Assembly (NCBI RefSeq): GCF_026343945.1
Contig: NZ_JAPKNJ010000002.1
Span: 744,001 to 808,000 of the forward strand
Length of the DNA stretch: 64,000 nt
Source: Kaistia algarum
Lineage (GTDB): Bacteria; Pseudomonadota; Alphaproteobacteria; Rhizobiales; Kaistiaceae
Direction: 5' to 3'
The notes under the pieces are model-generated. The model saw only the letters and a program-made list of their open reading frames with translations, was not told the origin of the DNA and searched no databases. Below, one piece after another: positions 1 to 64,000 of the stretch. How positions within the stretch are numbered: the first letter of the stretch is position 1; the number at the start of each line of letters is the position of its first letter. Both the position numbers and the translations under genes were made by a program.

Positions 1-153
1 CCGGGAAGCCGATGAAATTGCTCGCCCAAGCGGTTTCTTGAGGGGGAATGATTGAAATTGGCTTGACGGATTTAATCTCCGCTTAGAAAGTTCTCGCTTA
101 GATTGCAACCAGACGAATGGTGAGCAGCCATGGGTGGACGTCTGGGGAGCGAG

Positions 154-1206
154 ATGAGCGAGCGCAGCGACTTTCTAAGGACCCTTGGCTTCGCGGAGTC
201 GGCGCTGGCGCATCTCCGTCGTCACGAACTGCCAGCGACACCGCGGAATTTCGAGTTCTGGTATGTCTATGCCGCAGGCTTCAATCCTCCTTTCTGCCAC
301 GCCGTGAACGACATCATCCGACTTCGCGGTCGTATCGATATCGACGACATGCAGCATCTGCACGGAATCTTCCTGTCGCAGGGGCAACTTGGCGATCGTA
401 TTGAGGAAATCGGCGATCGGCTGACCACGGAAATCAGCGAAATCTCGGCCAGCATCGCCGCGACTCTCACCGAAACGGCGACCTACGGCGCCAATCTCGC
501 CGTTACTATTGCCCGCCTTTCAGAGACCGGATCAATCGATGAGGCGCTCCAGACGCTTGATCGCTTGGTCGAGGCGACGCAGAAGATCGAAGCCCAGAAG
601 ATCCGCCTCGACGCGCGCCTGATCGAGTCCAATGCTCATTTCGAGGCCCTGCAGTCGAACCTCGAATCGATCCGCTATGAATCGATGAGCGATCCGCTGA
701 CGACTTTATCCGCCCGTCGGCACTTCGATCAGGAAATCGAGCGAGCCGTCGCGGAGGCCGCGGCGATCGGGGCACCTCTGTCCCTGATCCTGACAGACAT
801 CGACCATTTCAAATCGTTCAACGACCGTTTCGGACACCAGACCGGTGACCACGTCCTGCGCCTCGTCGCCCAGGCGACCAAGCAGAACATCAAGGGCCTG
901 GACATCGCCTGCCGCTATGGCGGCGAAGAATTCGCGATCATTCTGCGTCAGACGAGCGAGGCGCGGGCTATCGAGGTCGGCGAGCAGATCCGTCAGGCGG
1001 TGATGGGGAGGGAAATGGTGAAGCGCTCGACGGGCGAGAACATCGGCCACGTGACCGTTTCGGTCGGCATCGCCTCGCATCGGCCGGACGATACGTCACA
1101 AAGCCTCATCGAACGGGCCGACGCCTGCCTTTATGCCGCCAAGCGCGCCGGACGCAACCGGGTTGTCGCCGAGTCGACGCCGCAAGCAGCGCTCGACGTC
1201 GCCTGA
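154..1206 (+). CDS. GGDEF diguanylate cyclase
   Basis: Predicted cytoplasmic diguanylate cyclase making cyclic di-GMP from two GTP. The 350-residue protein has an N-terminal alpha-helical, coiled-coil-like region (to about residue 170) that I do not assign to a named sensor domain, then a GGDEF domain opening with DPLTTLSARRHFD near residue 180. The active-site loop is intact as GGEEF (256-260). The product-inhibition I-site, normally RxxD five residues before the GG, reads KGLD (247-250), so its arginine is replaced by lysine. I chose the ATG at 154 because GGGGAG lies four bases upstream; an in-frame ATG at 130 has no ribosome binding site. No membrane segment is seen. It stands alone, converging on the lipid-transport operon. 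Confidence 0.9.
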   Translation: MSERSDFLRTLGFAESALAHLRRHELPATPRNFEFWYVYAAGFNPPFCHAVNDIIRLRGRIDIDDMQHLHGIFLSQGQLGDRIEEIGDRLTTEISEISASIAATLTETATYGANLAVTIARLSETGSIDEALQTLDRLVEATQKIEAQKIRLDARLIESNAHFEALQSNLESIRYESMSDPLTTLSARRHFDQEIERAVAEAAAIGAPLSLILTDIDHFKSFNDRFGHQTGDHVLRLVAQATKQNIKGLDIACRYGGEEFAIILRQTSEARAIEVGEQIRQAVMGREMVKRSTGENIGHVTVSVGIASHRPDDTSQSLIERADACLYAAKRAGRNRVVAESTPQAALDVA

Positions 1207-1242
1207 GGGGGCTCGTCGCCGGAGGCTCGGTCGTTGAAAGCC

Positions 1243-1890
1243 TCAGGTCTTGCCGAGGCTCCAGGTTACGAGTTCGCGCAATACCTGATCGAGCGCGACG
1301 TTGAGGCCGGCCACGACCGATGGCGCATCGTCCGCCAGGACCGGCACCTCCGCTCTGAACACACGGAACGCCACGACGCGGCCGGTCCGATCATTCATCA
1401 TGCGCGACGATATCTCGACGACGGCCGTTCCACCGGCGGAGCCCGTTGCGCCCGCTTGATAGCCGAAGCTGCGTATGTCGGTGAGCAGTTGATAGTCGAT
1501 CGACAGCCCCTCGCCTGGACGGCCGACGGCTCGAGCCTGCTTGGTCTTCTCGAAGGCCTCGATGATCCGCGCCTGAACGACCCGTGGAAGCGTGTCGGCA
1601 TATTGCGCGTTCGGATAATAGGCGACGAGCGCACCGCGGGTCACGGCGATGCGCTGGCTGTCGAGTATCTTCAGCGCCGATGGCGACGGCACCAGGATCT
1701 GCGCCGAACTGCCGCCCCGCACATTCTTGAGGTCGGCGGGACCCGTCAGCTCATAGGTATTGGGCGGCGGCGCGGTCAGAAGCGAGCTGACGCAGCCGGA
1801 GAGCGTAAAGAGGCTCAGCAGGGCTGCCACCGCCGATAGGGAGCGGAAGCGTGACGAGTTCGACGTGACCATGGTTCGGACCTGTCCCAT
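1243..1890 (-). CDS. ABC-type transport auxiliary lipoprotein (MCE operon)
   Basis: Outer-membrane or periplasmic lipoprotein of the ABC_trans_aux (PqiC-like) family, the accessory partner of MCE lipid transporters. A hydrophobic signal ends in the lipobox LSGC at about residues 30-33, followed by the VSSLLTAPPPNTYEL start typical of the family. It is the last gene of the permease-ATPase-MCE operon, three bases after the MCE stop codon, with GGAAG upstream of the ATG at 1890. Family knowledge suggests it contacts the MCE protein or an outer-membrane component; the substrate cannot be read from sequence. Confidence 0.85.
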   Translation of the reverse strand: MGQVRTMVTSNSSRFRSLSAVAALLSLFTLSGCVSSLLTAPPPNTYELTGPADLKNVRGGSSAQILVPSPSALKILDSQRIAVTRGALVAYYPNAQYADTLPRVVQARIIEAFEKTKQARAVGRPGEGLSIDYQLLTDIRSFGYQAGATGSAGGTAVVEISSRMMNDRTGRVVAFRVFRAEVPVLADDAPSVVAGLNVALDQVLRELVTWSLGKT

Positions 1891-1893
1891 ATC

Positions 1894-3264
1894 TTACTTC
1901 CGGTTGTAGTCCTTGACCGTCGGATTTCCGAAGACAAAGCCCTGCGGATTGCTCTGGATCGAATTCAGAGTCTGATCGAATTTTGAGGTCGTTCTCTGCA
2001 GTTGGTTGACCAGCCCGTCGACATTGCGCAGCCCCGGCCCCGTGAAGCTGGCGAGATTGTCGGCGATCTGGCCGGCGCGGTTCTGGAACGCCTCGGCAAT
2101 CACGCGGATCGAATGCGCGGCGGCAGTCGCCTCCTGGAAGAAGCTCTTGCCGTTTGGATCGTTGAGCATGTTCTGCGCACTGCCCAGCAAGCCATCGATC
2201 TTCGCCGACGCGTCGTTGAGACGCTTCACCAGCGAATCCGAATTCGCAACAATCGTGTTGAACTCCGGCTGCTTGCCGTTGACGAAGCTGACAAAATCAC
2301 GCGTATCCGCCAGCGCTCTGCGGGCATTATCGACCATCTTGTCGATATCGACGGTGGCCGTCTGAACGCGGGTCGCCACGGTAGCGATGTCCGACAAAGC
2401 GCTCTGCACCTTGTCGACCGGAATCGCGTCGAGGATATTCTGCGTGCTCGTCAGCGCGGTGCTCAGTTGGCCCGAAACCGTCTTCACATTGGCGACGATC
2501 TCGGGGAACTGATCCGAGGATTTCGCGATCTCGCCTGAAATCGTCTCGATATGGTTCAGCGTATCCGAGACCTTTTGCGGATCGACCGAGGCGACGATCT
2601 TGTCGGCCTTGGCGACCAGATCCTGGAGATCGCCGGACAGCGCGCCGATTTTCTTGGACAGATCGCCGACATTGCCCATGAACTCGTCCACACCTGCCGA
2701 GTTCTTGGCCAGAGCGTCGGTGAAGGTTTGGATATTGCCGAGCGACGTCTTCACTGTCGGCTCGGCGGTATCGAGGATGCCGTTCACGCGGTCCGCAGCG
2801 CTGTTGACCTTGTTGAGCAGGTTCTGCGCGCTCGCCATCAGATCCTGCAACCCGCCGGGCTGCGCCCGCAAGGTCGGGATACCTTCCTGATCGAAAATGC
2901 TGGGCTCGCTGGGCGAACCGCCGAGGAACTCGATCGACGCGACGCCGGTCAGACCCTGGATACCGATCGAAACCTTGGTATCTTTCTTCACGGGTTGCGA
3001 CGGGTCCACGGAGATCATCGCCTCAACCTCGTTCGGGTCCTGGGCATTGATCCGAAGGCGCGTCACATCGCCGATGCGGATGCCGTTGAACAGCACCTGA
3101 CTGCCGGTGGCGAGCCCCGTCACAGAGCCGGGAATGAGGATGCGCATGGGCTTGCGCGCGCCGCTTTCGTCATAGCGGGCCAGCCAATAGACGAATGCGA
3201 AGCAGGCAATGATCACGCCAAGGGTGAAGATACCGATCGTCGCATAGTTCGCACGCGTTTCCAT
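1894..3264 (-). CDS. MCE/MlaD family substrate-binding protein
   Basis: Periplasmic lipid-binding subunit of an Mla-like ABC system. The 456-residue protein has one N-terminal membrane anchor (about residues 9-28, IGIFTLGVIIACFAFVYWLA) and one MCE domain (about 38-118, with VLFNGIRIGDV and IQGLTGVASIEFLGG). The remaining roughly 330 residues are a long helical, coiled-coil-rich tail with repeated heptad-like stretches, much longer than E. coli MlaD and more like rhizobial and actinobacterial single-MCE proteins. It follows the ATPase gene by ten bases and precedes the auxiliary lipoprotein. Role inferred from family and context: forming a tunnel or bridge for phospholipid movement between membranes. 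Confidence 0.9.
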   Translation of the reverse strand: METRANYATIGIFTLGVIIACFAFVYWLARYDESGARKPMRILIPGSVTGLATGSQVLFNGIRIGDVTRLRINAQDPNEVEAMISVDPSQPVKKDTKVSIGIQGLTGVASIEFLGGSPSEPSIFDQEGIPTLRAQPGGLQDLMASAQNLLNKVNSAADRVNGILDTAEPTVKTSLGNIQTFTDALAKNSAGVDEFMGNVGDLSKKIGALSGDLQDLVAKADKIVASVDPQKVSDTLNHIETISGEIAKSSDQFPEIVANVKTVSGQLSTALTSTQNILDAIPVDKVQSALSDIATVATRVQTATVDIDKMVDNARRALADTRDFVSFVNGKQPEFNTIVANSDSLVKRLNDASAKIDGLLGSAQNMLNDPNGKSFFQEATAAAHSIRVIAEAFQNRAGQIADNLASFTGPGLRNVDGLVNQLQRTTSKFDQTLNSIQSNPQGFVFGNPTVKDYNRK

Positions 3265-3274
3265 GCCGACCCGA

Positions 3275-4063
3275 CTAAGCCTCCAGGCGGCGCGCTCTGA
3301 CGCCGCGGAAATATTGTTGAACCCAAGGATGATCGAAGGCCAGCATGTCCGCCACCGTGCCCTCGATCAGGACATGGCGGTCGCCCAGCACGGCGATTCG
3401 GTCGCAAACCGTGTAAAGACTGTCGAGATCATGGGTTACCATGAACACGGTCAGCCCCAAAGTGTCGCGCAGCGTCGCGATCAGTTCGTCGAATTCGGCC
3501 GCGCCGATTGGGTCGAGCCCCGATGTCGGCTCGTCGAGAAAGACGATGTCGGGATCCATCGATAGCGCCCGCGCGAGGCTGGCGCGCTTGATCATGCCGC
3601 CCGAGAGTTCCGAAGGCAGCTTCTCGGCCGCGTCCGGCGCGAGGCCGACCAGCTCGATCTTCAGCCGGGCGAGTTCCTCCATCAGGCGCGGCGATAGATC
3701 CATGTGCTCACGGAGCGGAAACTCGACGTTCTGCAATACGGTGAGCGAGGAGAATAACGCGCCCTGCTGGAAGAGCACGCCGAGCCGCTGGTCGATCATC
3801 GTGCGCGTCTTCGTGTCGGCCTCGTCATAGGGCGTACCTAGGATTTCGACCGATCCGCTCGTCTTGGGCTGCAGGCCGAGTATCGTGCGCAGCAGTACCG
3901 ACTTGCCGGTTCCGGACGCGCCGACAATGCCAAGGATTTCGCCGCGGTAGACGTTGATGTCGAGGTTCTCGAGAATGAGATGATCGTCGAAGCCAACGGT
4001 TATGCCTCGACCGCTGATCACTACTTCTCTCTCGGGGGGGGCTTCGCCTCGCCGGACAGCCAT
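3275..4063 (-). CDS. MlaF-like ABC transporter ATP-binding protein
   Basis: ATPase subunit of the MCE-type lipid transporter. It shows Walker A GASGTGKS, Q-loop, signature LSGGMIKRASLARAL and Walker B IVFLDEPTSGLDP, with the switch histidine in VTHDLDS; 262 residues, normal for MlaF. The signature variant SGGMIKR is characteristic of the MlaF/Mkl group. The ATG at 4063 is two bases after the permease stop codon, so translation is probably coupled. Energises lipid extraction or insertion at the inner membrane together with the permease encoded just upstream. Confidence 0.93.
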   Translation of the reverse strand: MAVRRGEAPPEREVVISGRGITVGFDDHLILENLDINVYRGEILGIVGASGTGKSVLLRTILGLQPKTSGSVEILGTPYDEADTKTRTMIDQRLGVLFQQGALFSSLTVLQNVEFPLREHMDLSPRLMEELARLKIELVGLAPDAAEKLPSELSGGMIKRASLARALSMDPDIVFLDEPTSGLDPIGAAEFDELIATLRDTLGLTVFMVTHDLDSLYTVCDRIAVLGDRHVLIEGTVADMLAFDHPWVQQYFRGVRARRLEA

Positions 4064-4065
4064 GA

Positions 4066-5229
4066 TCAATAACTCACGGCGCTGAAATAGATGGCGAAGA
4101 CACCGTCGACCACGATGACCATGAAGATCGCCTTCACGACCGACGAGGTGGTGCGCGCGCCGAGCGATTCGGCGCTGCCCTGCACGCGGAAGCCTTCCGT
4201 TGCTGCGATGATGCCGATGATCAGCGCCATGAACGGCGCCTTGATCAGCCCCACGAACAGCGTGTTGAGCGCCACGGCATCCCGCAGGCGCATGATGAAG
4301 GCCGAGGGCGGCAGGCCGACATAGATCCAGGCGACCAACCCGCCGCCGATCAGCGCAGCGATGTCAGCGAGGAAAGTGAGCATCGGCAAGGCGATGATCA
4401 ACGCCAGGATACGAGGCATCACCAGCACTTCGGTGGGATTGAGGCCGATCACGCTCAACGCGTCGATCTCCTCGCGCATCTTCATCGAACCGATTTCGGC
4501 CGTGAAGGCGCTGCCCGAGCGGCCGGCGATCATAATGGCGGTCAAGAGCACGCCGAGCTCGCGCAGGACGAGCACGCCGACGAGATCGACGACATAGACC
4601 TCGGCGCCGAAGGGACGGAGCTGGAATGCGCTCTGCTGGGCGATGATCGCACCGATGAGGAGCGACATCAGCGAGATGATCGGGACTGCGCGAAGGCCGG
4701 TCCTGTCGATGTGATAGATGATCGAGGTGAAACGGAAGCGAGCCGGTTGGGCCAGCGCCTTGATGAAGCCCAGCGTTACGCCGCCCAGAATGCTGAGTCC
4801 CGCCTCCAGATCGTTGGCCGATCCGTACATGGCGCGGCCGACGCCTTCGAGAAGATCCCGGCCGACACTGGGGTGCTTCCGGCGCGGCGGCGGCTCGCGC
4901 TCGGCCGAATGCACGGCCTCCAAAAGACGGTGGATGTTCTGCGTGCCGCCGGCGACCTCGTAGGACACGCCTTTCGCCTCGAGCGATCGCTCCAGACGCG
5001 TCAGTAGCCAGGCGCCGGATGTATCGACGTGATCGATCTCGTCGAGGTCGATCGTCACCTTTCCATCGATGCGGGAAACTGCGTCATCGACAGCCGCCTC
5101 GAGGTGGTTGGCCTCGTCAAGCATCCACCGGCCACGCGCCACGATGCGCAGTTGCCCGTCGGCGTCGACAAAGTCGAGACTTGCCAGATCTGTCGCCGAC
5201 ACAACCACCCCGGATTCGGACAAAGCCAT
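4066..5229 (-). CDS. MlaE-like permease with fused N-terminal STAS domain
   Basis: Inner-membrane permease of an MCE transporter. The N-terminal ~110 residues form a STAS domain (IDLDEIDHVDTSGAWLL) equivalent to the separate E. coli MlaB; the rest is the MlaE permease with several hydrophobic helices and the family motif region LRELGVLLTAIMIAGRSGSAFTAEIGSM. 387 residues. I chose the ATG at 5229, where similarity-like sequence starts; an open frame upstream to 5325 has no start with a ribosome binding site. First gene of the four-gene operon, divergent from dgcN with about 120 bases between them. STAS-MlaE fusions are common in alphaproteobacteria. Confidence 0.92.
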   Translation of the reverse strand: MALSESGVVVSATDLASLDFVDADGQLRIVARGRWMLDEANHLEAAVDDAVSRIDGKVTIDLDEIDHVDTSGAWLLTRLERSLEAKGVSYEVAGGTQNIHRLLEAVHSAEREPPPRRKHPSVGRDLLEGVGRAMYGSANDLEAGLSILGGVTLGFIKALAQPARFRFTSIIYHIDRTGLRAVPIISLMSLLIGAIIAQQSAFQLRPFGAEVYVVDLVGVLVLRELGVLLTAIMIAGRSGSAFTAEIGSMKMREEIDALSVIGLNPTEVLVMPRILALIIALPMLTFLADIAALIGGGLVAWIYVGLPPSAFIMRLRDAVALNTLFVGLIKAPFMALIIGIIAATEGFRVQGSAESLGARTTSSVVKAIFMVIVVDGVFAIYFSAVSY

Positions 5230-5350
5230 CGGAAGCGTTTCGCGGCGGCCCTTGTGGCGCCGTCGGGTGCCTCCTAATCTCCCGGTTCGAGCTAAGGTAG
5301 TGCATGAGCGCGACGGGCTGAGCAAGCCTTACGCCGGAAGGAAGTCGTTG

Positions 5351-6373
5351 ATGGATATTATGAGGCCCTATCTGTTGTTTTTGGGTGACGTTCCAGATTC
5401 CCTCGCGGCGAAGACAGCCCTTGGCATCGTGGACTGGCGCCCGGAATGGTGCCTCGGCCAGTTGCGCCTTCCCGGTTGCAAGGCGGATGCCGGAATTCCC
5501 GACATGTCGGTGGCCGAAGCCCGGGCGGCGGGTGTGCGCACCATGATCGTCGGCGCGGTCAATGCAGGCGGCGTCTTACCGGATCATTGGGTGGCGTCGA
5601 TCGTCGAGGCCATCAACGCCGGCTTCGACATCGCCAGCGGACTGCATTCGCGGCTTTCCGACAATCCGTCGATTCGAGCCGCCGCCGAGCACAAGGGCGT
5701 TCATCTCCACGATGTCCGCCACAGCCATGAGCGCTTCGCGACCGGCAAGGGCACCAAGCGGCCCGGCTTGCGCCTGCTGACCGTGGGAACCGATTGCTCC
5801 GTCGGCAAGAAATATACGACGCTGGCTCTGGAGAGAGGCATGCGCGCGGCGGGTTTCGACGCCGATTTCCGCGCTACCGGGCAGACCGGCGTCTTCATCT
5901 CGGGCCGGGGCGTCGCCATCGACGCGGTCGTGGCAGATTTCATTTCCGGGGCGGTCGAATGGCTCTCCCCGGCGGCGGCGCCAGGGCATTGGGATCTCAT
6001 CGAAGGTCAGGGATCGCTCTTCCATCCCTCCTTCGCCGGCGTTTCGCTCGGGCTGCTGCATGGCGCGCAGCCGGACGCCTTCGTCGTCTGCCACGAGCCG
6101 ACCCGCACCAAGATGCGCGGCGTGGCACACCCCCTGCCCTCGATCCAGGAAGTGATCGACCTGACCATTGCCTGCGGCAGGTTGACCAATCCAGCGATTG
6201 CCTGCGTCGGCATCGCGATCAACACCTCGGCGCTGTCCGACGCGGAGGCTTCCGCCTTGCTCGCCAGCACGACGGAGACCTTTGGCCTGCCCACCGTCGA
6301 TCCGATTCGCAGCGGAGTCGGGCCGATCGTCGATCACATCGCCGTAATCTTCCCGCCCACCACCGACGCCTGA
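5351..6373 (+). CDS. dgcN: D-glutamate N-acetyltransferase DgcN (DUF1611 family)
   Basis: Acetylates D-glutamate to N-acetyl-D-glutamate, the first step of the DgcN-DgcA route described for D-amino acid use. The 340-residue protein carries the DUF1611 fold: an N-terminal Rossmann-like part and a P-loop-like nucleotide site TDCSVGKKYT (147-156), then GQTGVFISGRG and EGQGSLFHP. The ATG at 5351 follows GGAAGGAAG by six bases. One base separates its stop from dgcA, so the two are an operon. Assignment rests on family plus the dgcA partner; DUF1611 members elsewhere are unassigned. Confidence 0.88.
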   Translation: MDIMRPYLLFLGDVPDSLAAKTALGIVDWRPEWCLGQLRLPGCKADAGIPDMSVAEARAAGVRTMIVGAVNAGGVLPDHWVASIVEAINAGFDIASGLHSRLSDNPSIRAAAEHKGVHLHDVRHSHERFATGKGTKRPGLRLLTVGTDCSVGKKYTTLALERGMRAAGFDADFRATGQTGVFISGRGVAIDAVVADFISGAVEWLSPAAAPGHWDLIEGQGSLFHPSFAGVSLGLLHGAQPDAFVVCHEPTRTKMRGVAHPLPSIQEVIDLTIACGRLTNPAIACVGIAINTSALSDAEASALLASTTETFGLPTVDPIRSGVGPIVDHIAVIFPPTTDA

Positions 6374-6374
6374 C

Positions 6375-7355
6375 ATGTATCGCGACCTCACCGTCGATAT
6401 CGAACGCTGGCCGATCGCGGGGCGCTTCGTCATTTCCCGCGGTGCCCGCACGGAAGCGACGGTCGTCGTGGCTACGATCACAGACGGGCAACATCGGGGA
6501 CGCGGCGAATGCGTTCCCTATGCGCGCTATGGCGAGACGGTGGAGGGTGTCGCAGAGGCTATCCGCGCGCAGAAGCACGCCATAGCCGGGGGCATTGACC
6601 GCGACGGGCTTGCGGCCGAGATGCCGCCCGGAGCGGCCCGAAACGCGCTCGATTGCGCGCTTTGGGATCTTGAGGCGAAACGCTCTTCGATTTCGGTGGC
6701 CAAGCGGCTCGGCATCACGCCCGTGCCGCTGGTGACAGCCTACACCCTGAGCCTTGGCGAACCGGCTGACATGGAAGCGGCGGCGGCGCGCGCTTCGGGA
6801 CGTCAATTGCTGAAGGTGAAACTCGGCGGTGACGGCGACGTTGAACGTATCGCGGCGGTGCGGCGCGGGGCGCCGCTTTCGCGCCTGATCGTCGATGCCA
6901 ACGAGGCCTGGTCCGAAGCGAACTTCGAAGCATCGATGCAGGCGTGCCTCAAGGCCGGTGTCGAACTGATCGAGCAGCCCCTGCCCGCCGGCGCGGAAGA
7001 ATGGCTTGGCGAGGTGAAGCGTCCGATCCCCATTTGCGCCGATGAGAGCCTGCATGTAGCGAATGATCTCGCCGAACTCGTCGGACGCTACGACGCGGTC
7101 AACATCAAACTCGACAAGACCGGCGGGCTCACCGAGGCTCTCTCTCTGGTGCGCGCGGCGCGCGCGGCCCGTCTCAAGGTCATGGTCGGCTGCATGGTCG
7201 GAACGTCGCTCGCCATGGCGCCGGCCGTTCTTCTCGCCCAGGGCGCAGATTTCGTCGATCTCGACGGTCCCTTGCTGCTCGCCCGCGACCGCGAATTCGC
7301 TCTAGACTATCCGGACAGCCTGGTCAGCCCGCCCTCCCCGGCACTTTGGGGATGA
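6375..7355 (+). CDS. dgcA: N-acetyl-D-glutamate racemase DgcA (enolase superfamily)
   Basis: Muconate-lactonizing / dipeptide-epimerase branch of the enolase superfamily, 326 residues. Catalytic KVKL, metal ligands in VDANEAW, IEQP and CADES, and the second lysine in NIKLDKTGG are all present. Next to dgcN the likely reaction is racemisation of N-acetyl-D-glutamate to the L form, which is then deacetylated to L-glutamate. Without that neighbour it would be called an L-Ala-D/L-Glu epimerase, which remains the alternative. Its 3' end overlaps the convergent MFS gene by 32 bases. Confidence 0.87.
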   Translation: MYRDLTVDIERWPIAGRFVISRGARTEATVVVATITDGQHRGRGECVPYARYGETVEGVAEAIRAQKHAIAGGIDRDGLAAEMPPGAARNALDCALWDLEAKRSSISVAKRLGITPVPLVTAYTLSLGEPADMEAAAARASGRQLLKVKLGGDGDVERIAAVRRGAPLSRLIVDANEAWSEANFEASMQACLKAGVELIEQPLPAGAEEWLGEVKRPIPICADESLHVANDLAELVGRYDAVNIKLDKTGGLTEALSLVRAARAARLKVMVGCMVGTSLAMAPAVLLAQGADFVDLDGPLLLARDREFALDYPDSLVSPPSPALWG

Positions 7356-8508
7356 AGCGGCGATAGTAAAAGAGGACGCCGAGCGCCATCACGGGGAATA
7401 TCGTCATGAAACCGACGGCCCCTCCCTGGAAATGGACATAGAGCGGCCCCCCGGCGAGCGTCGTCAGCGCCATCAGCAGGCCCGCTGCCACCTGGCAGGC
7501 GCCCTGGGCCGAGGCCGTCCGCTCTTCATCGACATCCCGCGCAATGCCCATCTGCATGCCGACGAAAGCGGCCGCGAAGGTCAGGCCATGCAGGGTTTGC
7601 AGCAAGAGCGACGGGGCAAAATGGGTGATGAACGGATACAACGTCCAGCGCACGATGGCGCCGATGGCACCGACGATGATGAGGCCCTCGGCGCCGAGCC
7701 AACGGAAGCGTCCCGAGAAGCGCAGCATGAGCACTTCGGCGATCACTCCGATCGCCCATAGCGCGCCGATCTCGGATCCCGAGAAGCCGAGGCTCGCCCA
7801 GTGGATCGAGCTGAAGCCGTAGAAGACGCCGTGGCTTGCCTGGATCAGCGAGGTCGAGATCAGGATCGCGAGGAAGCTTCGCTTCGCCAGGACCGACCAG
7901 ACAGAGACGGGCGCCGTCGCAGGCTTGGCAGCGTCGTCCATCGCGCGCTCAATCGGCGGCGTGACCGGCAGGAAGAAGGCTGCGATGGCGGCGATCGCAT
8001 AGCCACCCACCAGCAGCAGCGTCAGCACCGGCTCGCCGAACCAGCCAACGATGGCGCCGGCGACCAGACTGACCGCCACAAAGCTGATCGAGCCCCACAC
8101 GCGCATAGTGCCATAGTCGAGGCCGAAGCGGCGATATCCTGTGAGGGCGAGGGCATCGGTCGCCGGCTGGATCAGCGACGTAACGCTGATGGCAAGTCCC
8201 GTCAGGATCAGGATCGCCACGGGGCCCGAAACGAAGACGGCCGGTACGAAGCAGGCGAGAGCCAGGATGGCAAAGAGGACGATGGCGAAGCGCCGGTTCG
8301 GTGCGCGATCGGCGACCCAGCTGCCGATCGGCGTGAAGATCAAACGGGCAAACAGCGGGAGCGCCAGGCAAGCCGAGATGAGTTCGGGCGTGAAGCCACG
8401 ATATTTGAGCCAGACCGGCAGAAAAGGCACGACTATGCCGCCGATCACGAAGGATGCGGCGTAGAAGATCGAGATTCGAAGAGCAAATGTCGGCGGGGCG
8501 GCGGGCAT
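7324..8508 (-). CDS. MFS transporter (MFS_1-like, LacY/HcaT-type)
   Basis: Twelve-helix major facilitator superfamily permease, 394 residues. Loop 2-3 has the degenerate MFS motif GSWVADRAPNRR and the opening FYAASFVIGGIVVPFLPVWL is typical of the MFS_1_like (PF12832) group that includes nucleoside, sugar and phenylpropionate permeases. Substrate not predictable. It follows the threonine dehydratase-like gene on the same strand by 125 bases and converges on dgcA with a 32-base overlap, so coordinated function with D-glutamate use is possible but not shown. Confidence 0.85.
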   Translation of the reverse strand: MPAAPPTFALRISIFYAASFVIGGIVVPFLPVWLKYRGFTPELISACLALPLFARLIFTPIGSWVADRAPNRRFAIVLFAILALACFVPAVFVSGPVAILILTGLAISVTSLIQPATDALALTGYRRFGLDYGTMRVWGSISFVAVSLVAGAIVGWFGEPVLTLLLVGGYAIAAIAAFFLPVTPPIERAMDDAAKPATAPVSVWSVLAKRSFLAILISTSLIQASHGVFYGFSSIHWASLGFSGSEIGALWAIGVIAEVLMLRFSGRFRWLGAEGLIIVGAIGAIVRWTLYPFITHFAPSLLLQTLHGLTFAAAFVGMQMGIARDVDEERTASAQGACQVAAGLLMALTTLAGGPLYVHFQGGAVGFMTIFPVMALGVLFYYRRFIPKVPGRAG

Positions 8509-8633
8509 CAGGAGTCATTCGAAGCCTTCAGAAGGCCTCGTGGAACGGAATGGAAGGACTACGGCCAGCCTCGGCGGGAACCATCGGCGCCCGATGCGGC
8601 GTCAATGGTGAAGGCAGCTGCGGCGGACTTTTT

Positions 8634-9626
8634 CTATACGCCCAGTCCAGACGGAGGGGAAGCGAGCGCCGTCATCATCATGGCCGGATCGACATTGCCG
8701 CCGGAGAGGACGACCACGACATTTCTGCCTCGCGCATCGAACCGGCCGGAGAGCAGCGCCGCAAGCGCCACGGCGCCGCCTGGCTCCACGACCAGCTTCA
8801 ACGTTCGAAACGCGAACGCCATCGCCTCCAGGACCTCGCGATCCGTCACAGTGAGCGCCCCGGCACCGAGCCGGTTGTTGATTTCGAAGCTGATCGCACC
8901 CGGCGTCGGCGCCAGCAGCGCATCGCAGATCGAGCCGGATAGCGCGGGGTTGCGCTGCGGAGAGCCGGCAGCGAGCGAACGGCCGTAGTCGTCGAAGCCG
9001 GCCGGTTCGACGACATAGGTTCGCGCGCCCGTGCCGCGCGCAGTCATCGCGAGGTTGACACCGGACGAGAAGCCGCCGCCGCTGCAGGGGACCAGGACTG
9101 CCTCGACAGAAAAGCCGGTTGCCTCGCAATCGGCGGAGATTTCGAGCCCGACCGTACCCTGTCCCGCGATCACATTTCGATCATTGAAGGGGTGGATAAG
9201 GACGCCGCCGGTCCTGGCGATGATGTTGGCCGCGATCGCGTCGCGATCTTCGTTCGCACGGTCATAGAGGATGATGTCGCCGCCGAGGCGCCGCGTTCCC
9301 TCGATCTTGAGCTTAGGCGCATCGGCCGGCATGACGATGGTGGAGCGATAGCCGAGGATCGAGGCCGCGGCGGCAACGCCCTGGGCATGATTGCCGGAGG
9401 AAGTTGCGACGACGCCGTTCCGCCCCTGCTCCGGCGTCAGCGAGGAGACGGCATTATATGCGCCGCGGAACTTGAACGAGCCGGTTCGCTGCAGCGTCTC
9501 GCATTTCAAGCGGATATGCCCGTCCGTCACCGCGTCGAGCGCCGGGCTGGAGAGCAGCGTCGTGCGGACGGCAATGCCGTCAAGGCGCCGGGCGGCGGCT
9601 TCGATGTCGTCAAGGGTCGGGGTCAT
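8634..9626 (-). CDS. Threonine/serine dehydratase family PLP enzyme
   Basis: Fold-type II pyridoxal-phosphate enzyme of 330 residues, lacking the C-terminal ACT-like regulatory domain of biosynthetic IlvA. The PLP lysine is K52 in TGSFKFRGA; SSGNHAQG (about 77-83) and the phosphate-binding CSGGGF follow. Likely deaminates L-threonine or L-serine to the 2-oxo acid and ammonia (catabolic type); serine racemase or hydroxyectoine-utilisation EutB are alternatives in the same family. It lies upstream of the MFS gene on the same strand. Confidence 0.85.
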   Translation of the reverse strand: MTPTLDDIEAAARRLDGIAVRTTLLSSPALDAVTDGHIRLKCETLQRTGSFKFRGAYNAVSSLTPEQGRNGVVATSSGNHAQGVAAAASILGYRSTIVMPADAPKLKIEGTRRLGGDIILYDRANEDRDAIAANIIARTGGVLIHPFNDRNVIAGQGTVGLEISADCEATGFSVEAVLVPCSGGGFSSGVNLAMTARGTGARTYVVEPAGFDDYGRSLAAGSPQRNPALSGSICDALLAPTPGAISFEINNRLGAGALTVTDREVLEAMAFAFRTLKLVVEPGGAVALAALLSGRFDARGRNVVVVLSGGNVDPAMMMTALASPPSGLGV

Positions 9627-9673
9627 GACGAAGGGCTAGCAAGGAGTCCGGCTGCCCGCAAGGCGGATCGCGA

Positions 9674-10705
9674 TCAGGCGACGCGACGGGCCATTTCCCA
9701 GCCATGGACCCCGATGACATTGTCGAGGAATTGCCGGGTCGCGGATTGCCAGGAGCTGCGCAGCGCCACGCTCCGGCAGACTTCGCGCGGGATTTCGATT
9801 GCCCTCATGGCGGCGGCGCGCAGATCCTCGTCCAGAACGCCGCCGCCCGTTCCGCCAACGACATCGCTCGGTCCGGCTACGGGGAAGGCCGCGACCGGCA
9901 AGCCCGAGGCCATCGCTTCGAGCATCACGACGCCGAAGGTGTCGGTGCGGCTGGGGAAGACGAAGCAATCAGAAGCGGAATAGATATCCGCCAGTTCCGA
10001 ACCGACCTTGGAGCCCAGAAAGGACACTTCGGGATGGCTGCGCTTCAGTCCTTCGAGAGCCGGGCCGTCGCCGACGACGACCTTGCTGCCCGGTAGATCG
10101 AGATCGAGGAAGGCATCGATGTTCTTCTCGACCGCGACGCGTCCGACATAGAGCCAGATGGGACGCGGCAGATCGAGCGCGTCGGGATTGCGTCCGGGCC
10201 GGAACATATCGGCATCGACGCCGCGCGACCAGCGCATCAGATTCTGAAAGCCGCGCGCCTTCAGTTCCTTTTCGATCGAGGGCGTCGCCACCATGCAGCC
10301 GGCACCGGAATTGTGGAAATCGCGCAGGAAATTATAGGTCCAGTCGACCGGAATGGGCAGTCGTGCAGCGAGATATTCGGGGAAGCGGGTGTGATAGCTG
10401 GTCGTGAAGAGGCGATGGCTCTTGATGCACCAGCGGCGGGCGGCGAAACCGATCGGCCCTTCCGTGGCGATGTGTACGTGATCCGGCTCGATGGCGTCGA
10501 GCCTCCGCGCGATCGAGCCCGGCGCCGTTACAGCCAAGCGGATCTCGGGATAGGTCGGGCAAGGGATGGTGGGGAACCCGTCTGGCGTCAGCATGATCGC
10601 AGTCGAGCCAAGCTCCGGCAGATGGCGGCCGAGGCGCTCCAGCGTCCGCACCACGCCGTTGATCTGGGGATGCCAGGCATCGCTGGCGATCAGGATCCGG
10701 CTCAT
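9674..10705 (-). CDS. Glycosyltransferase family 4 (probable Agt, glycolipid synthesis)
   Basis: GT-B fold glycosyltransferase, 343 residues. Opens with SRILIASDAWHPQINGVVRT, has the C-terminal donor site region FVFPSRTDTFGVVMLEAMASGLPVAA with the E-x7-E-like arrangement of GT4 enzymes. It overlaps the upstream metallophosphoesterase gene by four bases (ATGA), so translation is coupled. This pairing matches the plcP-agt module in which Agt transfers a sugar to the diacylglycerol released by PlcP during phosphate starvation. Sugar donor cannot be read. A general MgtA-like mannosyltransferase is the alternative name for the same family. Confidence 0.78.
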   Translation of the reverse strand: MSRILIASDAWHPQINGVVRTLERLGRHLPELGSTAIMLTPDGFPTIPCPTYPEIRLAVTAPGSIARRLDAIEPDHVHIATEGPIGFAARRWCIKSHRLFTTSYHTRFPEYLAARLPIPVDWTYNFLRDFHNSGAGCMVATPSIEKELKARGFQNLMRWSRGVDADMFRPGRNPDALDLPRPIWLYVGRVAVEKNIDAFLDLDLPGSKVVVGDGPALEGLKRSHPEVSFLGSKVGSELADIYSASDCFVFPSRTDTFGVVMLEAMASGLPVAAFPVAGPSDVVGGTGGGVLDEDLRAAAMRAIEIPREVCRSVALRSSWQSATRQFLDNVIGVHGWEMARRVA

Positions 10706-11514
10706 GCGGCGACCTGGTCGATTTCCGTTTCGCTGTCATCGACCACGTAGGGCGAGTTCGCGGCGATGGTAGACCAGTGGACGATTTCCAGCCGCCCATC
10801 ATGATGTTCGGCGATCGCCGTGCAACTTTCGACCCAGTCGCCGGTGTTGACGTAGCGCAGGCCAAACTCGTCGTGGATCGCGGCATGGTGGATATGACCG
10901 CAGACAACGCCGTCGGCGCCGACGCGGCGCGCCTCGGTCACCAGGGCCTGCTCGAAGGCTCCGATGAAATTGACCGCGTTCTTGACCTTGAGCTTGGCCC
11001 AGGCGGAGAGCGACCAATAATCGAAGCCGAGCTTTCGGCGGACCCGGCTCACGATCGTGTTGAGGGCCAGCGCGAACTCATAGGCATTGTCGCCCAGAAG
11101 GGCGAGCCATTTGGCATGGCGTACGACGACGTCGAACTGATCGCCATGGATCACCAGCAGACGCTTACCGTCTGCCGTCTCATGGATGACGCGATCGACG
11201 ACCTCGACGCCGCCCAGATGCGTCCCGAGATAATCGCGCAGGAATTCGTCATGATTGCCCGGCAGATAGACGAGGCGAGCACCCTTGCGGCCCTTGCGAA
11301 GAAGTTTCTGGACCACGTCATTGTGGGCCTGTGGCCAATACCAGCTCTTCTTCAGCCGCCAGCCATCGACAATGTCGCCGACCAAATAAATCGTCTCGGC
11401 ATCGTGCCATTTCAGGAAGTCGAGCAGAAGATCTGCCTGACTGCCACGCGTGCCAAGATGAATGTCCGAGAGGAACAATGCCCTCAGATGACGTGGAGCG
11501 TCGGCGCTCGACAT
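10702..11514 (-). CDS. plcP: Metallophosphoesterase, probable phospholipase C PlcP
   Basis: Calcineurin-like phosphoesterase of the COG2908 family, 270 residues. All metal-site motifs are present: D17 and H19 in SDIHLG, D47 in GDIVDGW, N87-H88 in GNHDE, H123 in IHGDQFD, and H207/H209 in CGHIHHA. Family members are often labelled UDP-2,3-diacylglucosamine diphosphatase, but this branch includes the Sinorhizobium PlcP that splits phospholipids to diacylglycerol. Two things favour PlcP: the translationally coupled glycosyltransferase downstream and a PHO box at 11569-11586 upstream. Cytoplasmic, acting at the inner membrane. Confidence 0.75.
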   Translation of the reverse strand: MSSADAPRHLRALFLSDIHLGTRGSQADLLLDFLKWHDAETIYLVGDIVDGWRLKKSWYWPQAHNDVVQKLLRKGRKGARLVYLPGNHDEFLRDYLGTHLGGVEVVDRVIHETADGKRLLVIHGDQFDVVVRHAKWLALLGDNAYEFALALNTIVSRVRRKLGFDYWSLSAWAKLKVKNAVNFIGAFEQALVTEARRVGADGVVCGHIHHAAIHDEFGLRYVNTGDWVESCTAIAEHHDGRLEIVHWSTIAANSPYVVDDSETEIDQVAA

Positions 11515-11568
11515 GATCTTGATTCGTCCTTGGCTGCGCTTTGACTAGAGATCGCTTAGCCGAGGCCA

Positions 11569-11586
11569 ACTACAGATTTGTGACAG
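11569..11586 (-). promoter_or_regulatory. PHO box (PhoB-binding site) upstream of plcP-agt
   Basis: On the minus strand the sequence reads CTGTCACAAATCTGTAGT, two seven-base repeats separated by AAAT. It matches the idealised PhoB site CTGTCATAAATCTGTCAT at 15 of 18 positions. It lies in the 76-base gap between the lysE stop and the metallophosphoesterase start, 54 bases before the ATG, a normal promoter position. Implies induction by PhoB under phosphate limitation. Confidence 0.8.
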
Positions 11587-11590
11587 GCGC

Positions 11591-12184
11591 TCAGACGAGC
11601 GTCGGCACCATCGATACAACCAGCAGAATCGCCATCGCGGCGTTGAAGACCGAGACGCGTCGGTCGCTGTCCAGAAAACGCGCAATGCCGGTGCCGAACA
11701 GGCACCAGACAATGGTGGACGGCAGCGCCGTGATCGCGAACACGACGACCAGAAGCAACGTCGCCCGCAGCACATCGGCTCCGGCCGGCACATAGAGCGC
11801 CATGGCTCCGACGGCCATCATCCAGGCCTTGGGATTGACCCATTGGAACAGGGCCGCCGCGACGAAGCTCATCGGCTTGCCGACGCGCTCGCCGCTGGCG
11901 TCATGGCGTCCGGCGCGGGCCAGGCCCCATGCGAGATAGAGCAGATAGGCGAAGGCGAGATATTTCAAGACGTCGTGCAGGATCGGATAAGTCACAAAGA
12001 CGCCGCCAAGGCCGATACCGACGGCGAAGACCATCAGGGGGAAGCCGATCGAGATGCCGAGCATATGCGGGATGGATGGCCTCAAGCCCCAATTCGCGCC
12101 GGATATCATCAGCATGGTGTTGTTAGGGCCCGGCGTGAACGCCGTGATCAGCGCGAAGCCGAACATCGCGACAAGCGTTTCCAT
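11591..12184 (-). CDS. LysE/RhtB family amino-acid exporter
   Basis: Inner-membrane translocator of 197 residues with about six hydrophobic segments. The family hallmark TPGPNNTMLMISGANWG sits near the N-terminus, and the mid-protein WVNPKAWMMAVGA is also typical. Exports amino acids or derivatives; substrate unknown. The ATG at 12184 has GGGGAGGAG eight bases upstream, so I prefer it to an in-frame start 48 bases earlier. Its stop is five bases from the PHO box of the next gene. Confidence 0.87.
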   Translation of the reverse strand: METLVAMFGFALITAFTPGPNNTMLMISGANWGLRPSIPHMLGISIGFPLMVFAVGIGLGGVFVTYPILHDVLKYLAFAYLLYLAWGLARAGRHDASGERVGKPMSFVAAALFQWVNPKAWMMAVGAMALYVPAGADVLRATLLLVVVFAITALPSTIVWCLFGTGIARFLDSDRRVSVFNAAMAILLVVSMVPTLV

Positions 12185-12380
12185 GATCCGTCTCCTCCCC
12201 CACAGGGAGAGGTTTGTTTCATAGCCCTTCATTTAGGTCAATGATGCTGACGTTTATCGGAAGGTCGTATCGGCCTGTTCCCAAAAAGCCAAGCTGCATT
12301 GCTGAATGAAGCCCTCATGGGTACTTGCGCGGTGGGGAACCCTCGACCATGATCCCGGCCGCCAACACGGAGAAAAAGCA

Positions 12381-13229
12381 ATGAAACTCCTTCGCTTCGG
12401 CGCCGCTGGCGCGGAAAAGCCGGGCCTCCTCGACAAGGACGGCACGATCCGCGACCTTTCGGGCGTCGTTTCGGATATCTCCCCGGAAACGCTCAAGGAC
12501 GGTGCCATCGACAAGATCGCCAAGGTCGACCCGGCGAGCCTGCCGGCTGTGGACCCCGGCGTGCGCATCGGGCCGGTCGTCAGCCGGACCGGCAATTTCA
12601 TCGCCGTCGGCCTCAACTATGTCGACCATGCGATCGAGACCAATTCGCCCATCCCGGCGGAGCCGATCCTCTTCAACAAGACCCCGAACTGCATCATCGG
12701 ACCGAATGACCCGGTGACGATCCCCAAGGGTTCGCAGAAGACGGACTGGGAAGTCGAGCTCGCCATCGTCATCGGCAAGACGGCGCTTTATGTCTCCGAG
12801 GCGGACGCGCTTTCCTATGTCGCCGGCTTCGCCGTCTGCGACGACGTCTCCGAGCGCGCGTTCCAGACGGAGCGCGGCGGCCAGTGGATGAAGGGCAAGG
12901 GCTCGCCCACCTTCGGTCCGCTCGGCCCCTGGCTGGTGACGCCTGATGAGATCGCCGACGTGCAGAACCTGGACATGTTCCTCGATCTGAACGGCAAGCG
13001 CGTGCAGACCGGCAACACCAAGACGATGATCTTCGGCGTCGCCCACATCGTCAGCTATATCAGCCAGTTCCTTCAGCTTGATCCCGGCGACGTCATCACG
13101 ACGGGCACCCCGCCGGGCGTCGGCATGGGCATGAAGCCGCCGGTCTTCCTGAAGGACGGCGACGTCGTCCGCCTCGGCATCGCCGGCCTCGGCGAGCAGA
13201 CCCAGACGTTCCACGCCTACAAGGGCTGA
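12381..13229 (+). CDS. Fumarylacetoacetate hydrolase family protein
   Basis: FAH-fold hydrolase/isomerase of 282 residues. After a short N-terminal lobe come the family landmarks IAVGLNYVDHA, PEPILFNK-like EPILFNKTPNCI, DWEVELAIVIGK (metal-binding E-x-E plus a downstream D) and TGTPPGVGMGMKP. Usual roles are hydrolysis of acylpyruvates or decarboxylation/isomerisation in aromatic or uronate catabolism; the precise substrate is open. Start at 12381 with GGAG nine bases upstream. A strong terminator follows directly, so it is transcribed alone, divergently from lysE. Confidence 0.88.
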   Translation: MKLLRFGAAGAEKPGLLDKDGTIRDLSGVVSDISPETLKDGAIDKIAKVDPASLPAVDPGVRIGPVVSRTGNFIAVGLNYVDHAIETNSPIPAEPILFNKTPNCIIGPNDPVTIPKGSQKTDWEVELAIVIGKTALYVSEADALSYVAGFAVCDDVSERAFQTERGGQWMKGKGSPTFGPLGPWLVTPDEIADVQNLDMFLDLNGKRVQTGNTKTMIFGVAHIVSYISQFLQLDPGDVITTGTPPGVGMGMKPPVFLKDGDVVRLGIAGLGEQTQTFHAYKG

Positions 13230-13250
13230 AGCGTCAGGCTTTGAATCAGG

Positions 13251-13279
13251 AGGCCGGACCTTTGTGGTCCGGCCTTTTT
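13251..13279 (+). terminator. Rho-independent terminator of the FAH gene
   Basis: Perfect ten-base inverted repeat AGGCCGGACC / GGTCCGGCCT with loop TTTGT, followed by a run of T. It begins 22 bases after the FAH-family stop codon; the T-run supports the plus-strand direction. It may also serve the convergent thiD transcript. Confidence 0.93.
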
Positions 13280-13299
13280 CGTTACGGCGACACCCACCC

Positions 13300-14100
13300 C
13301 TACCACCACTCGTAAAAATGATGCACCGGCCCGTGGCCCTTTCCAATCGTCAGTCGGTCAGAAGCAGCGATGGCGCCCGTGAGATAGGCCTTAGCGAAGT
13401 CTACCGCCTCGATCAGCGACTTGCCGCGCGCGAGGCCCGCCGCGATCGCCGAGGAGAGCGTGCAGCCGGTGCCATGTGTGTTCACCGTGTCAATACGCGG
13501 CGCGCGGAACCAATGGCGCGCGCCCTCCTCCGTTGCCAGCAAGTCGGAGGCTTCCGGCCCCTCGCCATGCCCGCCCTTGATGAGGACGGCATGCGCGCCG
13601 AGCGCCAAGATCGCGTCGGCCTGCCGCTCCATTGACGTCTCGTCTTCTGCCGTCTCCCCGTGCAGGATCCGCGCTGCTTCGCGCAGATTGGGCGTGACCA
13701 GCAGAGCACGCGGAAAGAGATCGGAGATCAGCGTCGCCACCGCCTCCTCGCGCAGCAGGACGTCGCCGCTGGTCGCCACCATCACCGGATCGAGCACCAC
13801 GGCCTTCTGGCCGTAGCGATCGAGTCCGGCCGCCACGGCGCGGATCACGGCGGGATTGGACAGCATGCCGATCTTCACGGCGTTGACGGGGAGATCGGAG
13901 AACACGGCATCGATCTGCGCGGTGACGAAATCCTCGGGCACGTCGTGGATGGCCGTGACGCCGACCGTGTTCTGCGCCGTCAGCGCAGCGATCACCGACG
14001 CGCCATAGACGCCGAGCGCCGAAAACGTCTTCAGATCGGCCTGGATGCCGGCGCCACCTCCCGAATCCGATCCCGCTATCGTCACAGCGATCGCCGTCAT
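13300..14100 (-). CDS. thiD: Hydroxymethylpyrimidine/phosphomethylpyrimidine kinase
   Basis: Phosphorylates HMP to HMP-P and HMP-PP for thiamine synthesis or salvage. The 266-residue ribokinase-fold protein shows the N-terminal [22 protein letters not shown], the ATP/anion-hole motif [15 protein letters not shown] and VKIGMLS. Start chosen at 14100, four bases after AGGA. The DMT transporter upstream ends 14 bases before this start, so the two may be cotranscribed. No thiamine-pyrophosphate riboswitch was found upstream of either gene. Confidence 0.95.
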
Positions 14101-14114
14101 GTTCCTGTAATCCC

Positions 14115-15053
14115 TCAAATATCGGTCGGCGGCGTCTTCGACGCCTCTTCCCGGCTTCGCCGCACGCCCAGCCGGTGCTCGCGAAAGATCACGAACATAC
14201 CGGACCCGATGACGATGGCCGAGCCGACCAGCATGGTGGCGGTCGGCAGGTTCGAGAACAGGAATATGCCGACCGCGATCGCCCAGATCATCGAAACATA
14301 TTCAAACGGCGCGACAAGCGAGGCTTCACCGTAGCGATAGCTTTGCGTCAGCAGCACCTGCCCGATTCCTCCTGCCACGCCGCAGCCCACGAGCAGTGGC
14401 CAGTCGGCCAGCGCCGGCCATACCCAGCCGAAGGGCAAGGTCACCAGCATGAAAAGCGCCGTGAACAGCGAGAAATAGACCACGATCGTGCCGGCCTCTT
14501 CCGACCAGGTCAGCCGGCGCGTCTGCGTCGCCGCTAGCGCACCGAAGAACGCGGCCAGCAGCGAGAAGATCGCGCCCAGCGTGCTCCTGTGCGGGCCGAC
14601 ATCGGGACCGACATAATCTGAAAGGATGACGAGGACACCGACGAAGCCGATGACCACCGCCGTCCAGCGATAGGCGCGCACCGGCTCGTGCAGCAGCACC
14701 GCGGCCAGCACGACGGTCATCAGCGGCGAGGCATAACCGATCGCGGTCGCATCGGAGAGCGGCAGCCTCGCGAGCGCCGAGAAGCCGAAGAACATCGACG
14801 TCGCGCCCGCGATCGATCGGACCACATGACCGCCAATGCGCGGCGTCAGGAAGACGGCCGGGAAGAAGCCGCGCCAGCCGACCCAGGCCAGCACCGGGAT
14901 GAGTGCGAAGGCCGAGCGGAAGAAGGCAACCTCCCCCGCCGGATAACGATCGGAGATGAACTTGATCTGCGTCGCCATCGCAGTGAAGGCGAGGGTCGAG
15001 ATCACCTTGAGCAGCACGCCGAACAGCGGCCGCGCGCCTCGAGTCGTTTCCAT
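14115..15053 (-). CDS. DMT family transporter with two EamA domains
   Basis: Ten-helix drug/metabolite transporter, 312 residues, with two EamA repeats (roughly residues 15-145 and 160-290). The ends of each repeat carry the usual LHEP and SNLPT-type segments. Likely a metabolite exporter or importer; substrate unknown. Adjacent to thiD, but no evidence in the sequence makes it a thiamine-precursor carrier. Confidence 0.85.
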   Translation of the reverse strand: METTRGARPLFGVLLKVISTLAFTAMATQIKFISDRYPAGEVAFFRSAFALIPVLAWVGWRGFFPAVFLTPRIGGHVVRSIAGATSMFFGFSALARLPLSDATAIGYASPLMTVVLAAVLLHEPVRAYRWTAVVIGFVGVLVILSDYVGPDVGPHRSTLGAIFSLLAAFFGALAATQTRRLTWSEEAGTIVVYFSLFTALFMLVTLPFGWVWPALADWPLLVGCGVAGGIGQVLLTQSYRYGEASLVAPFEYVSMIWAIAVGIFLFSNLPTATMLVGSAIVIGSGMFVIFREHRLGVRRSREEASKTPPTDI

Positions 15054-15122
15054 TTTACCTTCGGATCACGAGCGGACCCGTTTCTGGGGGCCATCGGCGG
15101 ACAGCCGCGGATGGCGGGAGGA

Positions 15123-17441
15123 TCAATCGTTCAGCGCCGCCCAGATGCGTTCGGGCGTCGCCGGCATGTCGATATGGGTGATGCCCTTGGCGCGGGCGAG
15201 CGCATCGACAACGGCATTCATTACCGCGGGCGTTGCGCCGATCGTTCCGGCCTCGCCGGCCCCCTTGATGCCCATGACATTGGTCACTGAAGGGACATTG
15301 TGGGTTGCGAGGCGGAAGCTCGGGAAATTGTCGGCGCGCGGAAGGCAATAGTCGAGCAGCGAAGCGGTCAGCAACTGGCCGTCGGCGTCGAAAATCGTGC
15401 CTTCGTTCAGCGCCTGGCCGATGCCCTGCGCGACACCGCCATGAAGCTGGCCGGCGAGCAGAATCGGGTTCACCGTGACGCCGAAATCGTCGCAGATCGA
15501 GAAATCGATCAGCGTCGTGACGCCAGTCTCCGGATCGATCTCGACCTCGGCGATATGGGTACCGTTCGGATAAGTGCATTCATCCTGGACGAACTCACCG
15601 ACCGCCGTCAGCAGCGCCGGCTCCTTGGCCTTGGCCGCGATCTCGGCCAGCGACAGCGAACGGTCGGTGCCGACGATGCTCACACCGCCATCCGCGAGTT
15701 CCAGATCCTCGACGCCGACTTCAAGCTCGTCCGAGGCGATCTGCTTGATCTGGCTGGCGAGCGTCAGCGACGCGCGGTCGACCGATACGGCGCCGAGCGG
15801 GATCGAGCGCGAGCCGCCGGTGCCCTCGCCGGTCGCGACACGGTCGGTATCGCCCTGGATCACCTCGACCTTGTCGATATCGATACCGAGATGGGCGGCG
15901 ACGAATTGTGAATAGGCGGTGCCATGGCCCTGACCGTTCGTCTGCGTGCCGATGAGCAGCGTCACCGTGCCATCGGCATTGAGCTTGACCGTCGCCGGCT
16001 CGGAGCCCGGAAAGGCGCAGGCCTCGACATAGGTCGCGATGCCGAGGCCGCGCAGCTTGCCGCGAAGCCGCGCAGCCTCGGCGCGCGCCGGGAAGCCGTC
16101 ATAATCGACGAGCGCCAAGTTGCGGTCGAGATGGCCGGTGAAATCGCCGGTGTCGTAGTTCCGCCCACCCTGCGTCAGATAGGGGAGCTGGTCGGCGCGG
16201 ATGAAGTTGCGCTTGCGGATCTCGATCGGGCCAAGCCCAGTCTCACGCCCGCAGAGATCGACAAGACGCTCAATCAGATAGGCGGCTTCTGGACGGCCGG
16301 CGCCGCGATAGGCGTCCGTCGGGGTGGTGGTCGTGTAGACGCAGCGAACCGTCACATCCATGGCCGCGATGTCGTAGAGCCCCGTCGACATGGTGACGCC
16401 GCCAGCCGCGATATCCGCGCCGAACTGCGACATGTAGGCGCCAATATTGGAGAGGAGATCGACGCGGAGCGCCATAAAGCGGCCATCTGCATCCAGCGCC
16501 ATCTCGCCGACGGTCAGATTGTCCCTTCCATGCGCGTCGGAGAGGAAATGCTCGCCGCGCTCCTGCAGCCATTTGACCGGCTGGCCGAGCTGTTTCGCCG
16601 CCAAGGCCGCCAGCGGATATTCATGATAGACGAATGCCTTGGTGCCGAAACCTCCGCCGACATCGGGCGTCACGACGCGGATCCTCTTCGGATCGATCTT
16701 CAATATGTCGCGGGCGATGATATCCCGCATCGAATGGCCGCCCTGCGTGCCGAGCGTCAGCGTGAAGCGATCCGTCGCCGCGTCATATTCGGCGATGATG
16801 CCGCGGGTTTCCATGTAGTTGGCGACGAGGCGCTGGTTGACCACATCGAGGCGGACAATTTTGGCGGCTCGGGCAAAGGCCGCGTCGGTGGCGGCGACGT
16901 TGCCGAGCTTGTAGGTGAGCGCGACATTGGTGCCGAGATCCGGCCAAACCAGCGGCGCGTCCGGACCGAGCGCCGCGCGGCAATCGGTGACCGCCGGCAG
17001 CGTGTCATAGTCGATATCGATGAGTTCGGCCGCCGCCTTCGCTGCGTCCACCGTGTCGGCGACGATGAAGGCGATCGGATCGCCGACATGACGCACCCGG
17101 TCGGCGACCAGCAGTGGCCGGCGCGGCGCCTTGGCCTTGGGCCCCACGGCGGAAGGCGCGATCGCCTTGGCCGGCGGGCCCTGATAATCGGCCACATCAG
17201 CGCCTGTGAGGACCAAGCGAACGCCCGGAGCCGCCCTCGCCGTTTCGACGCCGCCGACGCGTATATCCGCGTGCGCCATCATGGAGCGGACGACGACGGC
17301 GTGCAGCGTGCCGGGAGGCGTATAGTCGCCCGTGAAGAAGCCGCGGCCGGTGATGAGCGCGCGGTCCTCCTTGCGGCGGACAGGGGCGCCCATGCCGAAT
17401 TTGCGCGGCGCCGAATCACGCGGCGGGGTCATGTCGTTCAT
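15123..17441 (-). CDS. Molybdenum hydroxylase large subunit (form II CoxL-like)
   Basis: Xanthine-dehydrogenase/aerobic CO-dehydrogenase large-subunit family, 772 residues. It has the N-terminal GxRREDRALITGRG segment, the molybdopterin-binding glycine-rich blocks (VGGGFGTKAFVYHEYPLAA), the active-site loop AYRGAGRPEAAY and the catalytic glutamate in KGAGEAGTIGATPAVMNAV. AYRGAGR defines the form II group, not true CO dehydrogenase (AYRCSFR), so the substrate is unknown. The iron-sulfur and FAD subunits usually encoded beside it are absent here. I chose the ATG at 17441 with GAAGG just upstream; 17432 is possible. Confidence 0.88.
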   Translation of the reverse strand: MNDMTPPRDSAPRKFGMGAPVRRKEDRALITGRGFFTGDYTPPGTLHAVVVRSMMAHADIRVGGVETARAAPGVRLVLTGADVADYQGPPAKAIAPSAVGPKAKAPRRPLLVADRVRHVGDPIAFIVADTVDAAKAAAELIDIDYDTLPAVTDCRAALGPDAPLVWPDLGTNVALTYKLGNVAATDAAFARAAKIVRLDVVNQRLVANYMETRGIIAEYDAATDRFTLTLGTQGGHSMRDIIARDILKIDPKRIRVVTPDVGGGFGTKAFVYHEYPLAALAAKQLGQPVKWLQERGEHFLSDAHGRDNLTVGEMALDADGRFMALRVDLLSNIGAYMSQFGADIAAGGVTMSTGLYDIAAMDVTVRCVYTTTTPTDAYRGAGRPEAAYLIERLVDLCGRETGLGPIEIRKRNFIRADQLPYLTQGGRNYDTGDFTGHLDRNLALVDYDGFPARAEAARLRGKLRGLGIATYVEACAFPGSEPATVKLNADGTVTLLIGTQTNGQGHGTAYSQFVAAHLGIDIDKVEVIQGDTDRVATGEGTGGSRSIPLGAVSVDRASLTLASQIKQIASDELEVGVEDLELADGGVSIVGTDRSLSLAEIAAKAKEPALLTAVGEFVQDECTYPNGTHIAEVEIDPETGVTTLIDFSICDDFGVTVNPILLAGQLHGGVAQGIGQALNEGTIFDADGQLLTASLLDYCLPRADNFPSFRLATHNVPSVTNVMGIKGAGEAGTIGATPAVMNAVVDALARAKGITHIDMPATPERIWAALND

Positions 17442-17671
17442 GGCCTTCGGCCCGTGGGCCGCCTCCTCGGGGGAAGGGTGGCGAGCCGGAAGCCCGGAGC
17501 CCCGCCCAATCATGGATGGACGCAATCCGCGTCCTTTGCTCGATGATAGGGGCGGCCCGGACGGGCGGCAACCTCCGCCGTACGGAGATTGGCCAGATCG
17601 TCGCCTTTCCGTTGCCGGAATCCCGTGTTAAGCAGCCGACACTCAGCGGTCAGCCACCATCGGTTCACTTC

Positions 17672-18094
17672 ATGAATAGTCAGTACCTGCGGCCTTCTCT
17701 TCGCGCGATGGTCGCCGCTGCCCTTTTCGCGGTCGCCGGAATCCCGGCCGCGAATGCCGAGCGGATCACCAACCCGATCGCCGAATTCGCCGGTCTCGAC
17801 AAGATCACCGGCAGAATCATCACCTTCGACGTCTACATGGACGAGACGGTGCAGTTCGGCGCGCTTCAGGTTACGCCACGCGTATGCTATTCGCGCCCGC
17901 CAACCGATCCGCCGCGCACCGATGCCTTTGTCGAGGTCGATGAGATTACGCTGCAGCGCAAGGTCCGCCGCATCTTCACGGGCTGGATGTTCGCCGACAG
18001 CCCGGGCCTGCATGCCGTCGACCACGCCGTCTATGACGTCTGGCTGGCGAACTGCAAGACTTCGTCGACCGTCGCCAAGCCATCCAAGCCGTAG
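17672..18094 (+). CDS. DUF2155 periplasmic protein
   Basis: Small secreted protein of 140 residues with a signal peptide ending near VAGIPAANA. The mature part contains the DUF2155 core TGRIITFDVYMDETVQFGALQVTPRVCYSR and FTGWMFADSPGLHAVDHAVYDVWLANC with two cysteines that could form a disulfide. In alphaproteobacteria this gene is regularly next to aat and acc genes, as here. Function unknown. Its last 64 bases overlap the convergent aat gene. Confidence 0.85.
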   Translation: MNSQYLRPSLRAMVAAALFAVAGIPAANAERITNPIAEFAGLDKITGRIITFDVYMDETVQFGALQVTPRVCYSRPPTDPPRTDAFVEVDEITLQRKVRRIFTGWMFADSPGLHAVDHAVYDVWLANCKTSSTVAKPSKP

Positions 18095-18708
18095 AAATCG
18101 CCGTCGACCGCCAGAGCTGCCTCAAGGCGGCGGTGATATTCGGCGCGATCGATTTCGATGACGCCGAACTGCTGCAGATGCTCGGTCGTGAACTGGGCAT
18201 CGAGCAGCCGGAACCCGCCGGCCTTCAGCCGAGCGACCAGATAGACCAGCGCCACCTTCGAAGCGTCGGTCGCGTGACTGAACATGCTTTCACCGAAGAA
18301 GGCGCCCTTCAGCCGCACGCCATAGAGACCGCCCACCAGATCGCCGTTCAGCCAGACCTCGACGGTGTGGCAATGGCCGAGCGCGAAGAGCTGCCGGTAA
18401 AGCTGGCGGATACGGCCGTTGATCCAGGTCTTGTCGCGATAGGTCGAGGCGAAATTGCCCGCGCAGCCCGCGATGACGCCGTCGAAATTCGTATCGATGC
18501 GGATTTCGAAAGGCTGCTGGCGGATCGTTCGCGCCAGACGACGCGGCACGTGGAACGCGTCTAGCGGAAATATCCCCCGGCTTTCGGGCTCGATCCAATA
18601 AAGCCCCGGATCATTGGCCGAATCCGACATCGGAAAGATGCCGCAGGCATAGGCCTTCAGCAGCACCTGCGGCGTGATCTGAGGCGCCGAATCGGACTGT
18701 CTTGTCAT
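18031..18708 (-). CDS. aat: Leucyl/phenylalanyl-tRNA-protein transferase
   Basis: Attaches Leu or Phe to N-terminal Arg/Lys of proteins, marking them for ClpS-ClpAP (N-degron pathway). 225 residues, with the family blocks YACGIFPMSD, YWIEPESRGIFPLD, TWINGRI, GHCHTVEVW and GGLYGVRLKGAFFGESMFS. It lies downstream of accC on the same strand by 153 bases, in the conserved accB-accC-aat order. The 3' end overlaps DUF2155 by 64 bases. Confidence 0.96.
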   Translation of the reverse strand: MTRQSDSAPQITPQVLLKAYACGIFPMSDSANDPGLYWIEPESRGIFPLDAFHVPRRLARTIRQQPFEIRIDTNFDGVIAGCAGNFASTYRDKTWINGRIRQLYRQLFALGHCHTVEVWLNGDLVGGLYGVRLKGAFFGESMFSHATDASKVALVYLVARLKAGGFRLLDAQFTTEHLQQFGVIEIDRAEYHRRLEAALAVDGDFYGLDGLATVDEVLQFASQTS

Positions 18709-18861
18709 CGACCCATTCTAACCGGCAACCGGCTCCGATCAGGTTTCCGTCCCGATCGGGTTCACCGTACGAACAGACAACCGCCCTGCCCCAACAGGAC
18801 GATCAAGTCTGCCACGGTTCGCCGCGCCGCGAAAGCCGCACCGATGCATGGCTTCGGCAGG

Positions 18862-20214
18862 TCAGGCCAGCTTCTTCTCCAGCCAATGAATGTCGTAGTC
18901 GCCATTGGCGATATCGGGATCGTCGACCAGTTCGCGGAACAGCGGGATCGTCGTCTTGATCCCGTCGACGACGAACTCGTCGAGCGCCCTGCGCAGCCGC
19001 ATCATGCATTCGACGCGGTTGCGCCCATGCACGATCAGCTTGCCGATCAGGCTGTCGTAATAGGGCGGGATCTTGTAGCCCTGATAGACACCCGAATCGA
19101 CGCGGACGCCCAGGCCGCCCGGCGGATGGTAATAGGTGATCAGCCCCGGCGACGGCGCGAAGGTCCGCGGATCCTCGGCGTTGATGCGGCATTCAATGGC
19201 ATGACCTTCGAAGGTCACGTCTTCCTGGCGGAATGACAGTCCTGCGCCCGAGGCAACGCGGATCTGCTCATTGACGAGATCGATACCCGTGACCGCCTCG
19301 GTCACCGGATGTTCGACCTGCAAGCGGGTGTTCATCTCGATGAAATAGAACTCGCCATTCTCGTAGAGGAACTCGATGGTGCCCGCGCCGGAATAGCCAA
19401 GACCGGCGATGGCTTTGGCGCAGATCGCGCCGATGCGTTCACGCTCGCCGGCGTTCAGGGCGGGCGAGCCCGCCTCTTCCCAGACCTTCTGGTGCCGACG
19501 CTGGAGCGAACAGTCGCGCTCGCCCAGATGCACGGCATAGCCCTTGCCGTCGCCGAACACCTGGATCTCGATATGCCGCGGCTTCTCGAGGTATTTTTCC
19601 ATGTAGACGGCGTCGTCGCCGAAGGCCGACTTCGCCTCAGAACGCGCCGTCGAATAGGCGATCGGCAATTCGTCCGCCGATTTCGCCACCTTCATGCCAC
19701 GGCCACCACCGCCGGCAGAGGCCTTGATCAGAACCGGATAGCCGATATACGCCGCGTTCTTCAGCGCGTCGGCCTCGTCCTTCAGCGCCCCGTCCGACCC
19801 CGGAACGACCGGAATGCCAAGGCGCTGCGCGGTGCGCTTCGCTTCGATCTTGTCGCCCATGATCCGGATATGTTCGGATTTCGGGCCGATGAAGGTGATG
19901 TTGTGAGCTTCGAGGATCTCGGCGAAACGCGCGTTCTCGGACAGAAAGCCATAGCCCGGATGGATCGCGTCTGCGCCGGTGATCTCGCACGCTGCGAGCA
20001 GCGACGGGATATTCAGATAGCTGTCGCGGGCCGGAGGCGGCCCGATGCACACGCTCTCGTCGGCGAGGCGGACATGCATGGCATCGGCATCGGCCGTCGA
20101 ATGGACGGCGACCGTCTCGATGCCCAGTTCCTTGCAGGCGCGCAGGATGCGCAGGGCGATTTCGCCGCGATTGGCGATGAGGATCTTGTTGAACATCGGC
20201 CCAGCGGCACTCAT
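18862..20214 (-). CDS. accC: Acetyl-CoA carboxylase biotin carboxylase subunit
   Basis: ATP-dependent carboxylation of the biotin on AccB, first half of malonyl-CoA formation. 450 residues: N-terminal lobe [27 protein letters not shown]-grasp with glycine loop [13 protein letters not shown], catalytic [14 protein letters not shown] and a C-terminal domain. The ATG at 20214 overlaps the accB stop by four bases (ATGA); the more classical start MFNKILIAN is six codons later at 20196, so either is possible. Operon aroQ-accB-accC. Confidence 0.97.
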
Positions 20215-20666
20215 TCGATGATCAACAGGGGTTCGCCATATTCGACCGGCTGGCCGTCGATCACCATGATCGCCTTGACCGTGCCGGAACGAGGCGACGG
20301 AATCTGGTTCATGGTCTTCATCGCCTCGACGATCAACAGCGTCTGGCCCTCCCGGACGGTGTCGCCGACCTCAATGAACGATTTGGCGCCGGGCTCGGGC
20401 GAGCGGTAGGCGGTGCCGACCATCGGCGAGGGCACGACACCCGGATGGTTCGCGGGATTGGCCTCAACCGGAGCGACGACGACGGCGCTTGCGACGGGGA
20501 CCGGGGCCGAAACCTGGACGGCGGCCGGGGCCACGGTGATGGTACGGGCGACGCGGATCCGCAGGTCGGCATGCTCGACTTCGATTTCGGAAAGGTCGGT
20601 TTCCGTCAGCAGCATCGCGAGCTGCCGGATCAATTCCTGGTCGATGGTCGAATTCTTGCTGGTCAT
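20211..20666 (-). CDS. accB: Acetyl-CoA carboxylase biotin carboxyl carrier protein
   Basis: Carries CO2 on biotin between AccC and the AccA/AccD transferase. 151 residues: an N-terminal helical part, an Ala/Pro/Val-rich flexible linker (about 45-75) and a C-terminal biotinyl domain with the biotin lysine K117 in EAMKTMN. Start chosen at 20666, behind AGAAGGG. It overlaps accC by four bases and follows aroQ by 38 bases, forming one operon. Confidence 0.97.
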
Positions 20667-20704
20667 GCCCTTCTGTCTCTCGTTCGGAAGCTTGCCCGGT
20701 CCCT

Positions 20705-21142
20705 TCAAAGGACGGCCGGCTTCAGCGCCTGCAGCGCCAGCGCGTAACCCTGCGGACCAAATCCGCAGATGACGCCCAGCGCTACCGGGGAAATGTAGGA
20801 ATGGTGCCGAAACGCCTCGCGCGCGAAGACGTTCGACAGGTGAACTTCCACCGTCGGCAACCCGACGGCCCGAATCGCATCCTGCAACGCGACCGAGGTG
20901 TGGGTGTAGGCGCCGGGGTTGATGACGATGCCGCGATGTCGGCCGAGCGCCTCATGGATCCAGTCGATCAACTCGCCTTCATGGTTCGACTGCCGGAAAT
21001 CGACCGCAAGGCCCAGCGTGGCGCCGAAGGCGGTCGTTTCCTCGCCGATCTCGGCGAGAGTCTTGGCCCCATAGATGCCAGGCTCGCGCTTGCCGAGCAT
21101 GTTCAGGTTGGGGCCGTTGAGTACCAGAATGGATATCGTCAT
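20705..21142 (-). CDS. aroQ: Type II 3-dehydroquinate dehydratase
   Basis: Third step of the shikimate pathway. 145 residues with [16 protein letters not shown] (catalytic tyrosine), [32 protein letters not shown] and the catalytic histidine in VEVHLSN. Typical dodecameric type II enzyme size. First gene of aroQ-accB-accC, an order widely kept in alphaproteobacteria. Together with the attenuated DAHP synthase at 50.3 kb it gives two shikimate-pathway genes in this window. Confidence 0.96.
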
Positions 21143-21220
21143 CGATGACCGTTTGCAGGCCTCGTCGGCAGAACGCGGCCGGGGCCGAGGTCGGCAGGTT
21201 ATAGGGGGTCGGCGGATAAA

Positions 21221-21252
21221 GGAAAAGCCCCGCCGATTGCCCGGCAGGGCTT
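21221..21252 (-). terminator. Rho-independent terminator after the DsbA-family gene
   Basis: Read on the minus strand, AAGCCCTGCCG and CGGCGGGGCTT form an eleven-base stem with one G-T wobble or mismatch around a six-base loop, followed by TTCCTTT. It starts 26 bases beyond the DsbA-family stop codon, separating it from aroQ. Confidence 0.82.
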
Positions 21253-21277
21253 CATGGATCGGGCGGAGGCCGTCAGC

Positions 21278-22066
21278 TCAGCAGGAAGTCGACCCGCAAG
21301 CGCGTACCGATTCGATTTTACCCTTCAACGTGTCATAGCCGACGGCGCCGACAACGACCTCGTCCTTGACGACATAGGACGGCGTTCCGTTGATGCCGAG
21401 CGACTGGGCAAGGGTGTAGGATTCGTTGATCGTGGCGCCGATCTCCGGCTCCTTGAGGCGCGCCTTGATGGCGGCCGTGTCGAGACCGACATCGCCCGCG
21501 ACGGCCAGCGCCCGTGCGCCGTTCACCTCGCCCCGGGACAGCAGCAATTCGTCATGGAAGGCGCGGTATTTTTCCGGCGCCATCTCGTTGACGATGACGG
21601 CAACCTGCGCCGCCTCCTCCGATCCAGGTCCGAGGACCGGAAATTCCTTGAGGACGACGCGGAGGTTCTTGTCCTCATCCATCAGCTTCGCCATGTCGGC
21701 ATGAGCGCGCTTGCAGTAGCCGCAGTTGTAGTCGAAGAACTCGACGAGCGTGACGTCCCCATCGGGATTGCCGAGCACCACCTGCCGCTTCGAATTGAAG
21801 AGCAGGTCTGCCTGCTTGGCGACATTCGATTTCTGCGTCTCGGCGGCGGCGGCCTGCTGGCGCTTGTCGAGCTCCTGCATCGCGTCGCGGATCACTTCCG
21901 GATGCTGCATCAGATAATCTTTGACGATCGCGCCGATCTCGTCCTTCTGCGCCTGGTCGAACAGCGGCGAGGCCGCCATCGCCGGAACCGCAAGGCCAAG
22001 CATCATCGTCGCAGCGACGAGCACCAGGCCCGCCTTCTTGCCAATCGAGAGAAGTCCGTTCTGCAT
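21278..22066 (-). CDS. DsbA family thiol-disulfide oxidoreductase
   Basis: Periplasmic thioredoxin-fold protein of 262 residues. A signal peptide ends near AVPAMA (A31). A helical, Gln/Ala-rich N-terminal extension of about 65 residues precedes the thioredoxin domain with active site CGYC (115-118) and the cis-proline loop INGTPSYV. This is the Com1/ScsC-like layout of alphaproteobacteria, in which the extension often drives oligomerisation, making disulfide isomerase as well as oxidase plausible. The ATG at 22066 has GAAGGA ten bases upstream; an in-frame ATG at 22084 is weaker. A pair of C-terminal cysteines (ACGSTSC) is notable. Confidence 0.9.
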   Translation of the reverse strand: MQNGLLSIGKKAGLVLVAATMMLGLAVPAMAASPLFDQAQKDEIGAIVKDYLMQHPEVIRDAMQELDKRQQAAAAETQKSNVAKQADLLFNSKRQVVLGNPDGDVTLVEFFDYNCGYCKRAHADMAKLMDEDKNLRVVLKEFPVLGPGSEEAAQVAVIVNEMAPEKYRAFHDELLLSRGEVNGARALAVAGDVGLDTAAIKARLKEPEIGATINESYTLAQSLGINGTPSYVVKDEVVVGAVGYDTLKGKIESVRACGSTSC

Positions 22067-22184
22067 GTCGGAAAGATCCTTCATCAAGGCCGAAGCCTTA
22101 CTTCCGATGGGTTCATAACAGGCGTTGGTAAAAGAAACCCGTCCCCAATCAAGCTCGATCCCTGGTTTTCGTGAGCCATGACGA

Positions 22185-23570
22185 TCACTTCGACGTGGGC
22201 GGCTGGAACGAGAGGATGTCGTCGGCGCGGATCCATGGCGGCGAGCCGCGCTTGAAAGCTGCCTGAGCCCTTGCCGCATGCGTCTTCGCCGCCTTGTAAT
22301 TGCCTTCGGCGAACTCTCCCTGCGCCGTCGCCAGATCCGCCATCGGTATCTCGCCGCGCATGGCATAGGCCCGCGCCAGGCTGCGATAGCCAATGCCGAC
22401 ATCGGGATCCTGCTGCAGGCCGACGGTGAGGTTCTTGATCGCCTCGTCGATGGATTTCGGATCGCCAGCCTCTACCAGCGTCTGGCCCAGCATAATCCGC
22501 AGCAAGCCTGATTTCGGCGCCAGAGAGACGGCCTTCTGCAAGGGCGCGATCGCCTCGCGCCCGCGGCCGCTTTCCAAGAGGATCTGGCCCTCGAGCTCCC
22601 AGAAATAGGGGTTCTTCGGCTGATCCTTGAGCATCGCATCCAGCAGCGTCAGCGCGGTCTTGCTGTTGCTGTTCCGATAGGCCGAGATGACGCGGGCATA
22701 GCGCGCCGGCATCGATACGTCGTCCGGCGGATAGCGCCGCATGACCTGACCCGCATCTTCCGTGAAGGCGGCGAGCTTGGCGCGGACCATGTCGTGGCGC
22801 AGTTGGAGCGCCGCACTGTCCTTGACGTTGAAATAGGGGCTCGCCTTGGCTGAGCGCGTGATCATGTCGAGGCGCTCGACCGGCATCGGATGCGTCTGCA
22901 GAAACGGATTGGCGCGGCGCGCCGAAAACAGCGTGTTGTCGATGAAGCGCTCGAAGGTGCGCATCATGCCCTTCGCCGATTGCCCGGTCTTCTGCAGATA
23001 GTTGAGCGCCGACTGGTCGGCTGCCATTTCTTCCGAGCGCTGATAGGCGAGCAGCGAGCGCCGCGCCGCCTCCCCGACGCCGGCCGCGATGCCGCCCCCC
23101 GCCCTTGCCGCGTCGGGCGAGCCCATGGCAGCGCCGGCCATCGCCGCACCAATGCCGGCGAGGCCGCCGATCATGGCGAGCCGCTGGGCCGTTTCGAGCT
23201 GCTGGCGAAGCTGGATCTGATGGCCGCCAGCCAAGTGTCCCGTCTCGTGCGCCAGCACGCCGATCAATTCGTTCGGCGTCTTTGAATCGATGATCGCACC
23301 GGTGTTGATGACCAATTTCTGGCCGCTCGCGACAAAGGCATTGAAGGATGGATCATCGACGAGGAAGAGTTCCACCGATGTCGAGCGGATCCCTGCCACC
23401 TTGAAGATCGGACGGATGTAGTCCTGGATCAGCGTCTCGGTCTCGGCATCCCGGATAATGCTGGGACCGCGTTGGGCCGAGGCCGTCTCGGCGCCGCCCA
23501 ATGTAGCGGCGACGACCGAGACCAGCGCCAGGCCGGTCCCCGCGATCCGCCTGAAGCGTCGTGCTGCCAT
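22185..23570 (-). CDS. BepA-like M48 metalloprotease with TPR domain
   Basis: Secreted zinc protease of 461 residues. Signal peptide ends near AETASA. The M48 site is intact: HETGH (108-112) with third ligand E181 in EEMAADQSAL. The C-terminal half (about 285-450) holds tetratricopeptide-like repeats. This matches BepA/YfgC, which controls assembly or removal of outer-membrane proteins such as LptD. The DsbA-family gene follows on the same strand 118 bases downstream, a sensible pairing since LptD assembly depends on disulfides. Confidence 0.9.
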   Translation of the reverse strand: MAARRFRRIAGTGLALVSVVAATLGGAETASAQRGPSIIRDAETETLIQDYIRPIFKVAGIRSTSVELFLVDDPSFNAFVASGQKLVINTGAIIDSKTPNELIGVLAHETGHLAGGHQIQLRQQLETAQRLAMIGGLAGIGAAMAGAAMGSPDAARAGGGIAAGVGEAARRSLLAYQRSEEMAADQSALNYLQKTGQSAKGMMRTFERFIDNTLFSARRANPFLQTHPMPVERLDMITRSAKASPYFNVKDSAALQLRHDMVRAKLAAFTEDAGQVMRRYPPDDVSMPARYARVISAYRNSNSKTALTLLDAMLKDQPKNPYFWELEGQILLESGRGREAIAPLQKAVSLAPKSGLLRIMLGQTLVEAGDPKSIDEAIKNLTVGLQQDPDVGIGYRSLARAYAMRGEIPMADLATAQGEFAEGNYKAAKTHAARAQAAFKRGSPPWIRADDILSFQPPTSK

Positions 23571-23711
23571 GGTTCAATCTTCCTTTCGCCGGTCGCGTCC
23601 GCCCTGTAAGGAACGGCGCAAGGAAATCCAGACCGAGAGCGATGCCCGCCAATTCCGGCGATTGCAAGTCGGGCTCGATGTTCGATCGCTGCGAGTAAAG
23701 GGAGCGATGAG

Positions 23712-24875
23712 ATGACCGGCCAATACAAGGGACCCTCCCGGCGAAGCGACGTGGCGCCCTTCCTCGCCATGGATGTGCTGTCCGCCGCCAATGCGCTCGA
23801 AGCTGCCGGCCGGCGCATCTTGCACATGGAAGTCGGCGAGCCCGGCGCCGCGACCCCGCGCGCCGTCCGCGAGGCGGCGATCGCCGCGCTTCAGGGCGGC
23901 CGGGTCGGCTATACGGATGCGCTGGGATGGCGGCCGCTGCGCGAGCGGATCGCCCGGCATTATGGCGAGCGCCACGGCGTCGAGGTCGATCCCGGCCGCG
24001 TCGCGGTGACGACGGGTTCGTCGGGCGGCTTCAACCTCGCCTTCCTCGCGGCCTTCGATGCCGGTGACCGTGTCGCCATCGCCAGCCCCGGCTATCCGGC
24101 CTATGCCAACATACTGCGCGCGTTGGATCTTGAAGTTGTCGAACTCCGGACCCGGACCGAAGATCGCCATGCGATCACGCCGGCGCTTGTCGAGGCGGCG
24201 CACAGGGAGAAGCCGCTCGCCGGCCTCATCGTCGCCAGCCCCGCCAACCCGACGGGCACGATGATGACGCCCGTCGCTCTCGCCAAGCTCATCCGCACCA
24301 GCGACGCGCTCGGCATCCGCTTCATTTCCGACGAGATCTATCATGGGCTCGTCTATGACGGCGTCGCCGAGACGGCGCTTGCCACGTCCAACGAGGCGAT
24401 CGTCATCAACTCGTTCTCGAAATATTACTGCATGACGGGCTGGCGGATCGGCTGGATGATCCTGCCGCCATCGCTGGTGCGCGCCGTCGAGCGGCTGGGC
24501 CAGAACCTCTATATCTCGGCGCCCGACCTGTCGCAGAAGGCCGCCCTGGCCGCCTTCGACGCGACCGATGAACTGGAGCGAATCAAGGACGGCTATGCCG
24601 CCAATCGCAAGCTGCTGCTCGAACGGCTGCCGGGCCTCGGTTTCGACGATTTCTTCCCAGTCGATGGCGCGTTTTACATTTATGCGTCAGTGCGCCGCTT
24701 CACCAATGATTCAGCCGAATTCGCGCGGCGAATGCTAAACGAGGCAGGCATCGCGGCGACGCCGGGCATGGATTTCGACCGCAGCCAGGGCGACGCCTAT
24801 ATACGCTTCTCCTTTGCCGGCTCCGTCACCGACATCGACGAAGCGAGCCAGCGCCTCGGCGACTGGCTGCGCTGA
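23712..24875 (+). CDS. Class I/II pyridoxal-phosphate aminotransferase
   Basis: Fold-type I aminotransferase of 387 residues (AspC/AlaT-like branch). The PLP lysine is K237 in NSFSKYYCMTGWRIGW; the substrate-aspartate and Asn contacts are in SPANPTGT and DEIYHGLVY. Amino-acid specificity cannot be fixed; aspartate, alanine or aromatic acids are all possible. GTG/ATG region starts with MTGQYKGPSRRSD and is preceded by AAAGGGAGCG. Divergent from the M48 gene, converging on the ROK regulator with nine bases between stops. Confidence 0.9.
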   Translation: MTGQYKGPSRRSDVAPFLAMDVLSAANALEAAGRRILHMEVGEPGAATPRAVREAAIAALQGGRVGYTDALGWRPLRERIARHYGERHGVEVDPGRVAVTTGSSGGFNLAFLAAFDAGDRVAIASPGYPAYANILRALDLEVVELRTRTEDRHAITPALVEAAHREKPLAGLIVASPANPTGTMMTPVALAKLIRTSDALGIRFISDEIYHGLVYDGVAETALATSNEAIVINSFSKYYCMTGWRIGWMILPPSLVRAVERLGQNLYISAPDLSQKAALAAFDATDELERIKDGYAANRKLLLERLPGLGFDDFFPVDGAFYIYASVRRFTNDSAEFARRMLNEAGIAATPGMDFDRSQGDAYIRFSFAGSVTDIDEASQRLGDWLR

Positions 24876-24884
24876 CCACGACGC

Positions 24885-26171
24885 TCAGGCGTCGATGCCG
24901 AGGCTCGCCGACGGGCGGGATAACAGTCGTCGCTCCCCCGGCACCGGCTCGTGATCGGCGCTGGCAAAGATATCGCGGTCGAGCCTCTGCAGTGCCCCGG
25001 CCAGGATGCCGACATCGACGAGATCGTCCTCCGGAGAGAGCACCTCGATCTCCGTCATCCGGCCGATCTCCGCCACCAGCCCCTCCTCTAGGCCGGCGCG
25101 GAACCCCGCCTCCATCAGATCGAAGGCGGCAAGACCGCGCCCGGTGAAGGCGACGCGCTCGGGATTGAGAATGGCGAGCAGGCGCGACAAGCCGTAGCCG
25201 AGCGCAAGTCCGGCCTGGTGATAGGCCGAGCGGACGCGGTCATCGCCGCCGCGGGCGCGCACTTCCAGCTGGCGCATCGTTTCGGCATCGGGATCAATGT
25301 CGGCCGGCGGCTCGTCGGGCGGCAAATTCTCGACGGCACGGTAGATGGCGTAGTCAGCGACATAGGCCTCGACGCAGCCGCGACGGCCGCATCGGCAGAG
25401 CGCACCGCCCGGAATATGGTTGGAATGGCCGAACTCGGCGCCTGAGCCAAAGGCGCCGGAAAACAGGCGGCCATTGATATAGAGGCCCATGCCGACGCCA
25501 TAGGCGATGAAGATCACCGCGAAAGTCCCGCCATAGCGCAGCGGATCACGCGAATTCAGCGCCTGCCCGATCATGTTCACGTCATTGGTGACCGAGACCG
25601 GAATGCCGAGCGCCTCGGAAAGCGGACCTGGAATGGCGCCGACATCCACGGATATGGTCGGACTCCAGATCAACTTGCCGGTCGTCTGGTCGACGACACC
25701 GGGCACGGCGATCGGTATCTCGGGCAACTTCCGGTGCGGGACGCCGCGCGCCTCCAGATAGGCGAGGATCGCCTCGGCGAGCCGCGGCACGAACTGCTTT
25801 GCCTCGTGGCCCTGGGTCGGAATGGCGAGGCGGGTGCGGTCGCGCAGATGGCCGCCATAGTCACACAGGATCAGCGTCACGGAATTCAATGACACTTTGA
25901 CGCCCAGCACGAAGGCCGCCGACGCATTCAGCGACAGGGCGACGCGCGGTCGACCGCGCCCCGGCGGGCGCTCAGCCCGCTCCTCGATCGAGGCGGTGAC
26001 GATCAGATGTTCCGAGAGGAGGTCCGCCGTGATCGCCGAAATCGTCGCCGGGCTCAAGCCGGTTGCGCGGCCGAGCTCGACGCGGGCAAGCGAGCCGATG
26101 CGGCGCAGGGTCTGGAGCACCAGCCCCCGGTTCTGGCGTCGGACGAGTTCGGTGTCGGCTTTGTACTGCAC
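24885..26171 (-). CDS. ROK family transcriptional regulator
   Basis: Sugar-responsive regulator (NagC/Mlc/XylR type), 428 residues. N-terminal winged helix-turn-helix (about 8-75, [16 protein letters not shown] then [13 protein letters not shown]), followed by the ROK ATPase-like fold with VTNDVNMIG and the zinc motif [13 protein letters not shown] assign a GTG start at 26171 because GGAGGAG stands seven bases upstream; nothing in frame is better. It is divergent from pgi across 186 bases, so it may control pgi and itself in response to a sugar or sugar phosphate; that is inference. Confidence 0.88.
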
Positions 26172-26357
26172 GTGCGGTCTCCTCCGCCCGGACAATGGTC
26201 GAACGAGACCCGCTTTCCAAGGACTTTCACTCGCGTCATCGTGATCGCATCGCGAGGTGGTATGAAGCCGCGCCGCCCGGATGCGGCGCCGCCTTGCCGC
26301 CGCACGGCCGGCGTCGTATCTCGTTGGCGCCCGCCCTTGTTTCGAAGGATGTCTTCC

Positions 26358-28010
26358 ATGACCGCCGTCCGAACCGCCGCTGTGGCGGCTGAAGTTGCCA
26401 GCGCTTTCGCCAGTTTGAAGGCCGAACGGGACCGCGTCGAATCGCGTTCGATGCGCGAAATGTTCGCAGCCGACGCCGATCGCTTCGCCCGCCTTTCGCT
26501 TGAGGTCGACGGCCTGCTGCTCGACTATTCCAAGAATCGTCTGGATACCCAGGCCGTAATCGCCCTGCTCTCGCTCGCGAGAGCCGCCGGCGTCGAGGCC
26601 CGCCGCGCCGCGATGTTCGGCGCCGAGCGCATCAACGTCACCGAGAACCGCGCCGTCCTTCACGTCGCCCTGCGCGCCCAGAAAGGCGAATCCTATGTTC
26701 TCGACGGCGAGAACGTCGTCGAGGAGGTGCATTCGGTTCTGGACGCGATGGCGACCTTCGCCGAGGGTATCCGCAGCGGCGCGATCGCAGGTACCGGTGG
26801 TGCCTTTACCGACGTGGTCAATATCGGCATTGGCGGCTCCGACCTCGGCCCGGCCATGGTGACGCGTGCGCTCAGCCCCTATCATGACGGCCCGCGGCTG
26901 CATTTCGTCTCCAATGTCGACGGTGCCCATATCCACGACACGCTCGAAGGCTTGAACCCGGCGACGACGCTGTTCCTTGTCGCCTCCAAGACCTTCACCA
27001 CCATCGAGACGATGACCAATGCCGGGACGGCGCGGCGCTGGATCATCGATGCGCTGGGCGAGGTTGCGGTCGGTGCCCATTTCGCGGCGATGTCGACCGC
27101 GCTCGACAAGGTCGCTGCCTTCGGCATCGACGTGAAGCGTGCTTTCGGCTTCTGGGACTGGGTCGGCGGGCGCTATTCCGTCTGGTCAGCGATCGGCCTG
27201 CCGGTCATGATCGCGATCGGCGACAAGGATTTCCGCCAGTTCCTTGCGGGCGCCCATGCGATGGACGTGCATTTCCGCGATACGCCGCTCGACCGCAACC
27301 TGCCGGTCCTGCTCGCACTGGTCGGCATCTGGAACCGCAATGTGCTCGGCTTCCCGGCCAAGGCCGTCCTGCCCTATGACCAGCGCATGCTGCGCTTCGC
27401 CGCCTATCTGCAGCAGCTCGACATGGAATCGAACGGGAAGCGCGTGACGCTCGACGGCTCGCCCGTCGCGCAACAGACGGGCCCGCTCGTCTGGGGCGAG
27501 CCTGGCACCAATGGCCAGCACGCCTTCTACCAGCTGCTGCACCAGGGCACCGACGTCATTCCCGCCGATTTCCTCGTCGCCGCCAAGTCGCACGAGCCGG
27601 ACGACCTCCACCACCGCCTCCTGCTCGCCAATTGCTTCGCGCAGACGGAAGCGCTGATGCGGGGACGGACGACGGAAGAGGCGCGGACCGAGCTCCTGGC
27701 CGAGGGCAAGGTGCCGCCCGAGGCCGAACGCCTCGCACCCCACAAGACGTTCCCGGGCAACCGGCCGACCAACACGATCCTCTACCGCCTGCTCGATCCG
27801 TTCACGCTCGGGCGACTGATCGCGCTCTACGAGCATCAGGTATTCGTGCAGGGCACCATCTGGGGGATCGATTCCTTCGACCAGTGGGGCGTCGAACTCG
27901 GCAAGCAGCTCGCGACCCAGCTTCTGCCTATGGTGGAAGGGAAGGCGAGCCCGGACGGTCGCGACGCTTCCACGGCCAATCTGATCCGCTCGGCCGCTCG
28001 ACTCGGCTGA
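26358..28010 (+). CDS. pgi: Glucose-6-phosphate isomerase
   Basis: Interconverts glucose-6-phosphate and fructose-6-phosphate. 550 residues, full length for the bacterial enzyme. Signatures present: [29 protein letters not shown], the PGI signature [13 protein letters not shown], and the catalytic region ESNGKRV with [19 protein letters not shown]. Start set at the ATG at 26358, eight bases after GAAGGA; an ATG three codons earlier overlaps that site. Downstream is a hairpin at 28025-28049. Confidence 0.97.
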
Positions 28011-28024
28011 GGGAGAAAGTCTAT

Positions 28025-28049
28025 TCACAGCCCTCCTAAGGGGCTGTGA
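28025..28049 (+). terminator. Hairpin after pgi
   Basis: TCACAGCCC and GGGCTGTGA form a nine-base perfect stem with a seven-base loop, 15 bases after the pgi stop. No T-run follows, so it may be a transcript-stabilising hairpin or weak terminator rather than a full intrinsic terminator. Confidence 0.55.
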
Positions 28050-28127
28050 CCATCGTCACTCAACATGGCCGATCGATCAGCTTAGAATCCGGATGTCCAT
28101 TGATTCGTCCGGATTTCTTTCGATCCC

Positions 28128-28685
28128 ATGGAAATTGAATTCGCCGATTTCGAGCATTACGCGAAGACGGTCGCCGCATATTATGGCCTGACCGGCATCT
28201 CCATACGCAACGCCGCCAAGGGCGACTTCGCCCGGTTGGCCGAGATCCAGGTCGCCGCGCTTTGCGCCAGCGGCCGAGACATCTACGGTGCAGCGAAGAT
28301 CAAGCGCTATGTCGAGCGCCACCTTCGTCAAACCCTGTGGCTCTGCTCCTCGCCGAGCTTTTTCGTCGCTGTCCGCGACCAGGAAGTGGTCGGCTCGGGC
28401 GGATGGAGCTTCGTCCCCACGGAAAAGGGGCGCGAATTGCCCTGCGCGATCGGCTTCTATGTCGACCCGCGCTTCGCCCGCCAGGGAATCGGCCGCAGCC
28501 TGTTGACGATCGCCGAGACCAGTGCCCGCAAAAACCGCATCGGCATCCTGTCGGCATTCGCCCCGCTGCATGGGGCCGACCTCTTCCGCAACACCGGCTA
28601 TTCGGCCAGCGATATCCTGCCGCTCGACCTCGGCGACGATTTCAGCATGGACCTTCTGGTCATGCGCAAGCGCCTGATGGCTTGA
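28128..28685 (+). CDS. GNAT family N-acetyltransferase
   Basis: Acetyl-CoA dependent N-acetyltransferase of 185 residues. The GNAT core starts after a roughly 22-residue N-terminal extension at SIRNAAKGDFARLAEIQ; the acetyl-CoA loop is DPRFARQGIGRSLL (motif A, R/Q-x-x-G-x-G). Substrate unknown; such proteins often modify small amines or protein N-termini. Stands alone between pgi and the convergent Crp/Fnr gene. Confidence 0.82.
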   Translation: MEIEFADFEHYAKTVAAYYGLTGISIRNAAKGDFARLAEIQVAALCASGRDIYGAAKIKRYVERHLRQTLWLCSSPSFFVAVRDQEVVGSGGWSFVPTEKGRELPCAIGFYVDPRFARQGIGRSLLTIAETSARKNRIGILSAFAPLHGADLFRNTGYSASDILPLDLGDDFSMDLLVMRKRLMA

Positions 28686-28707
28686 GTCCTGCTGCGGGCA
28701 GGTCGAC

Positions 28708-29385
28708 TCAAGCTTCCTTCATCGAGCGATGGACGATGATGTGGTGTCCATCGATCGACAGGCGCCCTTCCTTGATCAAGGCGCGGATCTGCTTGTTGAC
28801 GGCCTCACGGCTCGCGCCCAGCATCTGGGCGAGCGTGCCTTGGGTCAGGTCGAGTTCCACGACCGCCACGTCCTTCTCGATCCGGCCGTGAATGAGCGCA
28901 AGCTGGCGTAGCAGCACGAGCAGGCGGTGGCGCAGATCGTGGAAGACGGCGCGGTTTACCTGTTCGTTGGTCTGCCGTAGCCGTTCGCACAGGCTGATGA
29001 TGATCTGGCGCTGAAGGCGCGCGGAGCTGTCGAGAAGGGTCAGGAATGGCTGCCTCGGCACGAAGATCAGCCGCGTCTCCGTCAGTGCGGCCGCACCGGC
29101 GCTGCGCTGCAATCCATCGAGCAGCGCGATATCGCCGATCACCTCGCCTTCCTCAAACAGCTGGATGGTGACCTCGCGGCTGTCTTCGGCGGTGAGGAAG
29201 ATGCGGATGATGCCGCTGGTGACGCAATAAAGACCGTCCGAATCATCACCCTGCGAGAAAAGCAACGTCTCGGCCGGGATCGTCGTGACGCGGGCGATCT
29301 GGGCCAGACGCACCAGATCGTCGTGATCCAATCCATTAAAAAAACTTGTTCGACTGAGCCATGAAACTATTTCTGCGGTCTGCAC
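28708..29385 (-). CDS. Crp/Fnr family transcriptional regulator
   Basis: 225-residue regulator with an N-terminal cyclic-nucleotide-binding-like beta-roll (about 15-130, LFSQGDDSDGLYCVTSG and GEVIGDIALLDG) and a C-terminal winged HTH (LTQGTLAQMLGASREAVNKQIRAL). No N-terminal cysteine cluster, so not an Fe-S Fnr; the ligand arginine pattern of true Crp is not obvious. GTG start at 29385 chosen because AAGGAGG is five bases upstream. It follows the TetR gene on the same strand by 53 bases. Confidence 0.88.
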   Translation of the reverse strand: MQTAEIVSWLSRTSFFNGLDHDDLVRLAQIARVTTIPAETLLFSQGDDSDGLYCVTSGIIRIFLTAEDSREVTIQLFEEGEVIGDIALLDGLQRSAGAAALTETRLIFVPRQPFLTLLDSSARLQRQIIISLCERLRQTNEQVNRAVFHDLRHRLLVLLRQLALIHGRIEKDVAVVELDLTQGTLAQMLGASREAVNKQIRALIKEGRLSIDGHHIIVHRSMKEA

Positions 29386-29438
29386 GCTGCCTCCTTGCGG
29401 ACCCGCCGTCCGCAATCCGATATGGAATGGATGATAGT

Positions 29439-30080
29439 CTAATCTCGATAAGAAGAAGCTGCGATATCCTCTAAAGTATCCTCTTTGGACCCTACTTCTC
29501 CGGAGAGGATCCTGGCGACGACGAAATGTCCCAGTTCCCGCGCCGGAATCTGGGCCACGAGCGCCAGCTTGTTCGATACGGACAGCGTCGCGATCCCATG
29601 CAGCGCTGCCCACATCGCAACGACCGCCCGCCGGCGACCGCCCGCCGGCCGGTCGGGCATGGCGGGCTCGAGCATCGCGGCAACGCGGTCGACCAGCCTA
29701 TCGAGCTCGTTCCGATACCAGTCTGGCAACAGCACACCCTCGGGCAGACGGTGTTCGAACAGCATGGCCCAGAGGCGCGGCCCGCGCTCGACGAAATCGA
29801 AATAGGCGTCCGTCAGCCTTGCCGCGCGCGTCGGCGGGTCGCCGCCTCCAGCGCCGGCCAGCGCTTCGCCGAGCTCCCGCAGCGTGCCACCATTCACCTG
29901 CACGATCAGATCGTCGAGATTGGCAAACAGGTTATAGAGCGTGCCCGGCGCATAGCCGATCCGTTCCGCCACGCGGCGCACCGTAACACCACGCAATCCC
30001 TCGTCGACGGCAAGGCCGCGCGCCGCGCCGAGCGCCATACGCTTCAGTTCCTCCGCCGAATGATCATTCCGCCTTGCCAA
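29439..30080 (-). CDS. TetR family transcriptional repressor
   Basis: 213-residue regulator: N-terminal HTH (about 10-55, GLRGVTVRRVAERIGYAPGT then LYNLFANLDDLI) and a WHG-type C-terminal ligand domain with AMWAALHGIATLS. No ATG with a ribosome site is found; the TTG at 30080 has GGAGAGGTGG upstream and lies 20-odd bases downstream of a plausible promoter (TTGAAC, 16 bases, TAGTAT). The −35 of that promoter is inside operator 30120-30134, so the gene is probably autorepressed. Divergent from the Aas-like gene. Confidence 0.83.
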   Translation of the reverse strand: MARRNDHSAEELKRMALGAARGLAVDEGLRGVTVRRVAERIGYAPGTLYNLFANLDDLIVQVNGGTLRELGEALAGAGGGDPPTRAARLTDAYFDFVERGPRLWAMLFEHRLPEGVLLPDWYRNELDRLVDRVAAMLEPAMPDRPAGGRRRAVVAMWAALHGIATLSVSNKLALVAQIPARELGHFVVARILSGEVGSKEDTLEDIAASSYRD

Positions 30081-30119
30081 GACCGCCCACCTCTCCGCTG
30101 CAACAGATACTAACCCATA

Positions 30120-30134
30120 TTGAACATTGTTCAA
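30120..30134. promoter_or_regulatory. TetR operator 1
   Basis: Perfect odd-centred palindrome TTGAACATTGTTCAA in the gap between the TetR and Aas-like genes. It overlaps the likely −35 of the TetR promoter. Half-site TTGAACA is the same as in the second copy 30 bases away. Confidence 0.75.
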
Positions 30135-30149
30135 AACACATATATGCAA

Positions 30150-30164
30150 TTGAACGATGTTCAC
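30150..30164. promoter_or_regulatory. TetR operator 2
   Basis: Near-perfect palindrome TTGAACGATGTTCAC, a second copy of the TetR-like site with its centre exactly 30 bases (about three helical turns) from that of operator 1 and 48 bases before the Aas-like start codon. Suggests cooperative binding on one DNA face. Confidence 0.7.
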
Positions 30165-30211
30165 TGACCGCGATCCTGTAGGATTGTGGAATCAGCGTGG
30201 GGACCTATCCG

Positions 30212-33200
30212 ATGAACGTGACGAACGGGACTGAAAACGCTCCTTCCCTGCTCCGAACGCCAGGCTTCCTGCCACTCTTCGTCGTGCAATGGTTCGGCGC
30301 CTTCGCCGACAACGCACTGAAGAGCGCCTTCGGCTTCATGGTTGCCTATGGCGGCGCCGGCCTGTTCGGCCTGTCGCCGCAGGTCGCGATCACGCTTGGC
30401 GGCGCCGTCTTCGTGCTGCCGTCCTTCCTGCTCTCCGGTCTTTCCGGCCGGCTTTGCGATGCCGTCGATAAGAAGTTGGTCGTGCGCTGGACCCGGATCC
30501 TCGAAGTGGTTCTCGCGCTCCTGTCCTCGACCGCAATCCTGATTCACTCGGCGCCGCTCGCCCTCCTCGGCATGTTTTTCTATTCGGTGCAGTCGACCAT
30601 CTTCGGGCCGGCGAAATATTCGATGCTGCCGCAATTCGTTGCGCGCGACCGGCTCGTCGCCGCCAATGCCCTGTTCGAGGGCTCGACTTTCGTTGCGATC
30701 CTCGCGGGAACCTTGTTCGGAGGCCTGACGGTCGGCCTCGGCGGCACCTGGCTCACCATCGCCGGCCTCGTCGCCGCGGCCCTGATCGGTGCGGTGGCGG
30801 CCTTTTTCGTCCCATCGGCGCCCCCTGCTCCAGGCGCTCCGCCCTTCCGCTTCGATTTCATCGGCGCCAACCGCCTCGCCTTCGCCGCGATCCGGCGGCG
30901 GCAATCGGTCTTCCTCGCCGTGCTGGGCATTTCCTGGTTCTGGATGGTCGGCCTCATCGTGATGTCCGTGTTCCCGGAATTCGCGAAATCGACGCTCAAG
31001 GTCGACGAACTGGTCGCGAACCTCCTGGTGGCCGCCTTCGTTGTCGGCATCGCGCTGGGCTCGGCCGCCGCCAGCAAAGTGCTGGCCGGTCGGATTTCCG
31101 CTCGCCATACGCCGATCGGCGCGCTGCTGATGGCTGGCTTTATGATCGACCTCTCGCATGCCTCGGTGGTGCTCGGCGCGGTCAGCGATGGGGCGCCGCT
31201 GGGCTATGCCGCGTTCATCGGCTCCTGGGCTGGCATTCGCGTCATCGTCGATCTCGTCGGCGTCGCCTTTGGCGGCGGCATCTTCACCGTGCCGCTCTAC
31301 GCCATGTTGCAATCGCGCGCCGAGCCGCAGGAGCGCTCTTCGGCGATTGCCGGCAACAACATCTTCAACGCCGGCCTCATGGTCGTCGGGACGCTCGGTG
31401 CGGCGGTGCTGCTCGGCTTCGGCGTCACGACGCTCCAGCTTCTCTTCGCCATCGGCCTCGCTAATATCGCGGCGGCTGCCGTCTGCCTCAAATTCGTGCC
31501 GGACGAAGCGATCAAGTCGCTCGGGTCGGCGATCCTCCGCCTGTTCTTCCGGGCCCGCGTTCTCCATGCGGAGAACTATGGCGACGGCGAGGATGCGGCG
31601 GTGGTCGTCGTCAATCACACCTCCTTCATCGACGCCATCCTGATCGGCTGCCTGCTGCCCGGCCGGCCGGTCTTCGCCATCAACCGCTTCATCGCCGAGC
31701 GCTGGTGGGTCAAGCCGGCCTTCCTGTTCTTCGATCTCGTCCCCGTCGACCCGACCAGCCCCTTCACCGTGCGTCGCATGGTCAAGCTCGTGAAGGAAGG
31801 AAGGCGGCTTGTGATTTTCCCAGAAGGCCGCATCACGGTCACCGGGGCGCTGATGAAGGTCTATGACGGCCCGGCAATGATCGCGGCACTTGCCAATGTC
31901 CCGGTAGTTCCGGTTCGCGTCGATGGTCCGCAATATTCGATCTTCTCGCGCCTCAAGGGAAAGGTGCGCCGACGCCTCTTTCCCGAGATGCATCTCGCCG
32001 TCCTGCCGCCCCGGTCGATCGGCCTGACACCTGGCCTCATCGGACGGAAGCGCCGCGCCGAGGCCGGTTCCCATCTGCAGGACATCATGCGCGAGATGGT
32101 GTTTGAAACCAGCCAGCCGCCGGAGCCGCTGCTCGACGGGCTGATCCATGCCCGACATGTTCATGGCTCTTACCCGGTGATCGAGGACGTCACCCGGGCC
32201 CCTGTCGGCTATACCGCCATCTTGCGAGGTGCGTTCGCCATTGGCGGCCTCGTGGCGAAACGCAGTCGGCCTGGTGAGCGGGTTGGCGTGATGCTGCCGA
32301 ACACGATCGCGGCGGTCGTCACCTTCTTCGCGCTTCAAGCGAGCGGCCGCGTTCCGGCGATGCTCAACTTCTCTGCCGGCCCCGCCGCGATCGACGCCGC
32401 GCGGCAGGCGGCGGAGGTCAAGCTGGTGCTGACCTCGCGGCGCTTCGTCGAACAGGGGCGACTTCAGCCACTGATCGCAACCCTTTCTGAGAATTGTCAA
32501 ATCGTCTTTCTGGAGGATCTCCGCGACCAGATCGGTCCGCTGCGAAAACTGCTCGCCATGATCGGCGCCATGGCGCCGCGGACGATGAGCCACCTCGCCT
32601 TCGGACGGAGGCAGGAAGTCGACGATGAAGCCGTCGTGCTGTTCACCTCCGGCTCCGAAGGCCTGCCGAAAGGCGTCTCTCTCAGCCATCGCGCCATCCA
32701 GTCGAACCGGCAGCAGGTGTCGAGCGTCATCGACTTCTCGCGCGAAGACGTCGTGCTGAACGCGCTGCCGATATTCCATGCGTTCGGACTGACGGCCGGC
32801 TGCCTGCTTCCGCTCTTTTCCGGCGTCCGGCAGATGCTTTATCCATCGCCGCTGCATTACCGGATCGTTCCGGAAATCGCCTATGACGTGAATGCGACGA
32901 TATTGTTCGGTACCGATACGTTCCTATCCGGCTATGCCAGGATGGCACATCCTTACGACTTCTATTCGATCCGCTATATCTTCGCGGGCGCGGAAAGACT
33001 GAAGCCGGAGACCCGCCGGATCTTCGCGGAGAAATTCGGCATCCGGGTTCTCGAGGGTTACGGCGCCACGGAAACGTCGCCCGTTCTCGCCATCAATACG
33101 CCCATGGCAAACCGACCGGGCTCGGTCGGCAAGATCCTGCCGGGAATTGAAACGCGCATCGATCCCGTCGAGGGAATAGAGGAAGGCGGGCGCCTCGTCG

Positions 33201-33679
33201 TGCGTGGCCCCAACATCATGCGCGGCTATTACCGCGCCAGCGCACCCGGCCAGATCGAACCGCCCCCGGAGGGATGGTACGACACGGGCGATATCGTCAC
33301 CATCGATGGCGACGGCTTCGTGACCATCGCCGGGCGAGCCAAGCGCTTCGCCAAGGTCGGCGGCGAAATGGTGTCGCTGTCGGCGATCGAGCAGATCGCT
33401 TCCGAACTCTGGCCGAACCACCCCTGCGCGGCCACAACGATTCCCAGCGAGCGGCGCGGCGAGGAGATCGTGCTCGTCACCGAGCGGCCGGAGGCCGAGC
33501 TCGGCGAGTTGCAGCGATTTGCCCGCCAGCGCGGGCTGTCCGAGATCATGCTGCCGAAGCGCTTGCTGACGATCGGCCACCTGCCCTTGCTCGGGTCCGG
33601 GAAACCCGACTATCCCGCTATCGCCCGACTGGCGCTGCCGCCGCAGCCAGCCCCCGCATTGACCGAGCCCGCGCCGTAG
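30212..33679 (+). CDS. aas: Aas-like fusion: MFS lysophospholipid transporter, acyltransferase, acyl-ACP synthetase
   Basis: Single 1155-residue protein combining three activities for re-acylating lysophospholipids: an N-terminal LplT-like MFS permease (about 1-400), a PlsC acyltransferase with the NHTSFID motif (H469-x4-D474) and FPEGRIT, and a C-terminal AMP-binding acyl-activating domain with FTSGSEGLPKGVSLSH, GYGATETSPV and YDTGDIVTIDGDG. In E. coli LplT and Aas are separate; fusions occur in alphaproteobacteria. ATG at 30212 chosen behind GGGGA. Expression probably repressed by the divergent TetR protein through the two palindromes. Confidence 0.92.
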   Translation: MNVTNGTENAPSLLRTPGFLPLFVVQWFGAFADNALKSAFGFMVAYGGAGLFGLSPQVAITLGGAVFVLPSFLLSGLSGRLCDAVDKKLVVRWTRILEVVLALLSSTAILIHSAPLALLGMFFYSVQSTIFGPAKYSMLPQFVARDRLVAANALFEGSTFVAILAGTLFGGLTVGLGGTWLTIAGLVAAALIGAVAAFFVPSAPPAPGAPPFRFDFIGANRLAFAAIRRRQSVFLAVLGISWFWMVGLIVMSVFPEFAKSTLKVDELVANLLVAAFVVGIALGSAAASKVLAGRISARHTPIGALLMAGFMIDLSHASVVLGAVSDGAPLGYAAFIGSWAGIRVIVDLVGVAFGGGIFTVPLYAMLQSRAEPQERSSAIAGNNIFNAGLMVVGTLGAAVLLGFGVTTLQLLFAIGLANIAAAAVCLKFVPDEAIKSLGSAILRLFFRARVLHAENYGDGEDAAVVVVNHTSFIDAILIGCLLPGRPVFAINRFIAERWWVKPAFLFFDLVPVDPTSPFTVRRMVKLVKEGRRLVIFPEGRITVTGALMKVYDGPAMIAALANVPVVPVRVDGPQYSIFSRLKGKVRRRLFPEMHLAVLPPRSIGLTPGLIGRKRRAEAGSHLQDIMREMVFETSQPPEPLLDGLIHARHVHGSYPVIEDVTRAPVGYTAILRGAFAIGGLVAKRSRPGERVGVMLPNTIAAVVTFFALQASGRVPAMLNFSAGPAAIDAARQAAEVKLVLTSRRFVEQGRLQPLIATLSENCQIVFLEDLRDQIGPLRKLLAMIGAMAPRTMSHLAFGRRQEVDDEAVVLFTSGSEGLPKGVSLSHRAIQSNRQQVSSVIDFSREDVVLNALPIFHAFGLTAGCLLPLFSGVRQMLYPSPLHYRIVPEIAYDVNATILFGTDTFLSGYARMAHPYDFYSIRYIFAGAERLKPETRRIFAEKFGIRVLEGYGATETSPVLAINTPMANRPGSVGKILPGIETRIDPVEGIEEGGRLVVRGPNIMRGYYRASAPGQIEPPPEGWYDTGDIVTIDGDGFVTIAGRAKRFAKVGGEMVSLSAIEQIASELWPNHPCAATTIPSERRGEEIVLVTERPEAELGELQRFARQRGLSEIMLPKRLLTIGHLPLLGSGKPDYPAIARLALPPQPAPALTEPAP

Positions 33680-33762
33680 AGGGGCCGGGATGGCAGTTGC
33701 GGCTCGACACCGCCCTGCCGACCGACTAGAAAGTGATCATTGAGTTTGGCTCGGGGAAGCAT

Positions 33763-33897
33763 ATGCGCATCGCGATCGTGCTGTTGGTGTCGTTGCTGGG
33801 TCTGGCTGGTTGCCAGTCCGTCTATCAGCAGGGTTCGTCCGACTCATGTAACCAGGCCAGCTCGACCGTCGGCGGCCCCGTCATTTGCCCGAACTGA
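33763..33897 (+). CDS. Small lipoprotein (44 residues)
   Basis: Short gene with a good ribosome site (GGGGAAG, four bases before the ATG). The protein starts MRIAIVLLVSLLGLAGC: one positive charge, a hydrophobic core and a textbook lipobox LAGC, so the mature lipopeptide is about 28 residues (CQSVYQQGSSDSC onward) with three cysteines in all including the lipidated one. It resembles no family I recognise; it lacks the entericidin consensus. It lies 83 bases after the Aas-like gene on the same strand, converging on the TfoX-like gene. Confidence 0.7.
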   Translation: MRIAIVLLVSLLGLAGCQSVYQQGSSDSCNQASSTVGGPVICPN

Positions 33898-33923
33898 CGT
33901 CCATCTGACGTCTAGGGCCGCCC

Positions 33924-34274
33924 TTAACGCTTTCGGGCTGACTTCGACGCTTTGGCGGCGTCGGCCCGGATCGCAGTTTCGACCGCTCGCATGGCCCAAT
34001 CCCGGAATTCGTCCGGCTCGTCGAAGAGCCGCTCGGGCATCCGCCAATAGCTCGTAAGCGTGCGCTTGCCGGTTTTGGTGGCGTAGCTGAACGGCTCGCA
34101 GCCTTCGGTCTCGAAATCCGGGTGCGTCCTCTCGTCCGCTTTTAGATGCAGAGTGTCGCCGGCGACGAGGCCGAACATCAGCCCGTCGCGAAAGATGCCG
34201 AGCCCGCCGAACATGCGGCGGAACGCGACGCGGCCGACCGGCTCGAACAATTCCTCGAGAAATTCGCGATCCAT
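33924..34274 (-). CDS. TfoX N-terminal domain protein
   Basis: 116-residue protein consisting only of a TfoX_N domain: RMFGGLGIFRDGLMFGLVAGDTLHLKAD is the family core, followed by EPFSYATKTGKRTLTSYWRMPE and a basic C-terminus. Single-domain members are common in rhizobia and their function is unknown; full TfoX regulates competence in gammaproteobacteria, which should not be transferred. Start at 34274, nine bases after a GAGGGGG tract. It follows tenA by 14 bases, probably cotranscribed. Confidence 0.82.
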   Translation of the reverse strand: MDREFLEELFEPVGRVAFRRMFGGLGIFRDGLMFGLVAGDTLHLKADERTHPDFETEGCEPFSYATKTGKRTLTSYWRMPERLFDEPDEFRDWAMRAVETAIRADAAKASKSARKR

Positions 34275-34288
34275 GCTGATCATCCCCC

Positions 34289-34954
34289 TCAATCGGCGAG
34301 GGTCAAACCCATCTGCCAGAACTCCGCCTCAAGCCTCACCGCATGGCGGAATGTGCTGAGAAGCCGAGGATAGCGCGCCTCGGTCAGATAGTCGCGCGCG
34401 AGACGATCGATCTGCGCCCGACTCTCCTCGGCGATCCCCTGATAGGCCTCGCCGTCATATTCGCGAATCCAGTCGGCATAGGGATGGGCCGGATTCGACA
34501 GGGCCGGCGAATCGGCGAGCGCGGTTCCGATTTCGGCATAGCCGATGACGCAGGGCGAGAGCGCCACGACGAGATCGAGCAGATCGCCGCGCAGGCCCGC
34601 CTCCTGGACGAAGCGGGTATAGGCGATGGTCGCGCGTGATTCAGGAGCGGCCTCGATCGAAGCCGCATCGAGACCCCATCCCGCACAGAGCTTCAGATGT
34701 AGCGTCGTCTCAGACAGGATCGCCTCGACCCCTGCCGCCGCCTTGCGCATCTCGGCGAGGGTCGGCGATTTGTAGACGGCGAGCGCGTAGGCGCGGGCGA
34801 ACTCGATCAGAAACAGATAGTCCTGCACCAGATAATGGCGGAAGCTCGCGGCCGGCAGCGTGCCATCGCCAAGGCCACGCACGAAATCATGCCCGACATA
34901 GGCAGCCCATTCCGGCGCCGCATCGTGCTTCAGGCGATCGAAAAGAGAGGTCAT
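34289..34954 (-). CDS. tenA: Thiaminase II / aminopyrimidine aminohydrolase
   Basis: Salvages the pyrimidine of degraded thiamine by hydrolysing aminomethyl-HMP to HMP. 221 residues, all-helical TenA fold. The nucleophilic cysteine aligns as C135 in LSPCVIGYAEIG, and D45 in VQDYLFL is the expected substrate-binding acid; YDGEAYQ near the C-terminus is also typical. Combined with thiD at 13.3 kb it allows HMP salvage. No thiamine riboswitch is seen in the 58 bases upstream. Confidence 0.92.
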   Translation of the reverse strand: MTSLFDRLKHDAAPEWAAYVGHDFVRGLGDGTLPAASFRHYLVQDYLFLIEFARAYALAVYKSPTLAEMRKAAAGVEAILSETTLHLKLCAGWGLDAASIEAAPESRATIAYTRFVQEAGLRGDLLDLVVALSPCVIGYAEIGTALADSPALSNPAHPYADWIREYDGEAYQGIAEESRAQIDRLARDYLTEARYPRLLSTFRHAVRLEAEFWQMGLTLAD

Positions 34955-35012
34955 GCCGTCTTCCGGTTGGTCGCGTCGGCATCGCGCCGACGCGGATGGT
35001 GATGGCGGATCC

Positions 35013-35459
35013 CTAGCCGGATTCCGCCATGGTGCGAAGGCCCAGGCGCGCGCGAAAATCGCGCGCGATGTCGCCGACGGAGACGGCCGCGAAACGGCGA
35101 AGCAGTAGCGCCTCGGCTTCGTCCAGCGCCTCGTCGACCGCCGCGTTCACCGCCTGCTCGACGAGGCAGCGCGGATGATCCGCTGTCGGTCCGAGCGCGA
35201 AGACGGACGGCTCGCCGAGGGAACGATAGACGTCGCGCAGCGTGATCTCGTCGAGGCGCCTTGCCAGCGTCCAGCCGCCGCCATGGCCCTTGCCGGAATG
35301 AACGTAGCCCTTGTCGCGTAGCCCGGCCATGGTGCGGCGGACGACGACCGGATTGGTACCGAGCATGCGAGCGATCGTGTCCGATGTGAGCGGACCGTCG
35401 CTTTCGTCCATGTGGATCAGCACATGCAGCATGCGGGAAAGCCGGCTGTCGCTGCGCAT
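35013..35459 (-). CDS. Rrf2 family transcriptional regulator
   Basis: 148-residue winged-helix regulator. N-terminal HTH with SDTIARMLGTNPVVVRRTM and the wing GKGHGGGWTLAR, which is the Rrf2 landmark. The three-cysteine Fe-S ligand set of IscR/NsrR/RirA is absent; only one cysteine (HPRCLVEQ) is present, so it is more like YwnA/HypR-type redox or ligand sensors. ATG at 35459 with GGAGG six bases upstream. Divergent from the flavoprotein at 35654, its probable target. Confidence 0.87.
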   Translation of the reverse strand: MRSDSRLSRMLHVLIHMDESDGPLTSDTIARMLGTNPVVVRRTMAGLRDKGYVHSGKGHGGGWTLARRLDEITLRDVYRSLGEPSVFALGPTADHPRCLVEQAVNAAVDEALDEAEALLLRRFAAVSVGDIARDFRARLGLRTMAESG

Positions 35460-35550
35460 TGCAAGCCTCCGTCGCGAACGCTGCCCCTTCCGTATCAGCC
35501 TCTTCTCACTCACGCAACAATCATGGTTGCATGATCGGAGCGCCTGGACC

Positions 35551-35577
35551 ATCATGACACTTATGATGTGTCGTGAT
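35551..35577. promoter_or_regulatory. Inverted repeat between Rrf2 and flavoprotein genes
   Basis: ATCATGACAC, seven-base spacer, GTGTCGTGAT: ten-base arms with one mismatch, in the divergent gap. A good candidate operator for the Rrf2 protein controlling both genes. A shorter related element (ATCATG and CATGAT) lies just upstream around 35519-35534. Confidence 0.6.
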
Positions 35578-35653
35578 CGACGAGCAGGCATGACGCCCCT
35601 GCTATGGCGGGCGGCGCAACCCGTAGTGCCGGATGGCGTCAGGAGAGAGAACC

Positions 35654-36556
35654 ATGACTTTCGATGCAATCGTGATCGGCGGCAGCTTTGCCGGCCTGTC
35701 AGCGGCCATGCAGCTTGCCCGGGCGCGACGGCGCGTGCTGGTCGTCGATTCCGGCCTGCCACGCAACCGCTTCGCCGCGGCGTCGCACGGCTTTTTCGGT
35801 CAGGATGGCCGTCCTCCGCTCTTGATGCGCGACGAGGCCCGCCGCCAGCTCGCCCTTTACCCGACGGTGAGCTTCGCCGATGGCGAGGCCACCGAAGCGC
35901 AGCAGAGCGTCGACGGCTTCCGTCTCTCCATGACCGACGGCCGCAACTGGACGGGCGCCAGACTGATCCTTGCCACCGGCGTACGTGACGAGCTCCCGCC
36001 GATTGTAGGCATCGAAGCACGCTGGGGCAGGACCGTGCTGCATTGCCCCTATTGCCACGGCTATGAGCTCGGCGAGGCCCGGCTCGGTGTGCTCGCCAAT
36101 CATCCGGCCTCCGCGCACCAGGCCATGCTGATCCCCGAATGGGGGCCAACGACTTATTTCACGCAAGGCGTATTCGAGCCGGACGCGGAGCAGCTAGCGC
36201 GTCTCGCCATTCGAGGGGTCGTGGTCGAACGCTCACCGATCGTCGAGCTTCTCGGTGCCGCGCCGGGACTCGAAGCCGTGCGGCTTGCCGATGGACGGAC
36301 CATGCCAATCGGCGCGCTCTTCACCGCCCCGACGCTGCATATGACCAGCCCGCTCGCAGAGCAGCTTGGCTGCGCCTTCGAGGCGGGGCCGGTGGGCCGC
36401 TACATCCGGACCGATGAAAGGCGGCGGAGTTCCATCCCCGGCGTGTACGCCGCGGGCGACGCAGCCAATCCCATGCACAACGCGACCATCTCCTCCGCCT
36501 CCGGCGTTCTCGCCGGAGTGGGGACGCATCACTCGCTATTCATGGAAACGAACTGA
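35654..36556 (+). CDS. Thioredoxin-reductase-like NAD(P)/FAD oxidoreductase
   Basis: Two-domain flavoprotein of 300 residues with FAD motif IGGSFAGLSAAMQLARA at the N-terminus, second ATG motif LATGVRDELPPI, redox pair CPYC in LHCPYCHGYE, and C-terminal GVYAAGDAANP. The NAD(P) region lacks a clear GxGxxA motif (LGVLANHPASA), so it may take electrons from something other than NADPH, as in ferredoxin- or disulfide-linked relatives. Ribosome site AGGAGAGAG. Divergent from the Rrf2 gene; probably redox-induced (inference). Four bases separate its stop from that of sufA. Confidence 0.87.
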   Translation: MTFDAIVIGGSFAGLSAAMQLARARRRVLVVDSGLPRNRFAAASHGFFGQDGRPPLLMRDEARRQLALYPTVSFADGEATEAQQSVDGFRLSMTDGRNWTGARLILATGVRDELPPIVGIEARWGRTVLHCPYCHGYELGEARLGVLANHPASAHQAMLIPEWGPTTYFTQGVFEPDAEQLARLAIRGVVVERSPIVELLGAAPGLEAVRLADGRTMPIGALFTAPTLHMTSPLAEQLGCAFEAGPVGRYIRTDERRRSSIPGVYAAGDAANPMHNATISSASGVLAGVGTHHSLFMETN

Positions 36557-36560
36557 TCTT

Positions 36561-36944
36561 TCAGGCCGCAGGCGAGGCACCGGCGAGATCGGCCGGCTTC
36601 AGCATCACCGATTCGCCGCAGCCGCAGGCCGAGACTTCGTTCGGATTCTTGAACACGAAGCCCGAGCGAAGCTTGGTCGTCTCGAAATCCATCACGGTGC
36701 CGAGCAGGAACAGGACGGCCGAGGGATCGACGAAAACCGTCGCGCCATGACCTTCGATCTTCTCGTCCTTCGCGTCCGGAGCCTCGACCGGAAGGATCGT
36801 ATATTCCATGCCGGCGCATCCGCCCTTCTTGATCCCGATGCGCAGGCCGAGCAGCGGGCGCTCCGAATCTCCGACGATCTCGCGCACCCGTTCGGCGGCG
36901 GCCTCGGTCAGAGACATGACGGCAAAGCGCGGACGGGCGCCCAT
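36561..36944 (-). CDS. sufA: A-type Fe-S carrier protein SufA/IscA-like
   Basis: Carries or transfers Fe-S clusters made by SufBCD to target proteins. 127 residues with the HesB/IscA fold and its three conserved cysteines C43 (KKGGCAGMEY), C107 and C109 (ACGCGES). ATG at 36944 with GGAG seven bases upstream. Last gene of the suf operon, 83 bases after the VOC gene, the usual 3' end of rhizobial suf operons. Confidence 0.94.
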   Translation of the reverse strand: MGARPRFAVMSLTEAAAERVREIVGDSERPLLGLRIGIKKGGCAGMEYTILPVEAPDAKDEKIEGHGATVFVDPSAVLFLLGTVMDFETTKLRSGFVFKNPNEVSACGCGESVMLKPADLAGASPAA

Positions 36945-37027
36945 GGCGGTTCTCCACTTGCGGTGCAACGCACAACTCGCCCTTAAGATCGGCCATCCAA
37001 GACCGTTCGACAAGATGCAGCGGCTAC

Positions 37028-37459
37028 TTAAGAATCGTTCGACCAAATTCCGGGTGTCGCCAGTTCGACGACATGACCGTCGGGATCGTTCAGATAGATC
37101 GAATGCCCACCCTGCGGCCAAGCCATTTCCGCGGTGATTGGCACGCCCTTTCCAACGAGGTGGCGGCGCCAGTCGCCGAGTGAGCCGGCCGGAACGCGCA
37201 AGGCGAAGTGATATGGACCGCTACCGTCATGCGCCGGGATCGTCCCGCCTGGCAGATGGATATCGGCCGATGTCGCACCACGCCGGAAGATCAGCAGCAC
37301 ACTCGCCGGGCCGGCATTCAGCGCGACCAGACGATCGTCGCCGATGAGGCGGGACAGCCCGAGCACGCCTTCATAAAAGGCGGCGGCGCGCGCAACGTCG
37401 TCGACATAGATCGAGGTTTCGAGAACGCCGGTGATCGGCGGCGCCGAGGCCCTCATCAT
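37028..37459 (-). CDS. VOC family (glyoxalase/bleomycin-resistance-like) protein
   Basis: 143-residue vicinal-oxygen-chelate protein: LETSIYVDDVARAAAFYEGVLGL opens the fold and YLNDPDGHVVEL closes it, with possible metal ligands H and E in the usual places. Specific reaction unknown. It is inserted in the suf operon between the DUF59 gene (four bases upstream) and sufA (83 bases downstream), so it is cotranscribed with Fe-S assembly genes; a role in that pathway is not established. Confidence 0.85.
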   Translation of the reverse strand: MMRASAPPITGVLETSIYVDDVARAAAFYEGVLGLSRLIGDDRLVALNAGPASVLLIFRRGATSADIHLPGGTIPAHDGSGPYHFALRVPAGSLGDWRRHLVGKGVPITAEMAWPQGGHSIYLNDPDGHVVELATPGIWSNDS

Positions 37460-37463
37460 CGTC

Positions 37464-37865
37464 TCAATACCAGTCGAGCGCGACGCGCGCCTCGTCGGAC
37501 ATGCGGTCCTGCGACCAGGGCGGATCGAAGGTCATGTTGACGTCGACGCGGCCGATACCGGGGATTGCGCCGACGGCGTTCTCGACCCAGCCCGGCATTT
37601 CGCCAGCCACGGGACATCCTGGCGCGGTCAGCGTCATGTCGATGGCAACGTTGCGGCTGTCGTCGACATCGACCTTGTAGATCAGGCCGAGCTCATAGAT
37701 GTCGGCCGGAATTTCCGGGTCATACACCGTCTTCAGCGCAGCGATGATATCCGCCGTCAACTGCTCCAGCTCTTGCGGCGGCAGGCTCGACGGCGCCGCC
37801 AGCGGCAGTTCGGCGCCCTCGGCCGGCTTGGCGGCTTCGTCTCCGATCAGCGTGTCGTCGGACAT
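37464..37865 (-). CDS. SUF-associated DUF59 (MIP18/SufT-like) protein
   Basis: 133-residue Fe-S maturation factor of the SUF-linked DUF59 group: acidic, Pro/Ala-rich N-terminus then the MIP18 core KTVYDPEIPADIYELGLIY, DMTLTAPGCPVAG with the conserved cysteine, and VNMTFDPPWSQDRMSDEAR. Family work links it to cluster insertion or SufBCD function. I prefer the ATG at 37865 because GAGGA sits seven bases before it. Follows sufS by nine bases. Confidence 0.92.
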   Translation of the reverse strand: MSDDTLIGDEAAKPAEGAELPLAAPSSLPPQELEQLTADIIAALKTVYDPEIPADIYELGLIYKVDVDDSRNVAIDMTLTAPGCPVAGEMPGWVENAVGAIPGIGRVDVNMTFDPPWSQDRMSDEARVALDWY

Positions 37866-37874
37866 GGTCATTCC

Positions 37875-39113
37875 TCAGGCAAAAAAGGTCTGCGCCTTGA
37901 TCAGGGCTTCCGCCAGGCGATCGACCTCGTCCAGCGTGTTGTAGAGGCCGAACGACGCCCTGCAAGTGGAGGTGACGCCGAAGCGCTGCAAGAGCGGCTG
38001 GGCGCAATGGGTGCCGGCGCGGACAGCGACACCTTCGCGATCGATGATGGTCGAGACATCGTGAGCATGAGCGCCCTGCATCTCGAAGGCGATGATCGCG
38101 CCCTTGCCCTTGGCCGTGCCGAAAATACGCAAGCTGTTGAGCGCCGAAAGGCGTTCGGTGGCGTATTCCAGCAATCGATGCTCATGCGCGGCGATGTTGT
38201 CGCGGCCGATCGATTCCATGTAGCGCAGCGACGCACCGAGGCCGATCGCTTGCACGATTGGCGGCGTTCCGGCCTCGAAGCGGTGCGGCGGATCGGCATA
38301 GGTGACGAAATCCTCCGTCACGTCGCGGATCATCTCGCCGCCGCCAAGGAAGGGCGGCATGGAATCCAACAGCGCCTTCTTCCCGTAGAGCACGCCGATG
38401 CCGGTCGGGCCATAGACCTTGTGACCGGTAAATACGTAGAAATCGGCATCGAGATCGCGCACATCGACAGGCAGATGCACCGCCGCCTGGCTGCCATCGA
38501 TCAGCACCTTGACGCCATGCGCATGGGCGATGCGGATCACGTCCTTCACCGGAACGACCGTGCCGGTGACGTTGGACATATGCGTGACCGCGACGATCTT
38601 GGTCCGCGCTGTGATCAGCTTCTCGAACTCGTCGAGCAGGAAGCTGCCATCCTCGGCGATCGGCGCCCAGCGGATCACCGCGCCCTTGCGCTCGCGATGG
38701 AAGTTCCACGGCACGATGTTGGAGTGGTGCTCGAGGATCGACAGGATAATCTCGTCGCCCTCCCCGATCCCCTGCCCCAGCGACGACGCGACGAGGTTGA
38801 TCGCCTCGGTCGAGGACTTCGTGAAGATGATCTCGTCGACGGAGGGCGCATTCAGAAATGCGCGAACGGTCTCGCGCGCATCCTCATAAGCCTCTGTGGC
38901 GGCGTTCGAAAGGAAATGCAGCCCGCGATGGACGTTGGCATATTCCTCCGTATAGGCCTTGGTCACCGCATCCAGCATCGCCTGCGGCTTTTGGGCCGAG
39001 GCGCCATTGTCGAGATAGACCAGCGGCTTGCCATAGACCGTCCGCGACAGGATCGGGAAATCCTGGCGGATGGCGTGGACGTCGTAGGGGGCGTCGTTCG
39101 TCTGCGCTGACAT
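37875..39113 (-). CDS. sufS: Class II cysteine desulfurase SufS
   Basis: Supplies sulfane sulfur from L-cysteine to the SufBCD scaffold. 412 residues; PLP lysine K232 in TGHKVYGPTGIG, catalytic cysteine C370 in RAGTHCAQPLL on the short loop of class II enzymes. The ATG at 39113 shares one base with the stop of the preceding membrane-protein gene (TGATG), so translation is coupled. It is the second desulfurase of the operon; the first, at 43.4 kb, is class I. Confidence 0.96.
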   Translation of the reverse strand: MSAQTNDAPYDVHAIRQDFPILSRTVYGKPLVYLDNGASAQKPQAMLDAVTKAYTEEYANVHRGLHFLSNAATEAYEDARETVRAFLNAPSVDEIIFTKSSTEAINLVASSLGQGIGEGDEIILSILEHHSNIVPWNFHRERKGAVIRWAPIAEDGSFLLDEFEKLITARTKIVAVTHMSNVTGTVVPVKDVIRIAHAHGVKVLIDGSQAAVHLPVDVRDLDADFYVFTGHKVYGPTGIGVLYGKKALLDSMPPFLGGGEMIRDVTEDFVTYADPPHRFEAGTPPIVQAIGLGASLRYMESIGRDNIAAHEHRLLEYATERLSALNSLRIFGTAKGKGAIIAFEMQGAHAHDVSTIIDREGVAVRAGTHCAQPLLQRFGVTSTCRASFGLYNTLDEVDRLAEALIKAQTFFA

Positions 39114-39763
39114 CAGGGAATCCAAGAGAAAAGTCGGTCAGCGTCAGGGAACAGCTGACCAAAGCCCCAAGCAATCGCGAGTCCGACGACGAACGCGATA
39201 ACACCGGAAACAAGGCCCAGCACTAATGTGATTCCCACTCCGATATCGGCTAGCACCGACTGCATGGCGATCAAATAGAGCGCCGACACGAGCCTGGCAA
39301 AGCCCTCGACAGCATCAAGCGACTTCTGCAGAGGGAACTCCGCTGGAAGGCTTGCTACTGCGAGGACAGCCGTCGGCACAAACGCGAGCACCGATGCGAT
39401 GAACGCCGTCAACAGCGCAGCCGTGAAGGTTGACCGGAAGCCGATGCTGCGCGAAACGATGCGTAGCGCTGCCCAGTTGAACGCTGCGAAGTAGGCGGCG
39501 ATTGCGAATGTGAGTGCCGTCAGACCCACGATGATGATCGCGAGTCCGAGTGGTACGATCCAAAGTCCATAGGCGTCGATGACGACCGCAAGATACCCGG
39601 CCTTGGCTTCAGCCAGCACAACAGGGATTAGATCGAGCACGACTCCAGCAATGGCGAGAGTCAGCAAGAACGTCCAGCCGGTCGGCCACGCCGCTATGGT
39701 CCGTCGCGGCGACAAGATGCTCCGCAAGCCAACAGCAAGCGCCTCAAGCACGGTTCGCTCCAT
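39113..39763 (-). CDS. Unknown multi-pass membrane protein within the suf operon
   Basis: 216 residues with about five to six hydrophobic segments (roughly 30-52, 58-104 as two helices, 115-140, 160-205 as two helices) and no cysteine cluster or enzyme motif. I do not recognise the family; the layout recalls small Yip1-like proteins, which is only an impression. Its ATG (AAGGG five bases upstream) lies inside the end of sufD, overlapping 20 bases, and its stop overlaps the sufS start by one base, so it is coupled on both sides. Rhizobial suf operons normally go straight from sufD to sufS. Base use looks slightly less GC-rich than its neighbours. Confidence 0.8.
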   Translation of the reverse strand: MERTVLEALAVGLRSILSPRRTIAAWPTGWTFLLTLAIAGVVLDLIPVVLAEAKAGYLAVVIDAYGLWIVPLGLAIIIVGLTALTFAIAAYFAAFNWAALRIVSRSIGFRSTFTAALLTAFIASVLAFVPTAVLAVASLPAEFPLQKSLDAVEGFARLVSALYLIAMQSVLADIGVGITLVLGLVSGVIAFVVGLAIAWGFGQLFPDADRLFSWIP

Positions 39764-41078
39764 CAAGCCCTTCACCAGAGCTCCGACGCGCTAGCCATTT
39801 CACTGCAATGGCCTCAAACGCCCCCCCGATCGCCTGATCACCGAGGCCCTCGATCGCTTCGGCGAGGAAGGCTGTGACCAGCAGCGTTTCGGCCTCGGCC
39901 TTCGGGATGCCGCGCGAGATCAGGTAGAACAGCAGATCCTCGTCGATCTGGCCGCTGGTCGCGCCATGGGCGCACTGGACATCGTCGGCGAAGATTTCGA
40001 GTTCCGGCTTGGCGGAGAAGGAGGATTCCTCGGAGAGGAGCAGCCCCTGCGTCATCATCCGGGCGTCGACCTTCTGCGCGTCCGGGCGCACGACGATGCG
40101 GCCCTGGAAGATGCCGTCGGCGCGGCCATCCATCACCGCCTTGAAGCGCTCGCGGCTCTGCCCGTTCGGCACGGCATGATCGACGCCAAGCGTGATGTCG
40201 GCGTGCTGCTTGCCGCCGATCATCGTCGCGCCGAAAAGACCGGCGCGGGCATGCTCGCCCGTGAAGGCGACGAAGGTCTGCGAGCGCGACAGCGAGGCGC
40301 CGGTCATCAGCACGAGATGATCGAACTGCGTCTCCCGGCCGATTGAAACGGCGAGCGTACCGAGATGCACGGCTGCGTCGCCCTCAGATTGCAGCTTGGC
40401 CCAGACGATCTTGGCGCGATCGCCAATTGTCGCCTCGGTCACGACATTGGCCTGATAGGGGCTTTCGATCGGTCCCGTGTGGCTCTCGACGATCCGAACG
40501 GCTGCGTCCTCGCCTACCGTCATGATATTTCGGACATAAGTCCCAACGGCCGAGGTCGTCACATGGGCGATCTCGATGGCCAGCCCGATCTGAACGCCGG
40601 CCGGAACGTCGATTGCGACGCCGCCAGTCATCAGCGCGGTGTTGAGCAAAACGATCGCATCGTCGATCGCGGCAAGCCGAGCGCCGACGCGGGTATCGCC
40701 CTGCCGCAGCAATTTAGCAACCGGCGTCACCGTGACGGCGTCGAGACCGGCTAGATCGGATAGCTCCGGCCGATAGGTGCCGTCGACGATCACCAGCCTT
40801 GCCCGGTCAAATCCGGGCAGCGGATCGGTCAATTCGACGGCGGATGAAGATGTCGGACCGGCGAGCGGCCGCACCGCCTGCATCAGCCCGCGCAAATTGG
40901 TATAGTGCCATGCCTCGACACGACGATGCGGGAGGCCAACGCGCTGAAATGCGGCGAAGGCGGCATCGCGCGCCTCGGCGATCGCGGCATTGCCCGGCAG
41001 GCGCAGCTTCGCGGCCGTGAATTCGGCGGCCAGCGTCTCTTCGGCCTGGGTGCGCAGGATGCGCGGTTCGGCGTTCAT
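39744..41078 (-). CDS. sufD: Fe-S assembly scaffold subunit SufD
   Basis: Partner of SufB in the SufBC2D scaffold. 444 residues: variable helical N-terminus with VEAWHYTNLRGL, then the beta-helix core with SRSQTFVAFTGEHARAGLFG and the C-terminal DVQCAHGATSGQIDEDLLFYLISRGI carrying the conserved Cys-His. ATG at 41078 with GGGAG eight bases upstream, 16 bases after sufC. Confidence 0.95.
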   Translation of the reverse strand: MNAEPRILRTQAEETLAAEFTAAKLRLPGNAAIAEARDAAFAAFQRVGLPHRRVEAWHYTNLRGLMQAVRPLAGPTSSSAVELTDPLPGFDRARLVIVDGTYRPELSDLAGLDAVTVTPVAKLLRQGDTRVGARLAAIDDAIVLLNTALMTGGVAIDVPAGVQIGLAIEIAHVTTSAVGTYVRNIMTVGEDAAVRIVESHTGPIESPYQANVVTEATIGDRAKIVWAKLQSEGDAAVHLGTLAVSIGRETQFDHLVLMTGASLSRSQTFVAFTGEHARAGLFGATMIGGKQHADITLGVDHAVPNGQSRERFKAVMDGRADGIFQGRIVVRPDAQKVDARMMTQGLLLSEESSFSAKPELEIFADDVQCAHGATSGQIDEDLLFYLISRGIPKAEAETLLVTAFLAEAIEGLGDQAIGGAFEAIAVKWLARRSSGEGLDGANRA

Positions 41079-41094
41079 GGTGCTCACTCCCGCC

Positions 41095-41844
<750 letters not shown>

Positions 41845-41916
41845 CCTGTTCTTTTCCGTTTGTCGCGGCTTGGGGCCGCCGTCTTGGCGGACGGCGGGAC
41901 GCCTCGAACGATCCGA

Positions 41917-43395
<1,479 letters not shown>

Positions 43396-43443
43396 TGCCT
43401 ACTCCATCCACAGCGGCTTCAAGGACCGCGGGTTGAGCATCCG

Positions 43444-44640
43444 TCAGGCGGCGCGTGTCACGCCCGGCGAGCGCCGTTCCATGACACGTCCCCAAACTTC
43501 GGTAAACTTAAGTATATCGCTTTCGCTGGTTTCCCAGCCGAAAGAGACTCGGATTGCCGCTCTCGCCTGCGATTCCGGTAGATTCATGGCCTTCATCACA
43601 TGCGAGACAGCAACTTTCCCTGACGAACAGGCCGATCCGGCTGAAACGGCGACCCCTTCGAGATCGAGCGCGATTACCAGCGTTTCAGCCGATAGGCCCT
43701 CGACCGCCAAGCAGATGGTCTGCGGTAGCCGCGCGGCGGCTGCCCCGACGACAAGCGCCTGCGGACAGGATGCCGCGATCTGCTCGCGCCATCCGGCCCA
43801 TTCCTCGGCGCGCCCGAGATCGGCGCGCGCAGCGTCCGCGGCGGCCCCGAACGCCGAGATCGCCGCGACATTCTCGGTGCCGGCACGCAGGCGCTTCTCC
43901 TGACCACCGCCCGGAACGAGCGGCAGCGGACGGACGAGATCGCCGCCGAAAACGATAGCACCGATACCTTGCGGGCCGCCGATCTTGTGAGCCGAGAGTG
44001 TCAGGAGATCGACGCCAAGCGCGCCGATATCGACCGGCATCTTGCCGGCGGCCTGGATCGCATCGGTATGGACTACCGCGCCGAAAGAACGTGCCAGCGC
44101 GGCGATTTCCGCAACAGGCTGGATCGTGCCGGTCTCGTTGTTGGCCAGCATGACCGAGACGAGCGCGCGCTCGCCATCCCTCGCGATCACGGCGAGTTCG
44201 GCGCCGAGCGCTGAAATATCGAGTCGTCCCTCTTCGTCGACGGGAATGCGTGTGACGCGATCGTCCGCGAAACGCCCGCCGGAAAGAACAGAAGGATGCT
44301 CGGTCGCGCCGATCAACAGTCGGTCGAGCGCGATTTCCGCCGAACCGAGCCGCATCCGCGGCGACAACGCCGTCGCATTCGCCTCCGAACCGCCGCTTGT
44401 GAAGACCACGCGCTCGGCCTCCGCGCCGACGAAGCGAGCGATCTGGCGGCGGGCCGTCTCGATCCGCGCCCGCTGCGCGCGCCCGTCGGCGTGGACCGAG
44501 GAAGCGTTGCCGCGCGCCGAAAGCGCGTCGACAAAGGCAGCACGCGCCTCGGCTCGCAGCGGCGCACCGGCATTATAATCGAGGTAGATACGCTCAACCG
44601 CCAAATCGGCTGACTCCGTCGCGAAGAGACGATGTCGCAT
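43444..44640 (-). CDS. Class I cysteine desulfurase (NifS/IscS type), suf operon
   Basis: First gene of the suf operon. 398 residues; PLP lysine K219 in SAHKIGGPQG, catalytic cysteine C338 in SAGSACSSGKVAVSHV on the long class I loop, and HTDAIQAAGK. Starts IYLDYNAGAPLR. Having both this enzyme and SufS in one operon is the rhizobial pattern (often called SufS2 and SufS1). ATG at 44640 chosen; a GTG at 44658 is in frame, neither has a strong ribosome site. An Irr-like box lies 66-82 bases upstream. Confidence 0.93.
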   Translation of the reverse strand: MRHRLFATESADLAVERIYLDYNAGAPLRAEARAAFVDALSARGNASSVHADGRAQRARIETARRQIARFVGAEAERVVFTSGGSEANATALSPRMRLGSAEIALDRLLIGATEHPSVLSGGRFADDRVTRIPVDEEGRLDISALGAELAVIARDGERALVSVMLANNETGTIQPVAEIAALARSFGAVVHTDAIQAAGKMPVDIGALGVDLLTLSAHKIGGPQGIGAIVFGGDLVRPLPLVPGGGQEKRLRAGTENVAAISAFGAAADAARADLGRAEEWAGWREQIAASCPQALVVGAAAARLPQTICLAVEGLSAETLVIALDLEGVAVSAGSACSSGKVAVSHVMKAMNLPESQARAAIRVSFGWETSESDILKFTEVWGRVMERRSPGVTRAA

Positions 44641-44705
44641 TATGCTTGAAATCGTCACCCCGGCTCATGCTAAAAGCCGGCTTCCCGGCGGAACGTGACC
44701 GCCGA

Positions 44706-44722
44706 ATTCGAATTGTTCTAAA
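44706..44722. promoter_or_regulatory. Irr-type iron control box upstream of suf
   Basis: ATTCGAATTGTTCTAAA matches the rhizobial Irr box TTTAGAAnnnTTCTAAA at 12 of 14 defined positions; the right half is perfect. It is centred about 74 bases upstream of the first suf start codon. An adjoining TTCTAGAA palindrome (44726-44733) extends the AT-rich control region, so binding by more than one regulator is possible. Could also affect the divergent hydrolase gene. Confidence 0.68.
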
Positions 44723-44818
44723 CTGTTCTAGAAACCCTGAGGCTCAGAGTCAAGTTCGGCTCGGGCCCTCCGTCCCGATGGGCAGGGTTCAGAAGCTGTC
44801 GAGAGGTTGAGCCCGTCC

Positions 44819-45475
44819 ATGCCCGAAATTATCTTCACCGGTCCTGCCGGTCGCATTGAGGGTCGCTTCCAGCCGGCCAAGGCCAGGAACGGGCCGATCG
44901 CCATTATCCTGCATCCACATCCGCAGTTTGGCGGAACGATGAACAACGCGATCACCTACCAGCTTTTCTACATGTTCGCGAAGCGCGGCTTTGCCGTGCT
45001 GCGCTTCAATTTCCGTGGCGTCGGCCGCAGTCAGGGCGAGTTCGACCATGGCGAGGGCGAGCTTTCCGACGCCGCCTCGGCGCTCGACTGGGCGCAGACG
45101 GTCCATCCCGACGCGCGCGCCTGCTGGGTCGCCGGCTTCTCCTTCGGCTCCTGGATCGGCATGCAGCTCTTGATGCGCCGTCCCGAGATCGAGGGCTTCA
45201 TCTCGATCGCCCCGCAGGCCAATCTCTACGACTTCTCCTTCCTCGCCCCCTGCCCTTCCTCCGGCCTGATCATCCATGGCGACCAGGACAAGGTCGCCCC
45301 GCCCAAGGACGTGCAGACGCTGGTGGACAAGCTGAAGACGCAAAAGGGCATCATCGTCGAGCAGCAGATCATGGCCGGCGCCAACCATTTCTTCGAAGGC
45401 CAGGTCGAGCCCCTGATCGAGAATTGCGGCGCCTATGTCGACAAGCGCTTGCGGATGATCGAAGCGGCGGAATAG
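44819..45475 (+). CDS. Alpha/beta hydrolase (dienelactone-hydrolase-like)
   Basis: 218-residue alpha/beta-fold hydrolase of the group widespread in alphaproteobacteria. HPHPQFGGTMNN and FRGVGRSQG are typical of this subgroup; nucleophile serine in GFSFGSWIG, acid in HGDQDKVAPP, histidine in GANHFFEG complete the triad. No signal peptide. Substrate unknown. ATG at 44819; GAGAGG lies somewhat far upstream. Divergent from suf across 178 bases. Confidence 0.88.
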   Translation: MPEIIFTGPAGRIEGRFQPAKARNGPIAIILHPHPQFGGTMNNAITYQLFYMFAKRGFAVLRFNFRGVGRSQGEFDHGEGELSDAASALDWAQTVHPDARACWVAGFSFGSWIGMQLLMRRPEIEGFISIAPQANLYDFSFLAPCPSSGLIIHGDQDKVAPPKDVQTLVDKLKTQKGIIVEQQIMAGANHFFEGQVEPLIENCGAYVDKRLRMIEAAE

Positions 45476-45563
45476 CGGGTGGGGCGACGAAAGAGGCGCG
45501 TCGTCACACGTCGATGATGCATTCTGGATAGCCTGCCGCGAGTCCAAGTGGCAGGATCGTTGC

Positions 45564-46268
45564 ATGCAGCATATCGATCGACGAAATTTTCTGGTGGGAT
45601 CAGGCGCAGCGGCGGTAGCGGGTATCGCCCCGGGGCCAGTTCATGCCGGCGTGATCACCGACTTGACGACGGATATCGTTGTCGCAACGCGTTTCGTCAG
45701 CGCCGGAATACCGATACGCTCGTTTTCTGTTCCCAGCACGAGCATGATGCCCACCATTCCGCTGGGGAACGTCATCCTCGCCGATCTTCGCTTGACGAGA
45801 CAGATGCCCAAGCGCGGCGACATTATCGTATTCAATCGACCGGACGGTGTCGTCTACCTGAAGCGAGTGATGGCGCTGCCCGGAGACCGGATCGCCTTCG
45901 CAAACTGGATCCCCATCGTCAACAACTCTGCGGCAGACTGGTCTAAGCTCGATCCGATAACCGTCCGTACCGACACTGGGCCGGTAACCTACCCGATCAT
46001 CGAAGAGCGCTTGCCGGGCATTGCCCCGTATCGAATCGCGATGCTGGCGAACAACGACGTTGATGGGCTCGCCACGATACCGGAACGATATGTCGGGCCG
46101 GACGAGATTTATGTGGTCGGAGACAATCGCTGCAACTCGAATGACAGTCGCGTTCCCGGATGGGAGACGACCCATGTCGACGACATGCTGGGACGCGCCG
46201 TCTACCGCCTTCGACCCCATGCGGGCTGGCTGGTACCGAAGGAAACAGTGGCTGGGTATCCCTCATAG
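45564..46268 (+). CDS. Signal peptidase I-like protein with twin-arginine N-terminus
   Basis: S26-family protein of 234 residues. Catalytic Ser-Lys dyad is intact: S60 in VPSTSMMPTI and K100 in VVYLKRVMALPGD; the C-terminal GDNRCNSNDSR (186-196) is also canonical. In place of the usual N-terminal anchor there is DRRNFLVG at 5-12, a short weakly hydrophobic Ala/Gly-rich stretch and a VHA|G cleavage-like site near residue 28, which is how Tat signals look. So it may be a soluble, Tat-exported peptidase; a single uncleaved anchor is the alternative. Codon use is less GC-extreme than neighbours, hinting at acquisition. Confidence 0.82.
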   Translation: MQHIDRRNFLVGSGAAAVAGIAPGPVHAGVITDLTTDIVVATRFVSAGIPIRSFSVPSTSMMPTIPLGNVILADLRLTRQMPKRGDIIVFNRPDGVVYLKRVMALPGDRIAFANWIPIVNNSAADWSKLDPITVRTDTGPVTYPIIEERLPGIAPYRIAMLANNDVDGLATIPERYVGPDEIYVVGDNRCNSNDSRVPGWETTHVDDMLGRAVYRLRPHAGWLVPKETVAGYPS

Positions 46269-46422
46269 TCGGCCGCTCGTGCGGCTGATCCTGTAACCAG
46301 ACGCTCTCCCGCCTGTTCGACCTCCCTGCCACACCCGTTTGTGGAGGCGCCGACGCGATTGCGCGACATCAATGCGCCAACCTAGATCACTCGCGATGGT
46401 CGACTGACTCGGAGGAGTTGCC

Positions 46423-47019
46423 ATGGCATCCCGCTTCGGCTTCTGGTCTTCGCTCACGGCCTGCTTCTTCGCGCTCGCCTATGGCGTGCCGCAGGTGTTG
46501 CAGGTCGCGGGCTTGCTCGTCTTTCCCTATGACGAGATTCTGATCTTCCTGCCGTCGCTGCTGCTGGCGCCGAGCTTTGTGCTCGCCAATGTCGCGCTCT
46601 ATGAGACGGCGCCGGGCGAGCGGCGGGTCTTCGCCCTCGCCGCGCTCGCAATGGCGCTCCACTACGCCGTCCTCGTCAGCATCGTCTATGTCGTACAGCT
46701 CTCCGCCGTGATCCCCGCGAAGCTCGCCGGTGGAACGGAGATTTCGGCCCTGTTCTCTTGTTGCGGCTTCGGCCAGCCGCTCACCGCCGTCGATCTGCTT
46801 GGCTACACGCTGATGAGCGTGTCGACGCTCTTCGCGGCCGTCGCGGTGCGTGACAATCGGCTCCTGGCGCTAAGCCTTCTCGGGAACGGGCTTCTCGCTC
46901 CCTTCCTGATTTTCCAACTGGTCTGGCAGGGCCTCATCGCCATCGGCGCCTTGTGGCTGATTACCTTCCCGCTCGCCATGGCTCTGCTCGCCGCCGACTT
47001 TCGTCGGCGCATCGCTTGA
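46423..47019 (+). CDS. Unknown membrane protein, six predicted helices
   Basis: 198-residue polytopic protein with about six hydrophobic segments and GERR-type loops; GFGQPLTAVDLLGYTLMSVSTLFAA is the most distinctive stretch. I do not recognise a family. Excellent ribosome site (GGAGGAG, six bases before ATG). Its last 150 bases lie antisense to the 3' end of the antiporter gene, so both frames are real or the antiporter tail is read over it. Confidence 0.75.
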   Translation: MASRFGFWSSLTACFFALAYGVPQVLQVAGLLVFPYDEILIFLPSLLLAPSFVLANVALYETAPGERRVFALAALAMALHYAVLVSIVYVVQLSAVIPAKLAGGTEISALFSCCGFGQPLTAVDLLGYTLMSVSTLFAAVAVRDNRLLALSLLGNGLLAPFLIFQLVWQGLIAIGALWLITFPLAMALLAADFRRRIA

Positions 47020-48843
47020 AGCCGCCAGCAGGGTCGCGGCCTGACGCTGCTCGGCGCGCCGATGCCGTCGCTCGCGCAGGTACTCCATGATCTCGCGGCG
47101 GTTCTGGAATAGCGGCAGCTTGCGAGGACCGCTGCGGCGCTCCAGCGCCAGACCGACTTCCGCGATCTCATGCGCATCGTTGAGGCGGCGAACGATGAGA
47201 TCTACCGGGCCGACCGGTATGCGGTCGCCGGGCTCGATATCGCTGCCGAATGATGCTTCCAGCAATTGCCCGACGGTCAGCCCCGCCTGCGCCACCGGCA
47301 CTTCGAAACCGTAGGCTTCGGCCAGATCGCTCATTTGGGCGGTCGGGGCGAAGGCAAATTCGCCGAAGAGCGCGGCCGAATCGGCGTGATCGGCCGGGCG
47401 GGCGAAAAGCTGATCGAGCAATCGGACATGTTCCGTCGCCGTGACGATATAGACGCGGTCCCCTTCCCGCAGCGGGCCAGCGACCTCGTAGCGCAGGGCT
47501 CGGCCGTCGCGCACGATCATCGAGGGCCGCGCCCAGCGCGGGATACGGCGGCCGCGCCCGACGGCGCTGTCGGCGATGACACGGTAGGCGACGACCTCAT
47601 GATCGCCCTTGCCCGGCAATTCGAGCTCGAACCGCTCGACGGGTCCGAACCGCGCGGGCACGACGACGCCGAGCCAGCGCGCGACGGGGCCGATCGTCCA
47701 GCCCTGCAGGACCAGCGAACAGAGCACGACGATGAAGGCTGCGTTGAACATCTCCTGTCCGTTCGCCATGCCGCCCACCATGGGGAGGATAGCAAGCAGG
47801 ATCGAGACGGCACCGCGCAAGCCCACCCAGGCGACGAAAGCCGTCTCGTTGCGGGAGAAGCCAAACGGAATGAGGCAGAGCCAGACCGCGATCGGCCTGG
47901 CCAGGAAGATGAGCACGAAGGCAACGAAAAGCGCCGGCACCGCTACGGCGCCAAACGCGCTGGGCGTCGCCAGCAAACCGAGCGTCAGGAACATCGCGAT
48001 CTGCGATAGCCAGCTCATGCCTTGCAATACGCGGCGGAGCGCGGCGACCTGTTTCAGCCGCGCGTTGCCACAAAGCAACCCGGCGACATAGACGGCCAAG
48101 AATCCACTGGCGTCGGCAAGGCCTGTGGCTGCGAACAGCACCATCACCATCGCGATCAGCAGGATCGGATACAGCGCCGGCTCCAGATCGATGCGGTTGA
48201 CGATGCGGACCATCAGATAGCCGCCGATAAGGCCAAGGATCAGACCGAGACCAATCTGGACGAAGAAGTCTCGGACCAGCGTCAGGAGCGGCTCGCCCTC
48301 GCCTGCTGCCGCCGTTGCCATGGCGACCAGCGACAGCGTCAGGAAGATCGCCATCGGATCGTTCGAGCCGGATTCGACTTCCAGCGTCGATTTGACCCGC
48401 TCGCGCAGATTGATGCCGCCGACGCGCAGCAGGAAGAAGACGGCGGCCGCGTCGGTCGAGGCGACGATGGTGCCGAGCAGCAGCCCTTTCAGCCCCGACC
48501 AACCAAAGGCAAACGATGCCGCGAAGCCCACAATTGCCGCCGTGACGAGCACACCGATGGTTGCCAGCGACAAGGCCGGTAGCGCCGCGGCACGGAAGGA
48601 TGACAGGCGCGTCTCGAAACCGCTTTCGAACAGGATGACGGCCAGCGCGATCGAGCCAATGAAATAGGCGACGCGGCCATCATCGAAGCGGATGCCAAGC
48701 CCGTCCTCGCCAGCAACGAGGCCGAGCAGCAGGAAGACGAGCAGCAATGGCGCGCCGAAGCGCGTCGAGAAGAAGGAAGTCAGAACGGCGACGGCGATCA
48801 GCAGGGAACCCACCAGGATGGCGAGGTTCATGCTCTCAATCAT
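46870..48843 (-). CDS. CvrA/NhaP2-type K+(Na+)/H+ antiporter
   Basis: Monovalent cation/proton antiporter of the CPA1 family, 657 residues: about twelve helices (residues 1-395) with the ion-site region VASTDAAAVFFLLR and ESGSNDPMAIFLT, then a cytoplasmic TrkA-C-like domain (about 405-490) and a CorC/HlyC-like C-terminal domain (about 500-590). This is the CvrA layout that protects against low osmolarity or alkaline stress. The final ~50 residues are hydrophilic, Glu/Gln/Gly-rich and encoded opposite the neighbouring membrane-protein gene. ATG at 48843 with a GGGGG tract upstream. Confidence 0.9.
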   Translation of the reverse strand: MIESMNLAILVGSLLIAVAVLTSFFSTRFGAPLLLVFLLLGLVAGEDGLGIRFDDGRVAYFIGSIALAVILFESGFETRLSSFRAAALPALSLATIGVLVTAAIVGFAASFAFGWSGLKGLLLGTIVASTDAAAVFFLLRVGGINLRERVKSTLEVESGSNDPMAIFLTLSLVAMATAAAGEGEPLLTLVRDFFVQIGLGLILGLIGGYLMVRIVNRIDLEPALYPILLIAMVMVLFAATGLADASGFLAVYVAGLLCGNARLKQVAALRRVLQGMSWLSQIAMFLTLGLLATPSAFGAVAVPALFVAFVLIFLARPIAVWLCLIPFGFSRNETAFVAWVGLRGAVSILLAILPMVGGMANGQEMFNAAFIVVLCSLVLQGWTIGPVARWLGVVVPARFGPVERFELELPGKGDHEVVAYRVIADSAVGRGRRIPRWARPSMIVRDGRALRYEVAGPLREGDRVYIVTATEHVRLLDQLFARPADHADSAALFGEFAFAPTAQMSDLAEAYGFEVPVAQAGLTVGQLLEASFGSDIEPGDRIPVGPVDLIVRRLNDAHEIAEVGLALERRSGPRKLPLFQNRREIMEYLRERRHRRAEQRQAATLLAASSDAPTKVGGEQSHGEREGNQPQGADGDEALPDQLENQEGSEKPVPEKA

Positions 48844-48979
48844 CGTCCGTCATCCCCCAAACCAGCCGCCCGGCCACGCCATGCGTCGCTCTATCCATCG
48901 AATGACAGGAATTCGACGACAATAGGCCGGTTCGGCGACCATTCTGCGTCAGCCGGCTTTCGATTGGGTGAACATCTCT

Positions 48980-50086
48980 TCAGGGCAAGGCGATGACGCC
49001 GCCGATCGTCGGCGCGGGAACCCCGGTCGTCTCGGGAAAGCTCGATGGCAGACCGGCGACGAAGCGGGCGGCGAGGAAGGCGAAGGCTTGTGCCTCCATG
49101 AAGTCGACCGACCAGCCATGCGCGTCGGCCGTCGAGATTTCGGCGCCACTCGCGTCCGCCAGAAAGCGCAGGATCGCTGGATTGTGCGCGCCGCCGCCAC
49201 ACACGACGATCCGGTGGGCACCGCCGGCCAGCGCGATGCCGCGCGCGATCGCCTCGGCCGTGAAAGCGGCCAGCGTCGCCGCCGCATCGGCGGTGGAAAG
49301 GCGGGCGACAGGCGAGCGCGAGAACGCGTCGCGGTCGAGCGATTTCGGCGGCGGCAGATCGAACCAGGCATCGCTCATCAATTCGGCGAGCGTCTGGGTC
49401 TGGACCCTGCCGGCGAGCGACAGGCGGCCGCCGCGATCCATCGGCTCTCCGGTGCGCTCGCGGACCAGATCGTCGATGAGCGCATTGCCGGGGCCGGTGT
49501 CGAAGGCGAGCACGGCACCATCCGCGGCGATCCGGGTGACATTGGCGACGCCGCCGATATTGACCACCGCGACGTCGCCTTCCAGCCCGGCCGCGCGAAC
49601 CAGCGCGCGATGATAGATCGGCACCAGCGGCGCGCCCTGCCCGCCCGCGGCCACGTCGGCGGCACGAAAATCATGGACGACCGGAATGCCGAGCCGGGCT
49701 GCGAGAGCCGCGCCATCACCGATCTGGACGGTGAGGCCTCGTGCGGGGGCGTGAAAGACCGTCTGGCCATGGAAGCCGACGAGCATGACGCGCGGCGCAT
49801 CGACGTCCTCGCGGGCCAGCAGCGCCTCGACCGCCTCGGCATGGGCGTCGGTGACGATCCGTTCGGCCTCGGCAAGCACGCCCGGCCGCGCGCTGCGATC
49901 CATGATGGAGACGGCTGCCGCGAGCGCGGCGCGCAGCACGGTGCGCTCCGCCTCGGAATAGGGACGAAAATGGGTTGGGCCAAAGGCCTCCACCACCTCG
50001 CCGTCGGTCGCGATCAGCGCGGCGTCGACCCCGTCCATCGAGGTCCCGCTCATCAGGCCGACGACCACCATTCTCGACTTCTTCAT
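48980..50086 (-). CDS. anmK: Anhydro-N-acetylmuramic acid kinase
   Basis: Recycles cell wall: converts 1,6-anhydro-MurNAc to MurNAc-6-phosphate. 368 residues with GLMSGTSMDGVDAALI, FHGQTVFH, VNIGGVANVT, FDTGPGNALIDDL and CGGGAHNP, all AnmK signatures. ATG at 50086 chosen, behind GAGAGAG; 50071 is a less likely alternative. Divergent from the DAHP synthase leader; anmK beside tyrS is common in rhizobia, with the DAHP synthase gene here lying between them. Confidence 0.95.
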   Translation of the reverse strand: MKKSRMVVVGLMSGTSMDGVDAALIATDGEVVEAFGPTHFRPYSEAERTVLRAALAAAVSIMDRSARPGVLAEAERIVTDAHAEAVEALLAREDVDAPRVMLVGFHGQTVFHAPARGLTVQIGDGAALAARLGIPVVHDFRAADVAAGGQGAPLVPIYHRALVRAAGLEGDVAVVNIGGVANVTRIAADGAVLAFDTGPGNALIDDLVRERTGEPMDRGGRLSLAGRVQTQTLAELMSDAWFDLPPPKSLDRDAFSRSPVARLSTADAAATLAAFTAEAIARGIALAGGAHRIVVCGGGAHNPAILRFLADASGAEISTADAHGWSVDFMEAQAFAFLAARFVAGLPSSFPETTGVPAPTIGGVIALP

Positions 50087-50140
50087 CGGCTCTCTCGACG
50101 CTCTGGACCCCGACTGTCGCCCTAGCCGACAAAGTCGCAC

Positions 50141-50169
50141 GTGACAAATGCAATCGGCTCGACTATATC
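50141..50169 (+). promoter_or_regulatory. Sigma-70-type promoter of the DAHP synthase operon
   Basis: −35 GTGACA (50141-50146; five of six to TTGACA), 17-base spacer, −10 TATATC (50164-50169). Transcription would start about seven bases after the −10, at or within a base or two of the leader-peptide ATG at 50176, predicting a leaderless leader mRNA. Confidence 0.68.
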
Positions 50170-50175
50170 CGCGCC

Positions 50176-50262
50176 ATGATCCTCTCTGCCCGCACCTTTT
50201 TCTTCGGTTGGTATTTTGGCTATCCGTTGCCGTTGGCGGAGCTAGGGACGCGCTCGAAATAG
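50176..50262 (+). CDS. Aromatic-rich leader peptide of DAHP synthase attenuator
   Basis: A 28-residue open frame, too short to be noticed as a gene, that begins MILSART and then reads FFFGWYFGY at residues 8-16: seven of nine codons specify Phe, Trp or Tyr, the end products of the pathway. It ends with TAG at 50260. No ribosome binding site precedes it, consistent with translation from the 5' end of the transcript. A terminator hairpin follows 24 bases later and the DAHP synthase starts at 50351. Classic translation-coupled attenuation layout. Confidence 0.85.
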   Translation: MILSARTFFFGWYFGYPLPLAELGTRSK

Positions 50263-50286
50263 ATACCGAAGCGAAAGTAACCCCAG

Positions 50287-50314
50287 AGCCGCCGAACCTT
50301 CCGGCGGCTTTTTT
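50287..50314 (+). terminator. Attenuator terminator before DAHP synthase
   Basis: AGCCGCCG / CGGCGGCT eight-base stem, seven-base loop, immediately followed by six T. It lies between leader peptide and structural gene. GGCGG inside the leader (50235-50239) could pair with CCGCC of the terminator arm (50289-50293) to form an antiterminator when ribosomes stall at the aromatic codons; that pairing is inferred. Confidence 0.9.
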
Positions 50315-50350
50315 GTTGCCGCGGACGGGTCGAAACCAAGGAGCCCGAAC

Positions 50351-51433
50351 GTGCCGAACACCACCGACGACCTGCGAATCCGCGAAATCAAGGAACTGAC
50401 GCCGCCCGCCGACGTGATGGCGGAATTCGTCCGCTCCGAGGCGGCTAGCCAGACCGTGCGCGCAGGCCGCGCCGCCACCCATGCCATCCTGCATGGCGAA
50501 GACGACCGCCTCGCCGTCGTCATCGGCCCCTGCTCGATCCATGATCCGGAAGCCGCGATCGACTATGCGACCCGCCTGGCCGCCGAGCGCAAGCGCCTTT
50601 CCGGCTCGCTTGAGATCATTATGCGCGTGTATTTCGAGAAGCCGCGCACCACGGTCGGCTGGAAGGGCCTCATCAACGACCCGAACCTCGACGGCAGCTT
50701 CGAGATCAACAAGGGCCTGCGGATTGCTCGCAAGCTCCTCGTCGCGGTCAACGAGCTCGGCGTTCCGGCCGGTTGCGAATTCCTCGACATGACGACGCCG
50801 CAATATCTCGCAGACCTCGTCGGCTGGGGGGCGATCGGCGCGCGGACGACCGAGAGCCAGGTTCACCGCGAACTTGCCTCCGGCCTCTCCTGCCCCGTCG
50901 GCTTCAAGAATGGCACCGATGGCAACGTCAAGATCGCGGTCGATGCGGTACAGTCGGCCTCGCAGCCGCATCATTTCCTGGCCGTGACCAAGCAGGGCCG
51001 TTCCGCAATCGCGGCGACGACGGGGAACGAGGACTGCCACATCATCCTGCGCGGCGGCAAGGCACCGAATTATGACGCGGCCAGCGTCGACGCGGCGGCG
51101 AGCGAACTTGCCAAGGCGGGCCTCGCACCCTTCGTCATGATCGATGCAAGCCACGCCAACAGCCTGAAGAAGCCGGAAAACCAGCCGAAGGTCGTCGATG
51201 AGATCGCGCTACAGATCGAAGCCGGCGACGATCGCATCATGGGCGTGATGGTCGAGAGCAATCTCGTCGCTGGCCGCCAGGATCTCGTTCCCGGCAAGCC
51301 GCTGGTCTATGGCCAGAGCATCACGGATGGCTGCATCGACTGGGACAGCTCGGTTGTGGTTCTCGACCGTCTCGCGGCAGCCGTGGAGGCTCGGCGCAAA
51401 GCCATGCGCAACAAGAATACCGCCGCGGCCTGA
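50351..51433 (+). CDS. aroG: 3-deoxy-7-phosphoheptulonate (DAHP) synthase, class I
   Basis: First committed step of aromatic amino acid synthesis: PEP plus erythrose-4-phosphate to DAHP. 360 residues of the AroF/G/H family: GPCSIHDPEAAIDYA (metal cysteine C61), MRVYFEKPRTTVGWKG, LINDPNLDGSF, GARTTESQVHRELASGLSCPVGFKNGT-type core (in pieces), and DASHANSLKK. GTG start at 50351 with AAGGAG seven bases upstream. Controlled by the leader peptide and terminator upstream. Whether it is the Phe-, Tyr- or Trp-sensitive isozyme cannot be told. Confidence 0.95.
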   Translation: MPNTTDDLRIREIKELTPPADVMAEFVRSEAASQTVRAGRAATHAILHGEDDRLAVVIGPCSIHDPEAAIDYATRLAAERKRLSGSLEIIMRVYFEKPRTTVGWKGLINDPNLDGSFEINKGLRIARKLLVAVNELGVPAGCEFLDMTTPQYLADLVGWGAIGARTTESQVHRELASGLSCPVGFKNGTDGNVKIAVDAVQSASQPHHFLAVTKQGRSAIAATTGNEDCHIILRGGKAPNYDAASVDAAASELAKAGLAPFVMIDASHANSLKKPENQPKVVDEIALQIEAGDDRIMGVMVESNLVAGRQDLVPGKPLVYGQSITDGCIDWDSSVVVLDRLAAAVEARRKAMRNKNTAAA

Positions 51434-51449
51434 CCGAAGCCGGCGGACG

Positions 51450-51473
51450 GAGATGGCGGTGCGCCGCCATCTC
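51450..51473 (+). terminator. Hairpin between DAHP synthase and tyrS
   Basis: GAGATGGCGG / CCGCCATCTC ten-base perfect stem with TGCG tetraloop, 16 bases after the DAHP synthase stop. Followed by GCCCTTT rather than a clean T-run, so a partial terminator or 3'-end stabiliser. Confidence 0.6.
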
Positions 51474-51549
51474 GCCCTTTCCAGATGAAACTTCGCCTTA
51501 TCGCTGCTAAACAGCGGCCAAAATCGCCGTTGCCGAGGAAGACTTCGTC

Positions 51550-52803
51550 ATGACCGCCTTCAAATCCGAGCTCATGCAGATCCTGACGGAGCGCGGGTTC
51601 ATCCACCAGTGCTCCGACACCGAAGCGCTCGACCAGCGCTTCGCCAGCGAAACGGTCACCGGATATATCGGCTTCGACGCGACGGCGAAGAGCCTGCATG
51701 TCGGCTCGCTGATGCAGATCATGATGCTGCGCTGGATGCAGAAGACCGGTCACCGGCCAATCGCGCTGATGGGCGGCGGCACGACCCGGATCGGCGACCC
51801 CTCCTTCAAGGACGAGGCGCGCAAGCTCCTCACCGACGAGGCGATCGCCGAGAACCTCGTCGGCATCCGGGAGATCTTCGCCAACTACCTCGACTTCGAG
51901 GGAGGTGAACCGCCGGCCATCATGGCCAACAATGCCGACTGGCTGAACGACCTCAAATATATCGACTTCCTGCGCGATGTCGGCCGACACTTCTCGATCA
52001 ACCGCATGCTGTCCTTCGACAGCGTGAAGCTACGGCTCGACCGAGAGCAGTCGCTGTCGTTCCTCGAATTCAACTACATGATCCTGCAGGGCTACGACTT
52101 CGTCGAGCTCTACCAGCGCCATGGTTGCGTCCTGCAGATGGGCGGCTCCGACCAGTGGGGCAACATCGTCAACGGCATCGAACTCGGCCACCGGATGCTC
52201 GGCCAGCAATTCTTCGCGCTGACGACGCCGCTGCTGACGACCTCGTCCGGAGCTAAGATGGGCAAGACCGCCTCAGGCGCCGTCTGGCTAAACGAGGAAA
52301 TGCTGTCGTCGTTCGAGTTCTGGCAATTCTGGCGCAACACCGAGGACGGCGACGTCGAGCGCTTCCTGAAGCTCTATACCGAGCTTCCGCTGACGGAGAT
52401 CGCGCGCCTGTCGGCATTGCAGGGCTCCGAGATCAACGAGGCGAAGAAGGTGCTGGCGACCGAGGTCACGGCGCTAGCTCGCGGCCGCGCGGCCGCCGAA
52501 GCAGCGGCAGAGACTGCGCGGCGCACCTTCGAGGAAGGCGCGCTCGCCGAGGACCTGCCGACCATCGACATCCCTGCCGGCGAGTTCGAAGCCGGCATCG
52601 GCGTGCTCTCGCTCTTCGTCCGCGCCGGTCTCGTCGCCTCGAACGGCGAGGCGCGGCGCCAGGTGAAGGGCGGCGGCCTCCGGATCAACGACAGCGCCGT
52701 CAGCGACGAGAAGGCCATCATCAGCCCGGCGAGCCTGACGCCCGAGGGCGTCGTCAAGCTTTCGCTCGGCCGCAAGAAGCACGTTCTGGTGCGGCCGGCC
52801 TGA
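51550..52803 (+). CDS. tyrS: Tyrosyl-tRNA synthetase
   Basis: Charges tRNA-Tyr. 417 residues, class I synthetase of the TyrRS group with KMGKT as the KMSKS-like loop: [20 protein letters not shown] (HIGH-like HVGS), tyrosine-binding [18 protein letters not shown], and a C-terminal S4 RNA-binding domain (about 350-417). No T-box or leader attenuator precedes it. It lies downstream of the DAHP synthase, a functional link through tyrosine. Confidence 0.97.
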
Positions 52804-52811
52804 GCGCGGGC

Positions 52812-55800
52812 TCAGTTCACCGGAAACTCGAAGATCTTCCGGAATATGCCGGGCGTGATCAGCGACAGCGGATTGACGGTCAGGCTCGGTCCGTCGATGG
52901 GCCCTTCGATCTTGAAGGTCACGCCGAAGAGCCCACCCTGGCTGCCGCCGCCCAGTGCTATGCCGAGCAACGGCACGCGGCCGAAGAGGTTATTGAAGGC
53001 ATAGGCCGGCAGATAGGTGCCGACGAGCGATACGCGCTGCTTGCCGAGATCGAGGACACCGTTCATCGTCGCGCCGACAGAGGCACCGCGAAGCACCGCG
53101 TCGTCGATGACGATCATCGAGCCGCGCTTGGTATATTCGAGCCGCATGCGTCCGAACGGCACATTGTTGGGGTCGAGCCCGGATGGCGTCGCTTCGGAAC
53201 CGGATCCGTTGGTCGCGGAGACCAGCTTCTGCATCGAAGTCTCGCCGACGATAGAGAAATTGGTGACGTCGAAGACGCCGGCAAACGGCCCCGAGGCGCC
53301 GTTCCTCTGCCCAGTCAGCGTCAGCCGCCCCCCGCTCATCCGGCGATAGAGATCGACGAAACCGATCAGGCTGCCAGCGTCGGCCGATTCCAGATCGAGT
53401 TCCGCGCTCGTACCCTTGTCGGAATAGGTCATAGACACAGCGCCGCCGGGAAAATCGCCGTCCAGCGCCATCTTCTGCACGACACCGTTGGATGAGCGCA
53501 CGGAGATGTCGGCATTGCTCAGAACCGCCTGATCGAAGCCGACCAGCTTGTCGATTTTGGCGTCGACGCTCAAGTCGGCGTCGCTCTCGCCCTTGCCGCC
53601 GCTCCGGGATTTATACTCGGCGATCAAGCCGCGCACATCGAAGGCGCTGCCGCGCGCAACGATCGAATAGCCATTTCCCTTGCGCTGGAGGTTCACCGAG
53701 ATCTGGTCACCCTTGCGTAGGGCGAGTCGCTCCAGATCCGCCGAGACGAGGCCGTATTTCTGGTCGAGCCGCGCCTTGCCTTTCAGGCCGAAGCCATCGC
53801 CGGTGGCGACCATGTTGTCGACCAGGAAGCCGTCATCCGTCGGGATCATGTCGAAAGAGAGCTTGGCCGGCACGCCAACTCCCTTGGACCAGCCCACAGC
53901 CTGCAGGACGAGGCGCGCCTGCTTCAGGTCGAGTTCGTAGTGCTGGCCTTTGCGCCCATCGGAGAGGTCGCTCATCGTCGCGCCGATCGTGCCGCCGAGC
54001 ACGTTGTCGAGACCGATGCCTAGGCGCTTCCGCGCATCGGCATCGAGCAGCAGCCGAACCTGCCGACGTCCGCCATCGCCATCGCCATCGGCGTCGCCGA
54101 CTGGCTCTGCCAGATCGATCGATGCGGGGACGCCGTTGATCGATGCCTTGCCCTTGATCGTGACTTCCCTGGCATCGGCAGTAACGGCAAAATTCCCGTT
54201 CTTGATCGTCTTGCCCTCGATCGGCTTGGCGCTCGCGAAATTCGTCGTCTGCAGCGCCACGCGCCAGTCGACATCGCTCGGCAGCAGCCCCGGCTTTAGC
54301 GGTACCTTGATCGAAAGATTGAAGCGGCCCTCGCCTGACTGCGCCAAGGGATCGATGTTCTTGCGGTCCATCGCCCGGATCGGGACTGAATTGGCAATTT
54401 CCGCCATGGCTCCGACGTCGCCCTCGCCCTGAACCTCGATCTGGCTCATCGGCGTAGGCAGGGAGGTGTTGGGCACGATGAAGGCGCCGGCGGTGAGATC
54501 GACCGTCCGGCCCGAGGGAGCCGTGATCAGCCCCTTCTCCATGTCGATGCTGAAGGTCGAGCCGGCGATGGTCCCGCTGCCGCTCGCGTTCGTTATCGCA
54601 GGTATGTCGCCGACCGTGGTGAAGGATACATCCTCAAGCCGAGCCTCAAGGCGCATGTCCTCCTCCGGCAACGTCACGCGCTCGCCGGTCCACATCACGC
54701 CGGGCGGTATGGCGGCGACGAACTTGCCGGACACGACCTGCCCGGAGATGACATGTTCCATCACCCATTTGCGGGCCGGGCCGGCCAGGATCGGCGGCCA
54801 GATCTGCTTGAGCGTCGCAATCGACATCGGCGTGAAGGAAGCCGAGAGGGAAAGCGACGGCGTCGGACCCTCAAGACCGATCGATCCGGCTGCAGCCACC
54901 GAGCCGACCGGCGTCGCGATCGCGGCCTCGTCGATGTCGATCCGCCTTCCCGGAAAATCGGCGATACCAGATAGGGTTATCCGATCCGCGATGATCGGCC
55001 GGGCCTTGGCGTCACGCGCATCGAGCATCGCGCCGCGGCTCTCCAACGCATAGGAATAACGGCCGTCCGACGGGTCCGCGAGCGGGCGGATCTCGCCGGT
55101 GAAAACCGCCTGGGTGTCGCCGAAGGCGAAGGTCGACGGATTGAGCATGAGTACCCGGCGCGCGACGTCCCAATGGAGCCGGACCGTCGCCTCGTCTAGC
55201 AGGATCGTGTCCTTGCCGAAGCCGGAGATCACGGTTCCTGCGCCGAGGTCGAAGCGCGCCTGCGCATCCCGCACCGTGCCGTACTGCGACAGAACGACGG
55301 TGGCACGGCCAAAAAGCGGGATGTCCGACGTCAGGAGGCTTTCCGGACGACCGAAATTCGGCTCGATATCGGCGAGGGTCAGCTGGGAGAAGGAAAGTGA
55401 AAGCGTCCGGTCCTTCGTCGTGGGATCGACCGAGCGTTCGCCGATGATGCCCCATCGACCGGCATAGCCAGACGTCGCGAACGTGGCCTTGATGTCGCGT
55501 GTGGCCGCGTCGACATTGAGCGACAGATCCGTGTGGGGGAAGGTGCGCTGCTGCAGCTTGCGCGCATCCCAGATCCGGATCGTCGCGGCGTCGATCGATA
55601 GCTTCTCGAAATTGCGCTCGAATGCCGCGTCAATCGCCGGTTCGAGTGCGCCATTCAGGATGCGCAGCGCCGTGACGAGATCGGGGAACCCGCCATCGGC
55701 GCTGTCGAACGCAACCTGATCGGCTGGCGGCCGATCGGCTGCGCTCGGAGTGGCCTTGGGTCCGACATGGGGAACGGTATCGGCATTGCCGAGAAAGACG

Positions 55801-56258
55801 CGCCCGCCCTTGCCGCGTACCAGCGACACTTCCGGATTAGATAATTCGACCGTGCGGATATCAACCCGCAGCCTCAAAAACGAGGCGGGATCGATGGCGA
55901 GCCGCGCGGCTGGGATGCGCGCCACAACGCTGTTGGCATCGTCGCGCACCGTGACTTCGTCGATCTCGGCGACAAGGCCCAGCACGGGATCAACATTGAT
56001 CGAGGCGCCGGCGACCTTCACCTTGTAGCCGGGCCCGAGGCGCTGTTCCGCCGTAGCCACCACGCGATCGCGGATGACGTTGAGTTCAACAGGACCGGAA
56101 GCGAGGAGCGCTGCACCTGCCCCGATCAACACGACGACCAGCAGCAACGTGAGCGCCAGGAAGCGCAAGACGAACCGGTACCACCGCCGCGGCTTTCCGC
56201 GCTCACGCCCGTAGAGCGGCCGGTGAGCTCGGGCAGAAGGGAACTCTTCCAGTCGCAT
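52812..56258 (-). CDS. Large AsmA/YhdP-like (DUF3971) envelope protein
   Basis: 1148-residue inner-membrane-anchored periplasmic protein. Short basic cytoplasmic tail, one membrane helix (about 33-58, FVLRFLALTLLLVVVLIGAG), then a long beta-rich region with DUF3971/AsmA-like repeats such as LEDVSFTTVGDIPAITNASG and a C-terminal AsmA2 segment near GVLDLGKQRVSLVGTYLPAYA. Relatives (YhdP, TamB, AsmA) form bridge-like channels moving phospholipid to the outer membrane. ATG at 56258 chosen. Single gene between tyrS (convergent, eight bases) and bcp (divergent, 200 bases). Confidence 0.88.
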   Translation of the reverse strand: MRLEEFPSARAHRPLYGRERGKPRRWYRFVLRFLALTLLLVVVLIGAGAALLASGPVELNVIRDRVVATAEQRLGPGYKVKVAGASINVDPVLGLVAEIDEVTVRDDANSVVARIPAARLAIDPASFLRLRVDIRTVELSNPEVSLVRGKGGRVFLGNADTVPHVGPKATPSAADRPPADQVAFDSADGGFPDLVTALRILNGALEPAIDAAFERNFEKLSIDAATIRIWDARKLQQRTFPHTDLSLNVDAATRDIKATFATSGYAGRWGIIGERSVDPTTKDRTLSLSFSQLTLADIEPNFGRPESLLTSDIPLFGRATVVLSQYGTVRDAQARFDLGAGTVISGFGKDTILLDEATVRLHWDVARRVLMLNPSTFAFGDTQAVFTGEIRPLADPSDGRYSYALESRGAMLDARDAKARPIIADRITLSGIADFPGRRIDIDEAAIATPVGSVAAAGSIGLEGPTPSLSLSASFTPMSIATLKQIWPPILAGPARKWVMEHVISGQVVSGKFVAAIPPGVMWTGERVTLPEEDMRLEARLEDVSFTTVGDIPAITNASGSGTIAGSTFSIDMEKGLITAPSGRTVDLTAGAFIVPNTSLPTPMSQIEVQGEGDVGAMAEIANSVPIRAMDRKNIDPLAQSGEGRFNLSIKVPLKPGLLPSDVDWRVALQTTNFASAKPIEGKTIKNGNFAVTADAREVTIKGKASINGVPASIDLAEPVGDADGDGDGGRRQVRLLLDADARKRLGIGLDNVLGGTIGATMSDLSDGRKGQHYELDLKQARLVLQAVGWSKGVGVPAKLSFDMIPTDDGFLVDNMVATGDGFGLKGKARLDQKYGLVSADLERLALRKGDQISVNLQRKGNGYSIVARGSAFDVRGLIAEYKSRSGGKGESDADLSVDAKIDKLVGFDQAVLSNADISVRSSNGVVQKMALDGDFPGGAVSMTYSDKGTSAELDLESADAGSLIGFVDLYRRMSGGRLTLTGQRNGASGPFAGVFDVTNFSIVGETSMQKLVSATNGSGSEATPSGLDPNNVPFGRMRLEYTKRGSMIVIDDAVLRGASVGATMNGVLDLGKQRVSLVGTYLPAYAFNNLFGRVPLLGIALGGGSQGGLFGVTFKIEGPIDGPSLTVNPLSLITPGIFRKIFEFPVN

Positions 56259-56458
56259 CGCCAGCCGCGTAGACCTTTTCACAATTGTCCGGCTGTCCGG
56301 ACGGCACAAACAACCGCGGTCGCAGTGCAGAGACGCGTTCTCGGCGTCGCACTGCCGACGGATTGGAGCGCGGAAAAGCGTTCTCCGCCAGCCCCTCTTG
56401 CAATTTCCCTCTAGATTTCCCTTCTGACACCCGACAAAGGCGACGAAAGGAAGGCGTC

Positions 56459-56926
56459 ATGGCATATCCGGCGATCGGCGAAGCCGCTCCCGATTTCGAG
56501 CTCTCGACGGACGATGGCGGTTCAGTTTCGCTTGCCGACCTCCGCGGAAGCAAGGTTGTGCTCTATTTCTACCCGAAGGACGACACGTCGGGCTGCACGA
56601 CCGAAGCGCTAGACTTCTCCTCGCGCGCCGCGGACTTCGACGCGGCTCGCGCGATCGTGATCGGCGTTTCGCCCGATTCGCTCGTCCAGCACGGCAAGTT
56701 TCGCAAGAAGCACGGCCTGACCATTCGCCTCGCTGCGGACCCCGAACGCGCTGCGATCGAGGCCTATGGCGTGTGGCAGGAGAAGTCGATGTATGGGAAA
56801 AAATATATGGGCGTGGTCCGCTCGACCTTCCTGATCGATGCCGAGGGCCGCATCGCAGACGCATGGACCAAGGTGAAAGTTGCCGGCCATGCCGAGGCCG
56901 TGCTCGCGGCCGTGAAGGCGCTGTAG
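56459..56926 (+). CDS. bcp: Bcp/PrxQ-type peroxiredoxin
   Basis: Thioredoxin-dependent thiol peroxidase of 155 residues. Peroxidatic cysteine in YPKDDTSGCTTEALDF; the second cysteine five residues on that E. coli Bcp uses is alanine or leucine here, so it is a 1-Cys type or resolves with another thiol. PAIGEAAPDFEL start and GVSPDSLVQHGKF are family-typical. Strong ribosome site AAAGGAAGG. Four bases before the DUF455 gene, so cotranscribed. Confidence 0.92.
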   Translation: MAYPAIGEAAPDFELSTDDGGSVSLADLRGSKVVLYFYPKDDTSGCTTEALDFSSRAADFDAARAIVIGVSPDSLVQHGKFRKKHGLTIRLAADPERAAIEAYGVWQEKSMYGKKYMGVVRSTFLIDAEGRIADAWTKVKVAGHAEAVLAAVKAL

Positions 56927-56930
56927 CGCC

Positions 56931-57773
56931 ATGGCGGCGGCGAAACCCTTCTCCCTGGCCGCAGCCGCGGCACGGATCGTCGCGACAGCCGATCTGGACG
57001 AGAAGGTCGAACTCGCCTTCGCCGCGGCCAAGGGGTGGTTCGGGCGAAGCCTTTCGCTTTCGAGCGGCCCGTCCGACGGGGTCATGGCCGATCGCCCCGG
57101 ACGTCCGCCCTTGCCCGAACTGGTGCCGCCGCGCGAGTTGCCGAAACGCTCGACCGGCTCGCTGCAGGGCCGAACTTCGCTCGTGCACTCGCTCTGCCAC
57201 ATCGAATTGAACGCCGTCGACCTGACTTGGGATCTCGTCGGCCGTTTCCACGGCACGGCGATGCCACGCTCATTCTATGACAATTGGGTCCAGGTCGGGT
57301 TGGAAGAGGCGAAGCACTTTTCGCTGCTGTCGCGTCGCCTCACGGACATGGGCTCTTTCTATGGCGCCCTTCCCGCCCATGACGGGCTCTGGCAGGCGAC
57401 GCAGGAGACCGGCCATGATTTGCTCGCCCGCCTCGCCATCCTGCCGCTCGTCCTTGAAGCCCGCGGTCTCGACGTGACGCCGCCTCTCATCGAGAAGATG
57501 CGAGAGGTCGGCGACGGCGAGAGCGCGGCCATCCTGGATGTCATCTACCGCGACGAGCGCCGCCACGTCGCTTTCGGCTGTAAATGGTTCCGCTTCCTCT
57601 GCGACCGTCGCGGCCTGGCGCCGGAGCCGACCTTCCGCCGCCTCGTCATCCAGCATTTTCGGGGGCCGCTGAAGCCTCCCTTCAACGATTTCGCCCGCGC
57701 GGAAGCGGGCCTTACACCGGGCTTCTATCGTCCGCTGGTGCGGCCGCTGCCCGCAACGTCAACCGTTGATTAA
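56931..57773 (+). CDS. Ferritin-like DUF455 protein
   Basis: 280-residue protein with a ferritin-like four-helix bundle: likely di-metal ligands in SLCHIELNAVDL, GLEEAKHFSLL, LEARGLDV and YRDERRHVAFG. DUF455 members lie near bcp and M23 genes in rhizobia but have no settled function; a relation to MiaE-like tRNA hydroxylases is suggested by fold only. Follows bcp by four bases. Confidence 0.85.
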   Translation: MAAAKPFSLAAAAARIVATADLDEKVELAFAAAKGWFGRSLSLSSGPSDGVMADRPGRPPLPELVPPRELPKRSTGSLQGRTSLVHSLCHIELNAVDLTWDLVGRFHGTAMPRSFYDNWVQVGLEEAKHFSLLSRRLTDMGSFYGALPAHDGLWQATQETGHDLLARLAILPLVLEARGLDVTPPLIEKMREVGDGESAAILDVIYRDERRHVAFGCKWFRFLCDRRGLAPEPTFRRLVIQHFRGPLKPPFNDFARAEAGLTPGFYRPLVRPLPATSTVD

Positions 57774-57841
57774 CCTTAACAACCTCTAATCCAGCGTGAT
57801 CCGGCCTGCCGCCGGAGCCATCCACTGTTTGAGGTTGCGCG

Positions 57842-59110
57842 ATGCCGAGTCCCCGTCCCGCGGCGGCCCAACGCCAGGAGCCAATGCGGGAGCCGACGAG
57901 ACGAACCGCCCACAAGCCGACGCGGATCCTGCTTGCCCGTGGGGATCACGTTCAGGCGATCCATATCCACCCCCGCACGCTCGCGCTGGCCGGCGGCGCG
58001 CTCGTCCTGTTCTCGGTGCTCTATTTCGGTGCGACCGCCTATCTGTTCCTTCGGGACGATCTGCTCCGCAGCTCGGGCGGGCAACAGGAGCGGTTGCTGG
58101 AAGGCTATGAGGATCGCATCTCGGCGCTCCGGAACGAGATCGACCGCCTGACCTCACGCCGCGCCGTCGACCACGCCACGGTGGCGGAAAAAGTCGACCG
58201 GCTGATCGACATGCAGCAGACGCTCGAGGAGCGCCAGCAGATGCTGGCACGCCTTGCCGATGCCGCCCGCAAGGCCGGCTTCGATCTGCCGCCGCCGATG
58301 CCGGCAGCAAAGCCGGCCGGAGGCCCACAAGCTTCCGTGGTCCCGGTTGCGGCGCCTGTTGCTATCCTTGCTTCTGCGGTGCCGCCCTTGTCCGGCAATG
58401 CCGCCCCTCCCCCGGCGGTCCTGGACCAGATGGCCGATACGATCGGCACCATGGAGTCGGATCAGCAGCAGTTGGTCGATGCGCTGGGCCAGCGCGTCGC
58501 GGGCCGAACCGAGCGGATCGCCAGCATTCTCAAGCGCCTCGGACACAAGCTGCCCCGCGCCAAGGCCGAAGATGTCGGCGGCCCGTTCGTGCCGATACCG
58601 GCCGGCGGCAACAGCCTTGGGCGCTTCGATGCCGGCGTGGAGACGCTTTCGGACGAGCTTGGCCGGCTTGCGCGGGCCAGGAACTTCATCCGTTCGCTTC
58701 CTCTAACGAGGCCGATCGCCAACGCCTACATCACCAGCGGTTTCGGCCAAAGAGCGGATCCGTTCCTCGGGCGGCCAGCGATGCATACCGGCATCGACTT
58801 TCGCGCGGAGCGCGGCACACCCGCACGCGCCGTCGCGGCTGGCAAGGTCATCGCCGCAGGATGGGACGGCGGTTACGGCAATATGGTCGATATCGATGCC
58901 GGCAACGGCATTGTTACCCGCTACGGCCATCTCTCCTCGATCGACGTCAAGATCGGCGATCGCGTGTCCGTCGGCGCCAAGGTTGGACGTGTCGGATCCA
59001 CGGGTCGCTCGACCGGGCCGCACCTCCACTACGAGATCCGGGTCGACGGCGAGCCGATCGATCCGATGCGCTATCTGAACGCCGCCGACGAGCTGGCGGC
59101 GCTGCAATAG
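57842..59110 (+). CDS. M23 (LytM) family peptidoglycan endopeptidase
   Basis: 422-residue envelope protein: basic cytoplasmic N-terminus, one membrane helix (about 48-68), periplasmic coiled coil (about 78-140), a Pro/Ala-rich linker, and a C-terminal M23 domain from about 300. Zinc ligands are in MHTGIDF and PHLHYEIR, so it should be catalytically active, unlike EnvC-type activators. Cleaves peptide cross-links of the cell wall. Convergent with prfB, six bases between stops. Confidence 0.92.
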   Translation: MPSPRPAAAQRQEPMREPTRRTAHKPTRILLARGDHVQAIHIHPRTLALAGGALVLFSVLYFGATAYLFLRDDLLRSSGGQQERLLEGYEDRISALRNEIDRLTSRRAVDHATVAEKVDRLIDMQQTLEERQQMLARLADAARKAGFDLPPPMPAAKPAGGPQASVVPVAAPVAILASAVPPLSGNAAPPPAVLDQMADTIGTMESDQQQLVDALGQRVAGRTERIASILKRLGHKLPRAKAEDVGGPFVPIPAGGNSLGRFDAGVETLSDELGRLARARNFIRSLPLTRPIANAYITSGFGQRADPFLGRPAMHTGIDFRAERGTPARAVAAGKVIAAGWDGGYGNMVDIDAGNGIVTRYGHLSSIDVKIGDRVSVGAKVGRVGSTGRSTGPHLHYEIRVDGEPIDPMRYLNAADELAALQ

Positions 59111-59116
59111 GCCGGG

Positions 59117-60248
59117 TCAGTCGAGGTCCGAAACCTCGACCCCCTCGCCGCCACCGAGGCGCTGGGCGAGCGCCGCTTCCATGAATTCATTCAGATCGCC
59201 ATTCAGCACGTCCTGCGGACTGGTGCTCTCCGTGCCGGTCCGAAGATCCTTCACAAGCTGGTAGGGCTGCAGGACATAGGAACGGATCTGGTGACCCCAG
59301 CCGATGTCCTTCTTGGTCGATTCCGTCGCCATCGCCGCCGCTTCACGCCGTTCCAGCTCGGCCTCATAGAGGCGCGAGCGCAGCATGTCCCAAGCCGCGG
59401 CGCGGTTCTTGTGCTGCGAGCGCTCGTTCTGGCACTGCACGACGATGCCGGATGGGATGTGCGTGATGCGCACGGCGGAATCGGTCGTGTTGATGTGCTG
59501 GCCTCCGGCGCCCTGGGCTCGGTAGGTGTCGATGCGGCAATCGCTCTCGTTGATCTCGATGTCGATGGAGTCGTCGACGACCGGGTAGACCCAGACGCTG
59601 GCGAAGCTCGTATGGCGCCGGGCGCTCGAATCATAAGGCGAGATGCGGACGAGGCGGTGCACGCCCGACTCGGTCTTCAGCCAGCCATATGACTGCTCAC
59701 CCTTGATCAGCAGGGTCGCGGATTTGATGCCTGCCTCTTCGCCGTCGTGCAATTCCATGATCTCGACCTTGCGGCCCGATTGCTCCGACCAGCGCGTATA
59801 CATGCGCATTAGCATGTTGGCCCAATCCTGGCTCTCCGTCCCGCCGGCACCGGCATGGACTTCGAGATAGGTGTCGTTGCCGTCGGCCTCGCCGGACAGC
59901 ATGGACTGGACCTGGCGCTTGCGGACGCCCTGCTTCAGTTCAAAAATTGCAGCTTCCGCGTCGGCGACGATCGAGGGGTCGCCCTCGGCCTCACCCATCT
60001 CGATCAGTTCGAGATTGTCGGCCAGATCACGCTCGCTGGCCTCGACCGCCTTGATCCCGTCTTCGAGGTTCTGACGCTCGCGCATCAGCTTCTGGGCCTT
60101 CTGCGGATCGTCCCAGAAATTGGGCGTCTCCGAGAGCGCGTTCAGTTCGAGCAGGCGCCGGTTTGCACGGTCCCAGTCAAAGATGCCTCCTCAGCAGGGT
60201 TATGCCCTGCTTGATCTCGTCGACGATCGTTTCGATCTCGGCCCGCAT
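59117..60248 (-). CDS. prfB: Peptide chain release factor 2 (programmed +1 frameshift)
   Basis: Terminates translation at UGA/UAA. The gene starts at ATG 60248 (MRAEIETIV), runs 23 codons to CTT TGA, and continues in the +1 frame from 60178 (DWDRANRR), skipping T at 60179, to give 376 residues. The frameshift signal is AGGAGG (60191-60186) three bases before CTT TGA C, the classical autoregulatory site. Catalytic GGQ is in [11 protein letters not shown]; the codon-recognition segment reads [13 protein letters not shown], the alphaproteobacterial version of SPF. Confidence 0.96.
60177..60191 (-). promoter_or_regulatory. prfB frameshift signal
   Basis: Reads AGGAGGCATCTTTGA on the minus strand: internal Shine-Dalgarno, slippery CTT and in-frame UGA stop. 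Low release factor 2 slows termination at UGA and favours the shift, so the protein controls its own synthesis. Confidence 0.95.
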
Positions 60249-60356
60249 AAGTCCATATCCAATCGCGTCGGCGTGCACTCATTGCCCACCGGGAGGCGCG
60301 AACATAGTGTCGTGATCCCGCTCTGTAAACCGAGGCCAACGGAGGAACGACACCCC

Positions 60357-60953
60357 ATGCAGCCCCCATTTTTGACCTCACGCCTCCTCGCCATCGCCTT
60401 CCTGTTCGCCGCGTCGGCGGCGTTGGCGAGCGGAACTTTGACTGAGCAAACGCTGACCGCCGCCGACAAGGCACGGCTTGCGGCGTTCGAAACGACCCGA
60501 AAAGATGCGATCGCTGAAGCGAAGTCCGGCGGCAGTCCGGCCGACGTCAAAACGCTATCCGCGATCCTCGCCGGCGCGCCGCAGCCGATCCTTGGTGTGG
60601 ACATACGGGGGAACTATCGCTGCCGGACCGTGAAGCTCGGCGGCCTGCCGCCGCCTCTCACCGTGTATGGCTGGTTCAACTGCCGGATCGACGAGGACGA
60701 TATCGGCTACCGCCTCGTCAAGACGACCGGGTCGCAGCGCCTGTCGGGCCATTTTATCGACGACAGTAGGACACGACTCCTATATTACGGCGCCTCCCAC
60801 TATTCGGACGAGAAGCCGAAGGCCTATGGCGCCGACCCGGCCCGCGACCAGGTCGGCTATTTCTTCAAGGTCGGGTCCGGCCGCTATCGGCTCGAAATGC
60901 CGCTGCCGCAATATGAATCGAAGTTCGACATCATCGAACTGGTGAAGCGGTAG
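60357..60953 (+). CDS. DUF4893 periplasmic protein
   Basis: 198-residue secreted protein with a signal peptide ending near ASAALA. The mature part matches DUF4893: GNYRCRTVKLGG, YGWFNCRIDED and GYFFKVGSGRYRLEMPLPQYESKFDIIELV, with two cysteines likely bridged. Function unknown. GGAGG ten bases upstream of the ATG. Divergent from prfB, convergent with mgtE. Confidence 0.82.
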   Translation: MQPPFLTSRLLAIAFLFAASAALASGTLTEQTLTAADKARLAAFETTRKDAIAEAKSGGSPADVKTLSAILAGAPQPILGVDIRGNYRCRTVKLGGLPPPLTVYGWFNCRIDEDDIGYRLVKTTGSQRLSGHFIDDSRTRLLYYGASHYSDEKPKAYGADPARDQVGYFFKVGSGRYRLEMPLPQYESKFDIIELVKR

Positions 60954-60959
60954 GATGCT

Positions 60960-60975
60960 GGGGCCAATCGGCCCC
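60960..60975. terminator. Short hairpin between DUF4893 and mgtE genes
   Basis: GGGGCC-AATC-GGCCCC, a six-base perfect stem with tetraloop in the 27-base convergent gap. No T-run; possibly a weak bidirectional terminator. Confidence 0.35.
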
Positions 60976-60980
60976 GGCGC

Positions 60981-62345
60981 CTAGAGCAGCGTCCCATGCA
61001 GGATCACCGAGGCGATCGTGAAATAGATCACAAGGCCGGTCACATCGACGAGTGTCGCCACGAAGGGCGCCGAGGCGCTCGCCGGGTCGAAGCCGAGCCG
61101 CTTCATGACGAAGGGCAACATCGAGCCCGCCATGGAGCCGAAGAGCACGATACCAACAAGGCCACAGCCGACCGTAAGGGCGACCAGGAACCAGAATTGG
61201 CCGTAATCATGCAGGCCGAACAGCTGCCAGGCCGTGATGCGGATAAAGCCGAGAGAACCCAGGATCAGGCCGAGCGAAAAGCCGCTCGGCAATTCGCGCA
61301 GCGCGACACGCCACCAATCCTTCAGACGGATTTCGCCAAGCGCAAGGGCCCGAATGATCAGCGATGTCGCCTGTGACCCGGAATTGCCGCCGGAGCTCAT
61401 GATGAGCGGGATGAACAGCGTCAGAACGATGGCCTTTTCGAGCTCGGTCTCGAAATGCTGCATGGCTGTCGCGGTCAGCATCTCGCCGATGAATAGCGCG
61501 GAAAGCCAGCCGGCCCGCTTGCGCATCATCCTCAGAAAGCTGATCTCCATATAGGGCTCGTCCAGCGCCTCCATACCGCCGAATTTCTGAACATCCTCTG
61601 TGCTTTCCTCGAGGATGGTGTCGATGATGTCGTCGACGGTGACGATGCCTATGACATGATGGCGCTCATCCACGACCGGGACGGCGATGAGATCATATTT
61701 CGAGAACAGGCGCGCCGCGTCCTCGCGGTCTGTGGTTGGCTTGACCGTCACCGGCTTGCTGTGGCGGGCAGCCGCGAGCACAGGCTCCGACGGGTTGGTG
61801 GTGATCAGCCTGCGGAGCGTCACGGTCTGCAGCAGAGCCCCCGTCTCGGGATGCAGCACGCAGATCGTGTAGATCGTCTCGCGGCTCTTCTCTACCTGGC
61901 GGATATGATCGAGCGTCTGGGCTACGGTCCAGTTGGCCGGAACGCTGACGACCTCGGTGGTCATGATCGCGCCGGCGCTGCCCTCGGGATAGCCGGCAAG
62001 GTGGGAGACGGCCGTGCGGGTCTCACTATCGAGGCGCTCGATCAGTTGCGAGCGCTGCGGCTCCTCGATCTCGCCTAGCAGATCGGTAGCGCGGTCGGCC
62101 GACATGCCGGAGAGCAGCGTTGCCGCCCGCTCTAGCGGCATGTTGGCGACGACTTCGGCAGCATCCTCGAATTCTGGCTGGTCGAGAAGCTCGACCGCTC
62201 GATCATCCGACAGACTCGCGACGACATCCGCCGCGTCCTCCGGTTCCTGTTCGTTCAGATGCTCGACGATATCCGCGACATGGCCGCGCTCAAGATCGAG
62301 TTCTGCCACGTCGGCAGAACGCTCATCCAGGAGGTTCTTTTCCAT
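60981..62345 (-). CDS. mgtE: Magnesium transporter MgtE
   Basis: Mg2+ channel of 454 residues: cytoplasmic helical N domain (about 20-125), tandem CBS domains (about 135-255, ending VVDERHHVIGIVTVDDII), plug helix, and five C-terminal membrane helices (about 285-450) with the selectivity region MSSGGNSGSQATSLIIRA. N and CBS domains normally close the channel at high Mg2+. No M-box riboswitch is visible in the 272 bases upstream, which hold only a short hairpin (GATCGGC / GCCGATC at about 62357-62376). Confidence 0.95.
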   Translation of the reverse strand: MEKNLLDERSADVAELDLERGHVADIVEHLNEQEPEDAADVVASLSDDRAVELLDQPEFEDAAEVVANMPLERAATLLSGMSADRATDLLGEIEEPQRSQLIERLDSETRTAVSHLAGYPEGSAGAIMTTEVVSVPANWTVAQTLDHIRQVEKSRETIYTICVLHPETGALLQTVTLRRLITTNPSEPVLAAARHSKPVTVKPTTDREDAARLFSKYDLIAVPVVDERHHVIGIVTVDDIIDTILEESTEDVQKFGGMEALDEPYMEISFLRMMRKRAGWLSALFIGEMLTATAMQHFETELEKAIVLTLFIPLIMSSGGNSGSQATSLIIRALALGEIRLKDWWRVALRELPSGFSLGLILGSLGFIRITAWQLFGLHDYGQFWFLVALTVGCGLVGIVLFGSMAGSMLPFVMKRLGFDPASASAPFVATLVDVTGLVIYFTIASVILHGTLL

Positions 62346-62617
62346 AGCTCACCTGTTCACGATCGGCCGCCGTGCCGATCCTGGTGAGCCGATCGAAACC
62401 GGTCAGACCACTATCGCCACGGGCGGCAACCACATTCGACTGCTACTGTCGCTGGGCATGAGGTTGGGGGTTCCGGTTGTTGATGCTTCGCTTTCGCGGA
62501 GCGGCTCATGAGGTGCGCCAGGCACCGCGCGGCGTCAAGTGAATTCCATGCGACAGAATGCACGAGGCGATACGTGCAACCGCCTGTCCTGCCGTGGCTT
62601 TCGGGCGCCTGCGACCC

Positions 62618-63061
62618 TTAGCTGCGCATCGCCACCAGAATCGCGCCGAGCGCGATAAAGCCGACGCCGAGCCAGTTTTTGAAGGACAGTCTTTCACCGA
62701 GCAAGGCTACGCCGAAGACGGCAACCATCACGACGCTGAGCTTATCGATCGGGGCCACGCGAGCGGCATCGCCCAGTTTCAGCGCCCGGAAATGGCAAAG
62801 CCAGGATGCGCCGGTCGCAAGGCCCGACAGGACCAGAAAGACATAGGCGCGGGGCTGCACGGAGCCCAACGGCTGCCACTCGCCCAGCGCCGTCAGGATG
62901 AAGACGATCGTCAGCAGAATGACGATGGTGCGGATGAAGGTTGCAAAATCGGAATTGATGCCGCCGACGCCAATCTTGGCGAAGATCGCCGTCAGGGCGG
63001 CGAAGACGGCGGAGAGCGCTGCCCAAAAGAGCCACGAAGACTGGATCGACGATATCGGCAT
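62618..63061 (-). CDS. Half-size EamA transporter
   Basis: 147 residues with one EamA domain and five predicted helices, ending in LGERLSFKNWLGVGFIALGAILVAM, the usual final helix of a repeat. Such half-size proteins work as dimers. Substrate unknown. It lies 28 bases after the PBP1A stop on the same strand, so probably cotranscribed with it. Confidence 0.85.
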   Translation of the reverse strand: MPISSIQSSWLFWAALSAVFAALTAIFAKIGVGGINSDFATFIRTIVILLTIVFILTALGEWQPLGSVQPRAYVFLVLSGLATGASWLCHFRALKLGDAARVAPIDKLSVVMVAVFGVALLGERLSFKNWLGVGFIALGAILVAMRS

Positions 63062-63089
63062 CCAGTCCTCGCGGTCGTAAAGCGGCGGA

Positions 63090-64000
63090 TCAGTAGAGCC
63101 CGCCGGTTCCGGAGATCACGGCGCGATCGGCTTCCGGCGCGACGGTCAAGGGCTGACCATTGGCGTCTGTCTGGCCGATGATCGAATAGGTATCGGGCGG
63201 CCCCGTTCCGGGCTTGAACGCTTCGAGGATCGTCCCCGGAGAATCGGGATTGGCTCGCATGCCGGTCTTGCGATCGATCGGGATCAGCGTCAGCCCTTCG
63301 GGCATGCGGAACGGGATCGCGGGCTTGTCGGCCAGCGCCAGCTTGAAGAACTCGGTCGCGATCGGTGCCGCGGCCTGGCCGCCGGTTTCGCCGCGGCCCA
63401 TCGGGCGTGGATTGTCATAGCCAAGGAACACACCGACGACGAGGTCAGGCGAATAGCCGATGAACCACGCGTCCTTGTAGTCGTTGGAGGTGCCGGTCTT
63501 GCCGGCGATCGGCTTGCCGACTTGCTTGACCACCGTCGCCGTACCGCGCTGGACGACGCCTTCCATCATCGACGTGATCTGGAAGGCCGTCATGGGATCG
63601 AGCACCTGCTCGCGATTATCCGTGATCGCCGGCTCATCCTGGTTCTTCCAGGAATCGGCGTCGCACCCCTCGCAGATGCGATCCTCATGCTTGTAGATCG
63701 TCTTGCCGAAACGATCCTGGATGCGATCGATCAGCGTCGGACGAACCTGGCGCCCGCCATTGGCGAACACAGAATATCCCGACACCATCTTGAGTACCGT
63801 CGTCTCCGAAGCGCCCAGCGCATTCGGTAGGAACGGCCCGAGATTATCGTAGACGCCGAAGCGCTTCGCATATTCGGCGACGAGCGGCATTCCCATGTCC
63901 TGGGCGAGGCGCACGGTCATGACGTTACGCGACTGCTCGATGCCGGTCCGGAGCGTCGATGGGCCGTAGAATTTCTGCGCATAGTTCTCCGGCCGCCAGA
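63090..64000 (-). CDS. mrcA: Penicillin-binding protein 1A, C-terminal part (5' end outside window)
   Basis: Transpeptidase half of a class A penicillin-binding protein; the frame is open to the window edge, so the N-terminus (membrane anchor, glycosyltransferase domain) and the SxxK motif are beyond it. Visible: WRPENY near the edge, the second active-site motif SRN in EQSRNVMTVRL, and the third, KTGTSND in PIAGKTGTSND. The C-terminus has a 60-residue tail ending GTGGLY. Cross-links peptidoglycan in the periplasm. PBP1A next to prfB is a rhizobial neighbourhood; here mgtE and two other genes lie between. Confidence 0.93.
   Translation of the reverse strand, partial: WRPENYAQKFYGPSTLRTGIEQSRNVMTVRLAQDMGMPLVAEYAKRFGVYDNLGPFLPNALGASETTVLKMVSGYSVFANGGRQVRPTLIDRIQDRFGKTIYKHEDRICEGCDADSWKNQDEPAITDNREQVLDPMTAFQITSMMEGVVQRGTATVVKQVGKPIAGKTGTSNDYKDAWFIGYSPDLVVGVFLGYDNPRPMGRGETGGQAAAPIATEFFKLALADKPAIPFRMPEGLTLIPIDRKTGMRANPDSPGTILEAFKPGTGPPDTYSIIGQTDANGQPLTVAPEADRAVISGTGGLY

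Follow-up and report, generated by a model that had tools for sequence, protein, structure and literature searches.

The class I 3-deoxy-7-phosphoheptulonate (DAHP) synthase gene, aroG, of Kaistia algarum is preceded by a region that we interpret, with a probability of about 0.86, as a ribosome-mediated transcription attenuator of the leader-peptide type, in which a short ORF carries a run of product codons and an intrinsic terminator lies between this leader ORF and the gene. The sequence analysed, hereafter the window, is a stretch of 64,000 nt corresponding to G000:C2:744001-808000 in a genome of 5.26 Mb. A preliminary description of this DNA had proposed attenuation by ribosomes stalled on a mixed aromatic, apparently leaderless leader, and this proposal is well supported by the comparison with relatives and by the modelling reported here.

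The leader locus

The features on which the interpretation depends are listed here with their positions in the window.

50141..50169, (+): promoter, with -35 GTGACA at 50141-50146, a spacer of 17 nt and -10 TATATC at 50164-50169, assigned from the sequence and its relatives
50176..50262, (+): leader-peptide ORF of 28 codons, with no Shine-Dalgarno match, apparently leaderless
50197..50223, (+): sensor codons Phe8-Tyr16, TTT TTC TTC GGT TGG TAT TTT GGC TAT
50233..50239, (+): arm A, TTGGCGG, the 5' arm of the antiterminator, whose GGCGG core begins 11 nt past the last aromatic codon
50233..50295, (+): predicted antiterminator hairpin, -24.7 kcal/mol, with the leader stop codon (50260-50262) in its loop
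50285..50314, (+): intrinsic terminator, with arms AGAGCCGCCG and CGGCGGCTTT and six T at 50309-50314
50338..50343, (+): Shine-Dalgarno sequence AAGGAG of aroG, assigned from the sequence
50351..51433, (+): aroG, class I DAHP synthase of 360 aa with a GTG start (TIGR00034, 530.7 bits)

The promoter, the leader ATG, the 28-codon frame and the DAHP synthase gene stand where the preliminary description had placed them. The leader translates to MILSARTFFFGWYFGYPLPLAELGTRSK*, in which FFFGWYFGY occupies residues 8-16 and supplies four Phe, one Trp and two Tyr codons; no aromatic run as good as this was obtained in 5,000 dinucleotide shuffles of the 400 nt upstream of aroG. Seven leader peptides were compared with Pfam and NCBIfam, and no match was found at E up to 1. 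The stem and the six T that had been pointed out beforehand were also confirmed, the stem having ten pairs at 50285-50311 and the T-run extending to 50314. The same description had called the product the entry enzyme of the pathway; aroG does encode a DAHP synthase, but it is one of two, since the genome also encodes a class II enzyme (PF01474) at G000:C2:40172-41485, outside the window.

The neighbours of aroG are anmK (48980-50083, opposite strand), for anhydro-N-acetylmuramic acid kinase, and tyrS (51550-52803), and the aroG of Kaistia hirudinis is 89% identical to that of the window. In the gap of 116 nt between aroG and tyrS (51434-51549) a terminator scan listed nothing, and an inverted repeat without a good T-run was seen by eye; read-through of the attenuator might raise tyrosyl-tRNA synthetase as well.

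Conservation of the leader before class I aroG

Class I loci were taken from 23 of 101 genomes, that of the window included, together with the best 80 named loci among the matches listed, and the resulting 103 loci gave 100 distinct upstream sequences, 84 of which (44 alphaproteobacterial and 40 others) remained when near-copies were set aside. The absence of the aromatic run and terminator from orthologous genes had been named beforehand as a refutation of the attenuator. An ATG-started aromatic mini-ORF, followed by a stem with a CCGCC or CCGCT 5' arm and a T-run, is present at all 103 class I loci fetched, which span alpha-, beta- and gammaproteobacteria; these loci were picked by similarity to the AroG of the window, and the figure is therefore not the share among all class I genes. 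A wider sample consisted of 60 upstream regions among the matches listed for 396 sampled genomes of the phylum, some of them belonging to paralogues in one genome; here 19 regions have an aromatic ORF with a CCGCC-type terminator, and the pair is absent from the other 41, a few of which have an aromatic ORF alone.

We placed the leaders on a quick maximum-likelihood tree of 124 AroG proteins (the 84 and 40 of the 60), which was midpoint-rooted and left 40 of its 121 inner branches open. Of the 103 leader-bearing rows, all but one lie within a single group of 105 rows (SH-aLRT 93, not starred), and the leader label changes five times on the tree against 19.7 times in shuffles. The 44 alphaproteobacterial rows are nested together close to Rhodanobacteraceae. 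This pattern is consistent with the leader and the gene having travelled together. A stretch of 19 residues, YYFWFYGYPMPLAEVGARS, is common to the leader of one Kaistia (L005) and that of Dyella sp. OK004 (L060). One record labelled Mycobacterium sp. KBS0706 (L025) has aroG with a leader and groups among the alphaproteobacteria; it is perhaps misnamed.

A covariance model, R1, was built from the alphaproteobacterial leaders and searched against two genome sets. Strong full-length matches (E 1.2e-7 or better) were found in 23 of the 101 genomes, one in each and exactly in those with class I aroG, many of which had served to train R1. Among 289 genomes of the class there were eight strong matches (E 1.6e-14 or better), and of the seven beyond that of the window, six lie ahead of a frame bearing the N-terminal motif of DAHP synthases, and the seventh (L245) lies at a contig edge. 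Weak matches (E 1e-5 to 0.01) occurred in 19 further genomes of the 101 and in 63 of the class sample, covering mostly the terminator only; at the 13 such places fetched (L251-L263), aroG was not among the three longest frames.

Class II genes serve as a control. A protein search found class II DAHP synthase in 96 of the 101 genomes and class I in 23. No aromatic leader was found in 39 regions upstream of class II genes (L104-L133, L164-L172), one being of unclear frame, and the best aromatic run score was 6.4 in these regions as against at least 8.0 in the class I set; the attenuator thus goes with the class I isozyme. One simple scan upstream of the organism's own trpE and pheA (L264, L265) found no clear Trp or Phe leader.

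The comparison also bears on how the leader is translated. A strict consensus promoter scan of 49900-50500, whose rule demands T at the last -10 position, listed no promoter, and the -35/-10 pair of the window was read directly from the sequence; 6 nt lie between TATATC and the leader ATG at 50176. Of the 44 alphaproteobacterial leaders, 35 have their best -10 box ending 6-7 nt ahead of the ATG, a spacing that no more than 9 of 44 reach when the 60 nt upstream are shuffled 100 times; GTGACA and a spacer of 17 nt recur in 33 of the 44, and the mean promoter score of 13.44 exceeds the maximum of 10.82 in 100 shuffles. Before the leader ATG there is no Shine-Dalgarno match of at least 4 bases in 42 of the 44, while such a sequence is matched in the last 30 nt before the aroG match, likewise in 42, and the base preceding the ATG is C in 93%. 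The spacing of the -10 box fits leaderless translation of the leader in alphaproteobacteria, and transcription in the window would start at A50176 or 1-2 bases from the leader AUG. Bradyrhizobium japonicum has documented leaderless mRNAs, according to the passages cited here (PMC4842269). In eight Oxalobacteraceae-like leaders (L069, L083, L085, L089, L091, L092, L099, L100) TATAGT ends 25-27 nt before the ATG, apparently marking a switch between leaderless and leadered forms; in that of Duganella (L076) the distance is 6 nt.

The predicted switch and its dependence on ribosome position

The stretch 50273-50314 folds as the terminator at -17.8 kcal/mol (z -4.85), with none of 200 shuffles as good, and the antiterminator hairpin at 50233-50295 has z -2.29, with 3 of 200 shuffles as good; the hairpin of arms A and B is the more stable at -24.7 kcal/mol, against -17.3 for the terminator (-17.8 as the stretch 50273-50314). 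The arms recur among the leaders: A is GGCGG, located in the leader downstream of the run, B is CCGCC, and C is GGCGG followed by the T-run. GGCGG of arm A is present in 75 of the 84 leaders, and in 51 of these 75 it starts 11 nt beyond the final aromatic codon; the remaining nine have GGTGG, AGCGG or shifted pairs; the spacings across leaders include 8, 11 or 17 nt. The fold of the whole region 50176-50350 is unremarkable when compared with shuffles (z -0.82). A protector (1:2) pairing is predicted in 75 of 75 leaders without a ribosome; for the window itself we dropped it, as 50176-50272 folds no better than shuffles (z +0.83).

In the mechanism that we propose, the transcript would begin at the leader AUG or within 1-2 bases of it, so that a ribosome would load on the 5' end immediately. 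When aromatic aminoacyl-tRNAs are ample, the ribosome would clear the run, mask arm A and, on completing the leader, open the hairpin over the stop codon; B would then be free to pair with C, and transcription would terminate near 50314, giving a predicted short transcript of 139 nt (50176 to about 50314). When Phe, Tyr or Trp is scarce, the ribosome would pause on the run with its leading edge just short of arm A, A would pair with B before C is synthesised, and RNA polymerase would continue into aroG.

We modelled this dependence by masking all RNA up to a point 15 nt beyond the P-site codon's first base, where E. coli work places the edge of the footprint, and folding the rest up to B. In the window, B is held for every aromatic codon in the A site and free at codon 18, the change falling between codons 16 and 18. 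Across the 84 leaders, upstream RNA holds B in 83 when the last aromatic codon occupies the A site, and in all 84 at positions 1-4 codons before it; the hold is first lost 1-2 codons past the last aromatic codon in 62 of the 84. A mutually exclusive antiterminator governed by ribosome position is predicted in silico. Release is incomplete, B being still held in 15-37 of the 84 leaders at 2-8 codons past the last aromatic codon. When the codons after the run were recoded synonymously, keeping the same peptide, B was held in 83-84% of trials, and in the recoding test of A:B strength only 18 of the 84 leaders reached the 5% level, so that GC-rich sequence explains part of the A:B pairing. For the window RNA at full length, equilibrium folding with the ribosome stalled at Phe8-Phe10 or at Tyr16 favours the terminator, and the model therefore requires A:B to have formed before C is synthesised; in ribosome-free folding once B is made, A:B is predicted in 38 of 75 leaders. 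A second antiterminator helix (GGG:CCC) of at least 4 pairs occurs in 68% of 75 leaders; swapping the partners lowers this to 55%, and the highest value among 300 swaps is 65%, so that the excess is modest.

A covariation check had been recommended in the preliminary description. The terminator pairs and the stop-codon hairpin covary, but covariation of helix A:B is not significant in alphaproteobacteria, where its core hardly varies and the helix is almost invariant. In the terminator of 42 aligned alphaproteobacterial leaders, three pairs have both sides changed, which 11 of 500 shuffles reach; L023 and L101 were excluded from the alignment A1. The hairpin over the leader stop codon has a mean of 11.0 as against 10.62 for the highest of 300 swaps (41 alphaproteobacterial leaders), with variants such as CAAT/ATTG, CGATC/GATTG, GCGGT/ACCGC and CGCGT/ACGCG. 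RNAalifold on the alignment A2 gave no covarying pair and did not recover the full antiterminator; we think that MAFFT misplaces the variable loop in A2, and pairs were therefore examined sequence by sequence. The A:B flanks change together across classes in a few clades, e.g., T:A to A:T in L076, L092 and L099. A:B energy is -19.34 within genomes and -18.20 between genomes, with none of 5,000 permutations as good, a difference to which relatedness of the rows contributes.

Amino acids sensed and relation to known attenuators

Sensing of all three products is suggested by codon content: Phe, Tyr and Trp occur together in 43 of the 44 alphaproteobacterial runs. It is possible, but on balance we think unlikely, that the attenuator is instead dominated by Phe, with the Phe codons, chiefly the last UUU, acting as the sensor and the Trp and Tyr codons as bystanders. 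In 83 of the 84 leaders the run has TTT as its final Phe codon (50215-50217 in the window), and TTT makes up 70 of 89 Phe codons in the alphaproteobacterial runs as against 10 of 256 in the matching aroG sequences, in leaders whose codons ahead of the run have G or C in third position in 90% of cases. The position is a strongly constrained synonymous site. Our interpretation is that a slow Phe codon is selected for where the decision falls, although a cause at the RNA level is possible. Tyr codons in alphaproteobacteria have no significant bias (TAT in 66 of 111 in runs, 118 of 229 in aroG); among the 40 other runs, 30 have Phe and Tyr only, nine have all three and one has Phe and Trp; and aroR of Corynebacterium glutamicum, with Phe-Tyr-Phe, responds to Phe but not to Tyr according to the part of the source cited (PMC11802643). 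A pure Phe sensor would, however, have no need of the three-residue set that the alphaproteobacterial runs retain, and the Tyr codons of the 40 non-alphaproteobacterial leaders are biased too (TAT in 47 of 83 against 74 of 229).

Two other explanations appear very improbable to us. The leader peptide might itself arrest the ribosome in the manner of TnaC, on binding of a free amino acid and not through uncharged tRNA, and the leaders often resemble one another in the residues that follow the run (PLAEVG.RS and the like); this stretch is, however, conserved as RNA, containing arm A and the stop-codon hairpin, and the aromatic residues exchange freely among relatives, which is not expected of an arrest peptide. 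Just as improbable is an independent small-RNA gene with its own terminator, standing before aroG by coincidence. The promoter, the 139-nt unit and the terminator would suit such a gene, and rnTrpL of Sinorhizobium meliloti is leaderless and acts in trans, as stated in the parts of the sources cited (PMC10117765, PMC7298713); against coincidence stand the pairing with class I aroG at all the loci fetched and in the 23 relatives having the gene, and the predicted ribosome-position switch. By analogy, the terminated RNA could conceivably have a role in trans alongside attenuation. A chance ORF before an ordinary terminator of divergent or upstream transcription has a negligible probability: in its favour, the lowest run score in the class I set, 8.0, is reached by 1.7% of shuffles, but conservation, the class II control and the shuffles together refute it.

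We have also compared the leader with known families. Neither the window nor the leaders of 40 relatives matched a fitting family of Rfam 15 at gathering score. The Phe_leader family RF01859, which controls pheA, is likewise a Phe-rich leader with a terminator, and it gave a weak full-length match at 50181-50317 with 34.2 bits, below the gathering score of 55; none of the 40 relatives reached that score. RcsR1, sroD, asX2 and BcKCsr7 also gave weak Rfam matches, which we took as chance; the match of BcKCsr7 overlaps the leader and was therefore examined in the relatives, yet none of the 40, Burkholderiales-like ones included, match it at gathering. No paper describing this proteobacterial aroG leader was found in the open-licence PMC literature; Vitreschak et al. 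2004, reportedly the main survey of proteobacterial attenuators, may list it.

The closest precedent among the systems considered is the aroR-aroF attenuator of Corynebacterium glutamicum, reportedly the subject of Neshat et al. 2014. The aroG leader is of the same type, an aromatic leader with a terminator before a DAHP synthase gene, and stalling at aromatic codons relieves termination there (PMC11802643, PMC4046766); the passages cited describe a response to Phe only and mention no Trp, and the organism belongs to another phylum. The likeness meant here is one of design. For attenuation at the committed aromatic step, Corynebacterium is the only tested case reported in the passages cited here. 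The uORFC-13-1 motif of Acholeplasma, upstream of aroF, likewise combines a terminator with a predicted uORF that contains one Phe codon or more, but it comprises 24 sequences from one genus and environmental DNA, and no mixed aromatic run is described in the part of the source cited, which also mentions an attenuation hypothesis of 1980 for E. coli aroF (PMC8632094). Two Vibrio species have putative attenuators upstream of the aroA(I-alpha)-tyrA operon, which likewise precede a class I DAHP synthase gene in gammaproteobacteria, but they come from a prediction website by way of a table, and no leader peptide is given in the passages cited (PMC1173090). The rnTrpL/peTrpL system of S. meliloti is a rhizobial attenuator with a leaderless leader ORF and a short terminated RNA, features that are predicted for the aroG leader too, but its 14-aa Trp leader precedes trpE(G), and trans-acting products are demonstrated in the passages cited (PMC10117765, PMC7298713). 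The design of the aroG leader is very likely that of a widespread attenuator of known kind.

A broader reading can be offered tentatively, and we consider it less likely than not: one old attenuator family, mostly leaderless in alphaproteobacteria, may have accompanied class I aroG across the alpha-, beta- and gammaproteobacteria, and would bring a second DAHP synthase into play on demand, a shortage of Phe or of Tyr or, in alphaproteobacteria, of Trp being enough (OR logic), the near-fixed UUU at the last Phe being the slow point that sets sensitivity and the ribosome edge being gauged against arm A to the codon. Importance of the leaders lies in that they form a large set of naturally varied switches of one design, carried by genera including Bradyrhizobium, Mesorhizobium and Devosia, which lets the weighing of several amino acids by a mixed-codon leader be tested. 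The useful variation includes Trp kept or lost, arm A at 8, 11 or 17 nt, a short or longer distance from the -10 box, and a UUU that is nearly fixed. The leaders also suggest which of the two DAHP synthase isozymes is regulated by attenuation.
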